Part shown: positions 1-64,000 of the stretch, in pieces
Position numbering within the stretch: the first letter of the stretch is position 1
Layout of the letters: the number at the start of each line of letters is the position of its first letter
Assembly (NCBI RefSeq): GCF_028747985.1
Contig: NZ_CP118108.1
Span: 618,501 to 682,500 of the forward strand
Reading direction: 5' to 3'
Length of the DNA: 64,000 nucleotides
DNA from: Paenibacillus urinalis
GTDB taxonomy: Bacteria; Bacillota; Bacilli; Paenibacillales; Paenibacillaceae
The notes under the pieces: model-generated
The model's input: the letters and a program-made list of their open reading frames with translations, nothing else
Told to the model about the DNA's origin: nothing
Databases searched by the model: none
Program-made: the position numbers and the translations under genes

Positions 1-355
1 TGCGCTGATCTACAAGCAGGAGATTAAAGCCCGACTCCTGAAACATTTGAATGTATTGTGTGGAAATAAAGTGTGAGGCGGTATAGCCGTGAACGATAAT
101 CATCCAGCGCTTGGAGGAAGGATTCGGTTCAATCATCACAGCATGCAGCTTAAGTCCATCACGGCTTCGGATCCAGACATCCTCTTTCTGAAGCTTCTTA
201 AAATCAGAACGATGATACACACCGGCTTTCTCCAGGAGTGAGAACAGGTAGTCTTCACTGCGTACTTTCATCCGTATCATTTGCCTAAATCCAAACGAAA
301 CGATGCCTTCAATCAGGAAATAGACCGAGAGAAGCAGAAAAGCGATTTGATACAT
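1..355 (-). CDS. alpha/beta hydrolase, N-terminal part (cut by window edge)
   Basis: The first 118 codons of a minus-strand gene that runs off the left edge. ATG at 355 follows GGAGGG with good spacing. Residues 1-24 form one hydrophobic segment (signal anchor). A beta-rich stretch follows, with the HG dipeptide of the oxyanion loop at residues 89-90 (IIVHGYTAS) and then a strand ending LLLVDQR, the normal N-terminal half of a membrane-anchored alpha/beta hydrolase. The catalytic Ser, Asp and His would lie outside the window. A second protein of the same design (anchor plus hydrolase) lies at 21197-22192. Substrate unknown. Confidence 0.75.
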   Translation of the reverse strand, partial: MYQIAFLLLSVYFLIEGIVSFGFRQMIRMKVRSEDYLFSLLEKAGVYHRSDFKKLQKEDVWIRSRDGLKLHAVMIEPNPSSKRWMIIVHGYTASHFISTQYIQMFQESGFNLLLVDQR

Positions 356-535
356 ATATGGAAGACCCTCCTTTCAACATCAGTAATAGTATTTGTTAGA
401 ATGACTGCGGCCATTCATGTCCACTTGGCACATTTACCTATTATTAAACGCTTGTCACCATTTCAATCCTGTGATTAGATAAACTACAATTGGAATTATT
501 CATTTCAGTACATGAGCAAAAAGGAGTATGAAGTA

Positions 536-1099
536 ATGTATGTATGCGGCGGTTACATTCCTGAGCTGAAGACGGAGCGGTTGCTGCTTCGCAAGCTTAT
601 GAGAAAAGATAGCAAAGAGATCTACACCATTTGGTCCGATCCAAAGGTTACTGCCTATATGAACATCTCAGCGATGCATAGCGTACAGGAGGCAGAGGAT
701 ATGATTGATCTGCTGGATCAGGCCTCACGGACAGAAGACGGCTTCCGCTATGCGATCATTCTCCAAGAGAGCGGCGCTGTTATCGGCAGCTGCGGATTTA
801 ATTATTGGCAGCTTCAAGGTGCATTCCGTGGAGAGATTGGCTATGAGCTTGCTTCCACACATTGGCGCAAGGGATACATGACAGAAGCGCTTCGAGCCCT
901 GCTGCAATACGGATTTGAAACGATGGGACTGAATCGAATTGAAGCGCTGGTGGATCCTAGAAATACAGCCTCACAGCAGCTTCTTCATGCGCTGTCATTC
1001 CAGTGTGAGGGCCTGCTTAGGCAGTTGCACTATACATCGACTGGATATAAGGATATGCAAATGCACTCCATTTTGTTTGAGGAATGGAAATATAAATAG
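536..1099 (+). CDS. GNAT-family N-acetyltransferase (RimJ/RimL type)
   Basis: 187 residues. Opens with the ELKTERLLLRKL strand typical of RimJ/RimL-like acetyltransferases (acetyl-CoA to amino groups of ribosomal proteins or small molecules). HWRKGYMTEAL is the acetyl-CoA-binding motif, and LNRIEALVDPRN followed by a Gln-rich helix is the usual C-terminal half. I chose ATG 536 because AAGGAG (521-526) sits 9 bases before it; an in-frame ATG at 512 lies upstream of that site and is less likely. The EcfT gene begins 32 bases downstream, so the two may be cotranscribed, but no functional link is evident. Family call firm, substrate unknown. Confidence 0.85.
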   Translation: MYVCGGYIPELKTERLLLRKLMRKDSKEIYTIWSDPKVTAYMNISAMHSVQEAEDMIDLLDQASRTEDGFRYAIILQESGAVIGSCGFNYWQLQGAFRGEIGYELASTHWRKGYMTEALRALLQYGFETMGLNRIEALVDPRNTASQQLLHALSFQCEGLLRQLHYTSTGYKDMQMHSILFEEWKYK

Positions 1100-1131
1100 A
1101 AATCTGAAGAATAAAGGAGGAATATGGAGTA

Positions 1132-1887
1132 ATGCTGCTTCAATATCGGAGGGGAGCCTCTCTACTGCACCGGATCAGCCCATTAAGCAAATTGGTGATG
1201 CTTGCGGCGTGGACCGCAGCAGTTCTGAATTCGGAGCATTTGCTGGTACAGGGACTGATGTTTCTCGTTCTGCTGGTAATTGGAAAATTAGGTGCAGGAC
1301 TGCCCTTCTCACAGCTGAGAAAAGCGGTCTTCTTCGTGCTTAGCTTTGGTCTTCCGTATTTTGTCTTAACTACACTCGCAGTGCCTGGGAAGGAACTGTT
1401 ATGGGAGCTGGGCCCGATTCATATCGCAGAGGACAGTATGATGCTGGCCGGCGCGCTAACCGTGCGCATGTTTAATCTGTTTGTTTCATCTCTGTTGTTT
1501 ATTACAACAACGGATCCACGGGATTTTGTTCATTCACTGACACTTCGTTTGAAGGTGCCGTACCGGTTTGCGTTTGGCGTCTCGATTGCCCTCACGTTTC
1601 TGCCTTTACTCGAGGAGGAGGGGAGAGTGATTGCTCAGGCGCATAAGGTGAGAGGAAGTGAACCGAAGACAGGAATCCGCAATAAGCTTCGTTATTATCG
1701 AAATTATGGTGTTTCAATTCTGGTCAACTGTGTTCGAAGAGTGCAGCAGACGGCTGGAGCAATGGAGGCAAAAGGGTTCGGGGCCTATCCGGAGCGTACT
1801 TATCTAAGAGTTCGCAGGTTCTCGCGTTATAGTGCGTGGTATGCAGGGGGAAGCGTTCTGATGGTGTTGATCGGAATGGTGTGGTGA
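1132..1887 (+). CDS. ECF transporter transmembrane component EcfT (YkoC-like)
   Basis: 251 residues with several hydrophobic helices. EcfT is the membrane scaffold that couples the substrate-binding S component to two ATPases. Two Ala-x-x-x-Gly coupling motifs that contact the ATPases are visible: AHKVRG (residues 170-175) and AMEAKGFG (210-217). AAAGGAGG lies about 9 bases before ATG 1132. It sits upstream of the YkoE-like S gene and the double ATPase, but a 195-base gap with a possible promoter separates it from them, so T may be expressed apart from S and A. In B. subtilis the equivalent cluster is ykoFEDC. Confidence 0.88.
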   Translation: MLLQYRRGASLLHRISPLSKLVMLAAWTAAVLNSEHLLVQGLMFLVLLVIGKLGAGLPFSQLRKAVFFVLSFGLPYFVLTTLAVPGKELLWELGPIHIAEDSMMLAGALTVRMFNLFVSSLLFITTTDPRDFVHSLTLRLKVPYRFAFGVSIALTFLPLLEEEGRVIAQAHKVRGSEPKTGIRNKLRYYRNYGVSILVNCVRRVQQTAGAMEAKGFGAYPERTYLRVRRFSRYSAWYAGGSVLMVLIGMVW

Positions 1888-1952
1888 GCGGTTCAGCTCA
1901 TCATGGTATCTTGTTCTGAGCTTATTGTTAACCTAAAATGATTATTTTTATG

Positions 1953-1981
1953 TTGACAATTGAATGGCATGTCTATAAATT
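1953..1981 (+). promoter_or_regulatory. possible sigma-A promoter for the ECF S/A genes
   Basis: TTGACA at 1953-1958 is a perfect -35. The -10 is weak: TAAATT at 17-base spacing, or TATAAA at 15 bases. It would start transcription about 100 bases before the GTG at 2083. I see no TPP-riboswitch core in this leader. Confidence 0.4.
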
Positions 1982-2082
1982 AAGTACAGTAAAGCATTCT
2001 CAAGACACGTCGACGGAACTGAGCTTGCTAATTTGTATAAGTATATCGCTATATCATATCTGAACAGAATGGAGAGAGGATC

Positions 2083-2688
2083 GTGTCAAATAAACAATCT
2101 CGGCTTAAACGTCATTTTGCGGCGTTTACTACCCTGGACATTGTTCTGATGGCTATGCTGGCGACAGCGAATGGGGCCATGACCTTTTACTTGTCGGTCG
2201 TGAACAAAATGCTGAACAATTTCGGAGGCCCTATTGCCACTTCGACCATTGTGGGATTATATATGATCTATGGATTACTGGCCTATTACATTATCCGCAA
2301 GCCGGGTACAGCTGTCATTACATACAGTATAGGTGCGCTGGTGCAGAGCTTTATAGGCTCCGCCTACGGTCTGGCATCTATCATTGTTGCGGCACTATGC
2401 TATATGGTAGTTCTGGAAGGGCTATGCTGGATCACACGATATAAGAGATGGAATCTGACCTTTATGCTCATCGCAGGTGCGGCTCTTGTGCCGTTATGGT
2501 TTGTCTTTGCCGCGCAAATGTTTGGCTACACGGCGTGGGGCTGGCCTGTTCTTATTAGTGCTTTTGTTACTCGTGTCATTAGTGGTGCCGTGCTGTGCGG
2601 ATGGCTGACAAAAGTGCTGGGGGATGGATTGATTCGCACGGGTCTCTTGAAGAGGTATCGTTCATCCGAGCAGCCGTTAGAAGTGTAA
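2083..2688 (+). CDS. ECF transporter S component, YkoE family
   Basis: 201 residues, almost all hydrophobic, with about five to six membrane helices. The NFGGPIA segment near the start, YYIIRKPGTA at about residue 70 and VTRVISGAVL near the C-terminus match the pattern I recall for YkoE, the predicted substrate-binding component for thiamin precursors (HMP) in B. subtilis. GTG start at 2083 after GGAGAGAGG. The ATPase gene starts 12 bases after the stop, so S and A are one transcript. The substrate assignment to a thiamin precursor is by family only; no THI box is visible here, whereas thiC at 23746 has one. Confidence 0.8.
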   Translation: MSNKQSRLKRHFAAFTTLDIVLMAMLATANGAMTFYLSVVNKMLNNFGGPIATSTIVGLYMIYGLLAYYIIRKPGTAVITYSIGALVQSFIGSAYGLASIIVAALCYMVVLEGLCWITRYKRWNLTFMLIAGAALVPLWFVFAAQMFGYTAWGWPVLISAFVTRVISGAVLCGWLTKVLGDGLIRTGLLKRYRSSEQPLEV

Positions 2689-2700
2689 GGAGCGGGAGAT

Positions 2701-4194
2701 ATGGAGGATGCACACAATAATCTTATGATTCATAAACCCATGGTTGAATTCAAAAATGTCAGCTATCAATACGAAGGAGAGGCCAGCCCTGTGCTGAAGG
2801 GCCTCTCTTTTTCCATTTCCCAAGGGGAGCGGGTTGCTCTGATCGGAGGCAGCGGAAGCGGCAAATCTACGGTATGTCAGCTGCTTAATGGGTACTTGCC
2901 CCGGTCCGGCGGAGGGAAACGCACGGGAGAACTGCGGGTTCGTGGTCTGGACCCGGCCGTCGCTTCGATTGCCGATATTGCAGCGGTCTGCGGATTGGTA
3001 TTTCAGGACCCGGATGCACAGCTCGTTCAGGGCATCGTCGAGGACGAGGTCGCATTTGGCCCGGAGAACTTATGCCTTGCTCCTGAGCTGCTGGAACAGC
3101 GGGTAAGTGACGCTCTCAGCGCTGTGTCGCTTGTGGAGAAACGGTTCGATGAAGTGTCCCGGCTGTCCGGGGGGCAGAAGCAGCGGACCGCAATCAGCAG
3201 CATTCTGGCGCTCGCACCAGAGGTGCTCGTCTTCGACGATGCGGCGGCGAGCCTTGACCCGCCGGCGCAGCGAAGACTCGTGCAGCTATGCAGCGCGCTG
3301 CACGAGCAGGGCCGGACGCTCATCACCGCGTCCGGGCGGTTTGACGATCACGCACTGCAAGCGTCGCGCGTGATCGTCCTGGATGGCGGTGCCGTGCGCT
3401 TCGCCGGCACGCCGCAGGAGCTGCTCCGCGAGCATGCTGCGGAGCTTGCGGCCTTGGGCCTTACGCCCCCGCCCCGAGGCGAAGCTCCGGGGCGGGAGGC
3501 ACGGGCCCAAGGCCAGCCCCCGCTGCTCGCGGCGCGGGGGCTTACGTTCACCTATCCTGCTGGCCGCAAGGCGCTGCAGGAGGTGAACGGTACGCTGTCA
3601 GCAGGTCAGTGGACCCTACTGACCGGCGAGAACGGCTCAGGCAAGACGACCCTGAGCCGACTCATGATGGGCTTGCTGCCGGTGCCGAAGCGAAGCCTGT
3701 ATTTTCAAGGCAGGGATATCGCTGAGCTCAAGGTGCATCAGCTGTCCAGAGAGATGGGATACGTCTTTCAGCAGCCGGAGCATCAATTCGTGGCGAGTAC
3801 GGTGCGGGAGGAATGTATCTACGGGATTCGGGGAGCACTGTCGCTGAAGCCTGAAGATGTTATTCCGGAAGCTCATGCTGAAGCAGCAATGGATCTGCTT
3901 AAGGTAACCGGATTAATCGGCAAAAAGAATGCCTCGCCCTATCTGCTCAGCGGCGGTGAGAAGAAGCTGCTCAGTGTCATCGCCCAGCTGGTCGTCCCGA
4001 AGCAGCTCTACATCTTGGACGAGCCGACAGCCGGACTTGATTACGCCATGATTGAGGCCCTCATACAGCTGTGCAGACAGAAGGTGGATGAGCGAGCAGC
4101 GATCCTGATGATTACGCATGATACCGAGCTCTTGGCTGCTCATGCCGATCAAATATGGCATCTTGCAGATGGGCGTTTGGATGTGCAGAAGTAA
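2701..4194 (+). CDS. ECF transporter double ATPase (YkoD-like, two ABC domains fused)
   Basis: 497 residues holding two ABC ATPase domains that power the ECF importer. Domain 1: Walker A GGSGSGKST (49-57), signature LSGGQ, Walker B ending D179-D180. Domain 2: Walker A GENGSGKTT (309-317), signature LSGGE, Walker B DEPT (D440-E441), switch His H473. Domain 1 is atypical: the catalytic Glu is Asp (FDDAAASLD) and the switch-His position reads ITAS (208-211), so only one ATP site should be fully canonical. The linker (about residues 248-282) is GC-rich, Pro/Arg/Gly-rich and is encoded by a long inverted repeat. The S component gene is 12 bases upstream. Confidence 0.9.
   Translation: MEDAHNNLMIHKPMVEFKNVSYQYEGEASPVLKGLSFSISQGERVALIGGSGSGKSTVCQLLNGYLPRSGGGKRTGELRVRGLDPAVASIADIAAVCGLVFQDPDAQLVQGIVEDEVAFGPENLCLAPELLEQRVSDALSAVSLVEKRFDEVSRLSGGQKQRTAISSILALAPEVLVFDDAAASLDPPAQRRLVQLCSALHEQGRTLITASGRFDDHALQASRVIVLDGGAVRFAGTPQELLREHAAELAALGLTPPPRGEAPGREARAQGQPPLLAARGLTFTYPAGRKALQEVNGTLSAGQWTLLTGENGSGKTTLSRLMMGLLPVPKRSLYFQGRDIAELKVHQLSREMGYVFQQPEHQFVASTVREECIYGIRGALSLKPEDVIPEAHAEAAMDLLKVTGLIGKKNASPYLLSGGEKKLLSVIAQLVVPKQLYILDEPTAGLDYAMIEALIQLCRQKVDERAAILMITHDTELLAAHADQIWHLADGRLDVQK
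3450..3514 (+). repeat. GC-rich nested inverted repeat inside the ATPase linker
   Basis: An outer perfect 11-bp arm pair (3450-3460 with 3504-3514, core GCCTTGGGCC / GGCCCAAGGC) encloses an inner perfect 9-bp pair (3468-3476 CCCGCCCCG with 3488-3496 CGGGGCGGG) and an 11-base loop. It encodes the Pro/Gly/Arg-rich linker between the two ABC domains and lies in a locally GC-rich stretch (about 3200-3560) unlike its surroundings. Confidence 0.85.
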
Positions 4195-4299
4195 GCAGTC
4201 ACATCCCTTCTCGAAACTTTACTTCATTATTCCATGGCAAGTAAGCTCATGTTATGATGGTTGAAGTGATGTAAATTATAGAGAGAAGGTACATAAATC

Positions 4300-5837
4300 T
4301 TGAATACACAGGCTAACATTCCAAAACGGGGCTTTATTCTGACGGGTGTACTGCTTGCCACGTTCTTGTCCGCAATTGAAGGAACGGTGATCGGTCCGGC
4401 AGGTCCGACCATCGTTAGTGAACTGGGTGATGTATCGCTGCTCAGCTGGATCTTCACCTCGTATCTGCTGACGATGGCGGTCAGTACGCCGATTTTTGGG
4501 AAGATCAGTGACCTGTTCGGGCGTAAGCCCGTCTTTTTGATCGGTGTCGGGCTATTTCTGATCGGAAGCCTGCTATGCTGTTTTGCCGAGAACATGCAGA
4601 GCTTGATTTTGTTTAGGGCGATACAAGGGATTGGCGCTGGTGCTGTCGTACCGGTGACTTTTACGATTATCGGGGATATCTATAGCATTGAGGAACGGGG
4701 TAAGGTTCAGGGCATGATCAGCTCTGTATGGGGCATCTCTTCCTTATTGGGACCGCTGATTGGTGGATATTTTGTGGATTACCTGGGCTGGCCGTGGATA
4801 TTTGGCTTCAATATTCCATTTGGTCTGCTGGCCATGTGGTATGTGGGCAGGTATCTGAAGGAAGATGTTGTGAAGCAAAAAGTGCAAATCGACTATCTGG
4901 GAGCGATTACGTTTACCGTCGGCATTACTTCCCTGCTCATTGCTCTATCCCTTGGAGGCCACGCTTACTCGTGGGGTTCTCCCTTCATCCTGGGTCTATT
5001 ACTTGCTGCCGTCGTGTTTATTACGATTTTTCTATTCGTGGAGACCAAGGCGAAGGAGCCGATTGTACCGCTCGGACTGTTTAAGATACGTGATATTACA
5101 TTGGCCAACATTGCAGGCTTACTGACCAGCGCCCTGATGATTGGCCTGACGAGTTATTGCCATTATGGATACAAGGTGTGCAGGGAGGGAACGCTACGAC
5201 TTCAGGACTTGCGCTTGCGCCGATGTCCATCGGGTGGCTGATTGGCGGTATATTTGCGGGACGACTGCTGATGAAGCTGGGGTCTCGTTATACCTCCCTG
5301 ATCGGTTTGACCGGGATTGTCGCCGGCTCCGCCGGACTGATCTTCCTTAGCGCGAGTTCACCAAGCTGGCTGCTGCTCTTCTATATGTTCGTATATGGGC
5401 TGGGCTTCGGCTTCTCCTTCACTGTATTTACGATTATTGCCCAATCCTCTGTCGGCTATCGGCAGAGAGGAGCATCTACTGCGCTCAACACGTTTATGCG
5501 TACGTTAGGACAAACGATTGGGGCAGCGGCGTTTGGAACATGGCTGAACTCACGAATTTCTGCACATACAGAGACCATGAATTTAGCGGAGCAGGGCGTA
5601 ACACAGAAGGATATCAATACGATTCTGGCGCCGCACGGAACGCTTGAGCTGCCAGAGAACATTCAGGCATTGCTGCAGCAAGTACTGGAGCTAAGCCTGC
5701 ATTCTTTATTTCTTATCATGTTTATCATTGGAATCTGCGGATTTATTGTCACAGCGGGATTGCGCAAGCAGCCGCCGTCACCGGTCGAGTCAGGAGTGGC
5801 TGCACAGGCTCAGATTGCAGGCAAGAGAGAAGAATAG
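4300..5837 (+). pseudogene. MFS multidrug exporter (DHA2, 14-helix type), frameshifted
   Basis: A proton-driven drug exporter of the major facilitator superfamily. TTG start at 4300 after AGAAGG. The first frame gives 286 good residues, including GKISDLFGRKPVFLIG (motif A) and LFRAIQGIGAGAV. At 5157/5158 one base is missing: the expected Leu codon after ...LTSY reads TG, and the sequence resumes perfectly in another frame as PLWIQGVQGGNATTSG to the stop at 5837. With one base restored the product is 512 residues, the normal DHA2 length. So it is either a recent null mutation or a sequence error. If translated as read, the first frame ends at 5241 after a short nonsense tail. Confidence 0.85.
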
Positions 5838-5913
5838 CTAGTGTGATAGTCATATGCCATTCTTCTTCGAGATCCATGAACGAGAGTTATTATATATTGG
5901 TGTTTAGATAGAG

Positions 5914-5953
5914 GAAGTCCGGACTGTGTCAACAGCAGCCGGGCTTCTTTTGT
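5914..5953 (+). terminator. rho-independent terminator after MFS gene
   Basis: GAAGTCCGG and CCGGGCTTC arms with inner CTG/CAG pairing, followed by TTTTGTTT. Confidence 0.7.
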
Positions 5954-6068
5954 TTCGAAAGAACGATTTAATATAATTTACTTCACCTTGTGGAATATTA
6001 CTCTTAGCGTGACGGGCGCACAGTTAAGGGTAATTAATTTTAGAGACAGAACGAAAGGGTGAAATAGA

Positions 6069-6536
6069 ATGAATGATGCGGCATTTCTCGTTCAATTCGA
6101 GAATGATCAGAAGGCCCGCGGGGCATTTGATATGCTCGTCGAGCTGGGCTACAAGCCAAATATGATTGGCGGTGGCATGATGGATGTCAACATTGAGCGA
6201 CAGGATGTAACCTCAGCGCTCGAAATTATTGAAGCCTATGGCGGAGAGGTTCAGGATGACAGCAATCAGCAGGTGCATGAGGCTTTGACTCCAGAGATGA
6301 ATCAAATGAGTGATACGGAGTTTGCCTATATGCCGATTCCTGCACATACTGTAAATGAGGATTTGGATGAATCCTATATGGCGGGCTACTCCGATTCACC
6401 CTATGGAATGGAGTCATCAGGCTACGATGTAGCATCAGAGGATGATGACACAGAGTTCGCGGAAGAGCATAACCGAACCGAGGATACCGAATTCGGAGGC
6501 TCATTTGGCGGATTCTCCGGAAGCGTAAAGGCGTAA
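6069..6536 (+). CDS. uncharacterised protein with small alpha/beta domain and acidic DTEF-repeat tail
   Basis: 155 residues; I do not recognise a named family. Residues 1-62 look like a compact beta-alpha-beta-beta-alpha-beta fold (FLVQF strand, GAFDMLVEL helix, MMDVNIE strand, SALEIIEAYG helix), the size of an ACT- or PII-like regulatory domain. The rest is low-complexity and strongly acidic and carries the tetrapeptide DTEF three times (82-85, 127-130, 139-142). No Cys, no signal peptide, no membrane segment. AGGGTG precedes the ATG by about 8 bases. Stands alone between two terminators. Probably cytosolic; function unknown. Confidence 0.7.
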   Translation: MNDAAFLVQFENDQKARGAFDMLVELGYKPNMIGGGMMDVNIERQDVTSALEIIEAYGGEVQDDSNQQVHEALTPEMNQMSDTEFAYMPIPAHTVNEDLDESYMAGYSDSPYGMESSGYDVASEDDDTEFAEEHNRTEDTEFGGSFGGFSGSVKA

Positions 6537-6601
6537 TACTCCGGGTCTCGTAACAGTGATTAAATAACAAGCAAACTTTACTTCAAATAGCTTGTACACC
6601 A

Positions 6602-6660
6602 AAAAAACGATCCTCCTTCACCGTATCGACAATATGGATGAAGAAGGATCGTTTTTTTTT
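6602..6660. terminator. bidirectional terminator
   Basis: AAAAAACGATCCTCCTTCA pairs with TGAAGAAGGATCG plus a run of T. A- and T-runs on both sides let it serve the plus gene ending at 6536 and the minus gene ending at 6697. Confidence 0.9.
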
Positions 6661-6696
6661 GGTGTGTACTTATCTTAAATTGTTCATTTATGACCC

Positions 6697-7959
6697 TTAG
6701 TAAGTGTCTTCCATAGCAGCATGCTTGCCAGCCGTATAGCCTGTGGAGAAGGCGGAGGTAATATTATAACCCCCGGTATAGCCGTGAACGTCCAGGATTT
6801 CACCGCAGAAAAAGAGGCCGGGCATGAGCTTGGATTCCATGGTCTTAGGATAAATCTCCTTCAAATGCACCCCGCCGCCGGTAACGAACGCTTCGGCAAG
6901 CGAGCGTGTGCCATTCACTTGAATCGGCATGCCCTTAAGGACAGCAGCCAGCGTTTCAATAGAGCCTTTTGGAAGATGGTGATAAGTTGTCTCACCGTCC
7001 AGCGCTGCCTTTGTCAATACAACAGGAATCAGCCGCTCCTGAACAATACCTTTCAGCGCGTTCTTGATGGCTTTCTTAGGCTCTGATTCAAGCTTGTCCT
7101 TCAGGTCCTGCTCCATCTTGGATAGCGGGTATGCCGGGTACAAATCGAGCTTCATGATGACATTCTTCGTCCCCGTCTTCTTCTGCACCTTGCGAATGAA
7201 CTGACTGCATCTCAGCGCGATGGGGCCGGACAGTCCAAAGTGGGTGAAGATCATATCTCCCTCGTGCCGAATGACCGTCTTGTCCTTCGCATCATGAACT
7301 GACAGAGCGACATCGCTCAAGCTGAGACCCTGCAGCTCCCGGGAGGTGATGAAGGCTTCATTAGAGGTAATAGGTACCTCTGTTGGATACAGCTCTGTAA
7401 TGGTATGTCCCGCGGCTTCTGCCCAAGGATAGCCATCACCTGTTGATCCGGTTTGCGGCACGGATTTGCCTCCTGTAGCTACAATGACCGCATCAGCTGG
7501 AACAACCTTGCCTGAAGCTAATTTCACACCAGCAACCTTGCCCTCCTCATAGAGGACCTCAGCTACGGGGGAGTCTGTCATCATCTTCACACCCAGCGAG
7601 CTTGCTTTGCCAATCAATGCATCGACGACGGTCTTGGCTTTGTCAGACACCGGAAACATTCTGCCGTTGTCTTCCTCCTTCAAGGCAATGCCTAGATCTT
7701 CAAAAAAACGCATTATTCCTTGATTATCCATATGCTGAAATGCACTGTAGAGGAACTTTCCGTTCCCAGGAATGTGCTTGATCAGCTCATCCTGATCTTT
7801 GGCATTGGTTACGTTGCAGCGTCCTCCGCCGGATATGCCAAGCTTACGCCCCAGTTTATTGCCTTTGTCAACGAGAACAACCGATGCACCATGCTCAGCA
7901 GCGGCAACGGAAGCCATAAGGCCGGAAGGTCCTCCACCGATGACAATTACTTTTTTCAT
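6697..7959 (-). CDS. NAD(P)/FAD-dependent oxidoreductase, HI0933/BaiN family (YtfP-like)
   Basis: 420 residues, the usual family length. The N-terminal dinucleotide fold has GGGPSG (8-13) and an acidic strand end (VVLVDK); LGRKLGISGGGRCNVTN is the family signature next to the flavin. VATGGKSVPQTGSTGDGY and FTHFGLSGPIAL are further conserved blocks, and the C-terminal FFCGEILDVHGYTGGYNI closes the FAD site. These cytosolic flavoproteins are widespread; one relative acts on bile acids, but the physiological role in Firmicutes is not settled. Single gene, convergent with its left neighbour and divergent from the kinase at 8201. Confidence 0.9.
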   Translation of the reverse strand: MKKVIVIGGGPSGLMASVAAAEHGASVVLVDKGNKLGRKLGISGGGRCNVTNAKDQDELIKHIPGNGKFLYSAFQHMDNQGIMRFFEDLGIALKEEDNGRMFPVSDKAKTVVDALIGKASSLGVKMMTDSPVAEVLYEEGKVAGVKLASGKVVPADAVIVATGGKSVPQTGSTGDGYPWAEAAGHTITELYPTEVPITSNEAFITSRELQGLSLSDVALSVHDAKDKTVIRHEGDMIFTHFGLSGPIALRCSQFIRKVQKKTGTKNVIMKLDLYPAYPLSKMEQDLKDKLESEPKKAIKNALKGIVQERLIPVVLTKAALDGETTYHHLPKGSIETLAAVLKGMPIQVNGTRSLAEAFVTGGGVHLKEIYPKTMESKLMPGLFFCGEILDVHGYTGGYNITSAFSTGYTAGKHAAMEDTY

Positions 7960-8200
7960 ATTTAATAAATCTCCTCTTCAATACAAATTCCTTCAAACAT
8001 CGTAACAGATTCGCCGATCGTTGTCGTTTTTTGTTTATGTTTTGTTATTAGAAACAATTTTATCGTCTTCTTGAGGGATATAATGATTCATTTGCATAAC
8101 TACACATAGAAAATATTGTAATATACTGTCGCCTATGTTTTAATCAGGTTACATAAGGTCGATTGTCAGTGAACGAAATGAGAGGAGAGATAAAACGCCT

Positions 8201-9892
8201 GTGTTTGCTGTCAAGAATATTCTGCTGCAGATCCTGCTGGCAGGAATTACGCCACTTCTCTTTTCGTTATTTATTGGACGCATGCGCAGTCCTATTCATG
8301 ACTTGAATTCGTCTCCTATTTCAAAGACTACTGAGAGACATTTGCTGCTGGCATGCATAATATCCATGGTGTTCTGTGTTGTTTTCTCTACGACTTTATT
8401 TGATTCCCTGTATTTGAATTTAGATACACTCGCTGTTTCGTTGGCAATTCTTTATGGAAGCACTTCGGCGGGTCTATTTGTGTCGATTTTTAGTGCGTTA
8501 TTGTTTGTATTTACAACGGATTTATGGAATGATCCTCTGATCTTTCTTCAATCCGGTATTTTGTTGTATCCTATTTTGCTCGTGCTGGCAAAGCGTTTCA
8601 AGCAAGAGGGACTGGAAGGCAAAAGAAAGCTGTTCCTGATTCCATTTGCGCTCTTCGCAATGATCAGCATGGCTGCAGCGTTTGCTTCATATTTCGCCAA
8701 GGCAGACTCGGTTCAGATTGACTTTATTCTATATTCTCTTGTTTACTCGCTCCTGTCTCTAGGAACAGGACTGGCCATTATTCAATTCACAGAGCTTCAG
8801 TTCGTGCAGCAGGCGCTTGCCTCCGAGATTGAAGCGAAACGCAGGCAGTTCATGCACCATTCCCATTTGAACAAGCAGCTATTGAACACGATCCCTGTCT
8901 CGGTCGTCGCTTTTGATGTCGATGGGCGAATTGTGAACATGAACGAGCGAATGTTAGACGATCTGCGCAGAAGGAATCCCGGTATGAATCAGGAGTCCGA
9001 TATGATTGGCAAGCGCATTGAATCGATCGTTGGACAAGAACACGGGTCACGAGTAACAGAGAGAATCCGAACTGCTTCAAAGAGTGGAGAGATCTCTTCA
9101 GAGTATTTGAATGTCGGACCTTATATTTTCCATACATTAATCTCACCGGTCAGAGATCCTTATGAAGGATCCTTGATTGGAAGCTCACTTGTGCTGCAGG
9201 ATATCACGGAGCTGGAGAATCTCCGTAACGAGCTTGCACATGTAGAGAGGCTCAGCCTTGTTGGACAAATGGCTGCCAGTATCACGCATGAAGTCAGGAA
9301 TCCAATGGCAGTCGTAAGAGGCTTTCTGCAATTAATGCATGAGAGAAGTCCGCGGTCACTTGATCACTATTATCGGATTGTTATGGAAGAATTAGACCGG
9401 GCAAACGGAATTATAACGGATTTTTTGTCCCTCGCTCAGAATCGGATCGTTGAGAAGGAAGAGGTTCACCTGCATGATATTATCCACGATATGCTTCCGC
9501 TGCTAATGGCTGATGCGAACATGAGGGGGCAGTCGGTTAAGCTTAACTTGAGCGAAAGGATACCTAAATATCATCTGAACTCCAAGGAAATGAAGCAGCT
9601 GATCTTGAATTTGGCACGTAACGGTATGGAGGCTATGGACAACAAGGGAACACTCTATATCGAGACATCGTGTGAGCAGAATCGAATCCTGCTTAAGGTC
9701 ATCGACGAAGGTCCGGGTATTCCGCCGGCAGTCCAAGAGAAGCTGTTCGAGCCTTTTTATACGACCAAATCGAAGGGCACCGGTCTCGGACTTGCGTTAT
9801 GCCGGGGTATTGCTGAGCGGCATAACGCCGCCATTCAGGTGGACTCTGGTGATGGACGGGGCACGATATTTACCGTTGTTTTTAAACTGTAG
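8201..9892 (+). CDS. membrane PAS sensor histidine kinase (sporulation-kinase-like)
   Basis: 563 residues. GTG start after GAGGAG (rather long spacing). Residues 1-200 hold about six membrane helices resembling the 5TMR-LYT sensor domain; a PAS domain follows (about 220-345; VVAFDVDGRIVNMN). The dimerisation/phosphoacceptor helix is MAASITHEVRNPMAVVRGFL with His363. The ATPase domain shows the N box (LILNLARNGMEAM), G1 (DEGPGIP) and G2 (GTGLGLALCRG). No response regulator is adjacent, so it is an orphan kinase; this layout is like the B. subtilis kinases KinB-KinE that feed the Spo0 phosphorelay. That role is an inference. Confidence 0.88.
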   Translation: MFAVKNILLQILLAGITPLLFSLFIGRMRSPIHDLNSSPISKTTERHLLLACIISMVFCVVFSTTLFDSLYLNLDTLAVSLAILYGSTSAGLFVSIFSALLFVFTTDLWNDPLIFLQSGILLYPILLVLAKRFKQEGLEGKRKLFLIPFALFAMISMAAAFASYFAKADSVQIDFILYSLVYSLLSLGTGLAIIQFTELQFVQQALASEIEAKRRQFMHHSHLNKQLLNTIPVSVVAFDVDGRIVNMNERMLDDLRRRNPGMNQESDMIGKRIESIVGQEHGSRVTERIRTASKSGEISSEYLNVGPYIFHTLISPVRDPYEGSLIGSSLVLQDITELENLRNELAHVERLSLVGQMAASITHEVRNPMAVVRGFLQLMHERSPRSLDHYYRIVMEELDRANGIITDFLSLAQNRIVEKEEVHLHDIIHDMLPLLMADANMRGQSVKLNLSERIPKYHLNSKEMKQLILNLARNGMEAMDNKGTLYIETSCEQNRILLKVIDEGPGIPPAVQEKLFEPFYTTKSKGTGLGLALCRGIAERHNAAIQVDSGDGRGTIFTVVFKL

Positions 9893-10015
9893 AGCTGCCT
9901 GCTTGTATATGCTGCTTGAAGGATAGAAATGATCGTCTGGAGTCATAATAACATGGCCATCTGTTAGTTAAACGGGTGAGAATCCTAATCTTGAAGTGAA
10001 AAAGGAGAGTTTCCC

Positions 10016-10135
10016 ATGGCGAAAAATGATTCCAAACAACAGGAAATCCAGAAGCAGTCCAATAAGAAGAACCAGAGAGGGCAAGGTCAAATCGTTGACA
10101 AGAAGCTCGACGGGGATAATTTCCCGGCAACGTAG
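10016..10135 (+). CDS. small basic hydrophilic protein (39 residues), possibly spore-related
   Basis: A 39-codon frame starting MAKNDSKQQEIQKQS and ending DGDNFPAT. It is rich in Lys, Gln and Asn with no Cys or hydrophobic segment. AAAGGAG lies 9 bases before the ATG, as strong a site as its neighbours have. The composition is like minor small acid-soluble spore proteins of Bacillales, but I do not recognise a specific one. It sits between the kinase and the bacilliredoxin gene. Real gene likely, function unknown. Confidence 0.6.
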   Translation: MAKNDSKQQEIQKQSNKKNQRGQGQIVDKKLDGDNFPAT

Positions 10136-10210
10136 GTTTGTTACTTCGTGAGATTACAGGCCATTCTTGGTCAGTAAAATCTCAGGTGCCTGGTTTGACA
10201 TGTCTATCTC

Positions 10211-10238
10211 TTGCGTTCACAACTTAGGAATGTATAAT
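10211..10238 (+). promoter_or_regulatory. promoter of bacilliredoxin gene
   Basis: TATAAT at 10233-10238 with TTGCGT 16 bases upstream; about 28 bases to the ATG at 10266. Confidence 0.5.
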
Positions 10239-10265
10239 AAAAGTTAGTGAAGGAGTGAATAGAAC

Positions 10266-10700
10266 ATGTCAATGTCTTTTGACCAATACATGAAAGATAT
10301 GGTTCAACCAATGAGGGATGAACTGACACGTCTCGGTATCGAAGAGCTTCGTACCGTAGAAGAAGTAGAAGCTAAACTGCCGGGTGCTGAAGGAACTGCC
10401 CTTGTTGTCGTCAATTCGGTTTGCGGCTGCGCAGCAGGTCAAGCACGTCCTGGTGTAGCCAGAGCGCTGGAGAATGAAATAACCCCTGACCACTTGTTTA
10501 CGGTATTTGCAGGTCAGGATAAAGAAGCGACTGCTCAAGCTCGTGAATATTTTGCTCCATACCCGCCATCCTCCCCTTCCATTGCTTTGATGAAGGATGG
10601 AGAGCTGGTACACTTTATCGAGCGTCATCAGATTGAGAATCGTTCTGCTGAAGAGATTGCGGCTGATCTGGTGGGAGCATTTAACCAGTATTGCAAATAA
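10266..10700 (+). CDS. bacilliredoxin, BrxA/BrxB family
   Basis: 144 residues, thioredoxin-like fold. The VVVNSVCGCAAGQARPG segment carries the CGC active site of the YphP/YqiW family, and VFAGQDKEATAQAREYF and PPSSPSIAL are hallmark blocks. In Bacillus these cytosolic proteins remove bacillithiol from S-bacillithiolated proteins after oxidative stress (de-bacillithiolation), so the organism probably makes bacillithiol. The sequence mixes features of BrxA and BrxB, so I give no symbol. Monocistronic: own promoter and a strong terminator 12 bases after the stop. Confidence 0.93.
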   Translation: MSMSFDQYMKDMVQPMRDELTRLGIEELRTVEEVEAKLPGAEGTALVVVNSVCGCAAGQARPGVARALENEITPDHLFTVFAGQDKEATAQAREYFAPYPPSSPSIALMKDGELVHFIERHQIENRSAEEIAADLVGAFNQYCK

Positions 10701-10711
10701 GTTAGTTACAT

Positions 10712-10757
10712 AACGCCCCGATTCTTTCGGATTAGTCCCGAAATTACGGGGCGTTTT
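10712..10757 (+). terminator. terminator after bacilliredoxin
   Basis: AACGCCCCG and CGGGGCGTT arms followed by TT; the loop holds a second small CGG/CCG pairing. Confidence 0.85.
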
Positions 10758-10810
10758 GGCTTTTTCCATTATTCATACTTACTAATCTCTAAGAGACGGG
10801 GTGCGTAAAC

Positions 10811-11620
10811 ATGAGTTTACAAGAACAAATCATCGCAGAATTACGAGTGAAACCAGAGATCAACGTGGAAGAAGAGGTTCGGAAACGGGTGAATTTCCTG
10901 AAGGAGTACGTCCTAAAGTCAGGCACAAAAGGACTGCTTATTGCGATCAGCGGCGGTATTGATAGTGCGGTAGCGACAGCGCTCTGTAAGCAGGCTACGG
11001 ATGAACTGACAGAGGAGAAGGGTGAAGAATACAAGACACTGGGCGTATTCCAGCCTTACGGAGAACAAGTGGATATTGCCCACAGCTATGCGGTAGCGAA
11101 GGCATTTGACCTGAAATATACGGTGGAGACAAATATCGAAGAAGCGGTCAACGAGATTGCTCTTGAAGTAGAGCATGGTTTCAAATCTCTTGGAGCTCCG
11201 CGTCATATGACACCGCAGGGCAAAGGGAATGTGAAGGCCAGAACTCGAATGGTTGTACAGTACGCATTGTCGTTTGAAATGAATCTGCTCGTTGTCGGGA
11301 CAGATCATGCATCGGAAGCTATTACGGGCTTCTACACCAAATGGGGCGATGGCGCCGTTGATATTACGCCGCTGACCAGCCTGAATAAACGTCAGGTCCG
11401 TCAAATTGCAGCCTATGTGGGCGTGCCGCAGGAGGTTCTGGACAAGGCGCCGACAGCGGGACTATGGGAAGGCCAGACCGATGAGAAGGAACTTGGTATT
11501 ACATATGATGATAACAGCGACTATTTGGAAGGCAAGGAGATCAATGCAGAAGCAAGAGAGAAGCTTGAAGCAGCCTACCTTCGTACAGCACATAAACGCA
11601 ATGCGATTCCGGGTATCTGA
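10811..11620 (+). CDS. nadE: NH3-dependent NAD+ synthetase
   Basis: 269 residues. Catalyses the last step of NAD synthesis, amidating deamido-NAD with ammonia and ATP. The ATP-pyrophosphatase loop ISGGIDSAVA is at about residue 46; TGFYTKWGDGAVDITPL and the KAPTAGLWEGQTDEKELG block near 215 are NadE hallmarks. The length matches ammonia-dependent bacterial enzymes without a glutaminase domain. Ribosome site GAGACGGGG precedes the ATG. Flanked by terminators, so probably its own transcript. Confidence 0.97.
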   Translation: MSLQEQIIAELRVKPEINVEEEVRKRVNFLKEYVLKSGTKGLLIAISGGIDSAVATALCKQATDELTEEKGEEYKTLGVFQPYGEQVDIAHSYAVAKAFDLKYTVETNIEEAVNEIALEVEHGFKSLGAPRHMTPQGKGNVKARTRMVVQYALSFEMNLLVVGTDHASEAITGFYTKWGDGAVDITPLTSLNKRQVRQIAAYVGVPQEVLDKAPTAGLWEGQTDEKELGITYDDNSDYLEGKEINAEAREKLEAAYLRTAHKRNAIPGI

Positions 11621-11644
11621 TTAGCGGGTGCCTATAAGCAAGAG

Positions 11645-11689
11645 AACCCTCGTAATATGGGACAATTTACTGCCCTGACGAGGGTTTTT
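11645..11689 (+). terminator. terminator after nadE
   Basis: AACCCTCGT and ACGAGGGTT arms followed by a T-run. Confidence 0.85.
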
Positions 11690-11742
11690 GATTTGTCCAA
11701 ACAACTGATACAATAGATTAGGTTGAAAAGGTGGTGAAGAGC

Positions 11743-12135
11743 TTGATCTACGGGATTGGCAACGATGTGCTGGAGACAGACCGGATTGCTCAAATCATGG
11801 AAGGCACTCATAGGGCCAGATTTCTCAGCCGAGTGCTGACAGAAGAGGAGCGAGCTGTACTTAGTGGGCGTACACAGAGTGAAGTTCAGTATGTATCCGG
11901 AAGGTTTGCAGCGAAGGAAGCGATATCCAAAGCGTTTGGCTGTGGAATCGGGGAGCTGCTGAGCTTCCAGGATATTGAGATTTTACCGAATAAGCTGGGG
12001 AAGCCGACTGCGACGATCTCTGAGTCCGCTTGGAAACGGCTTGGTCTTAGCGGCGAGTATTCTTACATGGTACACATCAGCATCTCGCATCAGCCAAGTG
12101 TGGCCGCTGCCTTCGCCATCGTTGAACGGATGTAA
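11743..12135 (+). CDS. acpS: holo-[acyl-carrier-protein] synthase
   Basis: 130 residues. Transfers 4'-phosphopantetheine from CoA to the acyl carrier protein Ser, activating fatty-acid synthesis. IYGIGNDVLETDRI supplies the Mg-binding Asp, and FAAKEAISKAFG the conserved Glu/Lys of group I transferases; HISISHQPSVAAAFAI is the usual end. I chose TTG 11743 because it gives the family N-terminus MIYGIG and AAGGTGG lies 9 bases upstream; in-frame GTGs at 11731 and 11734 overlap that site. The mutY gene follows 52 bases later. Confidence 0.93.
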   Translation: MIYGIGNDVLETDRIAQIMEGTHRARFLSRVLTEEERAVLSGRTQSEVQYVSGRFAAKEAISKAFGCGIGELLSFQDIEILPNKLGKPTATISESAWKRLGLSGEYSYMVHISISHQPSVAAAFAIVERM

Positions 12136-12187
12136 CTGAGGATTATACGAATCATTTAGTATTACAGAATGGGAGAATAGGAATCGA

Positions 12188-13342
12188 ATGAATCATAGCA
12201 ATGCAAAAAAATTCTTTAGCACGGAGCTGCTTCATTGGTATATGCAAAATAAACGCGATCTTCCGTGGCGGCGACATCGGGACCCGTATTACATATGGGT
12301 ATCGGAGATCATGCTGCAGCAGACAAGAGTGGATACGGTGATCCCGTATTTTCAGCGTTTTATTGAACGCTTTCCGACGATACAGGATTTGGCAGAGGCT
12401 CCTGAGGAGGACGTGCTCAAGCTGTGGGAGGGACTGGGATATTACTCTCGTGCCCGTAATTTGCAGGCAGCCGCAAGGCAGGTCATGGAGCAGCATGGCG
12501 GGGAAGTTCCGAACCAGAAGGACGCGGTCTTTAATCTTAAAGGCGTTGGTCCTTACACTGCGGGTGCAATACTGAGCATCGCGTTTAATCAGCCACAGCC
12601 TGCGGTAGATGGAAATGTCATGCGGGTGCTGTCACGTTATTTTCTGATCGAAGATGACATTATGAAGGGCAGCACAAGAGTCAAGATGGAGTCGCTGGCA
12701 GAGGAGCTCATCCCGGAGGGACGAGCATCGGATTTCAATCAGGCACTAATGGAGCTCGGAGCGCTCGTATGTACACCCAAATCTCCACATTGTCTGACCT
12801 GTCCAGTGATGGAGATGTGCACGGGACGGATTGAGGGACGGGAAGAAACCTTACCTGTGAAGAAAAAGGCCAAGCCCCCTCGCCCCGAGCAGAGAATTGC
12901 TGCGCTTGTTGTCGGTACGGGGGTGAATGAAGGGAAGGTGCTGGTTCGTCAGCGTCCTGCAACCGGCTTGCTGGCCAAGATGTGGGAGCTTCCTCATATG
13001 CAGGCATCAGCACCTGGCGAGCTGGCCCATCTGGTTCCTCACGAGCCTGCGATGGATCTGATTGCCGGACATTTGCTTGAGGAGGGCTATCACGTTAAGC
13101 CTACAACGTTCTGGAGAATGGCTGAGCATACCTTCAGCCATATTCATTGGAATCTGCAGGTATATCATTGTGCAGAAGCGGAAGCTGTGCTGACATCCTC
13201 TATGGTTGCAGAGCAGGTCGAAGCATATAAGGAAGAAGGACATCTGTACCGATGGATCGAGCCGAAGGATATGGATACCATGGCCTTTCCGAATGTATTT
13301 CTGAAATTATTGCGCGATTATTTTAATGAGTTGAAAGACTAG
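12188..13342 (+). CDS. mutY: A/G-specific adenine DNA glycosylase
   Basis: 384 residues. Removes adenine mispaired with 8-oxoguanine. The LPWRRHRDPYYIWVSEIMLQQTRV N-terminus, the helix-hairpin-helix LKGVGPYTAGAILSIAF with the catalytic Asp in QPAVDGNVMRVLSRY, and the 4Fe-4S loop with four Cys (CTPKSPHCLTCPVMEMC) are all present. The C-terminal third is a NUDIX-like domain (from about residue 235) that reads the 8-oxoG. GGGAGAATAG precedes the ATG. Co-oriented with acpS, strong terminator behind. Confidence 0.96.
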   Translation: MNHSNAKKFFSTELLHWYMQNKRDLPWRRHRDPYYIWVSEIMLQQTRVDTVIPYFQRFIERFPTIQDLAEAPEEDVLKLWEGLGYYSRARNLQAAARQVMEQHGGEVPNQKDAVFNLKGVGPYTAGAILSIAFNQPQPAVDGNVMRVLSRYFLIEDDIMKGSTRVKMESLAEELIPEGRASDFNQALMELGALVCTPKSPHCLTCPVMEMCTGRIEGREETLPVKKKAKPPRPEQRIAALVVGTGVNEGKVLVRQRPATGLLAKMWELPHMQASAPGELAHLVPHEPAMDLIAGHLLEEGYHVKPTTFWRMAEHTFSHIHWNLQVYHCAEAEAVLTSSMVAEQVEAYKEEGHLYRWIEPKDMDTMAFPNVFLKLLRDYFNELKD

Positions 13343-13360
13343 ATAGTGAAGAGCTTAAGA

Positions 13361-13418
13361 AAAAAAGCAGTCTCAGAATAAAACGGCAAAGGCCGCTTTA
13401 TTCTGGACTGCTTTTTTT
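13361..13418. terminator. bidirectional terminator between mutY and sodA
   Basis: AAAAAAGCAGTC ... GACTGCTTTTTTT with an inner CAGAATAAA/TTTATTCTG stem; A- and T-runs on both sides serve the convergent genes. Confidence 0.92.
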
Positions 13419-13463
13419 AGAAGCAAACAGCGTTGCCGCTGTTTAACTGCAGAGGTCTAATTC

Positions 13464-14075
13464 TTATTTCGCTGCAGCGTAACGTTTATTTACTTCATCC
13501 CAGTTGATTACATTCCAGAATGCTCCGATGTAGTCAGGACGTTTGTTTTGATATTTCAGGTAGTAAGCATGCTCCCATACATCCAGACCAAGAACTGGAG
13601 TCAAGCCTTCAAATACAGGGCTGTCCTGGTTAGGCGTGCTTGTGATTGCCAATTTGCCGTCTTTGCCAACAACCAGCCAAGCCCAGCCGCTGCCGAAACG
13701 AGTTGTTGCTGCTTTTGCAAAATCTTCTTTGAATTTGTCATAGCCGCCTAGCTCGCTGTCAATTGCTGCAGCGATTTCGCCTGTAGGAGCGCCACCGCCG
13801 TTAGGTCCGATAATTTCCCAGAACAGGCTGTGGTTGTAATGACCGCCGCCGTTGTTGCGGACTGCTGTACGGATGCTCTCAGGTACGCTGTCGAGGTTCG
13901 CAAGCAGCTCTTCAAGGGATTTCTCTTGAAGCTCAGGAGCGCTTTCCAAAGCAGCGTTCAGGTTCGTTACATAAGTATTGTGATGGCGATCGTGGTGGAT
14001 TTCCATCGTTTGAGCGTCGATATGTGGTTCTAATGCATCGTTTGCGTAAGGAAGTGCTGGTAATTGGAATGCCAT
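13464..14075 (-). CDS. sodA: superoxide dismutase, Mn type
   Basis: 203 residues. Converts superoxide to hydrogen peroxide and oxygen. Metal ligands are visible: His27 in MEIHHDRHH, the His of HYNHSLFWE, and Asp/His of [11 protein letters not shown]. The [10 protein letters not shown] block and Gln in [10 protein letters not shown] point to Mn rather than Fe specificity. ATG at 14075 is chosen because AGGAGG precedes it by 10 bases; the longer frame upstream has no such site. Cytosolic. A second SOD-domain gene lies at 19795. Confidence 0.96.
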
Positions 14076-14296
14076 GATTGAAATTCCTCCTAAAAATAAA
14101 TTAAAGGTTAAATCTTTATGTAGATTTCCCCTCGACACTTATATTAAACCTTATTCAGTCTATTTAATCAACATTTTTGTTTGTTAAGCTGTTATAAAAG
14201 GGTTTTAATATAACATGAAATTAACAAAACAATTTTCAAACTCTATTACTGTGTTAACTAGTTTAACACCAAATATACAAAGTTTAGCAATAAAAA

Positions 14297-14324
14297 TGTA
14301 AGCGCTTGATATTAAGCGCTTACA
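14297..14324. promoter_or_regulatory. 11-bp inverted repeat, cre-like / terminator-like, upstream of sodA
   Basis: TGTAAGCGCTT (14297-14307), a 6-base spacer, then AAGCGCTTACA (14314-14324): a perfect dyad. Each arm looks like half of a CcpA cre site. Read on the minus strand it is followed by TTTTTATT, so it could instead be a terminator or leader attenuator. It lies about 220 bases before the sodA start codon. Confidence 0.6.
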
Positions 14325-14455
14325 GAAGAAAAAGCGTGTTTTCTGGAGCAAAGTGTGGTTTAATGGACGATGAAGAAGATATATCTCGTTTTTTGTCATA
14401 TTATCATTTCCTGAACATTTCTGGCTCTCCTTAATAGGCGTGGCAGATGTTTCGG

Positions 14456-14475
14456 CCGGCTTTTTGCCGGTTTTT
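14456..14475 (+). terminator. small terminator-like hairpin
   Basis: CCGGC, five T, GCCGG, then TTTTT. No upstream plus-strand gene explains it; it may end a short untranslated transcript. Confidence 0.5.
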
Positions 14476-14591
14476 CCGTCTGTACATATCATTCTAATAT
14501 ATTCAGATGGATCATCATCGGGTTTTTGGTAAAAAGGGCGTGCCTTTTTTGTAAAACCTCACTAAAGATAACGAAAAGGGAGATTTAGCAG

Positions 14592-15017
14592 ATGAACGTT
14601 CGTTCCTTTCAGTTGAGTGACGCAAATGGTGTAACAGAGCTTCTTGCGGCTGCTTTGTCGGAAGATTGCTTTGAGAACACGATGGGTCCTTTCGCTCGCC
14701 AGTTGTCCTGGGATTCAGACCTTATTATGGTTGCTGAGCAGGATGGGGAGCTGATCGGTGCTTTAATCGGTACTATTGATCAGAACCATGGTTGTATTTA
14801 TCGTATTGCGGTTCACCCTGATTTCAGACGTCAAGGCGTTGGAAAAGCCCTGGTTAAGGCGCTTGAACAGCGTTTTCAACAGCGCAAGGTAAGAGGGGTG
14901 TGGGTCGCTGGTGATGAGCATAACAAAGCCGCGATGCCGCTATATGAAGCGATGGGTTACGGAGCTAGTCAGGTCATGAAGGCATTCCAGAATCTTAGTA
15001 TTCTTGCACACAGCTAA
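14592..15017 (+). CDS. GNAT-family N-acetyltransferase
   Basis: 141 residues. The N-terminus MNVRSFQLSDANGVTELL and the central IAVHPDFRRQGVGKALVKALEQRF (acetyl-CoA pyrophosphate loop R-x-x-G-x-G/A) are standard for single-domain GNAT enzymes. The C-terminal YEAMGYGASQVMKAF matches the usual last strand. AAAAGGGAG lies about 10 bases upstream of the ATG. The substrate cannot be told. Followed by a terminator; the signal peptidase gene comes next. Confidence 0.88.
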   Translation: MNVRSFQLSDANGVTELLAAALSEDCFENTMGPFARQLSWDSDLIMVAEQDGELIGALIGTIDQNHGCIYRIAVHPDFRRQGVGKALVKALEQRFQQRKVRGVWVAGDEHNKAAMPLYEAMGYGASQVMKAFQNLSILAHS

Positions 15018-15140
15018 TAGAGTGCTTTGAATGCAAGGTATAGGTTTGCTAGATTGGCGTCTCATGTTCAAGCAATGAGCGAGATTAGATATAGAGAGAG
15101 AACATAGGTATTATTCTATTTTATTGCTAATCCATAATAG

Positions 15141-15186
15141 GCATATCTTGGCTTCCAATTGCAAATGGAACTGAGATATGCTTTTC
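15141..15186 (+). terminator. terminator before lepB
   Basis: GCATATCT and AGATATGC arms with an inner CCA/TGG pairing, then TTTT. Confidence 0.65.
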
Positions 15187-15231
15187 TATTGATATGGCAT
15201 TTTTAATATAATCTTGAGGTGATAGAAGCAA

Positions 15232-15816
15232 ATGAGCCGCGAAATACCGCCAGATATAGAGAATACGGCGACAACATCCTCTTCGGGCTCAACTCTGTCT
15301 GGAGAGCTTCTGGATTGGCTTAAGACCATTTTGGTTGCTGTCGTACTGATGCTGCTTCTTAATTTGTTTGTCTTCAATATTTCCATTGTTAAGGGCGAAT
15401 CAATGCAGCCAACCCTAGTTGAACAAGATCGTTTGTTCATTAATAAGATCGTATACGAATTTGATACGCCGAAGCGTCACGACGTCGTCGTGCTGCATGA
15501 TCCGAGCCATACGCCTGATCGTAAAGAATTCCTTGTCAAAAGAGTCATTGGTATTCCCGGGGATATGGTAGAAATACGGGAACACGTACTATATATCAAC
15601 GAAGAGCCTCAGACGGAACCCTATACAAATACTCCAATTGAGGATCCGGATTTTGGTCCAATCCGGCTTGAAGAAGGCCGTTACTTCGTTATGGGAGATA
15701 ACAGGCATGCAGGCAAGAGCAAGGATAGCCGATCGTTTGGGAGTGTCTCAGCTGAAGAGATCGTCGGGAAGGCCGAATTTATTTTTTGGCCGATGAGTGA
15801 TATGAAGAAGCTGTGA
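15232..15816 (+). CDS. lepB: type I signal peptidase
   Basis: 194 residues. Membrane-anchored serine protease that cleaves signal peptides of secreted proteins outside the membrane. One transmembrane helix (about 30-52), then catalytic Ser57 in KGESMQPTL and catalytic Lys103 in FLVKRVIGIPGD. The late block YFVMGDNRHAGKSKDSRSFG is the family box E. Length and single-helix design fit Gram-positive SipS-type enzymes. AGGTGATAG precedes the ATG. The next gene starts 106 bases later. Confidence 0.95.
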   Translation: MSREIPPDIENTATTSSSGSTLSGELLDWLKTILVAVVLMLLLNLFVFNISIVKGESMQPTLVEQDRLFINKIVYEFDTPKRHDVVVLHDPSHTPDRKEFLVKRVIGIPGDMVEIREHVLYINEEPQTEPYTNTPIEDPDFGPIRLEEGRYFVMGDNRHAGKSKDSRSFGSVSAEEIVGKAEFIFWPMSDMKKL

Positions 15817-15922
15817 ATGGGAACAGAAGATTAGGCTATACAGATATATGTGAGGAATTCACGTTTATTCCATTGAAGACAGCCAGAGATATTATGAATT
15901 GGATTAGATTAGAGGTGATCAT

Positions 15923-17764
15923 ATGATTAGTCGAGACTCGCTCGTAAGCCCAGGAGTACATTTTGAGTGGCTGAAGCAGGAGATCAAGCAGGCAGCACCG
16001 TCTTTTGGAATCGATGATATTGGTTTTGCCTCCGCTGAACCCTTTGAATCCTTGCGTTCCATATTGCTGGAGCATCGTGCCAAGGGCCATGAGTCAGGAT
16101 TTGAAGAGCCTGATATTGAGAAGCGGGTCAATCCCGCGCTGGAATCGGGTAAGCCTGCTTCGCTCATTGCTATTGCCATTGCCTACCCATCCAAGATGAA
16201 GGATCCGCCTAAGTCAGAGCCTGGCAGCTACAGAGGGATATTGGCCCGCTCAGCTTGGGGACAGGATTACCATCATGTTCTGAGGGCAGCGATGGACAAG
16301 CTCACCGCTTTTATCCAGGAGAAGGTTCCAGAGGCGCGCATTGAGAATATGGTGGACACGGGTGTTCTGGTGGACCGGGCTGTATCTGAGCGGGCGGGAA
16401 TCGGCTTCAGTGGCAAAAACTGCGCGATCATATCACCCAAGTTCGGTTCATGGATATTTCTAGGGGAACTCATAACAGACATCCCATTTACACCGGATGC
16501 GCCGGTGACAGAAGGATGCGGAGAATGCACGAAGTGCATTGATGCCTGCCCTACAGGAGCGCTTGTTGGCCCGGGACAGCTGAATGCCCAGAAGTGCATT
16601 TCTTTTTTGACGCAAACCAAAGGCTTTTTGGACGAAGAATATATGAAGAAGATCGGGAATCGATTGTATGGCTGTGATACATGCCAGATCGTATGCCCGA
16701 AGAATAGAGGGAAGAATTGGGATCATCATCCTGAATTTGCGCCCGACCCCGAGATTGTCAAGCCTTTGCTTAAACCGCTGCTCTTCCTGAGCAATAAGGA
16801 ATTTAAGGAACGGTTTGGACACAGCTCTGCCGCTTGGCGAGGTAAAAAACCAATACAACGCAATGCCGTCATCGCGCTTGGCAATTTTAAAGATCAAAGC
16901 GCTGTACCCGAGCTGAGCGAAGTATTGCTGCGGGATCCTCGTCCCGAACTGAGAGGAACCGCTGCTTGGTCGCTCAGCCAAATAGGAGGAGAAGAAGCAA
17001 TGAATGTGATATCGGAAGCTGCTGCAAGAGAACAAGATGGGAACGTACTGGACATGCTGCAGAGAGCCCAGGAGAAGCTGCTCATGGGGCCTCTATCCGA
17101 GAAGAAGAAATCCGAAGCAGAGTTTGCGGCTGAATTTGGTTCGTCTGAAACGAGTTCATCGGATGGCAGTAACAATGAATCTAATATGGCACTGAATCGC
17201 AGTGACAACAAAGCAGCCTGGAAGCCTACTCCGGTAACCAAGCTTACGGGTGAGCCTGTTTATTATCATGAAATATCAACAGAAGCAGGAGAGCTGACGC
17301 TTTGTGCCACGGAACAAGGACTTGCAAGGCTCGATTTTGGCAACTATACCGTAAGAGAGGCACATCTGCAGCAATGGGCACGCACTTGGCTGGGTGAATA
17401 TCATTTTGTACATGATCCATCCCGGTTTCAAGAGGTGACATGGCAGCTTCAGGAATATTTTTCTGGTGAGCGTACGGAGTTCCAGCTTCAGCTGGATCTA
17501 AGAGGAACACCATTCGAGCTGCAGGTATGGCAGGCACTCACAGAGATCGCATATGGTCAGCATGTCTCAAGTCTTGGATTAGCAGAGAAGATAGGTAGAC
17601 CGAAGGCTGTTCGCTCGGTTGTGGCGGCGGTATCCAAAAATCCGCTTCCTATTATTATTCCTCATCACCGTTTAACGGGAAGTGAGGGTGGAGTAACGAT
17701 ATACCCTGGAGGGCTGCACGTGAAGGAACGCCTGCTCTCATTGGAAGGGCAGAAGTCGAATTGA
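15923..17764 (+). CDS. queG: QueG epoxyqueuosine reductase fused to an alkyltransferase-like (MGMT/ATL) domain
   Basis: 613 residues against about 380 for ordinary QueG. Residues 1-390 are QueG, the cobalamin-dependent enzyme that reduces epoxyqueuosine to queuosine in tRNA: first iron-sulfur motif C199-C202-C205-C209, second C251-C254-C258, and a HEAT-like tail (about 315-385). A Ser/Asn-rich linker (about 393-440) leads to a domain like O6-methylguanine-DNA methyltransferase: FELQVWQALTEIAYG, GRPKAVRSVVAAVSKNP (DNA-reading helix) and IIIPHHRL. The acceptor Cys of PCHR is His581, so it cannot take a methyl group in the normal way and resembles ATL proteins. One continuous reading frame. Confidence 0.9.
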   Translation: MISRDSLVSPGVHFEWLKQEIKQAAPSFGIDDIGFASAEPFESLRSILLEHRAKGHESGFEEPDIEKRVNPALESGKPASLIAIAIAYPSKMKDPPKSEPGSYRGILARSAWGQDYHHVLRAAMDKLTAFIQEKVPEARIENMVDTGVLVDRAVSERAGIGFSGKNCAIISPKFGSWIFLGELITDIPFTPDAPVTEGCGECTKCIDACPTGALVGPGQLNAQKCISFLTQTKGFLDEEYMKKIGNRLYGCDTCQIVCPKNRGKNWDHHPEFAPDPEIVKPLLKPLLFLSNKEFKERFGHSSAAWRGKKPIQRNAVIALGNFKDQSAVPELSEVLLRDPRPELRGTAAWSLSQIGGEEAMNVISEAAAREQDGNVLDMLQRAQEKLLMGPLSEKKKSEAEFAAEFGSSETSSSDGSNNESNMALNRSDNKAAWKPTPVTKLTGEPVYYHEISTEAGELTLCATEQGLARLDFGNYTVREAHLQQWARTWLGEYHFVHDPSRFQEVTWQLQEYFSGERTEFQLQLDLRGTPFELQVWQALTEIAYGQHVSSLGLAEKIGRPKAVRSVVAAVSKNPLPIIIPHHRLTGSEGGVTIYPGGLHVKERLLSLEGQKSN

Positions 17765-17783
17765 CAAAAACACCAAATTGCGT

Positions 17784-17812
17784 TTGCTAGCCGCGTTTCT
17801 ACATGCTATGAT
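17784..17812 (+). promoter_or_regulatory. promoter of yneF-like gene
   Basis: TTGCTA, 17 bases, TATGAT; the start codon follows at 17868. Confidence 0.5.
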
Positions 17813-17867
17813 ATCGTGTATGATGCGTTAAGAATAGCAATCAAGCGAAAAACAGGGGTGTATAAGT

Positions 17868-18128
17868 ATGGATATCGTTATTCCCATTATTACACTAATT
17901 GTGGGCCTCGTTGGGGGATTCTTTATCGGTGCATTCTATCTGCGCAAGCAGCTTGAGAAGATGCAGAGTGATCCTGAGGCTCTACAAAAAATGGCAAAAC
18001 AAATGGGCTACAATTTGAACAGCAAGCAGATGCAGCGTGCTCAACAGATGATGAAATCCCAGCAGGGCGGAAATGGTGCAGGCAAGATGCAGCCGCCTAT
18101 GCGCAAGAACCAGGGAAGAAAAAGATAA
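17868..18128 (+). CDS. YneF-family (UPF0154) small membrane protein
   Basis: 86 residues: one N-terminal transmembrane helix (about 4-26, IPIITLIVGLVGGFFIGAFYL) and a basic, Gln/Met-rich cytosolic tail (KMAKQMGYNLNSKQMQRAQQMM). This matches the pattern of B. subtilis YneF, though the tail is longer and ends in a Gly/Gln/Lys/Arg-rich stretch. Function of the family is unknown. AGGGGTG precedes the ATG. folE begins 57 bases downstream and may share the transcript. Confidence 0.75.
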   Translation: MDIVIPIITLIVGLVGGFFIGAFYLRKQLEKMQSDPEALQKMAKQMGYNLNSKQMQRAQQMMKSQQGGNGAGKMQPPMRKNQGRKR

Positions 18129-18185
18129 TGCTGCAATCTTGCCTGCCAGGTACAGGTGTATGCCGCTTGGGAGGAGGAAGAAGGA

Positions 18186-18779
18186 ATGGCTGGAGTTAAA
18201 GATTACATGAACTCTTCTGTCGGCGCTAATCGCGAGAAGATTGAGTATCATGTTGAACAGATATTGAAGCTGATCGGTGAAGACACAGAACGTGAAGGTC
18301 TGCTGGAAACACCGGCTAGAGTTACCCGCATGTACGAGGAGATTTTTGCGGGCTATGAAGTAAATCCTAGAGATGTACTTGGTGTCACTTTTGATGAGAA
18401 CCATGAGGAGCTCGTCATTGTGAAGGATATTGTGTACTACAGTCAATGTGAGCATCATATGGCTCCTTTCTTCGGCAAGGTCCATATCGGATATGTGCCA
18501 AGTGGACAAATTGTCGGACTTAGTAAGCTTGCGAGACTAGTTGAGGCTGTAACTCGTCGTCTGCAGGTGCAGGAGCGGATTACTTCGCAAATTGCGGACA
18601 TCCTTGAGGATGCGCTTAAGCCGAATGGGGTCATGGTTGTTGTGGAAGGAGAACATCTGTGTATGTGTGCTCGTGGTGTGAAGAAGCCGGGCAGCAAGAC
18701 AGTGACTTCTGCTACACGTGGTACATTCCGGGATAATGCCGCTTCCCGGGCTGAGTTCCTGTCTCTTGTTAAAGGTTAA
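18186..18779 (+). CDS. folE: GTP cyclohydrolase I
   Basis: 197 residues. Makes dihydroneopterin triphosphate from GTP, the first step of folate synthesis and, with QueD/QueE/QueC elsewhere, of queuosine. Zinc and catalytic residues are visible in YYSQCEHHMAPFFGKVHIGY and GEHLCMCARGVKKPGSKTVT. LVEAVTRRLQVQERIT is the usual helix. I chose ATG 18186 because GGAGGAGG lies about 9 bases before it. Terminator 17 bases after the stop. Confidence 0.96.
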   Translation: MAGVKDYMNSSVGANREKIEYHVEQILKLIGEDTEREGLLETPARVTRMYEEIFAGYEVNPRDVLGVTFDENHEELVIVKDIVYYSQCEHHMAPFFGKVHIGYVPSGQIVGLSKLARLVEAVTRRLQVQERITSQIADILEDALKPNGVMVVVEGEHLCMCARGVKKPGSKTVTSATRGTFRDNAASRAEFLSLVKG

Positions 18780-18796
18780 TCTCGAAATTTCGGAAA

Positions 18797-18826
18797 GTCT
18801 TGATCGAATTGATCAAGGCTTTTTTA
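18797..18826 (+). terminator. terminator after folE
   Basis: AGTCTTGATC, loop, GATCAAGGCT then TTTTTT. Confidence 0.85.
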
Positions 18827-18845
18827 TTAGGGGGAGAAGACGCAC

Positions 18846-19661
18846 ATGGCGAGGGAAGATACACTGCTTCACAAATTCGAGGAGATCCAGATTTGGGAAT
18901 CGCCGCTTATGAAGAAGGATGAGGACGTGCTTGAAGCTTTTGCATGGGAAGAAGTGATGTGCAGGCAAGTGGGGCTGGGGCATCGCCCTGTCGCTCATCT
19001 CTGGCGTCACGAGAATGCGCTTGTCATCGGTCTCCGAGACCGCAGGCTGAAGAAGGCGGAGGAAGCCATGCAGCAATTTCGGAATAAGGGGATAAGCACC
19101 TGTGTGCGTCCTTCTGGAGGTGCAGCGGTCAGACTGACCAGAGGAGTGGTGAATCTAAGTCTCATGCTTCCGAACCCTGGACATGCTATTAACATCCATG
19201 ATGATTTTAAATCCATGGTTGAATATATTCGGAAGGCGATTCTTCCCTGGGGCGGTCATGCAGTGGCAGGAGAGATCGAAGGAGCCTATTGCCCGGGAGA
19301 CTATGATGTCGCGATCAATGGACGGAAGTTTTGCGGAATTGCCCAGCGCCGTTTGGCCAAGGCCTATCTTGTTACCGGCTTTATCATCGTGGAAGGAAGC
19401 GGGGATGAGCTGACAGAAGACATCATCCAGTTCTATGATCAGGCAGCCGGGGATGCTGATGAGGGCTATCCTCAAGTGAGGTACGGGAGCATGGGAAGTC
19501 TAAATGAGCTGTCGGGTGTACCGTCTGCTGAGGCATACATGCAGTCTTTAATAGAAACGATCGGTGCTTCAGCAGAGAAGGTGTATACCGGAGCTAGGCC
19601 ATCTGTTCCTCAATCCGAGGTGGAGCGCACAGTCGCCGTGTTAAAGGAGCGTTACGATTAA
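18846..19661 (+). CDS. lipL: octanoyl-[GcvH]:protein N-octanoyltransferase
   Basis: 271 residues. Moves octanoyl groups from the glycine-cleavage H protein to lipoyl domains of 2-oxoacid dehydrogenases. The Cys149 acyl acceptor lies in EGAYCPGDYDVAINGRKFCGIAQRR, the block I recall from B. subtilis LipL (YwfL), and the N-terminal layout (FAWEEVMC ... VRPSGGAAVRL ... GVVNLSLML) is also LipL-like rather than LplA-like. GGGGGAGAAG precedes the ATG. An LplA-type ligase is the alternative, but the Cys argues for LipL. Confidence 0.85.
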   Translation: MAREDTLLHKFEEIQIWESPLMKKDEDVLEAFAWEEVMCRQVGLGHRPVAHLWRHENALVIGLRDRRLKKAEEAMQQFRNKGISTCVRPSGGAAVRLTRGVVNLSLMLPNPGHAINIHDDFKSMVEYIRKAILPWGGHAVAGEIEGAYCPGDYDVAINGRKFCGIAQRRLAKAYLVTGFIIVEGSGDELTEDIIQFYDQAAGDADEGYPQVRYGSMGSLNELSGVPSAEAYMQSLIETIGASAEKVYTGARPSVPQSEVERTVAVLKERYD

Positions 19662-19685
19662 GCTCATCCTATAACAGGTATAGTG

Positions 19686-19712
19686 AAAAAAGACCTCAGA
19701 ACGAGGTCTTTT
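19686..19712. terminator. bidirectional terminator
   Basis: AAAAAGACCTC and GAGGTCTTTT around a 5-base loop, between convergent genes. Confidence 0.85.
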
Positions 19713-19794
19713 ACTTTGAGAATAGAGGTGCGATTAGACAGCCTACATTATTCTAAGAACTATGGAGAGCTGTCTTGGTACGTGCTTACTACTT

Positions 19795-21012
19795 TTAATA
19801 AGGAGTCCATTTCAGCTTGCGGGCTTCCTGGAATCGTTCTGCCACAGCAGGCCAGTTTACGACGTTCCACCAGTCCGTAATGTATTTCTTGCGTTCATTC
19901 TGATGCTTCAAGTAATAGGCATGCTCCCACACATCCAGTGGAAGAAGCGGAACAATATCATATTGCGATAGATTTTGATGCTTCTCTGCCTGTAATATTT
20001 CTAACCGATGTGCTCTTGGGCTCCACACCAACACAGCCCATCCGCCGCCTTCCACCTTATTGGCTGCTTCTGTAAAGTGCTTCTTAAATGCTTCATAGCT
20101 TCCGAAATCCTTGCGGATCTGTTCACCCAATGAACCGACAGGCTTTCCGCCGCCATTCGGGCTCATGGTGTCCCAGAAGATGGTATGGAGATAATGTCCT
20201 GCTCCGTTAAAGGCCAGCTCTCGTTCCCAATGCTTCACAAGCTCGAAATTCCCGGTTTGCCGTGCTTCCTGAAGCTTCTTCTCTGCGGTGTTAAGATCGT
20301 CAACATACGTTTTATGATGCTTGTCATGATGAATGCGCATCGTCTTCTCATCAATATAGGGCTCCAGCGCATTGTAAGGATAAGGCAGCGGCGGCAGCTT
20401 GTGCCCTCCAATCGGAACTGGAGACGCAGGAGGGGAGCTGTCTGCTGCTGCGGTGTCTGATACAGTGAGAGCAGCGGATAATTCCTGAACCAGTTCCTCG
20501 GAAGCTCCCGTTCGCGGTGACGACACTTCCGGATAAGGGAAGGGCTCTTCATTCCAGATGCTTCTAGGTTTTACTCTTTGGGAGATGGCTGCGGGTTGAT
20601 CCAGTCCGCGGAGTCTGTTCACATTATGCTCTGATTGGTCCTGGATGTATCGGAAAACAACCTCAGCAGCAGGGTTGCTTGATAGAGCTGCACTATGCTC
20701 AAGGATATGTCCGAGATGGCGATGGAACTCCTTCGATTGGGTAAACGCAGCGGCGAGCAGCACATCGAGCTGACCAAGCGCATAATCATCCGGCGGCTGT
20801 ACGCCTGTGCTTACCCGCTGAAGCAGATCATCGGCTGCATCGGCCGATCGTTGGAATACGCTTCCCCATTCATTGAGAAGCTTCACATAGGCCTCCTCAA
20901 GGTCCGGTGCAATCGAAGTAATCATATTTGTGCATCCCATTTCAGTATCCTTCCAAGACCTTATCTCTTCCAGCGCGCGCAGCGGTAAATAGGGTCCATA
21001 ACTGAGCTCCAT
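19795..21012 (-). CDS. SodF-like superoxide dismutase with N-terminal helical domain
   Basis: 405 residues, twice a normal SOD. Residues 203-405 are an Fe/Mn SOD domain most like B. subtilis SodF: ligands His228 (MRIHHDKHH), His276 (GHYLHTIFW), Asp360 and His364 (DVWEHAYY). Residues 1-140 are a helical domain with conserved-looking His/Glu (SWKDTEMGC, EFHRHLGHILEHS, IQDQSEHNVNRL), like four-helix DUF2935-type domains. A Pro/Ser-rich linker (about 141-203) joins them. ATG 21012 is chosen because GGGAGGT precedes it by 9 bases. Whether the SOD domain is active is not shown by sequence. Confidence 0.85.
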   Translation of the reverse strand: MELSYGPYLPLRALEEIRSWKDTEMGCTNMITSIAPDLEEAYVKLLNEWGSVFQRSADAADDLLQRVSTGVQPPDDYALGQLDVLLAAAFTQSKEFHRHLGHILEHSAALSSNPAAEVVFRYIQDQSEHNVNRLRGLDQPAAISQRVKPRSIWNEEPFPYPEVSSPRTGASEELVQELSAALTVSDTAAADSSPPASPVPIGGHKLPPLPYPYNALEPYIDEKTMRIHHDKHHKTYVDDLNTAEKKLQEARQTGNFELVKHWERELAFNGAGHYLHTIFWDTMSPNGGGKPVGSLGEQIRKDFGSYEAFKKHFTEAANKVEGGGWAVLVWSPRAHRLEILQAEKHQNLSQYDIVPLLPLDVWEHAYYLKHQNERKKYITDWWNVVNWPAVAERFQEARKLKWTPY

Positions 21013-21165
21013 AAGCTCGGCACCTCCCAAGAATCATTCTTATTTAAACCTAATGTTATGCATAGCAGCAGACGGCGTAATGATCTAACGTATACTTATT
21101 CTCATTAGAGCTTGGACTATGATGACTTGTCAAAATAAGAGAGAGTTTGAAAAAGGATATGAGAA

Positions 21166-21187
21166 AGGCACCTGTTTAAAGGTGCCT
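21166..21187 (-). terminator. terminator after hydrolase gene
   Basis: AGGCACCT ... AGGTGCCT hairpin; on the minus strand it is followed by a short T-rich stretch (TTTCTC). Confidence 0.55.
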
Positions 21188-21196
21188 CAGCTTAAT

Positions 21197-22192
21197 CTAT
21201 TTATGAGCGAGACTTATACCGCCAAGGAATGAAGACACCTTGTTCAAGTACTCTCTTGGATGCTCTCTGTATATGAGCTCATGACGTGCTTCCTCTACGA
21301 TCCACACATCAGAGTTCGGATTGGTCTGGTTACTCGCAAAGAGCTCTGCCATTGGATAAGGCGCCTTCTCATCCTGGGTTCCATGGATGAAGAAGATAGG
21401 GATGTCATAAGCCTTTGATCTTACCTCCTGATAAGGAATGGAATTTAGACTGGTACCATTCAGGATCGGGAACAGCATGGTTAGAATTTGCAGGGTAGGC
21501 TGCTTCGGCAAGTCAATCTGATTCTGTATATTATGATACAGCGTATCCGGCTCCAGCAGGAAGGTGCTGTCGAGAATCATAGCATCAATGTCCTCGGTTT
21601 GAAGGGCAGCCTGGAGAGCAGTTCCTGCACCCATCGAGAAGCCCCATACGACAACTTCTTGAGCTCCCTTTTGCTTAGCGAGCTGTACTGCGCCAAGAAG
21701 CTGTTTCGATTCTGCCTTTCCGCCTGTAGCAACGACTCTTGTGTTCTGGGAGGCGAAGCCGTAATCGAACATAATGACATTAAAATTCTGCTGATGAGCG
21801 TAATGGGCCAAATCATACATAGGAATCCAGGATTCCTCCCGGTTGGCACCATAGCCATGACTGAACACAATCGTTTTGCTGCTGTTCTCCTCGGCAGGGA
21901 TGTACCAGCCGCTGACGTTCCGGCTTCCGTCTGTAGCAGGGAAAGTCACCTCTTCATACTCCATGCCCTTGGACAGCAGCGGATTGGAATATACCGGAGC
22001 TACTGCCGGATAGGACAGTACCCATGCGATATAAGCATGAAGAGCAATAAAGCAAAATACAAGGAAAAATATAATCGATAAAATAAGGGCAACCACAATA
22101 TGCTTAAAACGGATGAGCCGAGTGGAAAGTGCGGGAGGAGCACTCGATACGTTTTGATTAAGTGATCTATTCTCGGAGATAGGAAACATCAT
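21197..22192 (-). CDS. membrane-anchored alpha/beta hydrolase
   Basis: 331 residues. One transmembrane helix (about 31-55) anchors an extracytoplasmic alpha/beta hydrolase: oxyanion loop IVFSHGYGANRE, nucleophile elbow WGFSMGAG (Ser), late Asp in FFIHGTQDEKAPY and His in EEARHELIYREH. The form resembles B. subtilis YqkD/BAAT-like hydrolases; substrate unknown. Two adjacent ATGs (22192, 22189) follow GGAAGGAGG; the second has the better spacing. Divergent from the IclR gene. Confidence 0.85.
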   Translation of the reverse strand: MMFPISENRSLNQNVSSAPPALSTRLIRFKHIVVALILSIIFFLVFCFIALHAYIAWVLSYPAVAPVYSNPLLSKGMEYEEVTFPATDGSRNVSGWYIPAEENSSKTIVFSHGYGANREESWIPMYDLAHYAHQQNFNVIMFDYGFASQNTRVVATGGKAESKQLLGAVQLAKQKGAQEVVVWGFSMGAGTALQAALQTEDIDAMILDSTFLLEPDTLYHNIQNQIDLPKQPTLQILTMLFPILNGTSLNSIPYQEVRSKAYDIPIFFIHGTQDEKAPYPMAELFASNQTNPNSDVWIVEEARHELIYREHPREYLNKVSSFLGGISLAHK

Positions 22193-22440
22193 ACTCCTCC
22201 TTCCAATAGAATGTTATATAGGACTAATTTACTAAAACCAACTTGTAATCAAAGATGAGGTTGGTATAACTTTATTCTTTATCCTATGATGCGTCCTGTC
22301 TAAAGTCAATCGATTGGGACTAATTGTTACACACTTGTAATGTAAGTGAAATTAATGGTGAAAAATGTTTGTCAAGTGAAGGAAGACTTATTCCGAAATG
22401 TTTCCATTATGATCGATGGATGAGAGAAAATGAGCTGTGT

Positions 22441-22461
22441 AATTGAGATTAATTCTCAATT
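22441..22461. promoter_or_regulatory. palindromic operator just upstream of the IclR promoter
   Basis: AATTGAGA, 5 bases, TCTCAATT: perfect 8-bp arms, ending 5 bases before the -35. It matches 11 of 14 informative positions of the Fur-type 7-1-7 box, but it could equally be the IclR protein's own site. Confidence 0.6.
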
Positions 22462-22466
22462 AAATC

Positions 22467-22495
22467 TTTACTTTGATCCTCGATTCTCTTATAAT
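22467..22495 (+). promoter_or_regulatory. promoter of IclR-family gene
   Basis: TTTACT, 17 bases, TATAAT (perfect -10). Confidence 0.7.
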
Positions 22496-22541
22496 TTATG
22501 TAACCAGGTTTCACGTGATGAAACAGAGAGGGGATTATGCC

Positions 22542-23291
22542 ATGGAAGAGCAAGATCGCAAATTAACGGTTCGAGCGGTCGAGAGGGCATTGGATATTTT
22601 GTTATGCTTTACGGAGCAATCAGATCTGGGTCTTACAGAAATTTCTGGCAAGATCGGTTTACATAAAAGTACTGTGCATCGTTTGCTGACAACACTGGAG
22701 GACAGGGGATTTGTTGTACGCAATCCTTCAACAGAGAAGTATCGGCTTGGCATTCGCATATGGGAGCTTGCGGCACATATGTCACAGAGTGATGATCCGG
22801 CCATTCTGCTGCTGCCTGCGATGGAGCGTCTTCGAGATCGCTTGGGAGAGACAGTCAGTTTGTATTTGAAGGACGGCAATGAGCGGATACGCGTTCAGGC
22901 TGTGCAGAGTAATCAAGCAATTCGAAGGGTAGCGCCTGTTGGTGTGAGGCTGCCTCTGTCTGTTGGCGCATCGAGTAAAGTGTTGGTTGCGTTTGCAGCA
23001 AGAGAAGAGCAGGAGCAGCTGATACGCAATTTTGATATCCCCTTGTCTGTTGATCAAGATACTTATATGAGTCAGCTGCAAGAGATTAGAGAATTGGGAT
23101 ATGCAACGAGCTATGAAGAGAGAGAGCCTGGAGCAGCAGCCGTATCAGCGCCGATCTTTGATCGCAAGGGCAAAGTAGCGGCAGCCTTGTCATTATCGGG
23201 ACCGGTCAGCAGGCTGTCAGAAGAGACGCTTCGGGAATATGCACCTATTGTTATGGAGACAGCGGCGCAAATGGGTTTCATGCTGAGGTAA
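22542..23291 (+). CDS. IclR-family transcription regulator
   Basis: 249 residues. N-terminal winged helix (about 8-60: VRAVERALDILLCF ... LTEISGKIGLHKSTVHRLLTTLEDRGFV) and C-terminal IclR ligand domain (about 75-249) with LPLSVGASSKVLVAF and YEEREPGAAAVSAPIFD. Such proteins sense small carbon compounds. I chose ATG 22542, about 9 bases after GAGGGG; upstream in-frame ATGs lack a site. It is followed by the TPP riboswitch of thiC, not by a catabolic operon, so its target is unclear; autoregulation through the palindrome at 22441 is plausible. Confidence 0.9.
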   Translation: MEEQDRKLTVRAVERALDILLCFTEQSDLGLTEISGKIGLHKSTVHRLLTTLEDRGFVVRNPSTEKYRLGIRIWELAAHMSQSDDPAILLLPAMERLRDRLGETVSLYLKDGNERIRVQAVQSNQAIRRVAPVGVRLPLSVGASSKVLVAFAAREEQEQLIRNFDIPLSVDQDTYMSQLQEIRELGYATSYEEREPGAAAVSAPIFDRKGKVAAALSLSGPVSRLSEETLREYAPIVMETAAQMGFMLR

Positions 23292-23411
23292 TGCTATCGG
23301 ATTGGATGGAAAATAAAGGTTGAAAATATGCTGTGAATGAGATAATCTTGTATGGACCTTAATTCAGACAAAGGATGAGGTTAAACCATTTATTTAAACA
23401 ACAATAACAAT

Positions 23412-23513
23412 TTACTAGGGGAGCCCGAAATGCCGGGCTGAGATGGCACTGCAAGGTGCCGGACTCTTTGCACCTGATCTGGATCATACCAGCGTAGGGA
23501 AGTAATTGGCGAT
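23412..23513 (+). promoter_or_regulatory. TPP riboswitch (THI box) controlling thiC
   Basis: The conserved TPP aptamer core is complete: ACTAGGGGAGCC, GGGCTGAGATGG, GACTCTTTGCACCTGATC, TGGATCATACCAGCGTAGGG and AAGTAA. When thiamin pyrophosphate binds it should favour the terminator at 23608 and shut off thiC. It sits 120 bases after the IclR gene and 233 before the thiC start. Confidence 0.97.
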
Positions 23514-23607
23514 AAAATGTGGATAAGATCCGTGTATGAGGTGAAGCTTCTGCTAGTAGTCTATGCAGCTTCATTAGCCGGTACATCGGTAAGATCTTAT
23601 TTGGATT

Positions 23608-23643
23608 AGAGCTGATTCCCCCTGTGGGAATCGGCTCTTTTTT
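23608..23643 (+). terminator. terminator of the TPP riboswitch expression platform
   Basis: AGAGCTGATTCCC and GGGAATCGGCTCT arms with TTTTTT, about 100 bases after the aptamer and before thiC. Confidence 0.85.
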
Positions 23644-23664
23644 GTTGCCGCAGCTTCTGCATAA

Positions 23665-25557
<1,893 letters not shown>

Positions 25558-25674
25558 ACGAACAATCTCCCAATGCATGAGGGAAATAATGTGAGATCCC
25601 GTTTCGTAGATTGCAGATTCTCCAATTGGTTAATATAAATGTGAGAGCCAGAAGCCAAGGAGGGAATCGCATTT

Positions 25675-26154
25675 ATGAATACTTCAGCAGTGAATCAAGA
25701 AGCAATTGAGACGGTAAGAGATTTGATCAAGGATATAGATACAGCGATGTTGACAACCGTAACACCAGAAGGACTCGTCTCTCGTCCGATGAAGACACAG
25801 GAGGTTGAATTTGACGGAGATCTCTGGTTTTTAACTAAAAAGGACACCAATAAGTATCGTGAATTGATGCAAAATCCGCTGGTCAATGTAGCCTATGTCG
25901 GTAAATCCTATGTTTCCATACGGGGTGAAGCGGAGCTGATTCAGGATCCGGCGAAAGTGAAGGAGTTCTGGAACAAAGCCTATGAGATGCTGCTTGATGT
26001 TTCTTATGACGACCCTTCGCTGGTGCTCATCAAGATTCAGGCAGACACCGCCGAGTATTGGGAAACAGGCAGTAAAACAAAGCTGGTCAAGAATCTGATC
26101 AACAAAATGACAGGCAAGAATGAGATGGATTTGAACAAGACCGTAGATCTGTGA
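25675..26154 (+). CDS. pyridoxamine-phosphate-oxidase-like flavin-binding protein (general stress protein 26 type)
   Basis: 159 residues, a single split-barrel FMN-binding domain. AMLTTVTPEGLVSRPM, LWFLTKKDTNKYRELMQNPLVNVAYV and YVSIRGEAELIQDPAKVKEFW match the general-stress-protein-26 group, which binds flavin but whose reaction is not settled. It is not PdxH, lacking its C-terminal signature. AAGGAGGGAATCGC precedes the ATG. Single gene, terminator behind. Confidence 0.87.
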   Translation: MNTSAVNQEAIETVRDLIKDIDTAMLTTVTPEGLVSRPMKTQEVEFDGDLWFLTKKDTNKYRELMQNPLVNVAYVGKSYVSIRGEAELIQDPAKVKEFWNKAYEMLLDVSYDDPSLVLIKIQADTAEYWETGSKTKLVKNLINKMTGKNEMDLNKTVDL

Positions 26155-26180
26155 CGGAGCTTGTACAGGATTGCACATAA

Positions 26181-26211
26181 GGGGGCCCGCATATGGGCCT
26201 CCACTTTTTTT
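26181..26211. terminator. terminator between convergent genes
   Basis: GGGGGCCC ... GGGCCTCC hairpin followed by TTTTTTT. Confidence 0.8.
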
Positions 26212-26237
26212 GTGCGATGAATTATTAATCCTGTGAA

Positions 26238-27275
26238 TCAACTCCAGATGTGAGGGTGGGCAGCGATCATATCATCAGCTGTCTTCGAAAGTGCAGGCAA
26301 GTAGTTTCGAATTTGCTCTGCCCTGTTCAGATAGGACTCCGATGTACCAATGCCAAGATCATCGATCAGCGCCTGGAAGGCTGGCGCAAGTGGCTGCTTA
26401 GTATCCGGTGCTGCGTCTGTGTCTAAAATTTTGTGACATCGGGCAAAGGTAGCTGCTATCCAAAACACAGCCTCAAGGTGATTCCCGGATTCGATGAGCT
26501 CGCGGCTTCCCTCGATCACAATGGGGCGTGCGCTTACTGTAATATCGGAGCTGAAAAAGAAAGGGGTAGACGCTACATCCGCAGCTGTATCAAAGGTCAC
26601 TTCAAGCTGTTCAAGATGCTGACGAACTTGTTCTGCGGTCATCTGTTCACAGCCGAGCAGCTGCAATAGTTCAGTGTATACCGGGAGCTCATTATACTGG
26701 GTGAGTACCTCTCGCACACGGAGATACCGTAAACGAACCGTCGGATTTTGCAGTGCAGCGGTGAGCAGGACATGTGTTGTAATGGCAGCGGGGAAGAGAA
26801 GTGCGGTGATTCGATCATAGAGAGGCTGCGTCATATCTATGGAATGGAGCCCTGCCTTTATTTTATAAAGGACATCTTCACATCGCTTCTCGACCCATGA
26901 TTTTTGAGCAAAGTGCTGAGATACCTGCTGGTATATCGGATACAGACGTGAATAAGGATCGGCGATGATCGTGTTCGTGCGAAAGCTTCCGGCCAAATGG
27001 TAGTTTGTAAGCACCTTTTCTACTGAATCGAAGAGATCCCACGGTAGATAGGTTACTTCCAGCAAGACATTTTGATATCGGAATTTCCCAAGCTTAATAG
27101 AGGGTACTTCATGAACAACAATGACGATATCCATATCCGAGGAAGGAGACAGGGTAGCGTCGTCAGGCAGGGTAACAGTAGAGCCGCTAAAATATGCGCC
27201 GAGATAACCGGGGGATTGGCTTCCGTGGCTCATTACCCAATTCACTGCTGCTTGTCTGGCAGAACCGATATTCAT
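26238..27275 (-). CDS. nucleotidyltransferase-domain protein
   Basis: 345 residues. Residues 1-100 look like a minimal nucleotidyltransferase (pol-beta superfamily): YFSGSTVTLPDDATLSPSSDMDIVIVV gives the GS motif and the DxD metal pair, and LLEVTYLP a third acidic residue. The remainder is helical and resembles the all-helical domain that often follows in aminoglycoside-type or uncharacterised nucleotidyltransferases. No resistance gene family is recognised. AAAGGAGTG precedes the ATG. Alone, convergent with the stress protein gene and divergent from the catalase. Confidence 0.75.
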   Translation of the reverse strand: MNIGSARQAAVNWVMSHGSQSPGYLGAYFSGSTVTLPDDATLSPSSDMDIVIVVHEVPSIKLGKFRYQNVLLEVTYLPWDLFDSVEKVLTNYHLAGSFRTNTIIADPYSRLYPIYQQVSQHFAQKSWVEKRCEDVLYKIKAGLHSIDMTQPLYDRITALLFPAAITTHVLLTAALQNPTVRLRYLRVREVLTQYNELPVYTELLQLLGCEQMTAEQVRQHLEQLEVTFDTAADVASTPFFFSSDITVSARPIVIEGSRELIESGNHLEAVFWIAATFARCHKILDTDAAPDTKQPLAPAFQALIDDLGIGTSESYLNRAEQIRNYLPALSKTADDMIAAHPHIWS

Positions 27276-27388
27276 CCCTCACACTCCTTTCAGGTGTTTT
27301 GCGAGAACTTCCTCATTTTGTATAAAACAGGTGCTCTGGACACAAAATAGGATGTCTTCCAAATTCGCCAGTAAAGTAGGTGTTTCCT

Positions 27389-28243
27389 GTGTATTTCTAC
27401 AAAGAGGATCTTATCAATATTATCGTTCCGGACAAGCCTGATCCCGCTGCGGCTAAGGTGCTGCAAGAAGCATTAGGCGGACGGTTCGGCGAAATGCGTA
27501 CGATGATGCAGTATTTTTTTCAGAGCAGTAATTTCCGTGGGAATAAGACCCAGTATCGTGATTTGATGCGAGGTGTATTTCTGGAGGAGATCAGCCATGT
27601 GGAGCTGGTGCAGACGACCATTAATCAGCTGCTGAACGGATCGGGCGAAGAGACGCCGGGTAACGCAGGTGTGGATGGGGCTCCGTTGGATGAGGCTGTT
27701 CGTCATGCGAATCCGCATCACTACATCGTTGGTGCTCAAGGGTCTTTGCCCGTAGATGCAGCTGGGAATCCGTGGATGGGCAACTATGTGTACAACCATG
27801 GTAATCTTGTAGCTGACCTGATGGATAATCTGGTGCTTGAATCAACAGGGGTCCTGCAGAAATCCCGTATTTATGAAATGAGCTCCAATAAGACATTCAG
27901 AGAAACTTTAGCCTTTCTTATCGTGCGGGACAATGCCCATCAGAATGCGTTCGCCAAAGCACTTGAGACGCTCGGTGTAGAGTGGGGCAAGCTGTTCCCG
28001 GTACCTAATTATGATATCAACAAGTATCCGGAGTGCAGAAAATATGTGGACATGGGCTTTCATAATGCACAGTTTAATTTCAGGCTGGATGATACTCGGA
28101 TCGGGGAGATTTATAGCGGGAAATCCCCAAGCCGTAATGGCGGTGAGCTCGAAGTAACGCCTCCTCCAATTGGTCATCCGGTACCCATGCTGCCAGACAT
28201 GCCGAATGAGCATGCCCCGGGTTTGAATGATCTAAACACATAA
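27389..28243 (+). CDS. manganese catalase family protein
   Basis: 284 residues. Ferritin-like four-helix protein that uses a di-manganese site to split hydrogen peroxide. Metal-ligand segments: GRFGEMRTMMQYFFQ, FLEEISHVELV, LVLESTG and IVRDNAHQNAF carry the expected Glu/His. The KPDPAAAKVLQEALGG N-terminus is typical. I prefer GTG 27389 (MYFYKED) since AGGTG lies 6 bases before it; a GTG at 27380 would overlap that site. Some family members are spore-coat proteins (CotJC), so a spore role is possible. Confidence 0.9.
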   Translation: MYFYKEDLINIIVPDKPDPAAAKVLQEALGGRFGEMRTMMQYFFQSSNFRGNKTQYRDLMRGVFLEEISHVELVQTTINQLLNGSGEETPGNAGVDGAPLDEAVRHANPHHYIVGAQGSLPVDAAGNPWMGNYVYNHGNLVADLMDNLVLESTGVLQKSRIYEMSSNKTFRETLAFLIVRDNAHQNAFAKALETLGVEWGKLFPVPNYDINKYPECRKYVDMGFHNAQFNFRLDDTRIGEIYSGKSPSRNGGELEVTPPPIGHPVPMLPDMPNEHAPGLNDLNT

Positions 28244-28293
28244 CAGCGTGATTTTCATTTTTTGTATGGTGAAAATACGGCTAGAATCAACAT

Positions 28294-28343
28294 AAAAAAC
28301 TCCAGTTCCTCCTTGCCTGAAAGCGAGGGGAACTGGAGTTTTT
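28294..28343. terminator. bidirectional terminator
   Basis: AAAAAACTCCAGTTCC and GGAACTGGAGTTTTT around an inner loop, between convergent genes. Confidence 0.9.
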
Positions 28344-28420
28344 CTAATGGGAACAAAATCTGCTAGAGAATGAACATGATTCGCGCCGACTTGGTCGCAT
28401 ATCTAGTATACGCATTATAG

Positions 28421-29851
28421 TCAGCCTGCTGGTACCGTCACTTTAATATGAGCCGGCACTGGAGGCTTCACTTCAGCAGGGATTCCCGCCGTGAAAGTAA
28501 TGCCGCTTGCTCTTTCTTTAAATTCGGCTTTGGCCTGCTCAATGACACCATCTGTATTCTGAAGCAGATCATAGGCGGAGAGAGCCATCAGCTTCGCGGC
28601 ATAGTGCATCCCCTTCATTCCAATGGAGGAGCCGAAGGCGGCCGTGGCCTGCCAAGTGTGAACTTGAACTCCCAGTGGAGCACAAGTCGTCATGATCTGA
28701 CCCATCGGTGCAATCCAGGATACATCACCCACATCAGAGGAGCCGCCCATCGTCATACCGAAGACTTGTTTATTGTTAATAAACGCGGTTGGCAGAATGG
28801 ATTTTTCAGAGTGCAGGGCAGCTTCTGGATTGGCTGCAAGGACGTCTGGATGAACGCTCTTCAGCAGCTGTTCGGCGAAGGCTTCTTCTTCCGGAGTAAA
28901 TTGAATAGGCTCTGCAACTTCGGTTTGAGCATGCATAAGATCATTCAGCGTGGCATTTGGCAGTGTATCATAACAGCCTGCTTTGATATCCCACCGTACA
29001 CTCGTTTCAGTCATTAATGCCGCACCTTGGGCGATTTTGATGAGCCTCTCTAGCAAGTGATCGACAGCTGCTCGGTCTTTTCCGCGTAAAAAGTAGTATA
29101 CGCTCGCCGCATCCGGCACGATATTCGGAGCCTGACCGCCGTTTGTGATCTGATAATGAATCCGGCTGCCGTCTGGCACATGCTCACGCAGGTAATTTGC
29201 GCCGACGTTCATCAGCTCCACCGCATCTAGAGCACTGCGGCCTAGATGAGGGGCGGCTCCAGCGTGTGCGGTACGACCCGAGAAGAAGAACTCCACACCA
29301 GTCAATGCCTGCATGCTGTAATTCGCCGCCATGTTGGAGCTGCCTGGATGCCAAGTGAGCACACAGTCCAGATCGTCGAACACGCCGTCACGAGCCATAA
29401 AGGTCTTGCCGGATAACAGCTCTTCTGCCGGACAGCCGTAATAACGAATGGTGCCGGGGAGTGTTCCTTCGTTAATGAGCTGCTTAAGCGCGGTGACTGC
29501 TTCTACTCCAGCTGTGCCGAGCAGGTTATGTCCGCAGCCATGACCGGGTCCGCCGGGAACGATCGGTGTCTGATCTGGGCTTACCGTTTGGGATAGACCG
29601 GGAAGGGCGTCAAACTCGCCGAGGATGCCGATCACCGGACTTCCATGACCGTACTCGGCGACAAAGGCGGTAGGAATTTCACCCACGCCTGATGTGATGC
29701 GAAAGCCTTCCTGTTCTAGCAGGCGAGCCTGAAGAGAGGAGGCGTAGGATTCGGTGTAGCCGACCTCCGGATGCTCCCATATGTCCTTCGCCATTTTTGT
29801 GAAGCGATGCTCTCCTTCGTTAAGCGCTTGGATCAGGTTTGTTTTGCTCAT
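28421..29851 (-). CDS. M20-family amidohydrolase (AbgB-like)
   Basis: 476 residues. Zinc peptidase/amidohydrolase that cleaves amide bonds of acylated amino acids. PGGPGHGCGHNLLGTAGVEA provides metal His/Cys, GCPAEELLSGK the catalytic Glu pair, and ALTGVEFFFSGRTAHAGAAPHLGRSALDAVELM the dimerisation domain entry. The overall length and HAGAAP block fit the p-aminobenzoyl-glutamate hydrolase subunit B group. The MFS gene 19 bases upstream on the same strand is its likely importer, and the divergent GAF-PucR protein its likely regulator. Confidence 0.88.
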   Translation of the reverse strand: MSKTNLIQALNEGEHRFTKMAKDIWEHPEVGYTESYASSLQARLLEQEGFRITSGVGEIPTAFVAEYGHGSPVIGILGEFDALPGLSQTVSPDQTPIVPGGPGHGCGHNLLGTAGVEAVTALKQLINEGTLPGTIRYYGCPAEELLSGKTFMARDGVFDDLDCVLTWHPGSSNMAANYSMQALTGVEFFFSGRTAHAGAAPHLGRSALDAVELMNVGANYLREHVPDGSRIHYQITNGGQAPNIVPDAASVYYFLRGKDRAAVDHLLERLIKIAQGAALMTETSVRWDIKAGCYDTLPNATLNDLMHAQTEVAEPIQFTPEEEAFAEQLLKSVHPDVLAANPEAALHSEKSILPTAFINNKQVFGMTMGGSSDVGDVSWIAPMGQIMTTCAPLGVQVHTWQATAAFGSSIGMKGMHYAAKLMALSAYDLLQNTDGVIEQAKAEFKERASGITFTAGIPAEVKPPVPAHIKVTVPAG

Positions 29852-29870
29852 GCTATATACCTCCTAAGAT

Positions 29871-31112
29871 TTAGTGTCTTGCGGTCAACACAACTGCAGA
29901 TGGGTCTGTAATAGGCTCGTCAGGCTGTTTGTTCAATTTAGGAATTGTTAATGAAATGATTGCAGCGACAAGGCATGATGCTGTAAGGAATAAAAAGGCG
30001 CTGTTATAAGAGTTCGTAGATGATATAAGGAAGCCCATTATTGCGGGAGAGAGGATACCTGCGGCCTGTCCGCCAAAGTTAATCATACCAAAGGCAGTAC
30101 CAACGACTCTTTGCTTCATCAGTCGGTGAGGCAGTGTAAACACAAAGGACAATGTGAAGGAGCCGAACGCCATGGCAATACTCATGCACAGCATAATTTC
30201 GGCGAGTCCGCCGGCGCGTGTCACGAGGAATAAGAATAGAGCATACATGAAGAGGCAGCCTGTGACTACATACTTCGCTTTGGCTCCGATTCGATCGATG
30301 ATCCGTCCGCTGATGAGCATGCCAAGAGCAGCGATGACTGCGGGAATAGCGGATACAAGACCAGCTGCCTTCAGATCGATCCCTTGTGCTTCAATGAGAT
30401 AGGTAGGCATCCACGAAGAGAGTCCCCAACTGGCAATGTTGGCAAAGAAGAAGAGTGCCATGACTCTCCACAAAGTCGTATTGCGCAGCAGCTCCTTATA
30501 CACACCCTTTTCCACTTTGGGTGAAGCAGTACTGTGCTGGGCGGAAGATCCCCTGGTGATATAAAGGAACCATATAACGAGCACTACGCCAAGCAGGGAA
30601 ATCGCGAGAAACGTATGTCTCCATCCTAACCACAGGAGCAGCGGAGTACAGATAATGGGGGCAATGGCTCCTCCGAGAGCATTGGAGGACATCATGGTCG
30701 TTTGAGCCTTGGTGCGTTTTTCTTTGGCGAAGTAATCAGAGATGGCTTTGGTGCTGGCAGAAGGGTAAGCTCCTTCTCCAATCCCGAAGAGGAAACGAAT
30801 CACGAGCAGAGAGGCCAGGGACCAGGCGGCGCCCGATAAACCGGTGAAGAGGGACCAGAACAGGATGGCGACGACGATGACTTTGCGTGAACCGAACTTG
30901 TCCGCGAGCCATCCGCCGGGAATCTGCATGAGCGCATAGCCGACGAAAAAGCTGCTCAGCACAATTCCGAGTGCCGAAGCATCCAGACTCATGTCTTTGC
31001 CCATTTGACTGAGTGCAAGCGTAATTACTCCTCGGTCAATATAGGAGACAATCCAGGCTGCGAATAAGGCGGTGAGTATCAATTTACTGTTGGGCTCTTT
31101 TTTCATAGGCAT
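29871..31112 (-). CDS. MFS transporter, anion:cation symporter type
   Basis: 413 residues and 12 predicted membrane helices. SYIDRGVITLALSQM in helix 1, GGWLADKFGSRKVIV (loop 2-3 motif) and RFLFGIGEGAYPSASTKAISDYF are characteristic of the ACS family, which imports organic anions. I chose ATG 31112 because GGAG lies 6 bases before it; TTG 31124 is the longer option. The amidohydrolase gene follows 19 bases downstream, so uptake and cleavage of one acyl-amino-acid-like compound is a reasonable guess. Confidence 0.88.
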   Translation of the reverse strand: MPMKKEPNSKLILTALFAAWIVSYIDRGVITLALSQMGKDMSLDASALGIVLSSFFVGYALMQIPGGWLADKFGSRKVIVVAILFWSLFTGLSGAAWSLASLLVIRFLFGIGEGAYPSASTKAISDYFAKEKRTKAQTTMMSSNALGGAIAPIICTPLLLWLGWRHTFLAISLLGVVLVIWFLYITRGSSAQHSTASPKVEKGVYKELLRNTTLWRVMALFFFANIASWGLSSWMPTYLIEAQGIDLKAAGLVSAIPAVIAALGMLISGRIIDRIGAKAKYVVTGCLFMYALFLFLVTRAGGLAEIMLCMSIAMAFGSFTLSFVFTLPHRLMKQRVVGTAFGMINFGGQAAGILSPAIMGFLISSTNSYNSAFLFLTASCLVAAIISLTIPKLNKQPDEPITDPSAVVLTARH

Positions 31113-31144
31113 CTCACGCTCCAAATGATTGTGTTAAGTATGGT

Positions 31145-31209
31145 AACATTTTATAATGTGAGTTAACGAAAATCATTGTTCATATGACTAATGTTTTATA
31201 GATAACATT
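31145..31209. promoter_or_regulatory. AACATT/AATGTT boxes in the divergent control region
   Basis: AACATT-4-AATGT at 31145-31159 and AATGTT-8-AACATT at 31190-31209: two related AT-rich dyads between the MFS gene and the PucR-type regulator. Candidate operators. Confidence 0.45.
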
Positions 31210-31294
31210 GTATATATTTCCAATGACAAGCTATTTCAAGTTGAAATGCATTCATTTATGTTATATTAACTGACACGTACGGAGTGGAGAGGGG

Positions 31295-33391
31295 ATGTTA
31301 AGCGTGGATCTGCCTCAATTTTTGGAGAAGAGATTTGGAGACGTGGAATATGGGGCATGGTTTTATACGGAGAGTGCTGGAAGCTTATACCTATGGCTGG
31401 GCACAGAAGGAGCCGACAGGCTGATCGAGAAAGTGAAGATGAATGCAATGGGTTTGCCGCTTCAACAACACATGGAGAAGCTAGTATGCCGGACCTTGCG
31501 TGTGGAGGGATCCACACTCTTATTCATCTATTTTTCACCGAATGATGCCTCAGAGCAGAGACCCATGCTGATGCTGATTGAAGCTGAAGATGAATTGACG
31601 GACAGTGAGCTTGAGCAGCTGGAGCTGCTGACGAGAATGGAGCTGCTAATGATAAGGCTTGCCAAGCAAAAGCTGGATCACGAACGCTGGCTTGAGGGGC
31701 TCCGCGCGCTAACCTCTTCTCTCGACCTGAATGAATTGCTGCTGCACATTATGCAGAATGCACTGAAGGTCATTCCCGCTGCAGACTGCGGCTTCTTCAT
31801 GATGTATGAGGAGGCGGAGAAGAGACTGGTGCCCAGGGCGAGCATTGGGATTAAAGATACGATTTATCAGTTTCAGACAAGGCATAGCCAGGGGATTACA
31901 GGTAAAGTATTTACGAGCGGGATCGGGAAAATATATACCTCCAGAACAGCCCTGGATGCGATGGATGATGTTCCGAAGGATGCATTGAGTTATCTTGTTA
32001 ACGCATTTGACGGAGATGTGGTGCAGGTAGTATCAGTCATCGCAGTTCCCGTCACGATGAATCAGGATCGGATCGGCGTCATGCTGGTGCATCAGCTGCA
32101 GGATGGCAGGAGACCTTTTCATGATCAGGACCTGCTGCATCTTCAGGGCTTTGCTGATCAGGCCGCTATTGCGATATCCAATGCAAGAATGTACTCAGAG
32201 CTGAGAGAAGCGAATGAGTATCTCGTGAAACGGAGCGATATTCACAATGTATTTACCAAGCTGTCTGTCCGCCAGGAAAGTGTGGAGGTGCTGGTTGATC
32301 AAGTGCTCGCTATGCTGAAGCTGCCCTTGCGATTTGTTGACCTGCTGCTGAACAACTGGCATCCTGTCGCTGACGATCAGCATGAGCTCTCCGATCTGGA
32401 TTTGTTCCAAGTGTTTGAGGCGAATAAAGCTCCTGTCACGATAACGGGCAGTCACGAGCATGGGTATTACCTGTACCCTGTTGTGAATGGCCCGGTGCTG
32501 CTCGGCGTCTTCGTTATTCCACTCCTTCGTCCACTGGAGCCGCTGGATCACATTGTACTTGAGCAGGGAGGTGCGATCGTTGCACTTCAGCTAATGAACA
32601 CGCACTCCGCCACGGAAATGTATTACAAACGGAGCCATGAGTTCTTCAATGAGCTGGTGCAGTTTCGTGAGCCTGAACGAGTCGCTGCCAAGATGAGTAA
32701 TTTTGGACTGCCTAAGGATGTTCCTCTATTCGTTAGTGTCCTTCACCTTCTGGGAGAGCACGGGGATCTGAAGCAGCGTGAGATTTTTTTACGTAAACTG
32801 ATACTTGATTTGGAAAAAGAGCTTGGTCATAGTGAGAAGCTGCTATTTGGCTCCCATGATAAAGTAACGATTATTGCGGCAGCACTGAATATCGCCCAGC
32901 AAAAGCAAATGGTGGAACGGATGAGAGCAGCTGCCGAGCGATGGGCAAGATCAACAGGCAAATCCGTGAGCGGGGGCATTGGCAGCTTGTATAGTGGCCT
33001 CGAGCAGGTGGCCAGAAGTAACGATGAGGCACTTGATGCCTTATCCTTTCTGCTCCGCAGGCAAAAGACAGGACTTACCCGTTATGAGGATATCGGGGTG
33101 AATCAATTGTTTCTCAATCAGGAGCCTGCAAAGATCGGGCATTATATTGAGAGTGTGTTGTCTCCTCTGTATTCAAGGGGCAAGCAGCAGGGTGAGGATC
33201 TGGAGCGCACGTTAAAAGCTTACATGGCTGCAAATCGTTCCGCTTCAGCAGCAGCCGAAGAGCTGCATATTCATATCAATACGCTGTACCACCGGCTGCA
33301 TAAGATTGAGGAGCTGATGCAGGTCAGTCTAAATGATCCCGATGATTGGCTCAAGGTATATCTGGCTTGTCATCTCAGCGAGACCTATTAA
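31295..33391 (+). CDS. GAF-domain PucR/CdaR-type transcription regulator
   Basis: 698 residues. N-terminal region of unknown fold (1-125), a GAF sensor domain (about 140-300: LDLNELLLHIMQNALKVIPAADCGFFMMYEE ... VIAVPVTMNQDRIGVMLVH), a second sensory segment (about 310-430), a degenerate GGDEF-like CdaR domain (about 480-590), and a C-terminal PucR helix-turn-helix (AANRSASAAAEELHIHINTLYHRLHKIEELM). Regulators of this kind control purine, allantoin or sugar-acid use. Divergent from the MFS/amidohydrolase pair. ATG 31295 or GTG 31304 could be the start. Confidence 0.88.
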   Translation: MLSVDLPQFLEKRFGDVEYGAWFYTESAGSLYLWLGTEGADRLIEKVKMNAMGLPLQQHMEKLVCRTLRVEGSTLLFIYFSPNDASEQRPMLMLIEAEDELTDSELEQLELLTRMELLMIRLAKQKLDHERWLEGLRALTSSLDLNELLLHIMQNALKVIPAADCGFFMMYEEAEKRLVPRASIGIKDTIYQFQTRHSQGITGKVFTSGIGKIYTSRTALDAMDDVPKDALSYLVNAFDGDVVQVVSVIAVPVTMNQDRIGVMLVHQLQDGRRPFHDQDLLHLQGFADQAAIAISNARMYSELREANEYLVKRSDIHNVFTKLSVRQESVEVLVDQVLAMLKLPLRFVDLLLNNWHPVADDQHELSDLDLFQVFEANKAPVTITGSHEHGYYLYPVVNGPVLLGVFVIPLLRPLEPLDHIVLEQGGAIVALQLMNTHSATEMYYKRSHEFFNELVQFREPERVAAKMSNFGLPKDVPLFVSVLHLLGEHGDLKQREIFLRKLILDLEKELGHSEKLLFGSHDKVTIIAAALNIAQQKQMVERMRAAAERWARSTGKSVSGGIGSLYSGLEQVARSNDEALDALSFLLRRQKTGLTRYEDIGVNQLFLNQEPAKIGHYIESVLSPLYSRGKQQGEDLERTLKAYMAANRSASAAAEELHIHINTLYHRLHKIEELMQVSLNDPDDWLKVYLACHLSETY

Positions 33392-33443
33392 CTGCTCCGA
33401 AAATGTAGAGAAATACATTTATCAAGATTTTTTGTCAGCTATA

Positions 33444-33472
33444 TTGACATAGGATCTTTCTTCTGCTTTAAT
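33444..33472 (+). promoter_or_regulatory. promoter of the glycine riboswitch-glyA transcript
   Basis: TTGACA (perfect), 17 bases, TTTAAT. Confidence 0.75.
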
Positions 33473-33502
33473 CAGATAAAGAAAAATCCATAAGCGGAAG
33501 AT

Positions 33503-33712
33503 GATGGCAGGGAGAGTCTTAAGCATCGCTTGGTCACGTTAATGAGGATGCTTTTGCGCCGAAGGAGCAAGCTTTATGGCTAGTCGAGTCTTAAAGTTAA
33601 TCTCTCAGGTACAAGGAACCGCCATCGGACGCAACTCTGGAGAGAGCAATAGCCACCCAAGGGGTAACGACGGCTGACGCCGTTCAAACTCTCAGGTACC
33701 CAGGACAGAGAA
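33503..33712 (+). promoter_or_regulatory. tandem glycine riboswitch controlling glyA
   Basis: Two aptamers in a row. The first shows GGGAGAGTC, GCGCCGAAGGAGCAAGC and AATCTCTCAGGTACAAGGAACC; the second shows CTCTGGAGAGAGC, GCCACCCAAGGGGTAACGACGG and CTCTCAGGTACCCAGGACAGAG. The 3' strand of the second aptamer overlaps the left arm of the terminator at 33703, so glycine binding should block termination and switch glyA on. Confidence 0.95.
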
Positions 33713-33746
33713 CACGACAATTTGTTCGTGATCTCTGTCCTTTTTT
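33703..33746 (+). terminator. terminator of glycine riboswitch
   Basis: GGACAGAGA and TCTCTGTCC arms with inner CACGA/TCGTG pairing and TTTTTT. Confidence 0.92.
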
Positions 33747-33789
33747 GCGTATCCATAGATTTATCATTTATCTCGCGGAGGTGTTGTTA

Positions 33790-35043
33790 ATGAGTTTGGA
33801 ATCCTTTGATCCACAGCTTTACAGCTTTGTTCAGCAAGAGCAGGAACGTCAGCTGGCTACACTGGAACTGATTGCTTCAGAGAATATTGTTAGTCCTGAA
33901 GTGATGGAAGCGATGGGAACCGTTCTAACGAACAAATATGCAGAAGGGTACCCTGGGAAACGTTACTACGGGGGCTGCGAGCATGTGGATGGTGCTGAGA
34001 CGCTCGCGATCGAGCGGGCAAAGTCCTTATTTGGAGCTGCTTATGCGAATGTTCAGCCGCATTCCGGTGCTCAGGCCAATACGGCAGTGCTGTTTCATCT
34101 CCTGAATCCAGGAGACAAGCTGATGGGCATGAATCTTTCCCAAGGCGGACATCTAACTCATGGCAGTCCAGTAAGCCTGTCAGGGAAATGGTTTGATGTG
34201 GTCTCCTATGGAGTGGATGAAGTAACACACCTGATCGATTACGATCAAGTAGAGAGCCTTGCCCGCAAAGAGCGGCCGAAGCTGATCATTGCTGGTGCAA
34301 GTGCTTACCCCCGTCAGATTGACTTTGCAAAGTTCAAGGGAATTGCTGATCAGGTCGGGGCAAAGCTTATGGTGGACATGGCTCATATAGCCGGACTGGT
34401 TGCAGCGGGTCTGCATCCCTCTCCGGTCCCTTATGCGGATGTTACGACAAGTACGACGCATAAGACGCTGCGCGGCCCTCGGGGAGGCCTGCTGCTGACG
34501 AATGATGAGGAGACGGCGAAGGGGCTTAACAAATCCATATTCCCTGGCATACAGGGCGGACCGCTCATGCATATCATTGCAGCGAAGGCAGTGAGCTTCA
34601 AAGAGGCATTGGACCCTTCCTTTAAGCTCTATGCAGGCAGAGTCGTCGATAATGCGAAGGTGCTTGCAGATACTCTCATTCAAGAAGGAGCCACACTTGT
34701 ATCGGGAGGAACGGATAACCATTTGATGCTGATAGATGTGCGGCCCTGGGGACTTACAGGCAAGCAGGCTGAAGCGATCCTGGAGCATGTAGGCATCACG
34801 GTTAATAAGAACACGATACCTGGAGAAACAGCCAGTCCATTTGTTACTAGCGGCATACGAATCGGTACGCCTGCATTGACGACGAGGGGCATGGGAGATG
34901 AAGAAATGCGCATATTGGGAGAGTGTATTGCTGCTGTGCTTAAGCGTCATGGAGATGATAGCGTGGCAGCAAGTGTACATGAGCATACCAAGGCGCTTGC
35001 GGCGAGGTTCCCGTTGTTTATGAAAGAGATGGCAATTCGATAA
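33790..35043 (+). CDS. glyA: serine hydroxymethyltransferase
   Basis: 417 residues. PLP enzyme that interconverts serine and glycine with tetrahydrofolate. [36 protein letters not shown] is the N-terminal signature; PLP-binding Lys225 is in [18 protein letters not shown] 33790 is preceded by GGAGGTG with normal spacing and gives the family start; the frame is open further up into the leader, but that has no site. Under the glycine riboswitch, which suggests its use for clearing glycine. Convergent with aconitase. Confidence 0.97.
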
Positions 35044-35055
35044 TCTAATAGAGAT

Positions 35056-35101
35056 AAAAAAAGGCCGTATCCAGCTGCCGAGAGGCAGGGGATACGGCCT
35101 T
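35056..35101. terminator. bidirectional terminator between glyA and acnA
   Basis: AAGGCCGTATCC and GGATACGGCCT arms with an inner CTGCC/GGCAG stem, preceded by an A-run. Confidence 0.9.
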
Positions 35102-35117
35102 ACTATTTGTACGTCGA

Positions 35118-37826
35118 TTATTTCATCAACTGACGAAGTACGGTTTGCAGAATACCGCCATTATGGTAGTAATCCACGTCAACCATACTGTCGAGACGCG
35201 CGATAACAGGGAACTCAAATTTAGTACCGTCCTCGCGTGTTGCAGTTACAGTCAATTCTTCACCTGGAGTAACTTCGTTGGAGAGACCTACGATATCAAA
35301 CGTCTCACGCCCGTTCAATCCAAGGCTGGACCAGCCATAGCCTTCTTTGAACTGAAGCGGAAGTACGCCCATACCAACCAGGTTACTGCGGTGAATCCGC
35401 TCGAAGCTCTCAGCGATAACAGCTTTGACGCCAAGGAGAAGCGTACCTTTGGCTGCCCAGTCACGGGAGCTTCCTGTACCATACTCTTTACCAGCCAGTA
35501 CGATGAGGTTTCTGCCTTTCTCCTGATACTTCATAGAAGCATCGTAGATGGACATGACTTCATCGGTAGGGAGGTATTTGGTAACGCCGCCTTCCGTGCC
35601 TGGTGCCACTTGGTTACGAATACGGATGTTGGCAAATGTTCCGCGCATCATAACTTCATGGTTACCGCGGCGAGAACCGTAGGAGTTGAAGTCCTTGCGT
35701 TCTACACCATGCTCTTTGAGGTACAGACCAGCCGGGCTGGTTGGCGAAATATTACCTGCAGGCGAGATATGGTCGGTCGTTACAGAATCGCCAAGCAGCG
35801 CAAGCACGCGTGCATCACGAATGTTCTGGATGTCGTTCAGATCACCTTCAAGTCCTTCAAAGAACGGCGGGTTCTGAATGTATGTCGAGTTCTCATCCCA
35901 CTCATACAATTCGCCTTCTGGAACTTCAATTGCATTCCAGCGTTCATTGGCAGTGAAGACGTTCGCGTATTTATTTCGGAACATATCTGCGTTAAGCGAG
36001 ACATTAATTGCTTCTTGGATTTCTGCGGAAGTCGGCCAGATATCCTTAAGATATACAGGCTGATTGCTCTGATCATAGCCGATCGGATCGTTCTGCAGAT
36101 CGATGTTCACCGTACCTGCCAGCGCGTAAGCAACAACCAGCGGCGGAGAAGCCAGGTAGTTTGCTTTGACCTGGGCATGCACACGGCCTTCGAAGTTACG
36201 GTTACCAGACAGTACTGCAGCAACAGTCAGATCGTTGTCAGCAATCGCATGACTCACTTCATCTGGAAGCGGACCGGAGTTACCGATACAAGTTGCACAT
36301 CCGTAGCCGGCAACGTTAAAGCCCAGCTTCTCAAGCGGATCGAGCAGGTTTGCCTTGGTCAGGTACTCTGTAACAACAAGAGATCCTGGAGTCAGCGAGG
36401 TCTTCACATAACCAGGCTTGGTCAGTCCGCGTTCTACCGCTTTCTTCGCAAGAAGACCTGCGCCGACCATAACACTTGGGTTGGAAGTGTTCGTACAGCT
36501 CGTAATTGCAGCAATTACAACTGCACCTGGAGCCAGTTCACTCTTGGAACCGTCAGGATGGGTAACAGGCACTTTCTCTGCAATCTTCTCATCGCTTAGT
36601 CCGTAACCGCCCTTGTCGATTGGTGTGCGGACAATGCCTTCCCAATTCTCTTTCATATGAGACAGCTCAATCCGGTCTTGAGGACGTTTAGGTCCTGCAA
36701 GGCTCGGTACAACCGATGCCAGATCAAGCTCAATAGTATCTGTAAAGACTGGATCTTCGGTATGGTTCGTACGGAACATGCCTTGGGCTTTGTAGTATGC
36801 TTCAACCAGCTCAATTTGTTCTTCAGAACGACCTGTATTACGCAGGTAGTTAACCGTCTCTTGATCGACTGGGAAGAAACCTACGGTTGCACCATATTCC
36901 GGAGCCATGTTAGCTACGGTCGCACGGTCAGCCAAGCTGATGTTGGACAGGCCAGGACCATAGAATTCTACGAACTTGCCGACAACACCCTTCTTACGAA
37001 GCATTTCGGTAACCGTCAGGGCAAGGTCAGTAGCCGTAGAGCCCTCTGCCAGGCTGCCTGTCAGCTTGAAGCCGATAACCTCAGGCGTTACGAAGTAGAG
37101 TGGTTGTCCAAGCATTCCGGCTTCTGCCTCGATACCGCCGACACCCCAGCCTACAACGCCGAGACCGTTGATCATCGTTGTATGAGAGTCCGTACCTACC
37201 AAAGAATCCGGGAACACAACAGTCTCACCGTCAATCTCTTTGGTTGCAGCTACGGAAGCGAGATATTCAAGGTTAACCTGGTGAACAATCCCTGTAGAAG
37301 GAGGAACTGCACGGAAGTTGTCAAAAGCAGTCTGTGCCCAGCGAAGGAAGCGATAACGCTCTTCATTGCGCTCAAATTCTACTTTGATGTTATAGTCCAG
37401 TGCACTGTTCGTTCCGAATGCATCGACCATGACTGAGTGGTCAATAACGAGATCGACAGGAACGAGCGGATTGATCTTCTTCGGATCGCCGCCGGCTTTC
37501 TTCACTGTATCGCGCATAGCGGCAAGGTCAACGACCACCGGAACGCCAGTAAAGTCCTGCAGTACAATACGCGCAGGAATAAAAGGAATTTCTTTGTTGT
37601 TATCTTTGCCTTCTGCCCAGCCTGTAAGCTGGCTTACATGATCTTCAGTAATAGCGCGTCCATCAAACTGACGGATCGCCGCTTCGAGGAGCACCTTAAT
37701 GGAGAAAGGCAGCTTGGAAATGTCGCCGCGTCCTTGCTCTTCAAGCGTTTTGAGGCTGTAATAGCGGTACGTTTTGCCTCCGACTTCAAGCGAGCTTGCA
37801 GCAGAGAAATGATTCTGTTGAGACAT
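35118..37826 (-). CDS. acnA: aconitate hydratase A
   Basis: 902 residues, full length. TCA-cycle enzyme converting citrate to isocitrate through a 4Fe-4S cluster. Cluster Cys are in [17 protein letters not shown] and [14 protein letters not shown]; the N-terminal [43 protein letters not shown] and C-terminal [36 protein letters not shown] are conserved. I chose ATG 37826 after AAGGAGG. In Bacillus the apo-enzyme also binds mRNA as an iron-responsive regulator. The leader holds a 17-bp palindrome. Confidence 0.97.
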
Positions 37827-37888
37827 GGATGTACCTCCTTGATTAATAGTATGCCAGAAGTTCATTTTATCCGTTCAATGTCCATGGA

Positions 37889-37905
37889 GTTTCACAGTGT
37901 GAAAC
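37889..37905. promoter_or_regulatory. 17-bp palindrome in the acnA leader
   Basis: GTTTCACA-G-TGTGAAAC, perfect arms, about 30 bases downstream of the predicted minus-strand -10. A likely repressor site; the protein is not identifiable from sequence. Confidence 0.6.
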
Positions 37906-37933
37906 GTAATTTCAAAAATGAACTTTTGATTTT

Positions 37934-37962
37934 AGTATACCGTTTTCATCCATTGACGTAAA
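37934..37962 (-). promoter_or_regulatory. promoter of acnA
   Basis: On the minus strand TTTACG, 17 bases, TATACT; about 108 bases before the start codon. Confidence 0.6.
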
Positions 37963-38127
37963 GTTTTTTTTCTTGTAAGAACGCCTATTTTTACAGGGAA
38001 GTGAATGCTCCAACTCTCTCTGGATAGGCCCCGTACATACCAACATAAAATTAGTCATATAGTGAAAAGAGAAGGTAATCATACGATCGAGAAGTAAGCC
38101 GGAGTAGTAGAAAGGGGATATGGGCCG

Positions 38128-39135
38128 TTGGAGCGAGAATGGAAAAATACCTTATATTCTTATGTGAAAGAATATAATCGAGGCGAGATTGATTATAAGC
38201 CGCAGGAGCAGCATATGATTACAGACCTTGCTGTCCTGCTCGAACGAGGCAAGCGGGCAGCTCAGCTGGAAGAGTGGTATCGCGAGCGTCAGGCCGTACC
38301 TCTGCGCTGCGAGACAAGCGCTAAGCTGCTCCGGACACTGTCGGATCGCAAGGGTGAAGCTGTGGTCGATGTACAGCTGTACAGCCGGTTATTCTACTCC
38401 AAGGGAGGGATGACGCACCGGGAGGACCGCATCGAGAAAGAGCGGCTGACCTTCACCAAGGACGGTAATTATTGGGTTGTATCGCGTGTGGTCAGAGATG
38501 TACAGGAACGAAAGCCGGTCGCCTATGAGACGCTGATCGCAGCAGAGAATGCCAAGCAGGCAGGTATCTTGAGGAAGCCTCTTCTGAATAGAGAGGTGTT
38601 GTATCCAGGTATTCCGGCCAGACTGGTTCGATACCGGAGAGAGGATGCGGTGGCTTATGCAGATCAATGGTGGAATTCGGGTAATCCGGAGTTTGAAGAA
38701 TTCGAAGTGAACTGCACCAATTATATCTCGCAATGTCTCTTTGCAGGGGGCGCGCCGATCAACTATACTGGTAGGAGAGAAACAGGCTGGTGGTATAAAG
38801 GTTACGCTTCGGGACAAGAGCAATGGAGCTACAGCTGGGCCGTGTCAGATAGTTTGGAGAATTATCTTGCGCGGAATCATAGCGGGCTGACGGCAACGCT
38901 TGTTGACGGGCCGGAGCAGCTGCAGCTGGGCGATGTTATTTTCTATGATTGGAATGGGGACGGCAGGTATCAGCACAGTACGATTGTAACGGCATTTGAT
39001 GCGGGTGGAATGCCCCTTGTGAATGCGAACACTGTAAGCAGCAGGCATCGTTATTGGGATTACAAGGATTCTTATGCCTGGACCGAGAACACAACATACC
39101 GGTTATTCCATATCGCAGATACTTTTGGAGCCTAA
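38128..39135 (+). CDS. amidase-domain protein (Amidase_6 family)
   Basis: 335 residues. The C-terminal half (from about residue 165) is the Cys/His amidase domain: YADQWWNSGNPEFEEFEVNCTNYISQCLFAGG with the nucleophilic Cys, QLGDVIFYDWNGDGRYQHSTIVTAF with the His. The N-terminal half is charged and unlike a catalytic domain. TTG start at 38128, about 10 bases after AAAGGGG. No signal peptide is visible, so it may act in the cytosol or mother cell. The domain is common in Firmicutes with unproved substrates (peptide or wall amides). Confidence 0.85.
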   Translation: MEREWKNTLYSYVKEYNRGEIDYKPQEQHMITDLAVLLERGKRAAQLEEWYRERQAVPLRCETSAKLLRTLSDRKGEAVVDVQLYSRLFYSKGGMTHREDRIEKERLTFTKDGNYWVVSRVVRDVQERKPVAYETLIAAENAKQAGILRKPLLNREVLYPGIPARLVRYRREDAVAYADQWWNSGNPEFEEFEVNCTNYISQCLFAGGAPINYTGRRETGWWYKGYASGQEQWSYSWAVSDSLENYLARNHSGLTATLVDGPEQLQLGDVIFYDWNGDGRYQHSTIVTAFDAGGMPLVNANTVSSRHRYWDYKDSYAWTENTTYRLFHIADTFGA

Positions 39136-39262
39136 AAAAAGCGTAACGCTCATCCTTAAGATGAATATACTATTGGCATAATTCGGTAGGCCTTGGCGGA
39201 TACGATAATCAAAATGATTCTCTCCCTAGGACCTGTAACCGTTAAGAAACCGGAGGTAAGTC

Positions 39263-40369
39263 ATGGTACACAGTAAAGACAACAAGATGACCGTAGGCGT
39301 GGTCTATGGAGGCAAGTCAGGAGAGCATGAGGTATCATTGCAGACTGCATTTGCCGTCATCAGCGCATTTGATTTTGATAAATATGAAATTATTCCTTTC
39401 TTTATTTCGAAGCAGGGAAGCTGGGCTAAGGGCGGCAGACTGACTGCGCCTCCTGCCAGTATAGATGAGCTTAAGCTCGGTGGGAATGCGGAAGAGACAA
39501 GAGATGCACTGAATACCGTATTCGGACAACTGTATGGTACCGAGGGTGAACTAGATGTTATGTTCCCGCTCTTGCACGGTACGAACGGTGAAGACGGCAC
39601 CATTCAAGGCTTGTTTGAAATGGCTGATATCCCTTACGTGGGTGCTGGTGTGCTGCCTTCTGCAGCAGGTATGGATAAAGTCGTGATGAAGAAGCTGTTT
39701 GCACAGGCGGGTCTTGCGCAATGTGAATTTGCGTATTTCAATCATGTGCAGTGGAAGCGTGCGAGTCATGATCTCATCGTGGGGATGGAGGACCAGCTGG
39801 GCTATCCGATGTTTGTTAAACCAGCGAATCTCGGCTCCAGTGTTGGGATTTCCAAGGCTCGTAATCGCGATGAGCTTGTTCAGGCGGTTGAATTCGCATT
39901 CCGCTACGATATTAAAGTTATCGTCGAGGAATTTGTAGACGCGAGAGAAGTCGAAGTCAGCGTACTCGGTAACGAGGAAGCGATCGCTTCTGTACCGGGA
40001 GAGATTGTATCCTCCAGTGAATATTATGATTATGCGGCCAAATATATCGACGGCCAGTCACAGATGCTGATTCCTGCGCCGCTTGATGAGGAGGAGGCCG
40101 ACCGTGTTCGCGAGGCTGCTCTCCAGGCTTTTCGTGCCATTGAGGGTAACGGCATTACACGGGCCGATTTCTTCATTCGCAGATCGGACGGAGCACTGCT
40201 TATTAATGAAGTGAATACGATGCCGGGCTTTACGCCGTTCAGCATGTATCCGCTGCTGTGGCGGGAGACAGGTGTATCCTACAAAGCGCTGCTGGATCGG
40301 ATGATTGAGCTTGCTCTGGAGCGGTATGCTCAGAAACAAGCACTGAATTACGAGAATGGTAACCGGTAG
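39263..40369 (+). CDS. ddl: D-alanine--D-alanine ligase
   Basis: 368 residues. ATP-grasp enzyme that joins two D-Ala for peptidoglycan. VGVVYGGKSGEHEVSL and LLHGTNGEDGTIQGLFE are the first conserved blocks; FVKPANLGSSVGISKA binds ATP; ADFFIRRSDGALLINEVNTMPGFT holds the Mg ligands. The omega-loop YYDYAAKY is the D-Ala-D-Ala type rather than the D-lactate (Van) type. GGAGG precedes ATG 39263. Short terminator behind. Confidence 0.96.
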   Translation: MVHSKDNKMTVGVVYGGKSGEHEVSLQTAFAVISAFDFDKYEIIPFFISKQGSWAKGGRLTAPPASIDELKLGGNAEETRDALNTVFGQLYGTEGELDVMFPLLHGTNGEDGTIQGLFEMADIPYVGAGVLPSAAGMDKVVMKKLFAQAGLAQCEFAYFNHVQWKRASHDLIVGMEDQLGYPMFVKPANLGSSVGISKARNRDELVQAVEFAFRYDIKVIVEEFVDAREVEVSVLGNEEAIASVPGEIVSSSEYYDYAAKYIDGQSQMLIPAPLDEEEADRVREAALQAFRAIEGNGITRADFFIRRSDGALLINEVNTMPGFTPFSMYPLLWRETGVSYKALLDRMIELALERYAQKQALNYENGNR

Positions 40370-40383
40370 TCGATGTGAACACG

Positions 40384-40410
40384 AAGGGGAGTGATATGCT
40401 CTCCTTTTTT
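40384..40410 (+). terminator. terminator after ddl
   Basis: AAGGGGAG, 7-base loop, CTCTCCTT with one G-U pair, then a T-run. Confidence 0.75.
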
Positions 40411-40474
40411 CATATATACAGGAAGTTCACAGAATCTTATGGATATAAAATTTGGGATACAGGAGGTTGTACGT

Positions 40475-40795
40475 ATGGGATTTCAAACAGAGTTTAATTC
40501 GGTCTGTAAATTTAAGAGTGATCAGGAGCTGTATGAGCTGCTGGAATATGGCCGGGGCAAAATGGTGAAGCAGGGCTTCAGGGTGTTCCCCACGGGTCAG
40601 AAGGTTATTGCCTATACACCTGAGAATATCGCGGTTGCTATAGTGAAAATTGTCGGCTGTATTGCCGAGATTAATTTTCAAGGACAAGAGGTCACTGAGG
40701 TGGAGATGATACTTGAACGCAAGCTGAACGAAGAGGAATCCCGGATTCAGACTGCGCTAGCTCACGAAATGTTTTTTGGAGAGCAGAATAAGTAG
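40475..40795 (+). CDS. uncharacterised small protein
   Basis: 106 residues beginning MGFQTEFNSVCKFKSDQELYELL. Not recognised. Looks like a compact alpha/beta domain: two helices, a strand (RVFPTGQKVIAYT), then AVAIVKIVGCIAEINF and a charged C-terminal helix (EMILERKLNEEESRIQTALAHEMFF). Two Cys (11 and about 64). The ATG at 40475 follows AGGAGG by about 8 bases, so the gene is very likely real. Lies between ddl and uvsE without clear link to either. Confidence 0.75.
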   Translation: MGFQTEFNSVCKFKSDQELYELLEYGRGKMVKQGFRVFPTGQKVIAYTPENIAVAIVKIVGCIAEINFQGQEVTEVEMILERKLNEEESRIQTALAHEMFFGEQNK

Positions 40796-40879
40796 CCTTG
40801 AATGACGTTTCAAGCAGGTTTTAATCCGTAGACATAGGGTATAACTGTACTATTATGACGAAGGGATTGAACCGCTTCC

Positions 40880-41875
40880 ATGATCGTACGATTCGGATAT
40901 GTAGCCATGTCAATGGTGGTAGCGAACGCGTCACCGTCTAAGACGATGACGATGGCGAGCTTTAACAAGATAGAAGACCGGGAAGCAGCGATCCGTAAGC
41001 TCGAACGCATTGCTGCCGAGAACTTACATAACACCCTCAGGCTGCTGAGGCATAATCTGGCAAGTGATATCAAAGTCTATCGCTTCTCATCCAAGCTCAT
41101 TCCGCTTGCTACACACGGAGATCTGGCCGATTGGGATCCATTTGCGGCATTAGTCCCCTCTTTTCAGGAGGTTGGTGATTTTGTGAAAAAGCACGGGATG
41201 CGAGTCTCGTTTCACCCTGATCATTTTACGGTGTTAAGTACACCACGGGAGGAAGTGCTGAGAAGCTCCATTCGTGATCTAATGCACCATAAGGCGATGC
41301 TTGATGCGATGGGACTGGATGCAAGGGCGAAGAACAATATTCATATCGGCGGTGCTTACGGGGACAAGAAGAAGGCCGCAGAACGATTCATCGTCAATAC
41401 GGAAGCCCTGCCTCCCGAGCTGCTGCAGCGGATCACGCTTGAGAATGATGATAAGACCTTCACAGCGGTTGAAACGCTGGAGGTATGTAAGAAGACAAGC
41501 CTCCCTATGGTGCTGGATATACATCATCATTGGGTGAATAACGATGGGGAAGCGCCCTGGGAATTGTGGGAAGATATTCTGGAGACATGGAAGACGATCT
41601 ATGCTCAGGCGGATTCTTCTCCTGAAGAAGTCCTGCCTCCCAAGATTCACGTTTCGAGTCCCAAGAATGAGAAGGATATCAGGAGCCATGCGGATGGAGT
41701 TGTGCTGGAGCCTCTGCTGGACTTCCTGCGTCATATTGCGGACCGGACCCCTGCTATTGATGTGATGATCGAAGCGAAACGCAAGGATGAGGCGTTATTT
41801 AACTTAATGAAGGATTTCGAGAAGCTCGCGGGGGAAGGTATCGAAATCATAGACGGAGCCACAATTCGGATGTAA
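40880..41875 (+). CDS. uvsE: UV-damage endonuclease
   Basis: 331 residues. Cuts DNA 5' of UV photoproducts and other lesions, starting alternative excision repair; in Bacillus it protects spores. The TIM-barrel with metal ligands is visible: VRFGYVAMS, LRHNLASDIKVYRFSSKLIPLATH, MRVSFHPDHFTVLSTP, NNIHIGGAYGDKKKAAERF, ITLENDDKTF, MVLDIHHHWVN and IDVMIEAKRKDEAL. Ribosome site weak (GAAGGGA, long spacing). Monocistronic. Confidence 0.95.
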   Translation: MIVRFGYVAMSMVVANASPSKTMTMASFNKIEDREAAIRKLERIAAENLHNTLRLLRHNLASDIKVYRFSSKLIPLATHGDLADWDPFAALVPSFQEVGDFVKKHGMRVSFHPDHFTVLSTPREEVLRSSIRDLMHHKAMLDAMGLDARAKNNIHIGGAYGDKKKAAERFIVNTEALPPELLQRITLENDDKTFTAVETLEVCKKTSLPMVLDIHHHWVNNDGEAPWELWEDILETWKTIYAQADSSPEEVLPPKIHVSSPKNEKDIRSHADGVVLEPLLDFLRHIADRTPAIDVMIEAKRKDEALFNLMKDFEKLAGEGIEIIDGATIRM

Positions 41876-42000
41876 GAAAATGCACAATATTTTGAAATAG
41901 GGCTTTTTACGTGTAACGAGAACACGTTTTAAACGTTACTATTATAGTAAGCTTAGCTATAGGTTCATTCTGTATAGCGCAAAGATACAAAGAAAGTAGT

Positions 42001-42873
42001 GTGATCGCTTTGAACGACAATCAGAAGATTCCATACGTAGTTACTAGTAAGAGTTATACTGCCGTTGCAATTAATGCTGCTGCCAAAGCGGGAGAGTGGA
42101 TTAAGAGCCGTGCCGGCTCTGCCGTTAAAACGACGACGAAATTCTCAGCCCAGGATTTGGTGACCGAGGTGGATAAGGGTGCAGAACAGATGATTCGCAG
42201 ACTGATCCTGACTCATTTTCCCGATCATGCGATCCTTGGTGAAGAAGGGGTTGAGCCGGGAGCGGAAGCATCTGCTAAGGCGCTTGAGGCTGCACGTGAG
42301 GAAGAATATTTGTGGATCGTAGACCCGGTAGACGGCACGACCAACTTCGTGCATGGCTTCCCTTTTTTCTCCGTATCCATTGCACTTGCCCATCGCGGAG
42401 AAGTGATCGTAGGTGTAATCTATGATCCTATTCGAGATGAGCTCTTTGTAGCGGAGAAGGGGAAAGGTGCATATGTTCACGGAGATCGAATGAAGGTCTC
42501 TCGTGAAGAGAGCTTGTCAGACAGCTTGGTCGCGATTGGGTTTCCGCCTGATCCCGAATTTGCGCTTCCTGCAAACATGAGTGTTGCTAAGGCACTGGCA
42601 CCCAAAGTTCGCAATTTGAGAGCAGGAGGCTCGGCCGCACTTCACCTTGCATATGTGGCAGCAGGCAGACTCAGCGCATATACCGAGATTGGACTCAACC
42701 CTTGGGATATCGCTGCAGGAGCGCTGCTGGTTCAAGAGTCCGGGGGAACCGTGACAGATACACAAGGCAATCCATATCATCTGGCGGTTCGGTATGTTGC
42801 AGCAAGCAATGGTCAAATTCATGAAGAACTCATTCGTACACTGACAGAAGAGAATGCAACCGGCGTAAACTGA
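42001..42873 (+). CDS. inositol monophosphatase family protein (SuhB-like)
   Basis: 290 residues. Mg-dependent sugar/inositol phosphatase fold. Metal and substrate residues: LVTEVDKGAEQMI, ILGEEG, WIVDPVDGTTNFVHGFPFFSVSIAL and LNPWDIAAGALLVQESGG. Substrate could be inositol phosphate, NADP or fructose-1,6-bisphosphate; sequence does not decide. GTG 42001 or TTG 42010 may be the start; neither has a strong site. Followed by a small gene on the same strand. Confidence 0.9.
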   Translation: MIALNDNQKIPYVVTSKSYTAVAINAAAKAGEWIKSRAGSAVKTTTKFSAQDLVTEVDKGAEQMIRRLILTHFPDHAILGEEGVEPGAEASAKALEAAREEEYLWIVDPVDGTTNFVHGFPFFSVSIALAHRGEVIVGVIYDPIRDELFVAEKGKGAYVHGDRMKVSREESLSDSLVAIGFPPDPEFALPANMSVAKALAPKVRNLRAGGSAALHLAYVAAGRLSAYTEIGLNPWDIAAGALLVQESGGTVTDTQGNPYHLAVRYVAASNGQIHEELIRTLTEENATGVN

Positions 42874-42941
42874 TGCCTCTGCTGCATAATAGGCTCCTCT
42901 GCGGTGGAATAATGTATGCAAAAACAAAGGAGTGATGGATC

Positions 42942-43175
42942 GTGAAGGATTCACGTGAACTGGAGCGCCAGCTTAGCGAAATGCTGACGGAAGGAGAGCC
43001 TGAATTTGGAGACCGCAAGGAAAGAGAGCGGCAGAACATATCTCCGAAGCACGAAATCCGCATTCAGACACAGCTCGATCCGATTGTAGAAGAAACGAAG
43101 AAGTTTCGCAGTATGGCGAAGGAAGTAGATCATCGGTATGATGACTATATGAAGAAGGCCGGTTTATCCGAGTAA
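42942..43175 (+). CDS. small charged protein of unknown function
   Basis: 77 residues, about 40 percent charged, no Cys, no membrane segment, likely all helix (SRELERQLSEMLTEGEPEFGDRK ... DPIVEETKKFRSMAKEVDHRYDDY). GTG start after AAAGGAGTG. Not recognised. Same direction as the phosphatase gene, strong terminator behind; possibly one operon. Confidence 0.7.
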   Translation: MKDSRELERQLSEMLTEGEPEFGDRKERERQNISPKHEIRIQTQLDPIVEETKKFRSMAKEVDHRYDDYMKKAGLSE

Positions 43176-43202
43176 TCACCGCTATTTATTGATTAATATT
43201 AC

Positions 43203-43234
43203 AGAGATGCCCCGATATCGGGGCATCTCTTTTT
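43203..43234 (+). terminator. terminator
   Basis: AGAGATGCCCCGA / TCGGGGCATCTCT perfect hairpin plus T-run. Confidence 0.92.
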
Positions 43235-43299
43235 CGTGTGAAGTTGTTAAATAGTAGTATCTCCCTCCATATGCTTGGTGGTAAAATAAGGAACATGGC

Positions 43300-44592
43300 A
43301 TGAGAGAGGGGATATTGTTACATATGATGAAGATCACAGGCTTCAAGAGAAGGGCTAAGCAAGGCGTTGTCTCACTGTTTGCAGGGGTGCTCTTCTTGAG
43401 CGCAGGGCACACGGCGGTGAATGCGCAGGAAGTGGCTGGCACGGAGCCGTTTAAGATCGTCGCACTTGGGGATTCCATCACGGTAGGCTATGAGCCGGGG
43501 ATGGAGGATTACTCTACAGCTCCTTATGGCTACGTCGAGCGTTTACTTGAGCAAGGTCTATTGCATGAGCGGACCGTGGTAACGAACTACGGAATTGGCG
43601 GCTTAAAAAGCAATGGATTGAAGCAGTTTACGGAAGCGATACTAAATAAGAAGTCCGTAACACCTGAGGATATACAGCCCGGACTTCCAGATGCTCGTGT
43701 GGCCTCTTATATGGCAAGTATCGCTCAGATTAATCAGGATGTAGCCGAGGCAGATGTCATTACGATTACGATCGGCGGCAATGATGTATCGGAGCTGCTG
43801 GTGACCGCAGACGGAATGAACGCTTCAGATTTGGATCGCAGAGTTGAGGAGCTGCTTGCAAAATATACATTAGAGGTTACGGCCGCTGTTCAGCAGCTCC
43901 ACACCATGAATGGTGATGCTATAATCGTGCTGGCAGATCAGTATCAGCCGGTTCCCAAGGTGGGGAATGCAGGACTTTATGCCAAGCTGATGGAAGCAAG
44001 CGCTGCCTTTACCCGCACAGTGGATGCGCTGGCCACTGAACTCAGCACTCAGGGCGTATCGATCAAGGTCGCACACATCGCTGAGGCGTTCGTCGGTGGA
44101 GAGGGAACGATGACCCATATGATTGGCAGCCGGGATTTTCATCCGAATCAGCTCGGTTATGAGGCGATTGCCAAAGTATTTGCAGAAACAATATGGGGGC
44201 AATATGTGAAATTAAAGGCGGTAGAGGCCGGGGAGCCGATGAACATTATCGTCAGCGGACAGCTGCTGAATACTCCGTATAAGCCGGTGCTGCGAAACAA
44301 TCAGAATTATGTGGCGATTCAGGATATTGTAAGTGCCGTAGGCGCGAAATCACAGTGGATTCATGAAGCAAAGGCGACGATGATTACTTATAATGCAAAT
44401 CGAGTACAGATCCAGATTGATAAGCCGAGTGTACTCGTGAATGATCAGCTGATTCCTGTGAAGAATGCTCCTTTCCTCCATCAAGTTGGCAAGGTAGCGA
44501 AGACTTATGTACCTCTTGCCCTTATCGCTGAAGGGCTGGGCTATGATGTACAGTACAATGCTAAGCTTAAGACCGTCTTTATCAATCCGTAA
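43300..44592 (+). CDS. secreted SGNH (GDSL) esterase with copper-amine-oxidase-N-like domain
   Basis: 430 residues. Signal peptide (hydrophobic GVVSLFAGVLFLSAG, cleavage near VNAQE). SGNH hydrolase domain (about 48-305): block I IVALGDSITVGYEPG, block III ITIGGNDVSEL, block V SRDFHPNQLGYEAIAK. The C-terminal 110 residues (NTPYKPVLRNNQNYVAIQDIVSAVGAK ... TYVPLALIAEGLGYDVQYNAKLKTVFI) resemble the copper amine oxidase N-terminal domain found as a stalk in many Paenibacillus secreted enzymes. Start 43300 (AAGGA upstream) or ATG 43324. Substrate unknown. Confidence 0.88.
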   Translation: MREGILLHMMKITGFKRRAKQGVVSLFAGVLFLSAGHTAVNAQEVAGTEPFKIVALGDSITVGYEPGMEDYSTAPYGYVERLLEQGLLHERTVVTNYGIGGLKSNGLKQFTEAILNKKSVTPEDIQPGLPDARVASYMASIAQINQDVAEADVITITIGGNDVSELLVTADGMNASDLDRRVEELLAKYTLEVTAAVQQLHTMNGDAIIVLADQYQPVPKVGNAGLYAKLMEASAAFTRTVDALATELSTQGVSIKVAHIAEAFVGGEGTMTHMIGSRDFHPNQLGYEAIAKVFAETIWGQYVKLKAVEAGEPMNIIVSGQLLNTPYKPVLRNNQNYVAIQDIVSAVGAKSQWIHEAKATMITYNANRVQIQIDKPSVLVNDQLIPVKNAPFLHQVGKVAKTYVPLALIAEGLGYDVQYNAKLKTVFINP

Positions 44593-44609
44593 AAATAAGG
44601 CAGATGACA

Positions 44610-44675
44610 GCCCTTCATAGTGCTTCATACCTGTTCACAGCTGTAGCTGCTCTCTTCATGAGGGCGGCCTTTTTT
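44610..44675 (+). terminator. weak terminator-like hairpin
   Basis: GCCCTTCAT and ATGAGGGC arms with one bulge, T-run 5 bases later. Confidence 0.4.
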
Positions 44676-44703
44676 ATATTCCGATCAATTGCTTTGATCA
44701 AGA

Positions 44704-44739
44704 TGATTGAAGCAGCCAAAGGTATTATGAAATTGATTC
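44704..44739 (+). repeat. 36-bp dispersed repeat, copy 1
   Basis: Identical to 61672-61707 at 34 of 36 positions (differences at 44717 and 44725). Begins TGATTGAAGCAGC, ends TGAAATTGATTC. Both copies are intergenic and in the same orientation; both stay open in the same frame, reading LIEAAKG(I/N)MKLI in part. Confidence 0.8.
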
Positions 44740-44897
44740 GATTCACTGTACAATAATTATGAACTTGTAATATAATCAACAACAAAGACTTCTACAGACA
44801 AACACAGAATAATTAATGATTTATATTTCTGCATCACAGATTTTGTTTCGATTTACCTGCGTACTGAGGTCAGGCTTCTATAAAAGGAGGCGTGCGA

Positions 44898-44909
44898 ATG
44901 CATGAATAA
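44898..44909 (+). promoter_or_regulatory. four-codon minicistron overlapping the AraC start
   Basis: ATG-CAT-GAA-TAA begins 7 bases after AAGGAGG (44884-44890); the AraC start ATG 44902 lies inside it in another frame at 11 bases. Confidence 0.5.
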
Positions 44910-45345
44910 TTTGGATCATGTTGTTAGTCGAGCTTGGGATTCCGGCAGCAGAAGGTCCGCACCTGTAATCAGACTCCGTGTCTTCAGAGAGGAGGAGGAC
45001 AGCGTCAAACAATCGGCGATTGTCAGCTCCATGCTGGAGCTGGTGCACCATCATTATGCCGATGCTGATCTATCCCTGAATACGGTAGCAAGACATATGC
45101 TGTACATGAATCCGGATTATTTAGGTAAAATGTTCAAGAAGGATACAGGGCTTAATTTCTCTCAATATTTAAATCAATACCGGATACGACAAGCCTGCAG
45201 TTATATTCAGCAGGAAGATGAGGATGTCAGAATTTTCGAGTTAGCAGAATGGTTTGGCTTCGGCGGAAATTCAGGTTACTTCAGCCAAGTATTCAAGAGA
45301 TGGACAGGGATGACACCGTCTCATTACAAAAGAAGGGCAAGATGA
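44902..45345 (+). CDS. short AraC-family regulator (HTH only)
   Basis: 147 residues. Residues 38-147 are the two-helix-turn-helix AraC domain: LSLNTVARHMLYMNPDYLGKMFKKDTGLNFSQYLNQYRIRQAC and WFGFGGNSGYFSQVFKRWTGMTPSHYKRR. The form (YLGKMFKKDTG) matches the C-terminus of YesN-type two-component regulators, yet no receiver domain exists upstream. So it is a stand-alone activator or a truncated YesN remnant. It precedes a rhamnogalacturonan-type acetylesterase by 30 bases, matching the way YesN controls pectin genes. Confidence 0.82.
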   Translation: MNNLDHVVSRAWDSGSRRSAPVIRLRVFREEEDSVKQSAIVSSMLELVHHHYADADLSLNTVARHMLYMNPDYLGKMFKKDTGLNFSQYLNQYRIRQACSYIQQEDEDVRIFELAEWFGFGGNSGYFSQVFKRWTGMTPSHYKRRAR

Positions 45346-45375
45346 TGTTTTGTACATTGTAAGGAGGACGAACTC

Positions 45376-46572
45376 TTGAGCACAAGCACACTATCCCATT
45401 TCAAATTTGACTTTGGTCCCGGCATCACTGCAAACGGTTACATTGGAATCCAGCCTGACACGATTTACGATGAGGGGCTCGGATACGGGTTTGAGTCAGT
45501 CGGCAAAATTTATGGAAGAGACCGGGCGGAAGTACGATTGGCTCCGAACAATCAACAGAGCAATGTGAGCGAGGGGGCATCTGGATCAGACAGGAAGCGT
45601 TTGCAGGACAGCTTCTGCATTCCGCTGAACACGGTATTTCGCCTGGATGTCCCTGCGGGGAGCTACCGAATTCATTTGCTCATCGGTGATGAATTAACCG
45701 AGACGAGGACGATCATAAAGGCGGGGGAAGGGAGGCTGATCCTTCCCGAGATACACACGCCGCCAGGACAATGGATTGAGGAGAAATGCACCGTTCATGT
45801 GAGGGAGGGAGATTCATTACGACTCTCCTTCTCGGGAGCTGCGCCGCGGATTAATGCGATAGAGGTTATGCCTGCCAATCAAACATTGACGGTATTTATC
45901 GCCGGAGATTCAACCGTATGCGACCAGCCTGCAGCAGGCTACCCGTACTCGGGCTGGGGACAGATGCTTCCTGCCTGCTTCAAGCATGACGTGGTGGTAG
46001 ACAATCACGCGCATTCCGGTCGCAGCACGAAGAGCTTTATCGACGAAGGAAGGCTTGCAGCGATCGAGACACGCATCAAACCTGGAGATTATCTATTAAT
46101 TCAGTTCGGACACAATGATGAGAAATCGGATGCGCAGCGGGGGACACAGCCGTTTACAACTTATAAAGAGTATTTACACCAATACATAGATACGGCAAGG
46201 CGTCATGAGGCTTATCCAATTCTTGTTACGCCTGTGCACCGAAGATATTTTAATGAGGATGGAAGCTTGATCGACACGCATGGCGACTACATTACAGCGG
46301 TTAAGGAGCTTGCTGTGGAGGAAAGCGTACCGATGATCGACCTAGCGGCGCGAAGCAGGGAGCTCTTTGAAGAAGCAGGCGTGGAAGGGAGCAAACATGA
46401 CTTTTTATGGGCGTTCCCAGGCGAATATATAAACCACCCGGCAGGAGTGGAGGACAACACGCATTTCTCTGTCCGTGGAGCTACCCGGCTGGCCAAAGAG
46501 GTGGCAGCTGCCCTATCCGAGCTTCAATTGCAGCCGCTTCAGATGTATCTTCGGGGCCATATCAATCGATAA
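45376..46572 (+). CDS. CE12-type carbohydrate acetylesterase (rhamnogalacturonan acetylesterase-like)
   Basis: 398 residues. N-terminal beta-sandwich (about 8-170, FKFDFGPGITANGYIGIQP ... INAIEVMP) of the carbohydrate-binding type, then an SGNH esterase (about 172-385): VFIAGDSTVCDQPAAGYPYSGWGQML (Ser), NHAHSGRSTKSFIDEGR, LIQFGHNDEKSD and EDNTHFSVRGATRLA (Asp/His). This order is that of YesT/YesY-like enzymes that deacetylate pectin. No signal peptide, so it acts on imported oligosaccharides. TTG start after AAGGAGGACG. ASRT gene 16 bases downstream. Confidence 0.87.
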   Translation: MSTSTLSHFKFDFGPGITANGYIGIQPDTIYDEGLGYGFESVGKIYGRDRAEVRLAPNNQQSNVSEGASGSDRKRLQDSFCIPLNTVFRLDVPAGSYRIHLLIGDELTETRTIIKAGEGRLILPEIHTPPGQWIEEKCTVHVREGDSLRLSFSGAAPRINAIEVMPANQTLTVFIAGDSTVCDQPAAGYPYSGWGQMLPACFKHDVVVDNHAHSGRSTKSFIDEGRLAAIETRIKPGDYLLIQFGHNDEKSDAQRGTQPFTTYKEYLHQYIDTARRHEAYPILVTPVHRRYFNEDGSLIDTHGDYITAVKELAVEESVPMIDLAARSRELFEEAGVEGSKHDFLWAFPGEYINHPAGVEDNTHFSVRGATRLAKEVAAALSELQLQPLQMYLRGHINR

Positions 46573-46588
46573 GTGGGGGATAAGCACA

Positions 46589-46978
46589 ATGAATCCAATA
46601 GAAGCAAAGGGATATGAACCACTTGGACGCACAACGTGGATGATTCCTGACGGTTACATTCCGCCTGACAGCAGCGGCAGTCTTGAGAGTCATGAAAGCA
46701 TCTGTGTTCTTAATACAGGCAGCGAGGATGCCCAATTGGTGATGACTATATATTTCGAAGACAGGGAGCCGATGGAGGGAATCGAGACTGTCGTTCCTGC
46801 CAGGAGAACTCGTCATATTCGAACCGCAGGGCTTGAATCAGAGGGACAGAAGATCCCTACCGGTGTACCTTATGCAATCACAGTGCAGAGTGATATTCCG
46901 ATCATTGTTCAATACAGCAGGCTGGATACAACACAGCCGGAGCTGGCACTGATGAGTGTAATGGCTTATCCGATCTAG
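46589..46978 (+). CDS. sensory rhodopsin transducer (ASRT) superfamily protein
   Basis: 129 residues. Close in pattern to Anabaena sensory rhodopsin transducer: GRTTWMIPDGYIPP, SHESICVLNTGSEDAQLVMTIYFEDREP, VPARRTRHIR and VPIIVQYSRLDTTQPELALMSVMAYP. It is a single beta-sandwich; most family members outside cyanobacteria sit beside sugar genes and are thought to bind small carbohydrates. There is no rhodopsin gene here. ATG 46589 follows GGGGGATAAG; translationally close to the CE12 esterase. A pectin-related role is inferred from position. Confidence 0.88.
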   Translation: MNPIEAKGYEPLGRTTWMIPDGYIPPDSSGSLESHESICVLNTGSEDAQLVMTIYFEDREPMEGIETVVPARRTRHIRTAGLESEGQKIPTGVPYAITVQSDIPIIVQYSRLDTTQPELALMSVMAYPI

Positions 46979-46987
46979 ATTCATATT

Positions 46988-47023
46988 AAAAAGAGGAATG
47001 ACGGATTGTGAGTCATTCCTCTT
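46988..47023. terminator. bidirectional terminator
   Basis: AAGAGGAATGAC and GTCATTCCTCTT arms; T-run on the minus strand, for the ger operon and ASRT gene. Confidence 0.88.
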
Positions 47024-47037
47024 CTGAATATTCTGGC

Positions 47038-48182
47038 TTATTTGTACGTAGTTGTATTTACCGGATGGATATTCACCTTTACTTCTCCCAGCTCGTAATT
47101 GTCGATGGGGTGTTCTTTATCCTTGGATAATTTCTTCCACAAGTCAAGATGCCTTCGATACAGGTGCTCTTCCAAGCTGTAAATATCCATTTTCTTCGCC
47201 TTGGTCTGTTCGAATGTGTAACGTATTTTCTCCACCATCCGGCGTTCTGTTTCCTTTTTCAGTTGTACATCCGATGCCAGCTGCTCGTCCTCGAGAACGG
47301 TCGCTTCGGCATTTACGGTAATATTGAAGGTAACCGTATGATTATCCTTGGTTACAGCAGAGATATTGGACTTCGCATCACGAACGAGCATCACATGTGA
47401 GCTCTTCAATTCAGGATCAAGGTCCAGGGGATACTGCTGCATTTTACGGTAGCTGACATATCTTGCACCATCTGCTTCCTGACCGCTGACTTTCCCCGTA
47501 TTTTTCTTCTTAGAAATCAGGTAGAGTCCATCAAAATAGATCATATGCGGCTTCTTGTTACTCTCTTGATTCCAGGCCTCCGCATTTGTGGCGACAGAAG
47601 GAAGCAGGACAGTGGAAGCAGGCTCTCGAAAACCGTCTAGAAAAAAATGAATCCGGATCGGTTCGTATTCAGAGCTTTGACGATACAGAGAAACAGGCTC
47701 AAACAATTCAATGCTTTGCACCGATTGGTTCAGCAAGGACGAGGCGGTCAGCAGTGTCTTAAGGTCTTCGCTTGTGCCATACATCCATGGCGTATAACGC
47801 AGCTCACCCGAGTGAAGGATGACATCAAGCGTCTCCTCCAGCTTCTGGTTTAATATATTTTCAGAGAGAACGATGGCTTTCACATGTGTCCACATGGTTC
47901 TCTGCTGTGAAGTGCGGTACAATCATAAATTGCGAGCATCAGTGTCTTCCCTTTTCCTTCACCCACCCATATCGTTCCTTCATTAACTTGGTTGGGGCCT
48001 TCCTGTTTCGCGATATTGGCAAAATCCACGACCTGCGCATAGGCGATAAATTGCTTGTCCCGGTAATCGACTCCCAGCGTTGTAATAAAGTTGATGCTTT
48101 GAACTTCCTTCGTACTCCAGCATCCACTGAGCAGCAGCATGAGGGAGAGCAGGGAGCATAACAGCAGTATTCTCGCTCTCAT
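47038..48182 (-). pseudogene. spore germination lipoprotein GerC (Ger(x)C family), frameshifted
   Basis: Third gene of a gerB-gerA-gerC operon, encoding the outer lipoprotein subunit of a germinant receptor. Signal peptide with lipobox LLSGC (MRARILLLCSLLSLMLLLSGCW). The first 87 codons end in AIYD; one base is missing between 47922 and 47921, where a Leu codon is expected, and the protein resumes as YRTSQQRTMWTHVKAIV to the stop at 47038. With a base restored the product is about 381 residues, the normal length. Overlaps gerA by 4 bases. If the shift is real, this receptor lacks its C subunit. Confidence 0.88.
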
Positions 48183-49636
48183 GATTTGTTACCGGTACGC
48201 GTATTATCCTGAGTTTGCAGCGATTCAGGACGTTTCTTGCGCCCAAAGGTTGGCTTCATGAGAACGGTTTGTATGGCATCCCCAAGCTTAAGTGGTGTGA
48301 CGGGAGACAGATAGCGAACACCGTAGCTTTCGAGTGAGGCCATATGAATGACAAGAATGAACGTTGCAATAAAGAAACCATACATTCCCAAAAAGGAAGC
48401 AAACGCGAGAATGAACAGCCGAATCAGTGAGGTTACCGAACTAAGGACCGTGTTAACGAGCATGTAAGAGGAGATAACAGAGATGGCGACAGCGACAATA
48501 ATAGTCGGGGAAGTAACCCCTGCGCGGATTGCTGCGTCACCAATGATCAGTCCTCCTACGACCGTAACCGTCTGCCCAAGCGCACGTGGAAGTCTCCTTC
48601 CTGCCTCGTTGAACAATTCAAACATCGCAATCATCATAAATGTTTCGAGCGGAACGGGGAGCGGCAGTCCCACCCGTGTACCTGCAACCGTAGCCAGGAG
48701 TGGAAGTGGAATCTGTTCGAGATTAAAGGACGTCAGAGCAATATAGAAGCCAGGGAAGAGAGAAGCAACCATCAGACCGAAGATTCGAAGCAGCCTTTCT
48801 ACAGCAACCATAAAAAAAGGCGTGCTGGCGTCTTCCGGCGAATGGATCTGGTTAAACAGTGTTGTCGGTGCGATATGCGCAACGGGAGATCCCTCCATCA
48901 TGACAGCGAAACGGCCATTCAGGAGAGATGTGACAACATAGTCAGGACGCTGCGTCATATCCGTCAGCGGCAGTATGGACGGAATGCTGCCCATAATGGT
49001 TCGTTCAATGATAGAGGACCCCACGAGCCCATCCCTATCAATCTGACTCAACCGCTCGCGAATTGTTTTTAAGATCTCTGGATTGATAATATCTTCTACA
49101 TAGAACAGAGCAATCTTGGTATGTGAGCGCTCGCCGGTTACAAATTGCTCATAGCAAAAGGATTTGGTCCGCAGCCGCTTCCGAATTAATCCAACGTTGA
49201 TTGTAAGCTCCTCGGTAAATCCGTCTCTTGCTCCCTTCACCGCCGATTCAATTGCAGACTCCTCCGGCATTCTGCCTGGAACACTGGAGATGTCTAGTGT
49301 GTATATACGTGAGTACTGTTCACTTCCAGTCAAGATCAGAAGCTGTCCACTAAATACCGGTTCCTCAATTTGAACGGAATCAACAGGAAATTCAATTTCA
49401 TTCAAGGTGAGAGCCAGCCTGGAAGAGAGATTGGAGCTATCAGTCAAGTCCACAGAGGTAAGCCGTGGCAATACAATTTCGTTAATCGTTTTCTGATCCG
49501 TTAGTCCGTCGCAATACACCAGCGTGATGGGCGTGGACATATCTGTAAAATGATGCACAACCACGTCGGCACAGTTCTGAAACAAGTTGTTCAGCATTTC
49601 ATAATTAAGGTGAGCTTCTTCCTCGTGCGGTTGCAC
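48179..49636 (-). CDS. spore germination protein GerA (GerAA family)
   Basis: 485 residues. A subunit of a germinant receptor in the inner spore membrane. N-terminal soluble domain (1-280) with VVVHHFTDMSTPITLVYCDGL and RDGLVGSSIIERTIMGSIPS, then SPEDASTPFFMVAVERLLRIFGLMVASLFPGFYIALTSF and four to five membrane helices. ATG 49636 lies inside the end of gerB (32-base overlap). The order B-A-C differs from the textbook A-B-C. Germinant unknown. Confidence 0.93.
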   Translation of the reverse strand: MQPHEEEAHLNYEMLNNLFQNCADVVVHHFTDMSTPITLVYCDGLTDQKTINEIVLPRLTSVDLTDSSNLSSRLALTLNEIEFPVDSVQIEEPVFSGQLLILTGSEQYSRIYTLDISSVPGRMPEESAIESAVKGARDGFTEELTINVGLIRKRLRTKSFCYEQFVTGERSHTKIALFYVEDIINPEILKTIRERLSQIDRDGLVGSSIIERTIMGSIPSILPLTDMTQRPDYVVTSLLNGRFAVMMEGSPVAHIAPTTLFNQIHSPEDASTPFFMVAVERLLRIFGLMVASLFPGFYIALTSFNLEQIPLPLLATVAGTRVGLPLPVPLETFMMIAMFELFNEAGRRLPRALGQTVTVVGGLIIGDAAIRAGVTSPTIIVAVAISVISSYMLVNTVLSSVTSLIRLFILAFASFLGMYGFFIATFILVIHMASLESYGVRYLSPVTPLKLGDAIQTVLMKPTFGRKKRPESLQTQDNTRTGNKS

Positions 49637-50720
49637 CGGTCCCCCTCCTTTTTTTCTTAAGCTTCCCGATGGGAATAGCCATCAGAGCAATAATGATTAA
49701 AAAGCTGAAGTAAACAAAATTTACCGGGAAAATCAGAGTGATGAGCAGGTTCTGAAAGACCGTGTCATTCAAAGGGTAGATCAAGCTTGCACTCATCAGA
49801 ATTCCCCAGATCATGAAGATTAAGTTGCGTTTCTTCTTAATGTCCCAAACCACAACGGCAATATACATAGCTAGACTAATTCGAGTGAAGGCTCCAGCAA
49901 GCCATTGATAAATAGAGAAAAAGTCCGTCTGGGTGATGTATTTCCCAAGTGAGGCAATGCGCCATTCCTCGAATGCAGGATATCGCATGTGTTCTGCCTC
50001 ATACGGACCGAACTCCATAATAGCTCCGGTCAGTGGGCCGAATGTCAGGCCGACCATAATAAACATGAGCAGAAGCAGCTGCCAAAGCTTGAATTTCTTC
50101 GAGAGATAAGGCTGAATGAATAGAATCAACGCAATTTCAACCCAACCGGACATACAGTAGAATATACCTCTGAACAACGGGGTGTATCCGTGCTCGAATA
50201 AGGGCAGAAGTCGATTATAGTCCTTGTACTGTACGTTGACGGTAGCAACGTAGAAGCCAAAGATGACGACCAGGGGCAGCAAAATACCAGAAGCAAAGGC
50301 CAAAGTACGCATCCCCAAGCAGGCGGTTAATACAGAGAGGAAGGCCAGAATCAAACCAATTACAAACATTGGCGATTCATATAAGTACGATGATTTTGCC
50401 CACATGGCCGTGTCATAGAAGGTAAAATAACTGACCTGCAGAAAATAAACCGAACTGACTAGCTTGAACAGGAACCCGCCTGCTTTGCCCAAATTATTTG
50501 ATAGCCATTCAGCCAGCGTATTTCCTTTCAGCTGCTTGGATATGAGAAATACGACCAAGGTAAACAGGATGATAGGGAGGGAAGAGATCACTACAGACAG
50601 CCAGGAGTCCCGACCTGCGACTTGGAGCAGAACCGGAATAATAAACACATGATTGCTTAAGCCCACAGACAGCATGATCAGCATCGCCGCTTGTAAAAAG
50701 GAAGGTTTCACTGGATTCAT
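49605..50720 (-). CDS. spore germination permease GerB (GerAB family)
   Basis: 371 residues with about ten membrane helices, an APC-superfamily transporter fold that binds the germinant amino acid in GerAB of B. subtilis. FLQAAMLIMLSVGLSNHVFIIPVLLQVAGRDSWLSV is the typical N-terminus; NNLGKAGGFLFKLVSSVYFLQVS and IAVVVWDIKKKRN also fit. I chose ATG 50720, 8 bases after AGAGG; a longer frame to 50753 lacks a site. First gene of the operon. Confidence 0.92.
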   Translation of the reverse strand: MNPVKPSFLQAAMLIMLSVGLSNHVFIIPVLLQVAGRDSWLSVVISSLPIILFTLVVFLISKQLKGNTLAEWLSNNLGKAGGFLFKLVSSVYFLQVSYFTFYDTAMWAKSSYLYESPMFVIGLILAFLSVLTACLGMRTLAFASGILLPLVVIFGFYVATVNVQYKDYNRLLPLFEHGYTPLFRGIFYCMSGWVEIALILFIQPYLSKKFKLWQLLLLMFIMVGLTFGPLTGAIMEFGPYEAEHMRYPAFEEWRIASLGKYITQTDFFSIYQWLAGAFTRISLAMYIAVVVWDIKKKRNLIFMIWGILMSASLIYPLNDTVFQNLLITLIFPVNFVYFSFLIIIALMAIPIGKLKKKRRGTGATARGRSSP

Positions 50721-50838
50721 TAAACAGCCTCTTTCTTGTTGAGATACGCTCACCTTGAAAATATACCGAGAGACTTATTTCATTGTGCGCAGCTGTATAA
50801 ATTTTCATTCACAAAGAAAATATGGCGTATGAAAGTAA

Positions 50839-50888
50839 AGAAGCTGCAGCTCCTAGGAGGATTGTCCCTCCTGAGAGCCGCAGCTTCT
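50839..50888 (-). terminator. terminator after gsaB/hemL
   Basis: AGAAGCTGC and GCAGCTTCT arms with inner CTCCTAGGAGG-type pairing; minus-strand T-rich tail. Confidence 0.75.
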
Positions 50889-50905
50889 AAGCATTATTAT
50901 ATAGT

Positions 50906-52219
50906 TTAGGCTTCTGCCATTGCTTTAAAGGATTGCTCGGCCGCTTCAATGGTGGCATCAATATCTGCCTCTGTATGCGCGGTAGTTAGAAACCATGCTT
51001 CATACTTGGAAGGGGCCAGATGGACACCGCGGTTCAGCATATGGCGGAAGAATGCCGCAAACGCTTCTCCATCCGTATCCTGGGCCTCTTCATAATTCGT
51101 GACCGGATGATCGCAGAAATGAGTAGAGAACGAGCCGCGAATCCGGTTAATGGTCAGCGGAATACCGTTTCGATCAGCAGCGGCTTTAATTCCATCTGTC
51201 AATCTAATGGTGAGGCGCTCCATTTCCTCGTAGACACCAGGCTGACTCAGCACCTCAAGACAAGCAATTCCTGCGGAGATCGAAGCTGGATTGCCTGCCA
51301 TGGTTCCGGCCTGATAGGCGGGACCCAGCGGAGCAACCTGCTCCATAATCTCCTTTGATCCACCGTAAGCTCCGATAGGGAGTCCTCCTCCGATGATTTT
51401 TCCAAGGGCGGTCAGGTCCGGTTTGATCAGATCATGGTTATCCAGTCCCGCATAGGTTTGCGTTGAACCGTAGTGGAATCGAAATGCGGTAATGACCTCA
51501 TCGTAGATAACAAGTGCGCCATGCTCATGCGCAAGCTTCACCAGTCCTTCAAGAAATCCGGGCTTCGGCATCACCATACCGAAATTGCCGACAATCGGCT
51601 CAACCATAACGGCCGCAACCTCATGGCCCCATGTCTTCAGTGCTTCTTCCAGACCGCCAAGATCATTGTAAGGTACAGTAATGACCTCCTGAGCAATGCT
51701 TGCAGGAATACCCGCACTGTCCGGTATCCCGAGTGTCGCAGGACCAGAACCTGCAGCAACGAGTACCAGATCCGAGTGGCCATGATAGTTACCGGCAAAC
51801 TTGATGATCTTGGTTCGCTTCGTATAGGCACGGGCAACTCGGATCGTCGTCATGACGGCCTCTGTACCGGAGTTGACGAAGCGCACTTTATCCATGGAAG
51901 GGATAGCTTCCTTCAGCATTTTGGCAAGCTTGACCTCAAGCGTAGTTGGTGTACCGTATAATGTTCCGTTCACTGCTGCATCCGTAATGGCTTTCGTAAT
52001 ATGCGGATGGGCATGTCCCGTAATAATTGGACCATAGGCAGCCAGGTAGTCTATGTAGCGGTTGTCATCCACGTCATAGAAGTAAGCTCCTTCTCCACGC
52101 TTCATAAATACAGGCGCACCGCCCCCAACCGCCTTAAAAGAACGTGAAGGACTGTTGACGCCTCCAACAATATGCTCAAGAGCTTCAGCGTAATGATGCT
52201 CCGATTGCGTACGATTCAT
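50906..52219 (-). CDS. gsaB: glutamate-1-semialdehyde 2,1-aminomutase (HemL/GsaB)
   Basis: 437 residues. PLP enzyme making 5-aminolevulinate for heme. [20 protein letters not shown] N-terminus ([12 protein letters not shown]), [53 protein letters not shown] and PLP-Lys block [20 protein letters not shown]. It is not in a hem operon but next to bcp (through an LCP gene), the same setting as the second B. subtilis copy, gsaB, which is why I use that symbol. Start 52219 chosen because AAAGGATG abuts the upstream ATG. Confidence 0.9.
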
Positions 52220-52276
52220 TTGTATCATCCTTTCTGCATTCTATATTGTAAAGTTAAGCCCTCAGGCGGACAACTC

Positions 52277-52301
52277 AAAAGGGCAGCTTCCGCTGCCCTT
52301 A
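52277..52301 (-). terminator. terminator after LCP gene
   Basis: AAGGGCAGC, TTCC loop, GCTGCCCTT; T-run on the minus strand. Confidence 0.8.
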
Positions 52302-52387
52302 CTTGTTTGTATCTATTACAGTATATCACTTTGCAAATGGTTATGGCAGGGAGGCAGCAGGATTGAATGTGACTTCTGGCAAGCTGT

Positions 52388-53407
52388 CTACTGACTGTCA
52401 CCGCTGGCTGATTTGTCGATAGTCGTTGTATCCTGGACCTTTTCCGTTTCCGTTGGATTAACAATCTCTTGGACATAAGTTTTTAATTCTTCATCATCTC
52501 TTACGCTAAGCACAGCGGCCCCGCCGATTTTCTCTTCAACAAGAAGGCTCATTGGCGGAATCTGCTCGCTGCCCTGAAAATTGCTCTGATATCCAAGCGA
52601 AGCCAGCTTCCACATGTCATTTAAGGTGAGATTTGTATCGATATATGGGTTTACTTCATTTAAAATGGCTGGCAGCTTGGCTATTGACGTTGTTGTCTGC
52701 ATTTTGTCTGCAATGGCACCGATCAGCTCTCGCTGACGTTCGGTTCTTGAGAAATCCGACATGGCATCATGCCGGAATCGGACATACATTAATGCCTTTT
52801 CACCATCCAGATGCTGCAGCCCCTGCTTAAGGTCAATATCATATTCATGATGATCTGCCTTGCTGACATAGTGCATATCTTTTTCAACCTCAAATTCAAT
52901 GCCGCCGATCGCATCGACCAGCGCGATAAAGCCTTGGAAGTCCGTATATACGTAATACTGAACAGGTATGCCGAGCAGATCACTGGCTGCCTGCATCGCT
53001 ACATTAGGGCCATGGGTAATCGCCGTATTAATGCGATCGCTGCCGTATCCGGGAATTTCGGTGTATGTATCACGAAGGAGAGAGAACAGTGAAATTTTCT
53101 TGGAAACCGGGTTGAGGGAGGCAACCATCATCGTATCTGATCTTGGTATTTCACCTTCGGCCATGCCTCTGGCGTCAACGCCCATGAGCAGAATGTTCAC
53201 AGGTTCTTTACCTTCCCATTTCGGAGGCTCGGGTGTTCTCTCCTGGTCTACCTTCTCGACGTTGTAGAAAGGGGACTCCTCGCCTTCCTTCTGCAAATCT
53301 TGAAGTTCATTTACAACCGAAGTAAAATAATAAGCTGCAGGCAGTAAGACAGCAAGGATCACAACGGTAACAGCGGTCCACAGAATTCGTTTGGTCTTCT
53401 TGGTCAT
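52388..53407 (-). CDS. LytR-CpsA-Psr (LCP) family wall-polymer transferase
   Basis: 339 residues. One N-terminal membrane helix (8-29) then the extracellular LCP domain (about 70-225), which transfers teichoic acid or other polymers from lipid carrier to peptidoglycan. Conserved residues: VNILLMGVDARG, SDTMMVASLNP, FSLLRDTYTEIPGYGSDRINTAITHG and VRFRHDAMSDFSRTERQRELIGAI. A polar tail follows. AGGAAGAGC precedes the ATG. Upstream of gsaB/hemL and divergent from bcp. Confidence 0.93.
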   Translation of the reverse strand: MTKKTKRILWTAVTVVILAVLLPAAYYFTSVVNELQDLQKEGEESPFYNVEKVDQERTPEPPKWEGKEPVNILLMGVDARGMAEGEIPRSDTMMVASLNPVSKKISLFSLLRDTYTEIPGYGSDRINTAITHGPNVAMQAASDLLGIPVQYYVYTDFQGFIALVDAIGGIEFEVEKDMHYVSKADHHEYDIDLKQGLQHLDGEKALMYVRFRHDAMSDFSRTERQRELIGAIADKMQTTTSIAKLPAILNEVNPYIDTNLTLNDMWKLASLGYQSNFQGSEQIPPMSLLVEEKIGGAAVLSVRDDEELKTYVQEIVNPTETEKVQDTTTIDKSASGDSQ

Positions 53408-53583
53408 CTGAAGCTCTTCCTTTCACAGTCACATGAGTTTTATAAAGGTCGAGAAGGCGGCGTTGATTTACAATAATATACATATGATATCTTGTACATT
53501 ATAAGTTCTTTTAGGGAAACAAATCAATTCTGGATGGCCTGCGCACATGAAGGCAACACAATAGAAGAAGGGATTGCTGCAAC

Positions 53584-54057
53584 ATGGAACTAACCATTGG
53601 CGCAAAGGCGCCTGATTTTGTGCTTGAAGGAAGCGGAGGACAGAAGGTTCGGTTATCCGACTATCGCGGTAAACGCGTTGTACTTTACTTTTATCCCAAG
53701 GATATGACGGCTTCCTGTACGGATGAGGCATGCCAGTTTCGAGATGCTCATGCATCGTTCAGCACACTGAATACAGTGATTCTGGGGGTAAGTACGGATC
53801 CGGCGAGCCGGCACGATAAATTTATTGCCAAGTATGAGCTTCCATTCACACTTTTGTCAGATGAGGATCATCAGGTGTCTGAACTTTACGGGGTCTGGCA
53901 GCTCAAAAAGCTGTATGGCAAAGAGTATATGGGTATCGTTCGCTCCACTTTTTTAATTGATGAAGAAGGAATATTAGTGAAAGAATGGCGCAAGGTTAAA
54001 GTGAAGGGCCATATTGATGATGCGCTTGCGTTTATTCAGACCCATATGGAGAAGTAG
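53584..54057 (+). CDS. bcp: thiol peroxidase of the Bcp (PrxQ) family
   Basis: 157 residues. Reduces peroxides with thioredoxin-type partners. The PxxxTxxC motif is met by P38-T42-C45, with the resolving Cys50 in CTDEACQFRD; Arg in VRSTFLIDEEG completes the site. The loop reads TASC rather than the common TPGC. The gsaB/bcp neighbourhood is conserved with B. subtilis (ygaF). AAGAAGGGATTGCTGCAAC leads into the ATG (weak site). Terminator behind. Confidence 0.95.
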   Translation: MELTIGAKAPDFVLEGSGGQKVRLSDYRGKRVVLYFYPKDMTASCTDEACQFRDAHASFSTLNTVILGVSTDPASRHDKFIAKYELPFTLLSDEDHQVSELYGVWQLKKLYGKEYMGIVRSTFLIDEEGILVKEWRKVKVKGHIDDALAFIQTHMEK

Positions 54058-54085
54058 TCTCGATCATAAGAAGTCCATTACTGCC

Positions 54086-54113
54086 GCCGGTCCATTAAGG
54101 ATCGGCTTTTTTT
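54086..54113 (+). terminator. terminator after bcp
   Basis: GCCGGTCC, 5-base loop, GGATCGGC, seven T. Confidence 0.88.
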
Positions 54114-54274
54114 ATAGAAAATAACCCCAAATGTACTTTATGAATCCAACTTAATTCAAAATATGAATCTAGCAATTTGCAAATTGTATAGTCTTTTTTA
54201 GCCGCCCGTTTCATAAGATAGCATTGTGAATCTCAAAATCTACTTATTGAATATAAAAGATGGGGGCAATGAGG

Positions 54275-55690
54275 ATGAAAGCGAAAATGAGTATCGTAGC
54301 AGGTATGGTTGTCTTGTTTATATTGGCAGTAACAGCGTACATAAATCCTTCCCAAATCATTAGCTCGGCCAATTCCTCAGCGGAGAAAGAAAGTAAATTA
54401 GATAACAGCTCTGCAGTCACAGAAGATAGAGAAGCGAAAAATCCCCCAAAGGCAGTCGTCTCACAAATGGCCTATGCAGCTCACAGCAGCATCAATAAAC
54501 CGGAAGCAACAGTGGCAGTCAAGCAAGCAGCAAGTAAACAGGCAGTTCGTTCAGCACAAGCAAGCGCGGTTAAAGAAGATAAAAGCCGACTAAATGAAGC
54601 ATCCGCAGAAACAAAGGTGAAGTCTGATTCCCAAGCGAGCAAAAAGACAGTTTACCTAACTTTCGACGACGGCCCGGGGAAGCACACTGCTGAAGTACTC
54701 GATATATTGGAGAGTTACGAGGTGCCAGCCACTTTTTTTGTACTTGGAAAATATGTAGAGACGTATCCTGAACTGGTCTATCGAATGCATGAAGAAGGGC
54801 ATGCCATTGGCAATCATACGTATAATCACGATTATGATGAACTTTATGATAATTTTCCTGATTTTTGGTCACAGATTAAAGAAACAGAAGAAGCAATCCG
54901 GCTGATTACCGGCAGCAGACCACAGCTGGTACGCGCGCCTGGAGGAACGTTTGGGCATTTTGACCAGACCTATTTTGAACTGATGAAGCAGGCAGGTTAT
55001 TCGGTTGTGGATTGGAATGTGGACAGCGGTGATTCGAAGCGCAGCGGGGTCCCGGCAGCAGAAATCGCTCAGCAGGCCACAGAGGTCAGCTCAGATAAAG
55101 ATTTGGTCATTCTGCTGCATGATGGAGGAAATCATGGGGAGACGGTGAAAGCCCTGCCGGACATTATCGAATACTATCAGAAACAGCAGTACCAGTTTGC
55201 GGTGCTCGATCCTGCGGAGAAGCCGGTTCAGTTCCGTGTGAAAAATGATGAATCGATAAAGAAGAGGTTTCAGCCGAGCAGCAAATGGATAAATAATGTT
55301 ATCGCTCCTAACGCTGAACTATTCGAGGAGGGACCTGCGCTTGTCATCGAGGCAGGCAAACAGGTGGCTGAACTCAAGTACGGCGAATACCGGCTCGAAA
55401 ATGGACAGTATATCGTTCCTCTCAGAGAGGTGATTGAGAAATTCGGAGGCACAGTGAAGTGGAATACAGCTGAGCGCAGTGCTGACACGGTGTTCGGAAC
55501 AAACGTAATTAAGGTAAAACCGGACGAGCAGCTTGTCACTGCTTCAGAAGGGGGATATGCAGCAGAGACTGATATCTATATGGAAAACGGAGTGATGTGG
55601 CTTCCATTGAGATCGTTGCTGAATGCTGCCCATTTTGAAGTCAAATCCCTGGTCCGAGGAACAGTCGAAATTGTCGTCTACGCCAAGTAA
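54275..55690 (+). CDS. polysaccharide deacetylase with C-terminal copper-amine-oxidase-N-like domain
   Basis: 471 residues. Signal peptide or anchor (MKAKMSIVAGMVVLFILAVTAY), a long Ala/Ser/Lys-rich spacer (30-130), then a NodB deacetylase domain (about 130-315): TVYLTFDDGPGKHT (Asp-Asp), EEGHAIGNHTYNHDYDEL (His pair), LVRAPGG, VDWNVDSGD and LLHDGG. The C-terminal 110 residues (EYRLENGQYIVPLREVIEKFGG ... VMWLPLRSLLNAAHFEV) are a wall-stalk domain like that of the SGNH esterase at 43300. Likely deacetylates peptidoglycan GlcNAc. I chose ATG 54275, 8 bases after GGGGG. Confidence 0.9.
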   Translation: MKAKMSIVAGMVVLFILAVTAYINPSQIISSANSSAEKESKLDNSSAVTEDREAKNPPKAVVSQMAYAAHSSINKPEATVAVKQAASKQAVRSAQASAVKEDKSRLNEASAETKVKSDSQASKKTVYLTFDDGPGKHTAEVLDILESYEVPATFFVLGKYVETYPELVYRMHEEGHAIGNHTYNHDYDELYDNFPDFWSQIKETEEAIRLITGSRPQLVRAPGGTFGHFDQTYFELMKQAGYSVVDWNVDSGDSKRSGVPAAEIAQQATEVSSDKDLVILLHDGGNHGETVKALPDIIEYYQKQQYQFAVLDPAEKPVQFRVKNDESIKKRFQPSSKWINNVIAPNAELFEEGPALVIEAGKQVAELKYGEYRLENGQYIVPLREVIEKFGGTVKWNTAERSADTVFGTNVIKVKPDEQLVTASEGGYAAETDIYMENGVMWLPLRSLLNAAHFEVKSLVRGTVEIVVYAK

Positions 55691-55773
55691 ACAGTAGGAC
55701 ATTTCCAATTTTATGAATACAAATTCAGCGAACCGTTGATAAGACTTGGAATTCATGCGTTGTCAAAAAATGC

Positions 55774-55802
55774 TTGACTTCAAGCTCTGATTTTAATATG
55801 TT
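55774..55802 (+). promoter_or_regulatory. promoter of Mn riboswitch transcript
   Basis: TTGACT, 17 bases, TATGTT. Confidence 0.55.
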
Positions 55803-55850
55803 TATATCACGGTTTAGCTGATCATCATATCAGTTAAGCAGGAACGTGAT

Positions 55851-55943
55851 TAAAGGGGAGTAGCTGTACAGCAAAGTCGTCAGTTCGGGAATAGTCCCCG
55901 GCTTTGTTGGCAACCATTCGTTGTTAGCGAGACCTTTACCACA
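55851..55943 (+). promoter_or_regulatory. yybP-ykoY (manganese) riboswitch
   Basis: The aptamer core is present: TAAAGGGGAGTAGC, GTCCCCGGCTTTGTTGGCAA and TTAGCGAGACCTTTACC. This family senses Mn2+ and switches on Mn exporters. Its 3' strand is also the left arm of the terminator at 55930, the usual ON-switch design, and a TerC-family gene follows. Confidence 0.93.
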
Positions 55944-55967
55944 GACTGTGGTAGAGGTCTCTTTTTT
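55930..55967 (+). terminator. first terminator of the Mn riboswitch
   Basis: AGACCTTTACCACA and TGTGGTAGAGGTCT pair over 14 bp (one G-U) around a 3-base loop, then T-run. Confidence 0.93.
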
Positions 55968-55972
55968 GTGAG

Positions 55973-56001
55973 ACCTTTGCCGGCCGGTGAAGGTTTTTTT
56001 T
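55973..56001 (+). terminator. second tandem terminator
   Basis: ACCTTTGCC, GGCC loop, GGTGAAGGT (two G-U pairs), then a T-run. Its left strand repeats the riboswitch 3' motif. Confidence 0.85.
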
Positions 56002-56032
56002 GTAATTTATTTTATTACTAGGAGGATGTTTC

Positions 56033-56854
56033 ATGGAGCTGTTTTTAGAGTATGCATGGGTACTGCTTGTGCTCGTTGCTCTAGAGGGATTACTTGCGGC
56101 AGATAATGCCCTGGTTCTCGCAATCATGGTTAAGCACCTGCCTGAGGATCAGCGTAAGAAGGCGTTGTTCTACGGTTTGCTTGGTGCGTTCGTATTTCGT
56201 TTGGCATCACTGTTCATCATTTCGTTCTTGGTGGACGTGTGGCAGGTACAGGCACTTGGAGCCCTATACCTCTTGTATATTTCCATAAATCACGTGGTCA
56301 AGCATTTTGTTGGCAAAAGGCAGACCGAGGATGCGAAGCCTAAGCCGGAGAAGCCGAAGAAGCAGTCTGGCTTCTGGATGACGGTACTCAAAGTCGAAGT
56401 TGCCGATATCGCATTTGCGGTCGATTCCATACTTGCAGCGGTAGCTCTTGCTGTTGCGCTGCCTCCAAGTGGAATTCCAGAGATCGGTGGTTTGGATGGC
56501 GGACAGTTTATCGTTATCTTCTTAGGCGGCTTCATCGGGCTTGTGATTATGCGTTTCGCAGCGACCTTCTTTGTTAAATTGCTGCAGCAACGTCCAGGTC
56601 TTGAGCTTGCGGCCTTCGTTATCGTAGGCTGGGTAGGGGTTAAGCTGGCAGTTATTACACTGGCACACCCTGATGTAGGTCTGATTGATGAGCACTTCCC
56701 GCATAATGCAGCATGGAAAGCAAGCTTCTATATTGTGCTTGTGCTGATCGCGGTTGTTGGATGGTTCGCTTCTTCGAAGAAAGAAGTTCCTGCCGAGGAT
56801 GTGGCAACGAAGGAAGTCGAGGAAGTACAGCCTGGTAAAGATACATCAAATTAA
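56033..56854 (+). CDS. TerC-family membrane protein, probable manganese exporter (YkoY/MeeY-like)
   Basis: 273 residues with about seven membrane helices. TerC hallmarks: LEGLLAADNALVLAIMVKHLP (acidic metal residues in helix 1-2) and KVEVADIAFAVDSILAAVALA (the second conserved acidic pair). The loop between helices 3 and 4 is Lys/Pro-rich, and the C-terminus is acidic. In B. subtilis such proteins (MeeF, MeeY) load Mn into exported enzymes or export Mn, and ykoY is under the same riboswitch class. AGGAGG precedes the ATG by 9 bases. Confidence 0.9.
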   Translation: MELFLEYAWVLLVLVALEGLLAADNALVLAIMVKHLPEDQRKKALFYGLLGAFVFRLASLFIISFLVDVWQVQALGALYLLYISINHVVKHFVGKRQTEDAKPKPEKPKKQSGFWMTVLKVEVADIAFAVDSILAAVALAVALPPSGIPEIGGLDGGQFIVIFLGGFIGLVIMRFAATFFVKLLQQRPGLELAAFVIVGWVGVKLAVITLAHPDVGLIDEHFPHNAAWKASFYIVLVLIAVVGWFASSKKEVPAEDVATKEVEEVQPGKDTSN

Positions 56855-56879
56855 TTTCATAGAGCACTAACTGAGGATA

Positions 56880-56917
56880 AGATCCGGAGTTCATATTTGA
56901 ACTCCGGGTCTTTTTTT
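56880..56917 (+). terminator. terminator after TerC-family gene
   Basis: AGATCCGGAGTTC, 6-base loop, GAACTCCGGGTCT, seven T. Confidence 0.93.
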
Positions 56918-57035
56918 GTGCCTGTAAGCTCTTTGATTGTCTAGTGTCTATATCATTTGTGGATTGGAAATAATAGAAGTAAATCATGTGAGAAGTGATA
57001 TATGAACTAGCGCCAAATAAGGAGGGGAAGCGATT

Positions 57036-58004
57036 ATGGAATTCTCAAAATCTAGCGATTATGCTGCCAGTTTGCTTGAACGATTGGTGCAGCGAGTTGA
57101 GACAGTCATGGTCGGCAAGAAACAGGAAATTCGTTTGATTCTGATCGCGATGTTATCGGGAGGCCATATTTTGCTGGAGGATGTACCGGGAACAGGAAAG
57201 ACCAAGCTCATCAAGACGATTGCCTCATGTCTGGGTGCAAGCTTTGGAAGAATTCAATTTACTTCAGATGTGATGCCTTCAGATGTTACAGGTACATCGG
57301 TGTTTAAGCCGATCACAGGTGACTTTGAATATAAACCAGGACCCATTATGGTGAATATTGTGCTCGGCGACGAGATTAACCGGGCTGCCCCGAGAACCCA
57401 ATCGTCCCTGCTTGAAGCGATGGAAGAGAAAAGTGTAACGGTGGATGGCACCACTTATGCACTGCCTAAACCCTTTCTGCTAATGGCTACACAGAATCCT
57501 ATGCAATTCGAGGGAACGTTTCGTCTTCCAGAGGCGCAGCTGGATCGCTTCATGATGAGGCTGAGCTTGGGTTATCCCACAGTCCATGAGGAAGTAGAAA
57601 TGATGAATCGGCAGGGAGGATCCGGTGATGCATTCATCAGACCCGTTATGCTGGCGGAAGAGCTTGTCAAAATGCAAAGAGAAGCATCGGCTGTTTTTGT
57701 GGATCCAGTGATTAAGGAATATATCGCCGGTATTGCAGCCCATTCGAGAATACACCCGGAGCTCGTACTTGGTATTAGTCCAAGAGGAAGTATTGCCTGG
57801 ATGTGTGCTGCTCAAGCAGCGGCTTACATGAACGGCCGAATGTACGTTATTCCCGATGATGTCAAGGAAGTGGCTATTCCCGTATTGTCTCACCGTATTC
57901 GAAGTCGTGCAGATCTATCTCATCATTATAATTCAGAATCCATTATTCGCTCTTTGCTTCAGGAAATCCCGATCCCTGTTCAGCCCGCACGGGCAAGAGG
58001 GTGA
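57036..58004 (+). CDS. yeaC: MoxR-family AAA ATPase (YeaC)
   Basis: 322 residues. Chaperone-like ATPase that works with a DUF58 partner. Walker A LLEDVPGTGKTKLIK (about residue 50), Walker B IVLGDEINRAAPRTQSSLLEAMEEK, sensor 1 MATQNPMQFEGTFRLPEAQLDRF, and the MoxR lid domain with GISPRGSIAWM. AGGAGGGG precedes the ATG. DUF58 gene begins 7 bases after the stop; the order yeaC-yeaD-yebA-guaA-pbuG matches B. subtilis. Confidence 0.93.
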   Translation: MEFSKSSDYAASLLERLVQRVETVMVGKKQEIRLILIAMLSGGHILLEDVPGTGKTKLIKTIASCLGASFGRIQFTSDVMPSDVTGTSVFKPITGDFEYKPGPIMVNIVLGDEINRAAPRTQSSLLEAMEEKSVTVDGTTYALPKPFLLMATQNPMQFEGTFRLPEAQLDRFMMRLSLGYPTVHEEVEMMNRQGGSGDAFIRPVMLAEELVKMQREASAVFVDPVIKEYIAGIAAHSRIHPELVLGISPRGSIAWMCAAQAAAYMNGRMYVIPDDVKEVAIPVLSHRIRSRADLSHHYNSESIIRSLLQEIPIPVQPARARG

Positions 58005-58010
58005 TGGAAG

Positions 58011-59243
58011 ATGTGGAGGACATATCGTAACTGGCTGTTCATGACGTTGCTGTTAGCTGGTTTGTCATTTGCTTACCATATCCAAGGTGGAGGGACGTTA
58101 CTGTTTCTCTTGATTTGCTGTGCAGCCATAGCGGGCTATGGATTACTGATTCTATGGGCAAAGCCCCGGAATATACGGATCGTACGGACATTGGAAACGG
58201 ACAGAGTAGCAGCTGGAAATAAAGTGAATGTACATGTTCACCTTGAAGCAGATATCCCATTATTACTGCGCTGGCTGAGGATCGAAGAGGTCGCAGCTGA
58301 TTCTCAGCTTGAACATAAGCAGTTGATTTTTACGGGACGATCGCGTTCTTATTCATATAAATATACGATTCGTGCGGTGCATAGGGGAGTGTATGTATTT
58401 GACACCTGCAAGGTGGTCTGGGGTGATGTGTTCGGCTGGTTTACAGGCAGCTGCCGGGTTGAGGCACCTTGTACTTTGATTGTTCATCCATCACTCCAGA
58501 CAGGCTCGGGTCATATACGTACTGGTTTGAATAGATCCTGGGAAGGCGCGGCTTACCGTACACGCTATCATCAGACCTCAATGGGGACAGAAGTCAGAGA
58601 GTATGTAGAGGGGGATCCAATGCGCTATATCCATTGGAAGAGCTCGGCTCGCAGCGGGAAGCTGCAGGTTCGCATTCCAGAGGAACAGAGAGGCGGACAG
58701 GTTTATCTCATGCTGGATAACAATATCCATGCCTATGTGTCTAAACGGGCAGATGGCGGAAGTGCGTTTTCATGGGATGCTTATGAGGAGGCGGTGTCTA
58801 CCTGCGCGAAGCTCCTCCGGTCTGCCTATGAAGAGGGAATAGGTGCTCATTTGACTATTTTTGATTGGGGTAAGGGTAACAGTGATAGAGAAGGCGGAGG
58901 CGTAAATAATTCAGTGCTGAATTGGATCGCTATGCCTGCCGCCGGAGAAGGGAAGGGGTACGAACAGTTGGATTATCTGGCAGGTCTTGAACCGGCAGGA
59001 ACATGGAAATGTCAGGGAAGACAATGGAGGCAAGATACGGGAAACAGTCTCCATGACCCTTCCTTTTACGGAAACCTTGCTCCAGGCTCCCTAGTCTATA
59101 TGATTACTGGCATGTCAACGGAATTGAATAAAGCAATCTGTGAGCATTACAGCGGACAGCATATACAGATGGTCTTATGTGAAACGATCGGAAACGGCCA
59201 GGATGGTGTGGATCGGATGAATTCAAGGGGAAGTGCCGTGTAA
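58011..59243 (+). CDS. yeaD: DUF58 (VWA-like) membrane protein (YeaD)
   Basis: 410 residues. Two N-terminal membrane helices (about 8-50), a beta-rich middle, and the DUF58 signature RYHQTSMGTEVREYVEGDPMRYIHWKSSARSGKLQVRIPEEQRG at about 184-225, followed by a VWA-like alpha/beta fold. The last 100 residues are less conserved. It pairs with the MoxR ATPase 6 bases upstream and the transglutaminase downstream. Role in the envelope is inferred; the exact function is unknown. Confidence 0.9.
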   Translation: MWRTYRNWLFMTLLLAGLSFAYHIQGGGTLLFLLICCAAIAGYGLLILWAKPRNIRIVRTLETDRVAAGNKVNVHVHLEADIPLLLRWLRIEEVAADSQLEHKQLIFTGRSRSYSYKYTIRAVHRGVYVFDTCKVVWGDVFGWFTGSCRVEAPCTLIVHPSLQTGSGHIRTGLNRSWEGAAYRTRYHQTSMGTEVREYVEGDPMRYIHWKSSARSGKLQVRIPEEQRGGQVYLMLDNNIHAYVSKRADGGSAFSWDAYEEAVSTCAKLLRSAYEEGIGAHLTIFDWGKGNSDREGGGVNNSVLNWIAMPAAGEGKGYEQLDYLAGLEPAGTWKCQGRQWRQDTGNSLHDPSFYGNLAPGSLVYMITGMSTELNKAICEHYSGQHIQMVLCETIGNGQDGVDRMNSRGSAV

Positions 59244-59263
59244 TCGAACCTAAGGGAGGAGGA

Positions 59264-61588
59264 ATGACTATTTACAATCAGAACCGTTTTGATCCCAAAG
59301 AAGTTGGTGCGGGAGCGACGGCAGCGCAAGCGGCGGCCTTTCATGAACCATGGTATTTTCGCGCAGCGGCCTCCCTCGCTTTATTTGTTATGTTCCTGGA
59401 ATGGCTCAGACCGGGAGGAATAAGCGGTGATTTATGGAGCCCATCCTCCATTAGTTTGATCGTACTAACTCTTCTCTTGCTGCTGATTGGCACATGGAAT
59501 ATGTCACTCGGCAAGTCCCTTATGATCCGGTTACTCCTATCATTCATAGGCTTGTGGTGGATGGTGAAGGAGGTGTCAGGTGCAGATTGGATGCTTCAAT
59601 ACCCGTTGATCCTCAAGCAGGACATATTCATCTGGTTAAATCGTGACGGCTTCTGGCTCATCAGTGACGAGACCAAGACAATCTTGGTTACGCTGGGCTG
59701 GTCCTTGTTCGTAAGTGCTGTACAAATACTGGTCATCCAATTAAGGACTGTCCTGTTATTTGGTGTGGTAACGTCCTTGTACGTCTTTGGTGTTGAACTG
59801 GTAAATGGAGAGAATGCGACAGGTGCCATGATTCGAATTATCAGCTGTTTTTTATTCCTGCAGACACTCATGCAGCTTCCGAAGCTTAATAGTATGGGCT
59901 TATCAGCTCGGGTGAAGGACAAGGAACGCCATCTGTTGTGGATTGGCATTGCCTTGGGTTCTGTGCTCCTGGTCGGAGGTGCGGCTGCTGTATCCTCGGT
60001 TCTTCCTGTCAAATCCCCGGATCTCAATGCTCTGGCGGATACCAGGGAACGCCTCATCGACTGGGCGGATGGATTGCAATCCTCTCCATCTGAAGCTGCC
60101 TTGGCAAGGACCGGGTATGACAATGGAGGAAGTGACATGGGCGCCCCCCTTGTTACCAACAATGAAGTGTTTTTTACAGCATATAGTCCTGTGGCAACTT
60201 ATTGGAGAGGGCAGTCCCGATCCATCTATGATGGACGAAGCTGGAAGAGTGAATACAATGATGCCGAGCCTAAGCATTACATCAGCACTTCAGGTCGGAT
60301 TCGGGAGGATGAAATTGAGGAGAATCCCTATTTTCGCCTGATCCAACAGACAGTAGAGCTGCAGACACCAGCCCAGGGCGGTGCAGACATTTTTACAGGT
60401 GGAGTGCCTGTTCGTCTGAATCTTTATCAATCAGAGAATGCTCGCGCCCCACAGAATGAGAAAGGGATCACTGGACAAAATAAAGCCAACCAGCAGTTTC
60501 CGTATATAGTAAGCGATTATGCCTCAGGGAATTTAAGGTTCGATGATATGCATTCAAACAGCTATAAGACTGTGACGAGCTATAGTGCTGATGTCTTGAT
60601 TCCTATCGAAGATCTAAGCAGCCTGCGGGGCGTAACGGGCAGCGATCCTGCAGAGATCAAGCGCATGAATTTGCAGCTGCCGCAGGCTCTTCCGGACAGG
60701 GTTAGAGAACTGGCCGCCAATATTACGGATGGAACAGCGAATAGATATGATGCTGTAACTAGGGTTGCATCGTATTTGAGATTGAACTACTCGTACAGTC
60801 TGGATACCAGAGTGCCTCCGTCCGGCAAGGATTTTGTAGATGACTTCTTGTTCACCACGAAAAAGGGTTATTGCAACCATTTCTCCACTACCATGGTTGT
60901 GCTGCTTCGCAGTCAGGGGATCCCCGCGAGATATGTACAGGGATTCGGCCCTGGCGAACGTAGTGATCCGCGATCCAATGAATATACGGTAACTCACGGG
61001 GATGCTCATGCATGGGCTGAGGTGTACTTTTCGGGAGTAGGGTGGATTCCTTTTGAGGCGACACCAGGATATAGTACAGAAGAGCTTGAAACTGCGGGGG
61101 CTTCCGAGCCTGACGAAGCTGCACCGTCCGAGCAGCGAAATATAATCAGCATGGTACACAAGATTGGCAGTGCTATTAAGAGCGGACTAGTATCGATCAT
61201 GCAGCCATTGACGCTGTCTGTGACAGCTGCCAGCGCACTCCTGCTTGCAGCAGCGGTGCAGGCGGGGCGAAGCTACAGCCCCGCTATAAGACTGAGGCTG
61301 ATGCTGAGCTGGCAGCGCAGTCGTGTCTTTCCAGACCGTGAGCGTCTGCTTCGTGTGGGGACTCCGGTCTGGGAGCGAATCGCACAGAAATATGGGGTGC
61401 GAGAACAGGGTGTGACGCTGCGTGAGTACACCGCAGCCCTGCCTTTAACCGGTACTCCCGTACACGATGACGTGCGGCAGTTCGCCGCCGATTGGGAGTC
61501 GCTGGTGTATGCAGCGGAGCCGTTCTCTCGGGCGGCGAGCGTAGCGTTTCTGAATCGCTGTCTGCGGATTTCTAGATCACTTAAGTAA
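59264..61588 (+). CDS. yebA: TgpA-type membrane transglutaminase-like protein (YebA)
   Basis: 774 residues. Five to six membrane helices (about 30-250) then an outside transglutaminase-like domain with catalytic Cys-His-Asp visible: KKGYCNHFSTTMVVLLRSQGIPARYVQGF, THGDAHAWAEVYFSGVGWIPFEATPG. A second membrane helix (about 640-660) and a C-terminal cytosolic DUF4129-like segment follow. Third gene of the MoxR-DUF58 unit, start after AGGGAGGAGG. Thought to act on envelope proteins; the substrate is unknown. Confidence 0.92.
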   Translation: MTIYNQNRFDPKEVGAGATAAQAAAFHEPWYFRAAASLALFVMFLEWLRPGGISGDLWSPSSISLIVLTLLLLLIGTWNMSLGKSLMIRLLLSFIGLWWMVKEVSGADWMLQYPLILKQDIFIWLNRDGFWLISDETKTILVTLGWSLFVSAVQILVIQLRTVLLFGVVTSLYVFGVELVNGENATGAMIRIISCFLFLQTLMQLPKLNSMGLSARVKDKERHLLWIGIALGSVLLVGGAAAVSSVLPVKSPDLNALADTRERLIDWADGLQSSPSEAALARTGYDNGGSDMGAPLVTNNEVFFTAYSPVATYWRGQSRSIYDGRSWKSEYNDAEPKHYISTSGRIREDEIEENPYFRLIQQTVELQTPAQGGADIFTGGVPVRLNLYQSENARAPQNEKGITGQNKANQQFPYIVSDYASGNLRFDDMHSNSYKTVTSYSADVLIPIEDLSSLRGVTGSDPAEIKRMNLQLPQALPDRVRELAANITDGTANRYDAVTRVASYLRLNYSYSLDTRVPPSGKDFVDDFLFTTKKGYCNHFSTTMVVLLRSQGIPARYVQGFGPGERSDPRSNEYTVTHGDAHAWAEVYFSGVGWIPFEATPGYSTEELETAGASEPDEAAPSEQRNIISMVHKIGSAIKSGLVSIMQPLTLSVTAASALLLAAAVQAGRSYSPAIRLRLMLSWQRSRVFPDRERLLRVGTPVWERIAQKYGVREQGVTLREYTAALPLTGTPVHDDVRQFAADWESLVYAAEPFSRAASVAFLNRCLRISRSLK

Positions 61589-61671
61589 GAATCAATTTCA
61601 TAAATCATTAAAAAGGTTGGAATTGAAACTATATATAGACAAACAAAATCATTTTGATCTATGCATACCCT

Positions 61672-61707
61672 TGATTGAAGCAGCTAAAGGTAATATGAAA
61701 TTGATTC
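61672..61707 (+). repeat. 36-bp dispersed repeat, copy 2
   Basis: See copy at 44704. Lies in the yebA-guaA gap inside a frame open from before 61618 to a TGA at 61745; a TTG at 61618 would give about 42 residues, but no good ribosome site precedes it. Confidence 0.8.
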
Positions 61708-61795
61708 AAGAAGTAAATAATTTACGAAATAAACAGTTTACACCATGACATTTTGATTTACATTATTTCTTAATGATGAAGAGGACGAGCTATCC

Positions 61796-61825
61796 TTGAC
61801 GTTAGGTTTTGTCGTTCAGTATAAT
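61796..61825 (+). promoter_or_regulatory. promoter of guaA
   Basis: TTGACG, 18 bases, TATAAT (perfect -10); 29 bases to the start codon. Confidence 0.75.
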
Positions 61826-61854
61826 TAATCTCATTAATTGAGGGAGGCTCGGTA

Positions 61855-63393
61855 ATGATAAAGCCAAATGAAATTGTTGTCGTTCTTGATTTCGGGGGAC
61901 AATACAACCAACTAATTGCGAGAAGAATTCGTGATCTCGGAGTATACAGCGAACTGCTTCCATATAACACGCCTGTTGAGAAGATTCGTGAAATCGCACC
62001 TAAGGGGATTGTCTTCTCTGGTGGACCGTCCAGCGTTTATGCAGAGAATGCACCCCATGTAGATCCAGCTATTTATGACCTGGGCTTGCCGATCTTCGGT
62101 ATTTGTTACGGTATGCAGCTCATGGCGCATCAGCTTGAAGGCAAAGTAGAGCGTGCACATAAGCGTGAGTACGGCAAAGCGGACGTGTTGTTCAACGAAG
62201 GTTCTCATCTTGCAAAAGGACTTGAAGCGAACCAAACGGTATGGATGAGTCATGGTGACCACGTAGTTACATTGCCTTCCGGTTTCCGTCTTGACGCAGG
62301 TACGGAAAGTGCGCCAATTGCGGCGATGAGCCATCCTGAGCGTAACTTGTTTGCGGTTCAGTTCCACCCAGAGGTACGTCATTCTGTGAATGGTAACGAT
62401 ATGATTCGTAACTTCCTGTATGAAGTATGCGGCTGTGAAGGTAACTGGACCATGGAGACCTTCATCGAGGATAAGATTCGTGATATTCGTGAAACCGTTG
62501 GTGACAAGAAAGTGCTGTGTGCGCTGAGCGGTGGTGTTGATTCTTCTGTTGTCGCGATCCTTCTTCACAAAGCGATCGGCGATCAGTTGACTTGTATGTT
62601 CATTGATCATGGATTACTGCGCAAAGGTGAAGCGGAGAGCGTTATGGAGACCTTTGTCGGCAAGTTTGATATGAAAGTCGTTAAGATTGATGCTCGTGAT
62701 CGCTTTATGTCCAAGCTTGAAGGCGTTGATGATCCTGAGAAGAAACGTAAAATCATCGGTAACGAATTCATCTACGTATTTGATGAAGAGTCCAGCAAGT
62801 TCGACGATTTCGACTTCCTGGCACAAGGTACGCTGTATACCGATATTGTCGAGAGTGGTACAGCTACGGCACAAACCATTAAATCTCACCATAACGTAGG
62901 CGGACTGCCTGAAGATATGAGATTTAAACTGATCGAGCCGCTTAACGCTCTGTTCAAGGATGAGGTGCGTATCGTAGGATCTGAGTGCGGATTGCCGGAT
63001 GAGATTGTTCATCGTCAGCCTTTCCCTGGTCCAGGTCTCGCAATTCGTGTGCTTGGTGAAGTAACCGAAGAGAAGCTGAAGATCGTTCGTGACTCAGATT
63101 ATATTCTGCGTGAGGAGATTGCCAAAGCCGGCCTTGATCGTGAGATCTGGCAGTATTTCACTGCTCTCCCGAACATGAAGAGTGTTGGTGTAATGGGCGA
63201 TGCTCGTACGTATTCCTATACCGTAGGTATTCGTGCAGTGACGTCCATCGATGGTATGACCGCAGACTGGGCGCGTATCCCTTGGGATGTTCTTGAGAAA
63301 ATCTCTGTCCGCATCGTCAACGAAGTCGATAACGTAAACCGTATCGTTTACGATGTGACGAGCAAGCCGCCGGCAACCATTGAGTGGGAATAG
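61855..63393 (+). CDS. guaA: GMP synthase (glutamine-hydrolysing)
   Basis: 512 residues. Converts XMP to GMP. N-terminal class I glutaminase (1-190): nucleophile Cys in [16 protein letters not shown], His/Glu in [15 protein letters not shown]-pyrophosphatase domain with [21 protein letters not shown] at about 222, and the C-terminal dimer domain ending [54 protein letters not shown] precedes the ATG. Synteny with pbuG downstream, as in B. subtilis. Confidence 0.98.
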
Positions 63394-63434
63394 GAATACC
63401 AGGTAGGGTGAATCCACCTTGTATTTGAAGTGAA

Positions 63435-63468
63435 GAGTCTTCGACAACGTGTCGGAGGCTCTTTTTTT
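63435..63468 (+). terminator. terminator after guaA
   Basis: GAGTCTTCGACA, ACG loop, TGTCGGAGGCTC, seven T. Confidence 0.9.
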
Positions 63469-63582
63469 CCTTTTGTTAGAAAAATCATGAAAATAGATGT
63501 CGGTACTTTCTGTTAGTTTTCACGAATATGAAATTACCGAACATTGCTAACAGATAAAGTTTGTATTATTCGTATTTTTATA

Positions 63583-63611
63583 TTGACAATTTTACATATC
63601 CCTCCTAGAAT
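63583..63611 (+). promoter_or_regulatory. promoter of guanine riboswitch-pbuG
   Basis: TTGACA (perfect), 17 bases, TAGAAT. Confidence 0.8.
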
Positions 63612-63640
63612 GAGACAAGGAAAACCAATAAACACATGCT

Positions 63641-63710
63641 TTTTCGTATAATCTCGGGGATTTGGCCTGAGAGTTTCTACGAGATCACCATAATGATCTG
63701 GCTACGAAAA
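63641..63710 (+). promoter_or_regulatory. purine riboswitch (guanine class) controlling pbuG
   Basis: P1 TTTTCGTA/TACGAAAA, J1/2 TATAATC and J2/3 GTTTCTAC are those of purine aptamers. The specificity base in J3/1 is C (GGCTACG), so guanine/hypoxanthine rather than adenine. The preceding J3/1 base is G where B. subtilis xpt has A. Confidence 0.92.
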
Positions 63711-63895
63711 GAAGAGAAGTGCAATCCAGAGCAAAAGGTACTGACACTGTCCATATTGATCGGAATAAAGTGTAAGCTGCTTTTTGGTTGCTTTTGCGTC
63801 TCTTTTTAGCGTAAGCCCATGAAGATCAAACATCTTTGCGGGCTTTTTGTCGTTTTAAGGTAACCGACTTATCTCTAAGGAGGAATATTCGGATT
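63711..63895 (+). other. riboswitch expression platform and leader
   Basis: Long leader to the pbuG start. A possible first hairpin (GCAAAAG near 63731 with CTTTTGC near 63791, then CTCTTTTT) and a clear terminator at 63813-63848 lie in it. Confidence 0.6.
63813..63848 (+). terminator. terminator before pbuG
   Basis: AAGCCC and GGGCTT outer arms with inner AAGAT/ATCTT, then TTTT. Confidence 0.8.
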
Positions 63896-64000
63896 ATGGA
63901 GCGGTTCTTTAAATTAAGGGAACACGGGACAAATGTCAGAACAGAAGTTATTGCAGGTTTAACCACGTTTATGACCATGGCTTATATTTTGGTGGTCAAC
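63896..64000 (+). CDS. pbuG: guanine/hypoxanthine permease PbuG, N-terminus (cut by window edge)
   Basis: The first 35 residues only: [20 protein letters not shown] then [15 protein letters not shown]. This is the start of NCS2/AzgA-type purine permeases, with the first membrane helix beginning at about residue 20. AAGGAGG lies about 12 bases upstream of the ATG. Guanine riboswitch in front and guaA behind match the B. subtilis pbuG locus. Confidence 0.9.

Follow-up and report, generated by a model that had tools for sequence, protein, structure and literature searches.

Within a 64,000-nucleotide stretch of Paenibacillus urinalis DNA (hereafter the window), one uninterrupted frame encoding 613 residues joins a complete epoxyqueuosine reductase (QueG) to an alkyltransferase (AGT)-like module, as a first-pass annotation of this DNA had already read it (Table 1). 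Judged by profile match, the N-terminal part is a complete QueG: the NCBIfam equivalog model TIGR00276 matches residues 21–353 at 402 bits (cut-off, 200), and QueG_DUF1730, Fer4_16 and HEAT_2 score above their Pfam cut-offs in the same protein, together with Methyltransf_1N (446–526) and DNA_binding_1 (530–609) of the AGT module. QueG enzymes carry two 4Fe-4S clusters held by eight Cys ligands; in the QueG part, C199, C202, C205, C209, C225, C251, C254 and C258 are invariant in 97/97 fused proteins. This set of 97, which also underlies the residue, dN/dS and codon counts given below, comprises 73 proteins of the genus and 24 of other genera and leaves out two broken copies (L054 and L055) as well as the window protein itself, represented by L001. 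The C-terminal module has the two-domain AGT fold both by its Pfam matches and in a predicted structure, the alignment for which comprised 75 of 119 relatives (P0002–P0120). An Rfam scan of window positions 12000–20000 at the gathering score detected no RNA elements around the gene. Downstream of the fused gene lies an ORF that looks FolE-like by eye (GTP cyclohydrolase; window 18156–18779, + strand), a class of enzyme that also supplies queuosine precursors. Two further ORFs, at 19795–21030 and 13464–14138 (both on the – strand), resemble superoxide dismutases by eye, one of them with about 200 extra residues ahead of the dismutase part.

Table 1. Features of the fused queG-agt gene in window coordinates.
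Feature	Position	Strand	Basis or remark
queG-agt fused gene	15923..17764 (stop included)	+	ATG start, 613 aa, no internal stops
QueG module, epoxyqueuosine reductase	15959..17110	+	residues 13–396
Internal Shine-Dalgarno core GGAGG	16985..16989	+	codons 355–356, Gly-Gly
Predicted short product from M360, 254 aa (HEAT end, linker and AGT module)	17000..17764	+	in-frame GGAGG and start codon
Linker, predicted disordered	17135..17239	+	residues 405–439, pLDDT <50
AGT N-terminal (ribonuclease-like) domain	17258..17500	+	residues 446–526, Methyltransf_1N PF02870, E 4.7e-14
AGT C-terminal DNA-binding/active-site domain	17510..17749	+	residues 530–609, Pfam DNA_binding_1
Ser550 instead of base-flipping Tyr (human Y114)	17570..17572	+	alignment of 97 fused proteins
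Val567 instead of recognition-helix Gly	17621..17623	+	alignment of 97 fused proteins
PHHR, His581 instead of acceptor Cys	17660..17671	+	residues 580–583, aligned with Cys of solved AGTs

The QueG-AGT fusion is ordinary for the genus Paenibacillus. All 75 genus genomes searched carry the fused locus, which rules out an assembly artefact; the gene is unbroken in 73 of them and interrupted by frame changes, either real or due to assembly errors, in G006 (L055) and G056 (L054). In the nearest genus genome, G001, the corresponding protein matches that of the window at 100% identity. Protein searches returned 10 relatives in a first and 705 in a second round, 120 of the latter being listed. The record of one near relative (P0002), filed as Neobacillus mesonae, is possibly mislabelled, all other named matches of the same search belonging to Paenibacillus or Saccharibacillus. 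Since databases label such proteins either QueG or methylated-DNA--protein-cysteine methyltransferase, the architecture as such is already on record. A description of it was not found among the matches listed by a literature search that had most subscription journals outside its reach, in keeping with the first-pass annotation, which knew of none; as far as literature searches centred on the fusion show, the description of the fusion and the predicted internal start considered below are new.

The motif PHHR at the place of the canonical PCHR, likewise picked up at first pass, is genuine: the same His recurs in eight species, ruling out a sequencing error as the cause of acceptor loss. The question then raised, whether the residue after this Pro is always non-Cys in Paenibacillus, is answered in the negative, as Pro580 is followed by Cys in 67 of the 75 genus genomes and by His in eight (L001–L008, hereafter the His clade). 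Two departures went unmentioned at that stage, namely the absence of the base-flipping Tyr (Ser550) and the replacement of the recognition-helix Gly, three residues past the Arg finger, by Val567. Position 550 is Ser in 8/8 His-clade proteins, His in 46/46 members of a sister group and Tyr in the 43/43 others; position 567 is Val in 8/8, Leu (42) or Ser (4) in the sister group and Gly in 42/43 others, the helix Gly being gone from both derived groups. With respect to the flipping and acceptor positions, the 97 proteins fall into three states: Tyr+Cys (19 of the genus and 24/24 of other genera), His+Cys (46, or 48 when the two broken copies are included by motif) and Ser+His (8). Other parts of the site are preserved throughout, with Arg564 (Arg finger), Asn573 (hinge), His582, Arg583, Tyr594 (pocket) and Glu608 invariant in 97/97. 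Compared with the residues that define AGT/Ogt proteins, whose roles we take from the accessible part of PMC10779285, the window protein retains the Arg finger, the Asn hinge and the activating His and Glu (R564, N573, H582 and E608) and lacks the acceptor Cys and the flipping Tyr, the latter a Phe in some species.

The fusion belongs with a queG-ogt gene pair with which it shares ancestry. Among 40 loci from other genera of the family, the two genes are fused in 14 and lie side by side as separate genes in 10, and the stretch fetched shows queG without an AGT gene in the other 16; an AGT gene also adjoins queG in nine other Bacilli families, at nine of the ten loci selected from outside the family. 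Genus, length of the open frame or query coverage guided the choice of these loci (L121–L160 and L161–L170), and the figures are counts rather than rates. In 9/10 pairs of the family, ogt overlaps the queG stop by 1–14 nt if it is taken to begin at the start codon whose predicted ribosome-binding site scores best. All 19 neighbouring ogt genes (10 family, 9 other-family) encode PCHR and the flipping Tyr, and the AGT tree unites fused and adjacent AGTs in a single clade that excludes 15 stand-alone Ogts (100/99). On the QueG tree, the label 'fused' requires eight changes, five of which well-supported branches make unavoidable; fusion or separation has therefore occurred more than once. Separate genes and a Cys at this position in related genomes had been named beforehand as observations that would speak against the first-pass reading. 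Both exist, the Cys in the majority of genus genomes and the two-gene arrangement in other genera, but the fusion within the genus stands, and the separate queG and Cys-bearing ogt genes of other genera point to descent from a gene pair. Several Bacilli families link an alkyltransferase to an enzyme that modifies the tRNA wobble base; a proposed reason for this link was not found in the literature searched. All eight His-clade genomes additionally encode a stand-alone Ogt with PCHR, so that ordinary repair capacity probably remains in these species.

In the QueG tree, each residue-state group lies on one side of a branch, with support values of 100/99 for Ser+His and 100/98 for His+Cys. The two derived groups are united with 91/58 and 94/80 in two QueG trees, the first built with 16 of the 46 sister-group members and the second, like the AGT-domain tree, with the genus reduced to 13 fused genes, and with 99/97 in the AGT-domain tree. 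Because the two groups join on QueG and AGT trees alike, loss of the flipping Tyr probably preceded that of the acceptor Cys. The stem of the His clade is 0.36 long in the AGT tree, compared with 0.11 in one QueG tree and 0.17 in the other, suggestive of fast change before constraint resumed; it fits a spell of relaxed constraint as well.

At present, the AGT domain of the His clade is under purifying selection similar to that on its Cys-bearing relatives. Based on pairwise Nei-Gojobori estimates summed over pairs with whole-gene dS of 0.05–1.2, the His clade, for which 9 of 28 pairs could be used, has an AGT-domain dN/dS of 0.065. The sister group comes to 0.066, the Tyr+Cys genes of the genus to 0.078 and the fusions of other genera to 0.106. 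The corresponding values ranged from 0.024 to 0.041 for QueG and from 0.17 to 0.52 for the linker (residues 384–440) over the four groups, with 0.52 in the His clade. A decaying AGT domain would drift toward the linker value, which it does not, and simple decay is therefore disfavoured. Low dN/dS is nevertheless silent on which function is kept, and folding of the fusion could be what is selected. The AGT part might then be a structural remnant devoid of a binding job, conserved only because its misfolding would harm the attached QueG, an idea for which the loss of Tyr, helix Gly and Cys, the long AGT-tree stem and the presence of a spare Ogt could be enlisted. We consider this unlikely, given that Arg564, His582, Arg583, Tyr594 and Glu608 as pocket and flipping residues have stayed invariant, that the step from Cys (TGT/TGC) to His (CAT/CAC), identical in all eight species, requires two base changes, and that 16 of the 40 chosen family loci have a QueG lacking an AGT in the stretch fetched. 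Moreover, the linker is predicted to be disordered, so that a tail without function could have been shed.

A second conserved feature lies upstream of the linker. Met360 (ATG at 17000–17002) follows an internal GGAGG by 10 nt, and the sequence suggests that translation may also start here, yielding a separate 254-aa AGT protein beside the fusion. In 73/73 unbroken genus genes, GGA occupies codon 355 and either GGA or GGG codon 356, and all of these genes have ATG at codon 360; both broken copies have GGAGG and ATG, too. With Gly-Gly encoded here, a GGA at codon 355 suffices to create GGAGG, and the signal for a ribosome site therefore amounts to a single invariant codon, a second one limited to GGA or GGG, and the ATG. 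Each of the remaining 33 invariant Gly positions uses three or four different codons, and among 179 sites of four-fold or higher degeneracy that keep their residue in the genus, codon 355 alone is fully fixed and codon 356 ranks eighth lowest in variation. Relative to the expectation from each gene's own GGA usage, GGAGG was present in 46/46 sister-group genes (expected 10.5), 8/8 His-clade genes (expected 3.0) and 19/19 Tyr+Cys genes (expected 3.3). Fused genes of other genera have GGAGG in 15/24 cases (expected 5.6) and combine it with ATG or TTG at codon 360 in 12/24; where residue 360 is Leu, TTG is the codon in 8/9 genes versus 17% usage, although kinship of these genes means that the computed probability overstates the TTG excess. 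Unfused QueGs have the motif in 3/24 genes of the family (expected 4.9; 24 of 26 were counted, L144 and L158 being missed by the motif pattern) and in 3/10 of other Bacilli families. Speaking against an internal start, Saccharibacillus-type fusions lack a start codon at position 360 in 6/6 and GGAGG in 5/6 cases, and the occasional GGAGG of unfused QueGs weighs in the same direction.

Predicted pairing with the 16S rRNA end gave -10.9 kcal/mol at the codon-360 site versus -12.3 kcal/mol at the gene's own start. The site ranked first or second among the start-like codons of the frame in 66/73 genus genes (8 His-clade, 41 sister-group and 17 Tyr+Cys genes). The next commonest in-frame GGAGG-starts were at residue 336 in 9/19 Tyr+Cys genes and at residue 600 in 3/8 His-clade genes; in a comparison of all such starts, none besides that at 360 was kept in all three genus groups. 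A Shine-Dalgarno spacing of 10 nt would be long for E. coli. For S. aureus, the accessible part of PMC13009471 reports spacings 2–3 nt longer than those of E. coli. Synonymous change reaches minima near codons 346–377 in the His clade, the Tyr+Cys group and the sister group, and in the latter also at the 3' end of the gene. When the genus is pooled, the 12-codon windows of lowest synonymous change miss codon 355, meaning that the genus-wide signal consists of GGAGG and ATG only and that the dips near 350–375 appear clade by clade.

The second region of low synonymous change in the sister group spans residues 521–613, is as low as the stretch near codons 362–373 and extends into the downstream spacer; an example is L013 at about positions 3100–3545, one of the members L009–L030 in which the gene 3' end and the following spacer show little nucleotide change. 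It could reflect recent recombination or a regulatory stretch that these genes have in common.

The conserved GGAGG at codon 355 need not serve initiation. Situated near the end of QueG, it might instead impose an elongation pause at the border to the AGT part, and slowing by internal Shine-Dalgarno-like sites has been proposed, albeit called controversial, in the accessible part of PMC5100845. We hold a pause to be a rather unlikely alternative: the start codon 10 nt downstream is kept as well, both as the genus-wide ATG and as the TTG preferred at Leu360 in other fused genera, and the uniqueness of the site among in-frame GGAGG-starts in the three genus groups is awkward for it, too. The site combines a strong Shine-Dalgarno sequence with an in-frame start, both conserved beyond the needs of the protein, as one would look for in an internal initiation site. 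An internal start at codon 360 is a sharp, testable prediction.

As to what the Cys-less module does, the first-pass annotation had drawn attention to alkyltransferase-like proteins (ATLs), which likewise lack the Cys and flag alkylated bases for repair. Taken literally, the domain would bind O6-alkylguanine in duplex DNA and summon nucleotide excision repair; the missing acceptor, the retained Arg finger, Arg583 and pocket Tyr594, and an AGT fold predicted with confidence would all suit such a role. However, according to the accessible part of PMC10779285, ATLs keep the flipping Tyr and are devoid of both the Asn hinge and the N-terminal AGT domain, while the window protein has Ser550 and Val567 in place of Tyr and helix Gly and possesses N573 and the N-terminal domain. 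Shared with ATLs are the AGT-like fold, the replaced acceptor (by His) and the Arg finger; since the defining traits just named do not hold here, we reject membership among the ATLs. The canonical Ogt in each of the eight His-clade genomes also weighs against an ATL-like damage flag, a role that strikes us as decidedly unlikely. None of the 50 fold matches listed for the predicted structure is an ATL structure, a result with no bearing on this issue. Another thought is that His581 might itself act as alkyl acceptor or as a metal or catalytic ligand and thus bring new chemistry into the pocket. Its fixation in 8/8 proteins, its position next to conserved His582 and the retention of Glu608 would allow for this, but we know of no AGT with His as acceptor and noticed by eye no private Cys/His/Asp cluster in an alignment with four His-type proteins; we deem such chemistry highly improbable.

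The explanation we prefer, and credit with about an even chance of being correct, is that of a genus-wide fusion related to the queG-ogt pair, whose AGT part in the His clade has become a pseudo-alkyltransferase kept as a binding module and made in both fused and free form. The QueG part would serve queuosine formation in tRNA, with the AGT module attached via a flexible linker and probably also produced alone from the ribosome-binding site at codon 360. Most relatives have a module with the looks of a suicide alkyltransferase. In the eight species of the His clade, which have lost both the acceptor Cys and the residues used to flip a base from duplex DNA (Tyr and helix Gly), alkyl transfer is presumably absent and flipping from duplexes presumably weakened. 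The module may then have been selected as a binder, most likely of an unpaired alkylated or otherwise modified purine, from which no alkyl group would be transferred. Since the base pocket (Tyr594, Arg583, His582 and Glu608) is kept, binding of an unpaired purine would be the simplest surviving role, and AGTs are able to act on single-stranded DNA without flipping, as stated in the accessible part of PMC10779285. One may go further and imagine one gene with two proteins, QueG-AGT and free AGT made by internal initiation, in which the His-clade pocket has turned into a reader of an unpaired purine such as tRNA wobble base 34, coupling queuosine formation to alkylation damage or modification state; in this elaborate version the scenario is a long shot. 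Seen across the genus, the gene offers a natural record of an alkyltransferase that gave up its flipping residues and then, it would seem, its acceptor while selection on it continued; the Cys-bearing sister species can serve as controls.

Set against known systems, the fusion differs from QueG as represented by the B. subtilis enzyme (5d08/5d0a/5d0b; TIGR00276) by the linker and AGT module past the HEAT end and by the conserved predicted internal start. With Ogt/MGMT proteins (M. tuberculosis OGT, 4wx9; TIGR00589) it shares both AGT domains, the Arg finger, the Asn hinge, the His-Arg past the Cys site, the pocket Tyr and the Glu, but the window protein is without acceptor Cys and flipping Tyr and has Val for the helix Gly. 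ATLs such as Atl1 and E. coli ATL resemble it in having an AGT-like fold without acceptor Cys and in retaining the Arg finger; they differ in that they mostly have Trp at the site, keep the Tyr and lack the hinge Asn and the N-terminal domain, as far as the accessible part of PMC10779285 describes them. An AGT that is Cys-less and Tyr-less, under selection and not a classical ATL appears unusual. The same source, in its accessible part, mentions the AGT-EndoV fusion of Ferroplasma and archaeal ATL-EndoV fusions, which also join an AGT or ATL to an enzyme acting on nucleic acid (PMC10779285); there the partner is a DNA nuclease, whereas the partner in the window fusion is a tRNA-modifying reductase.
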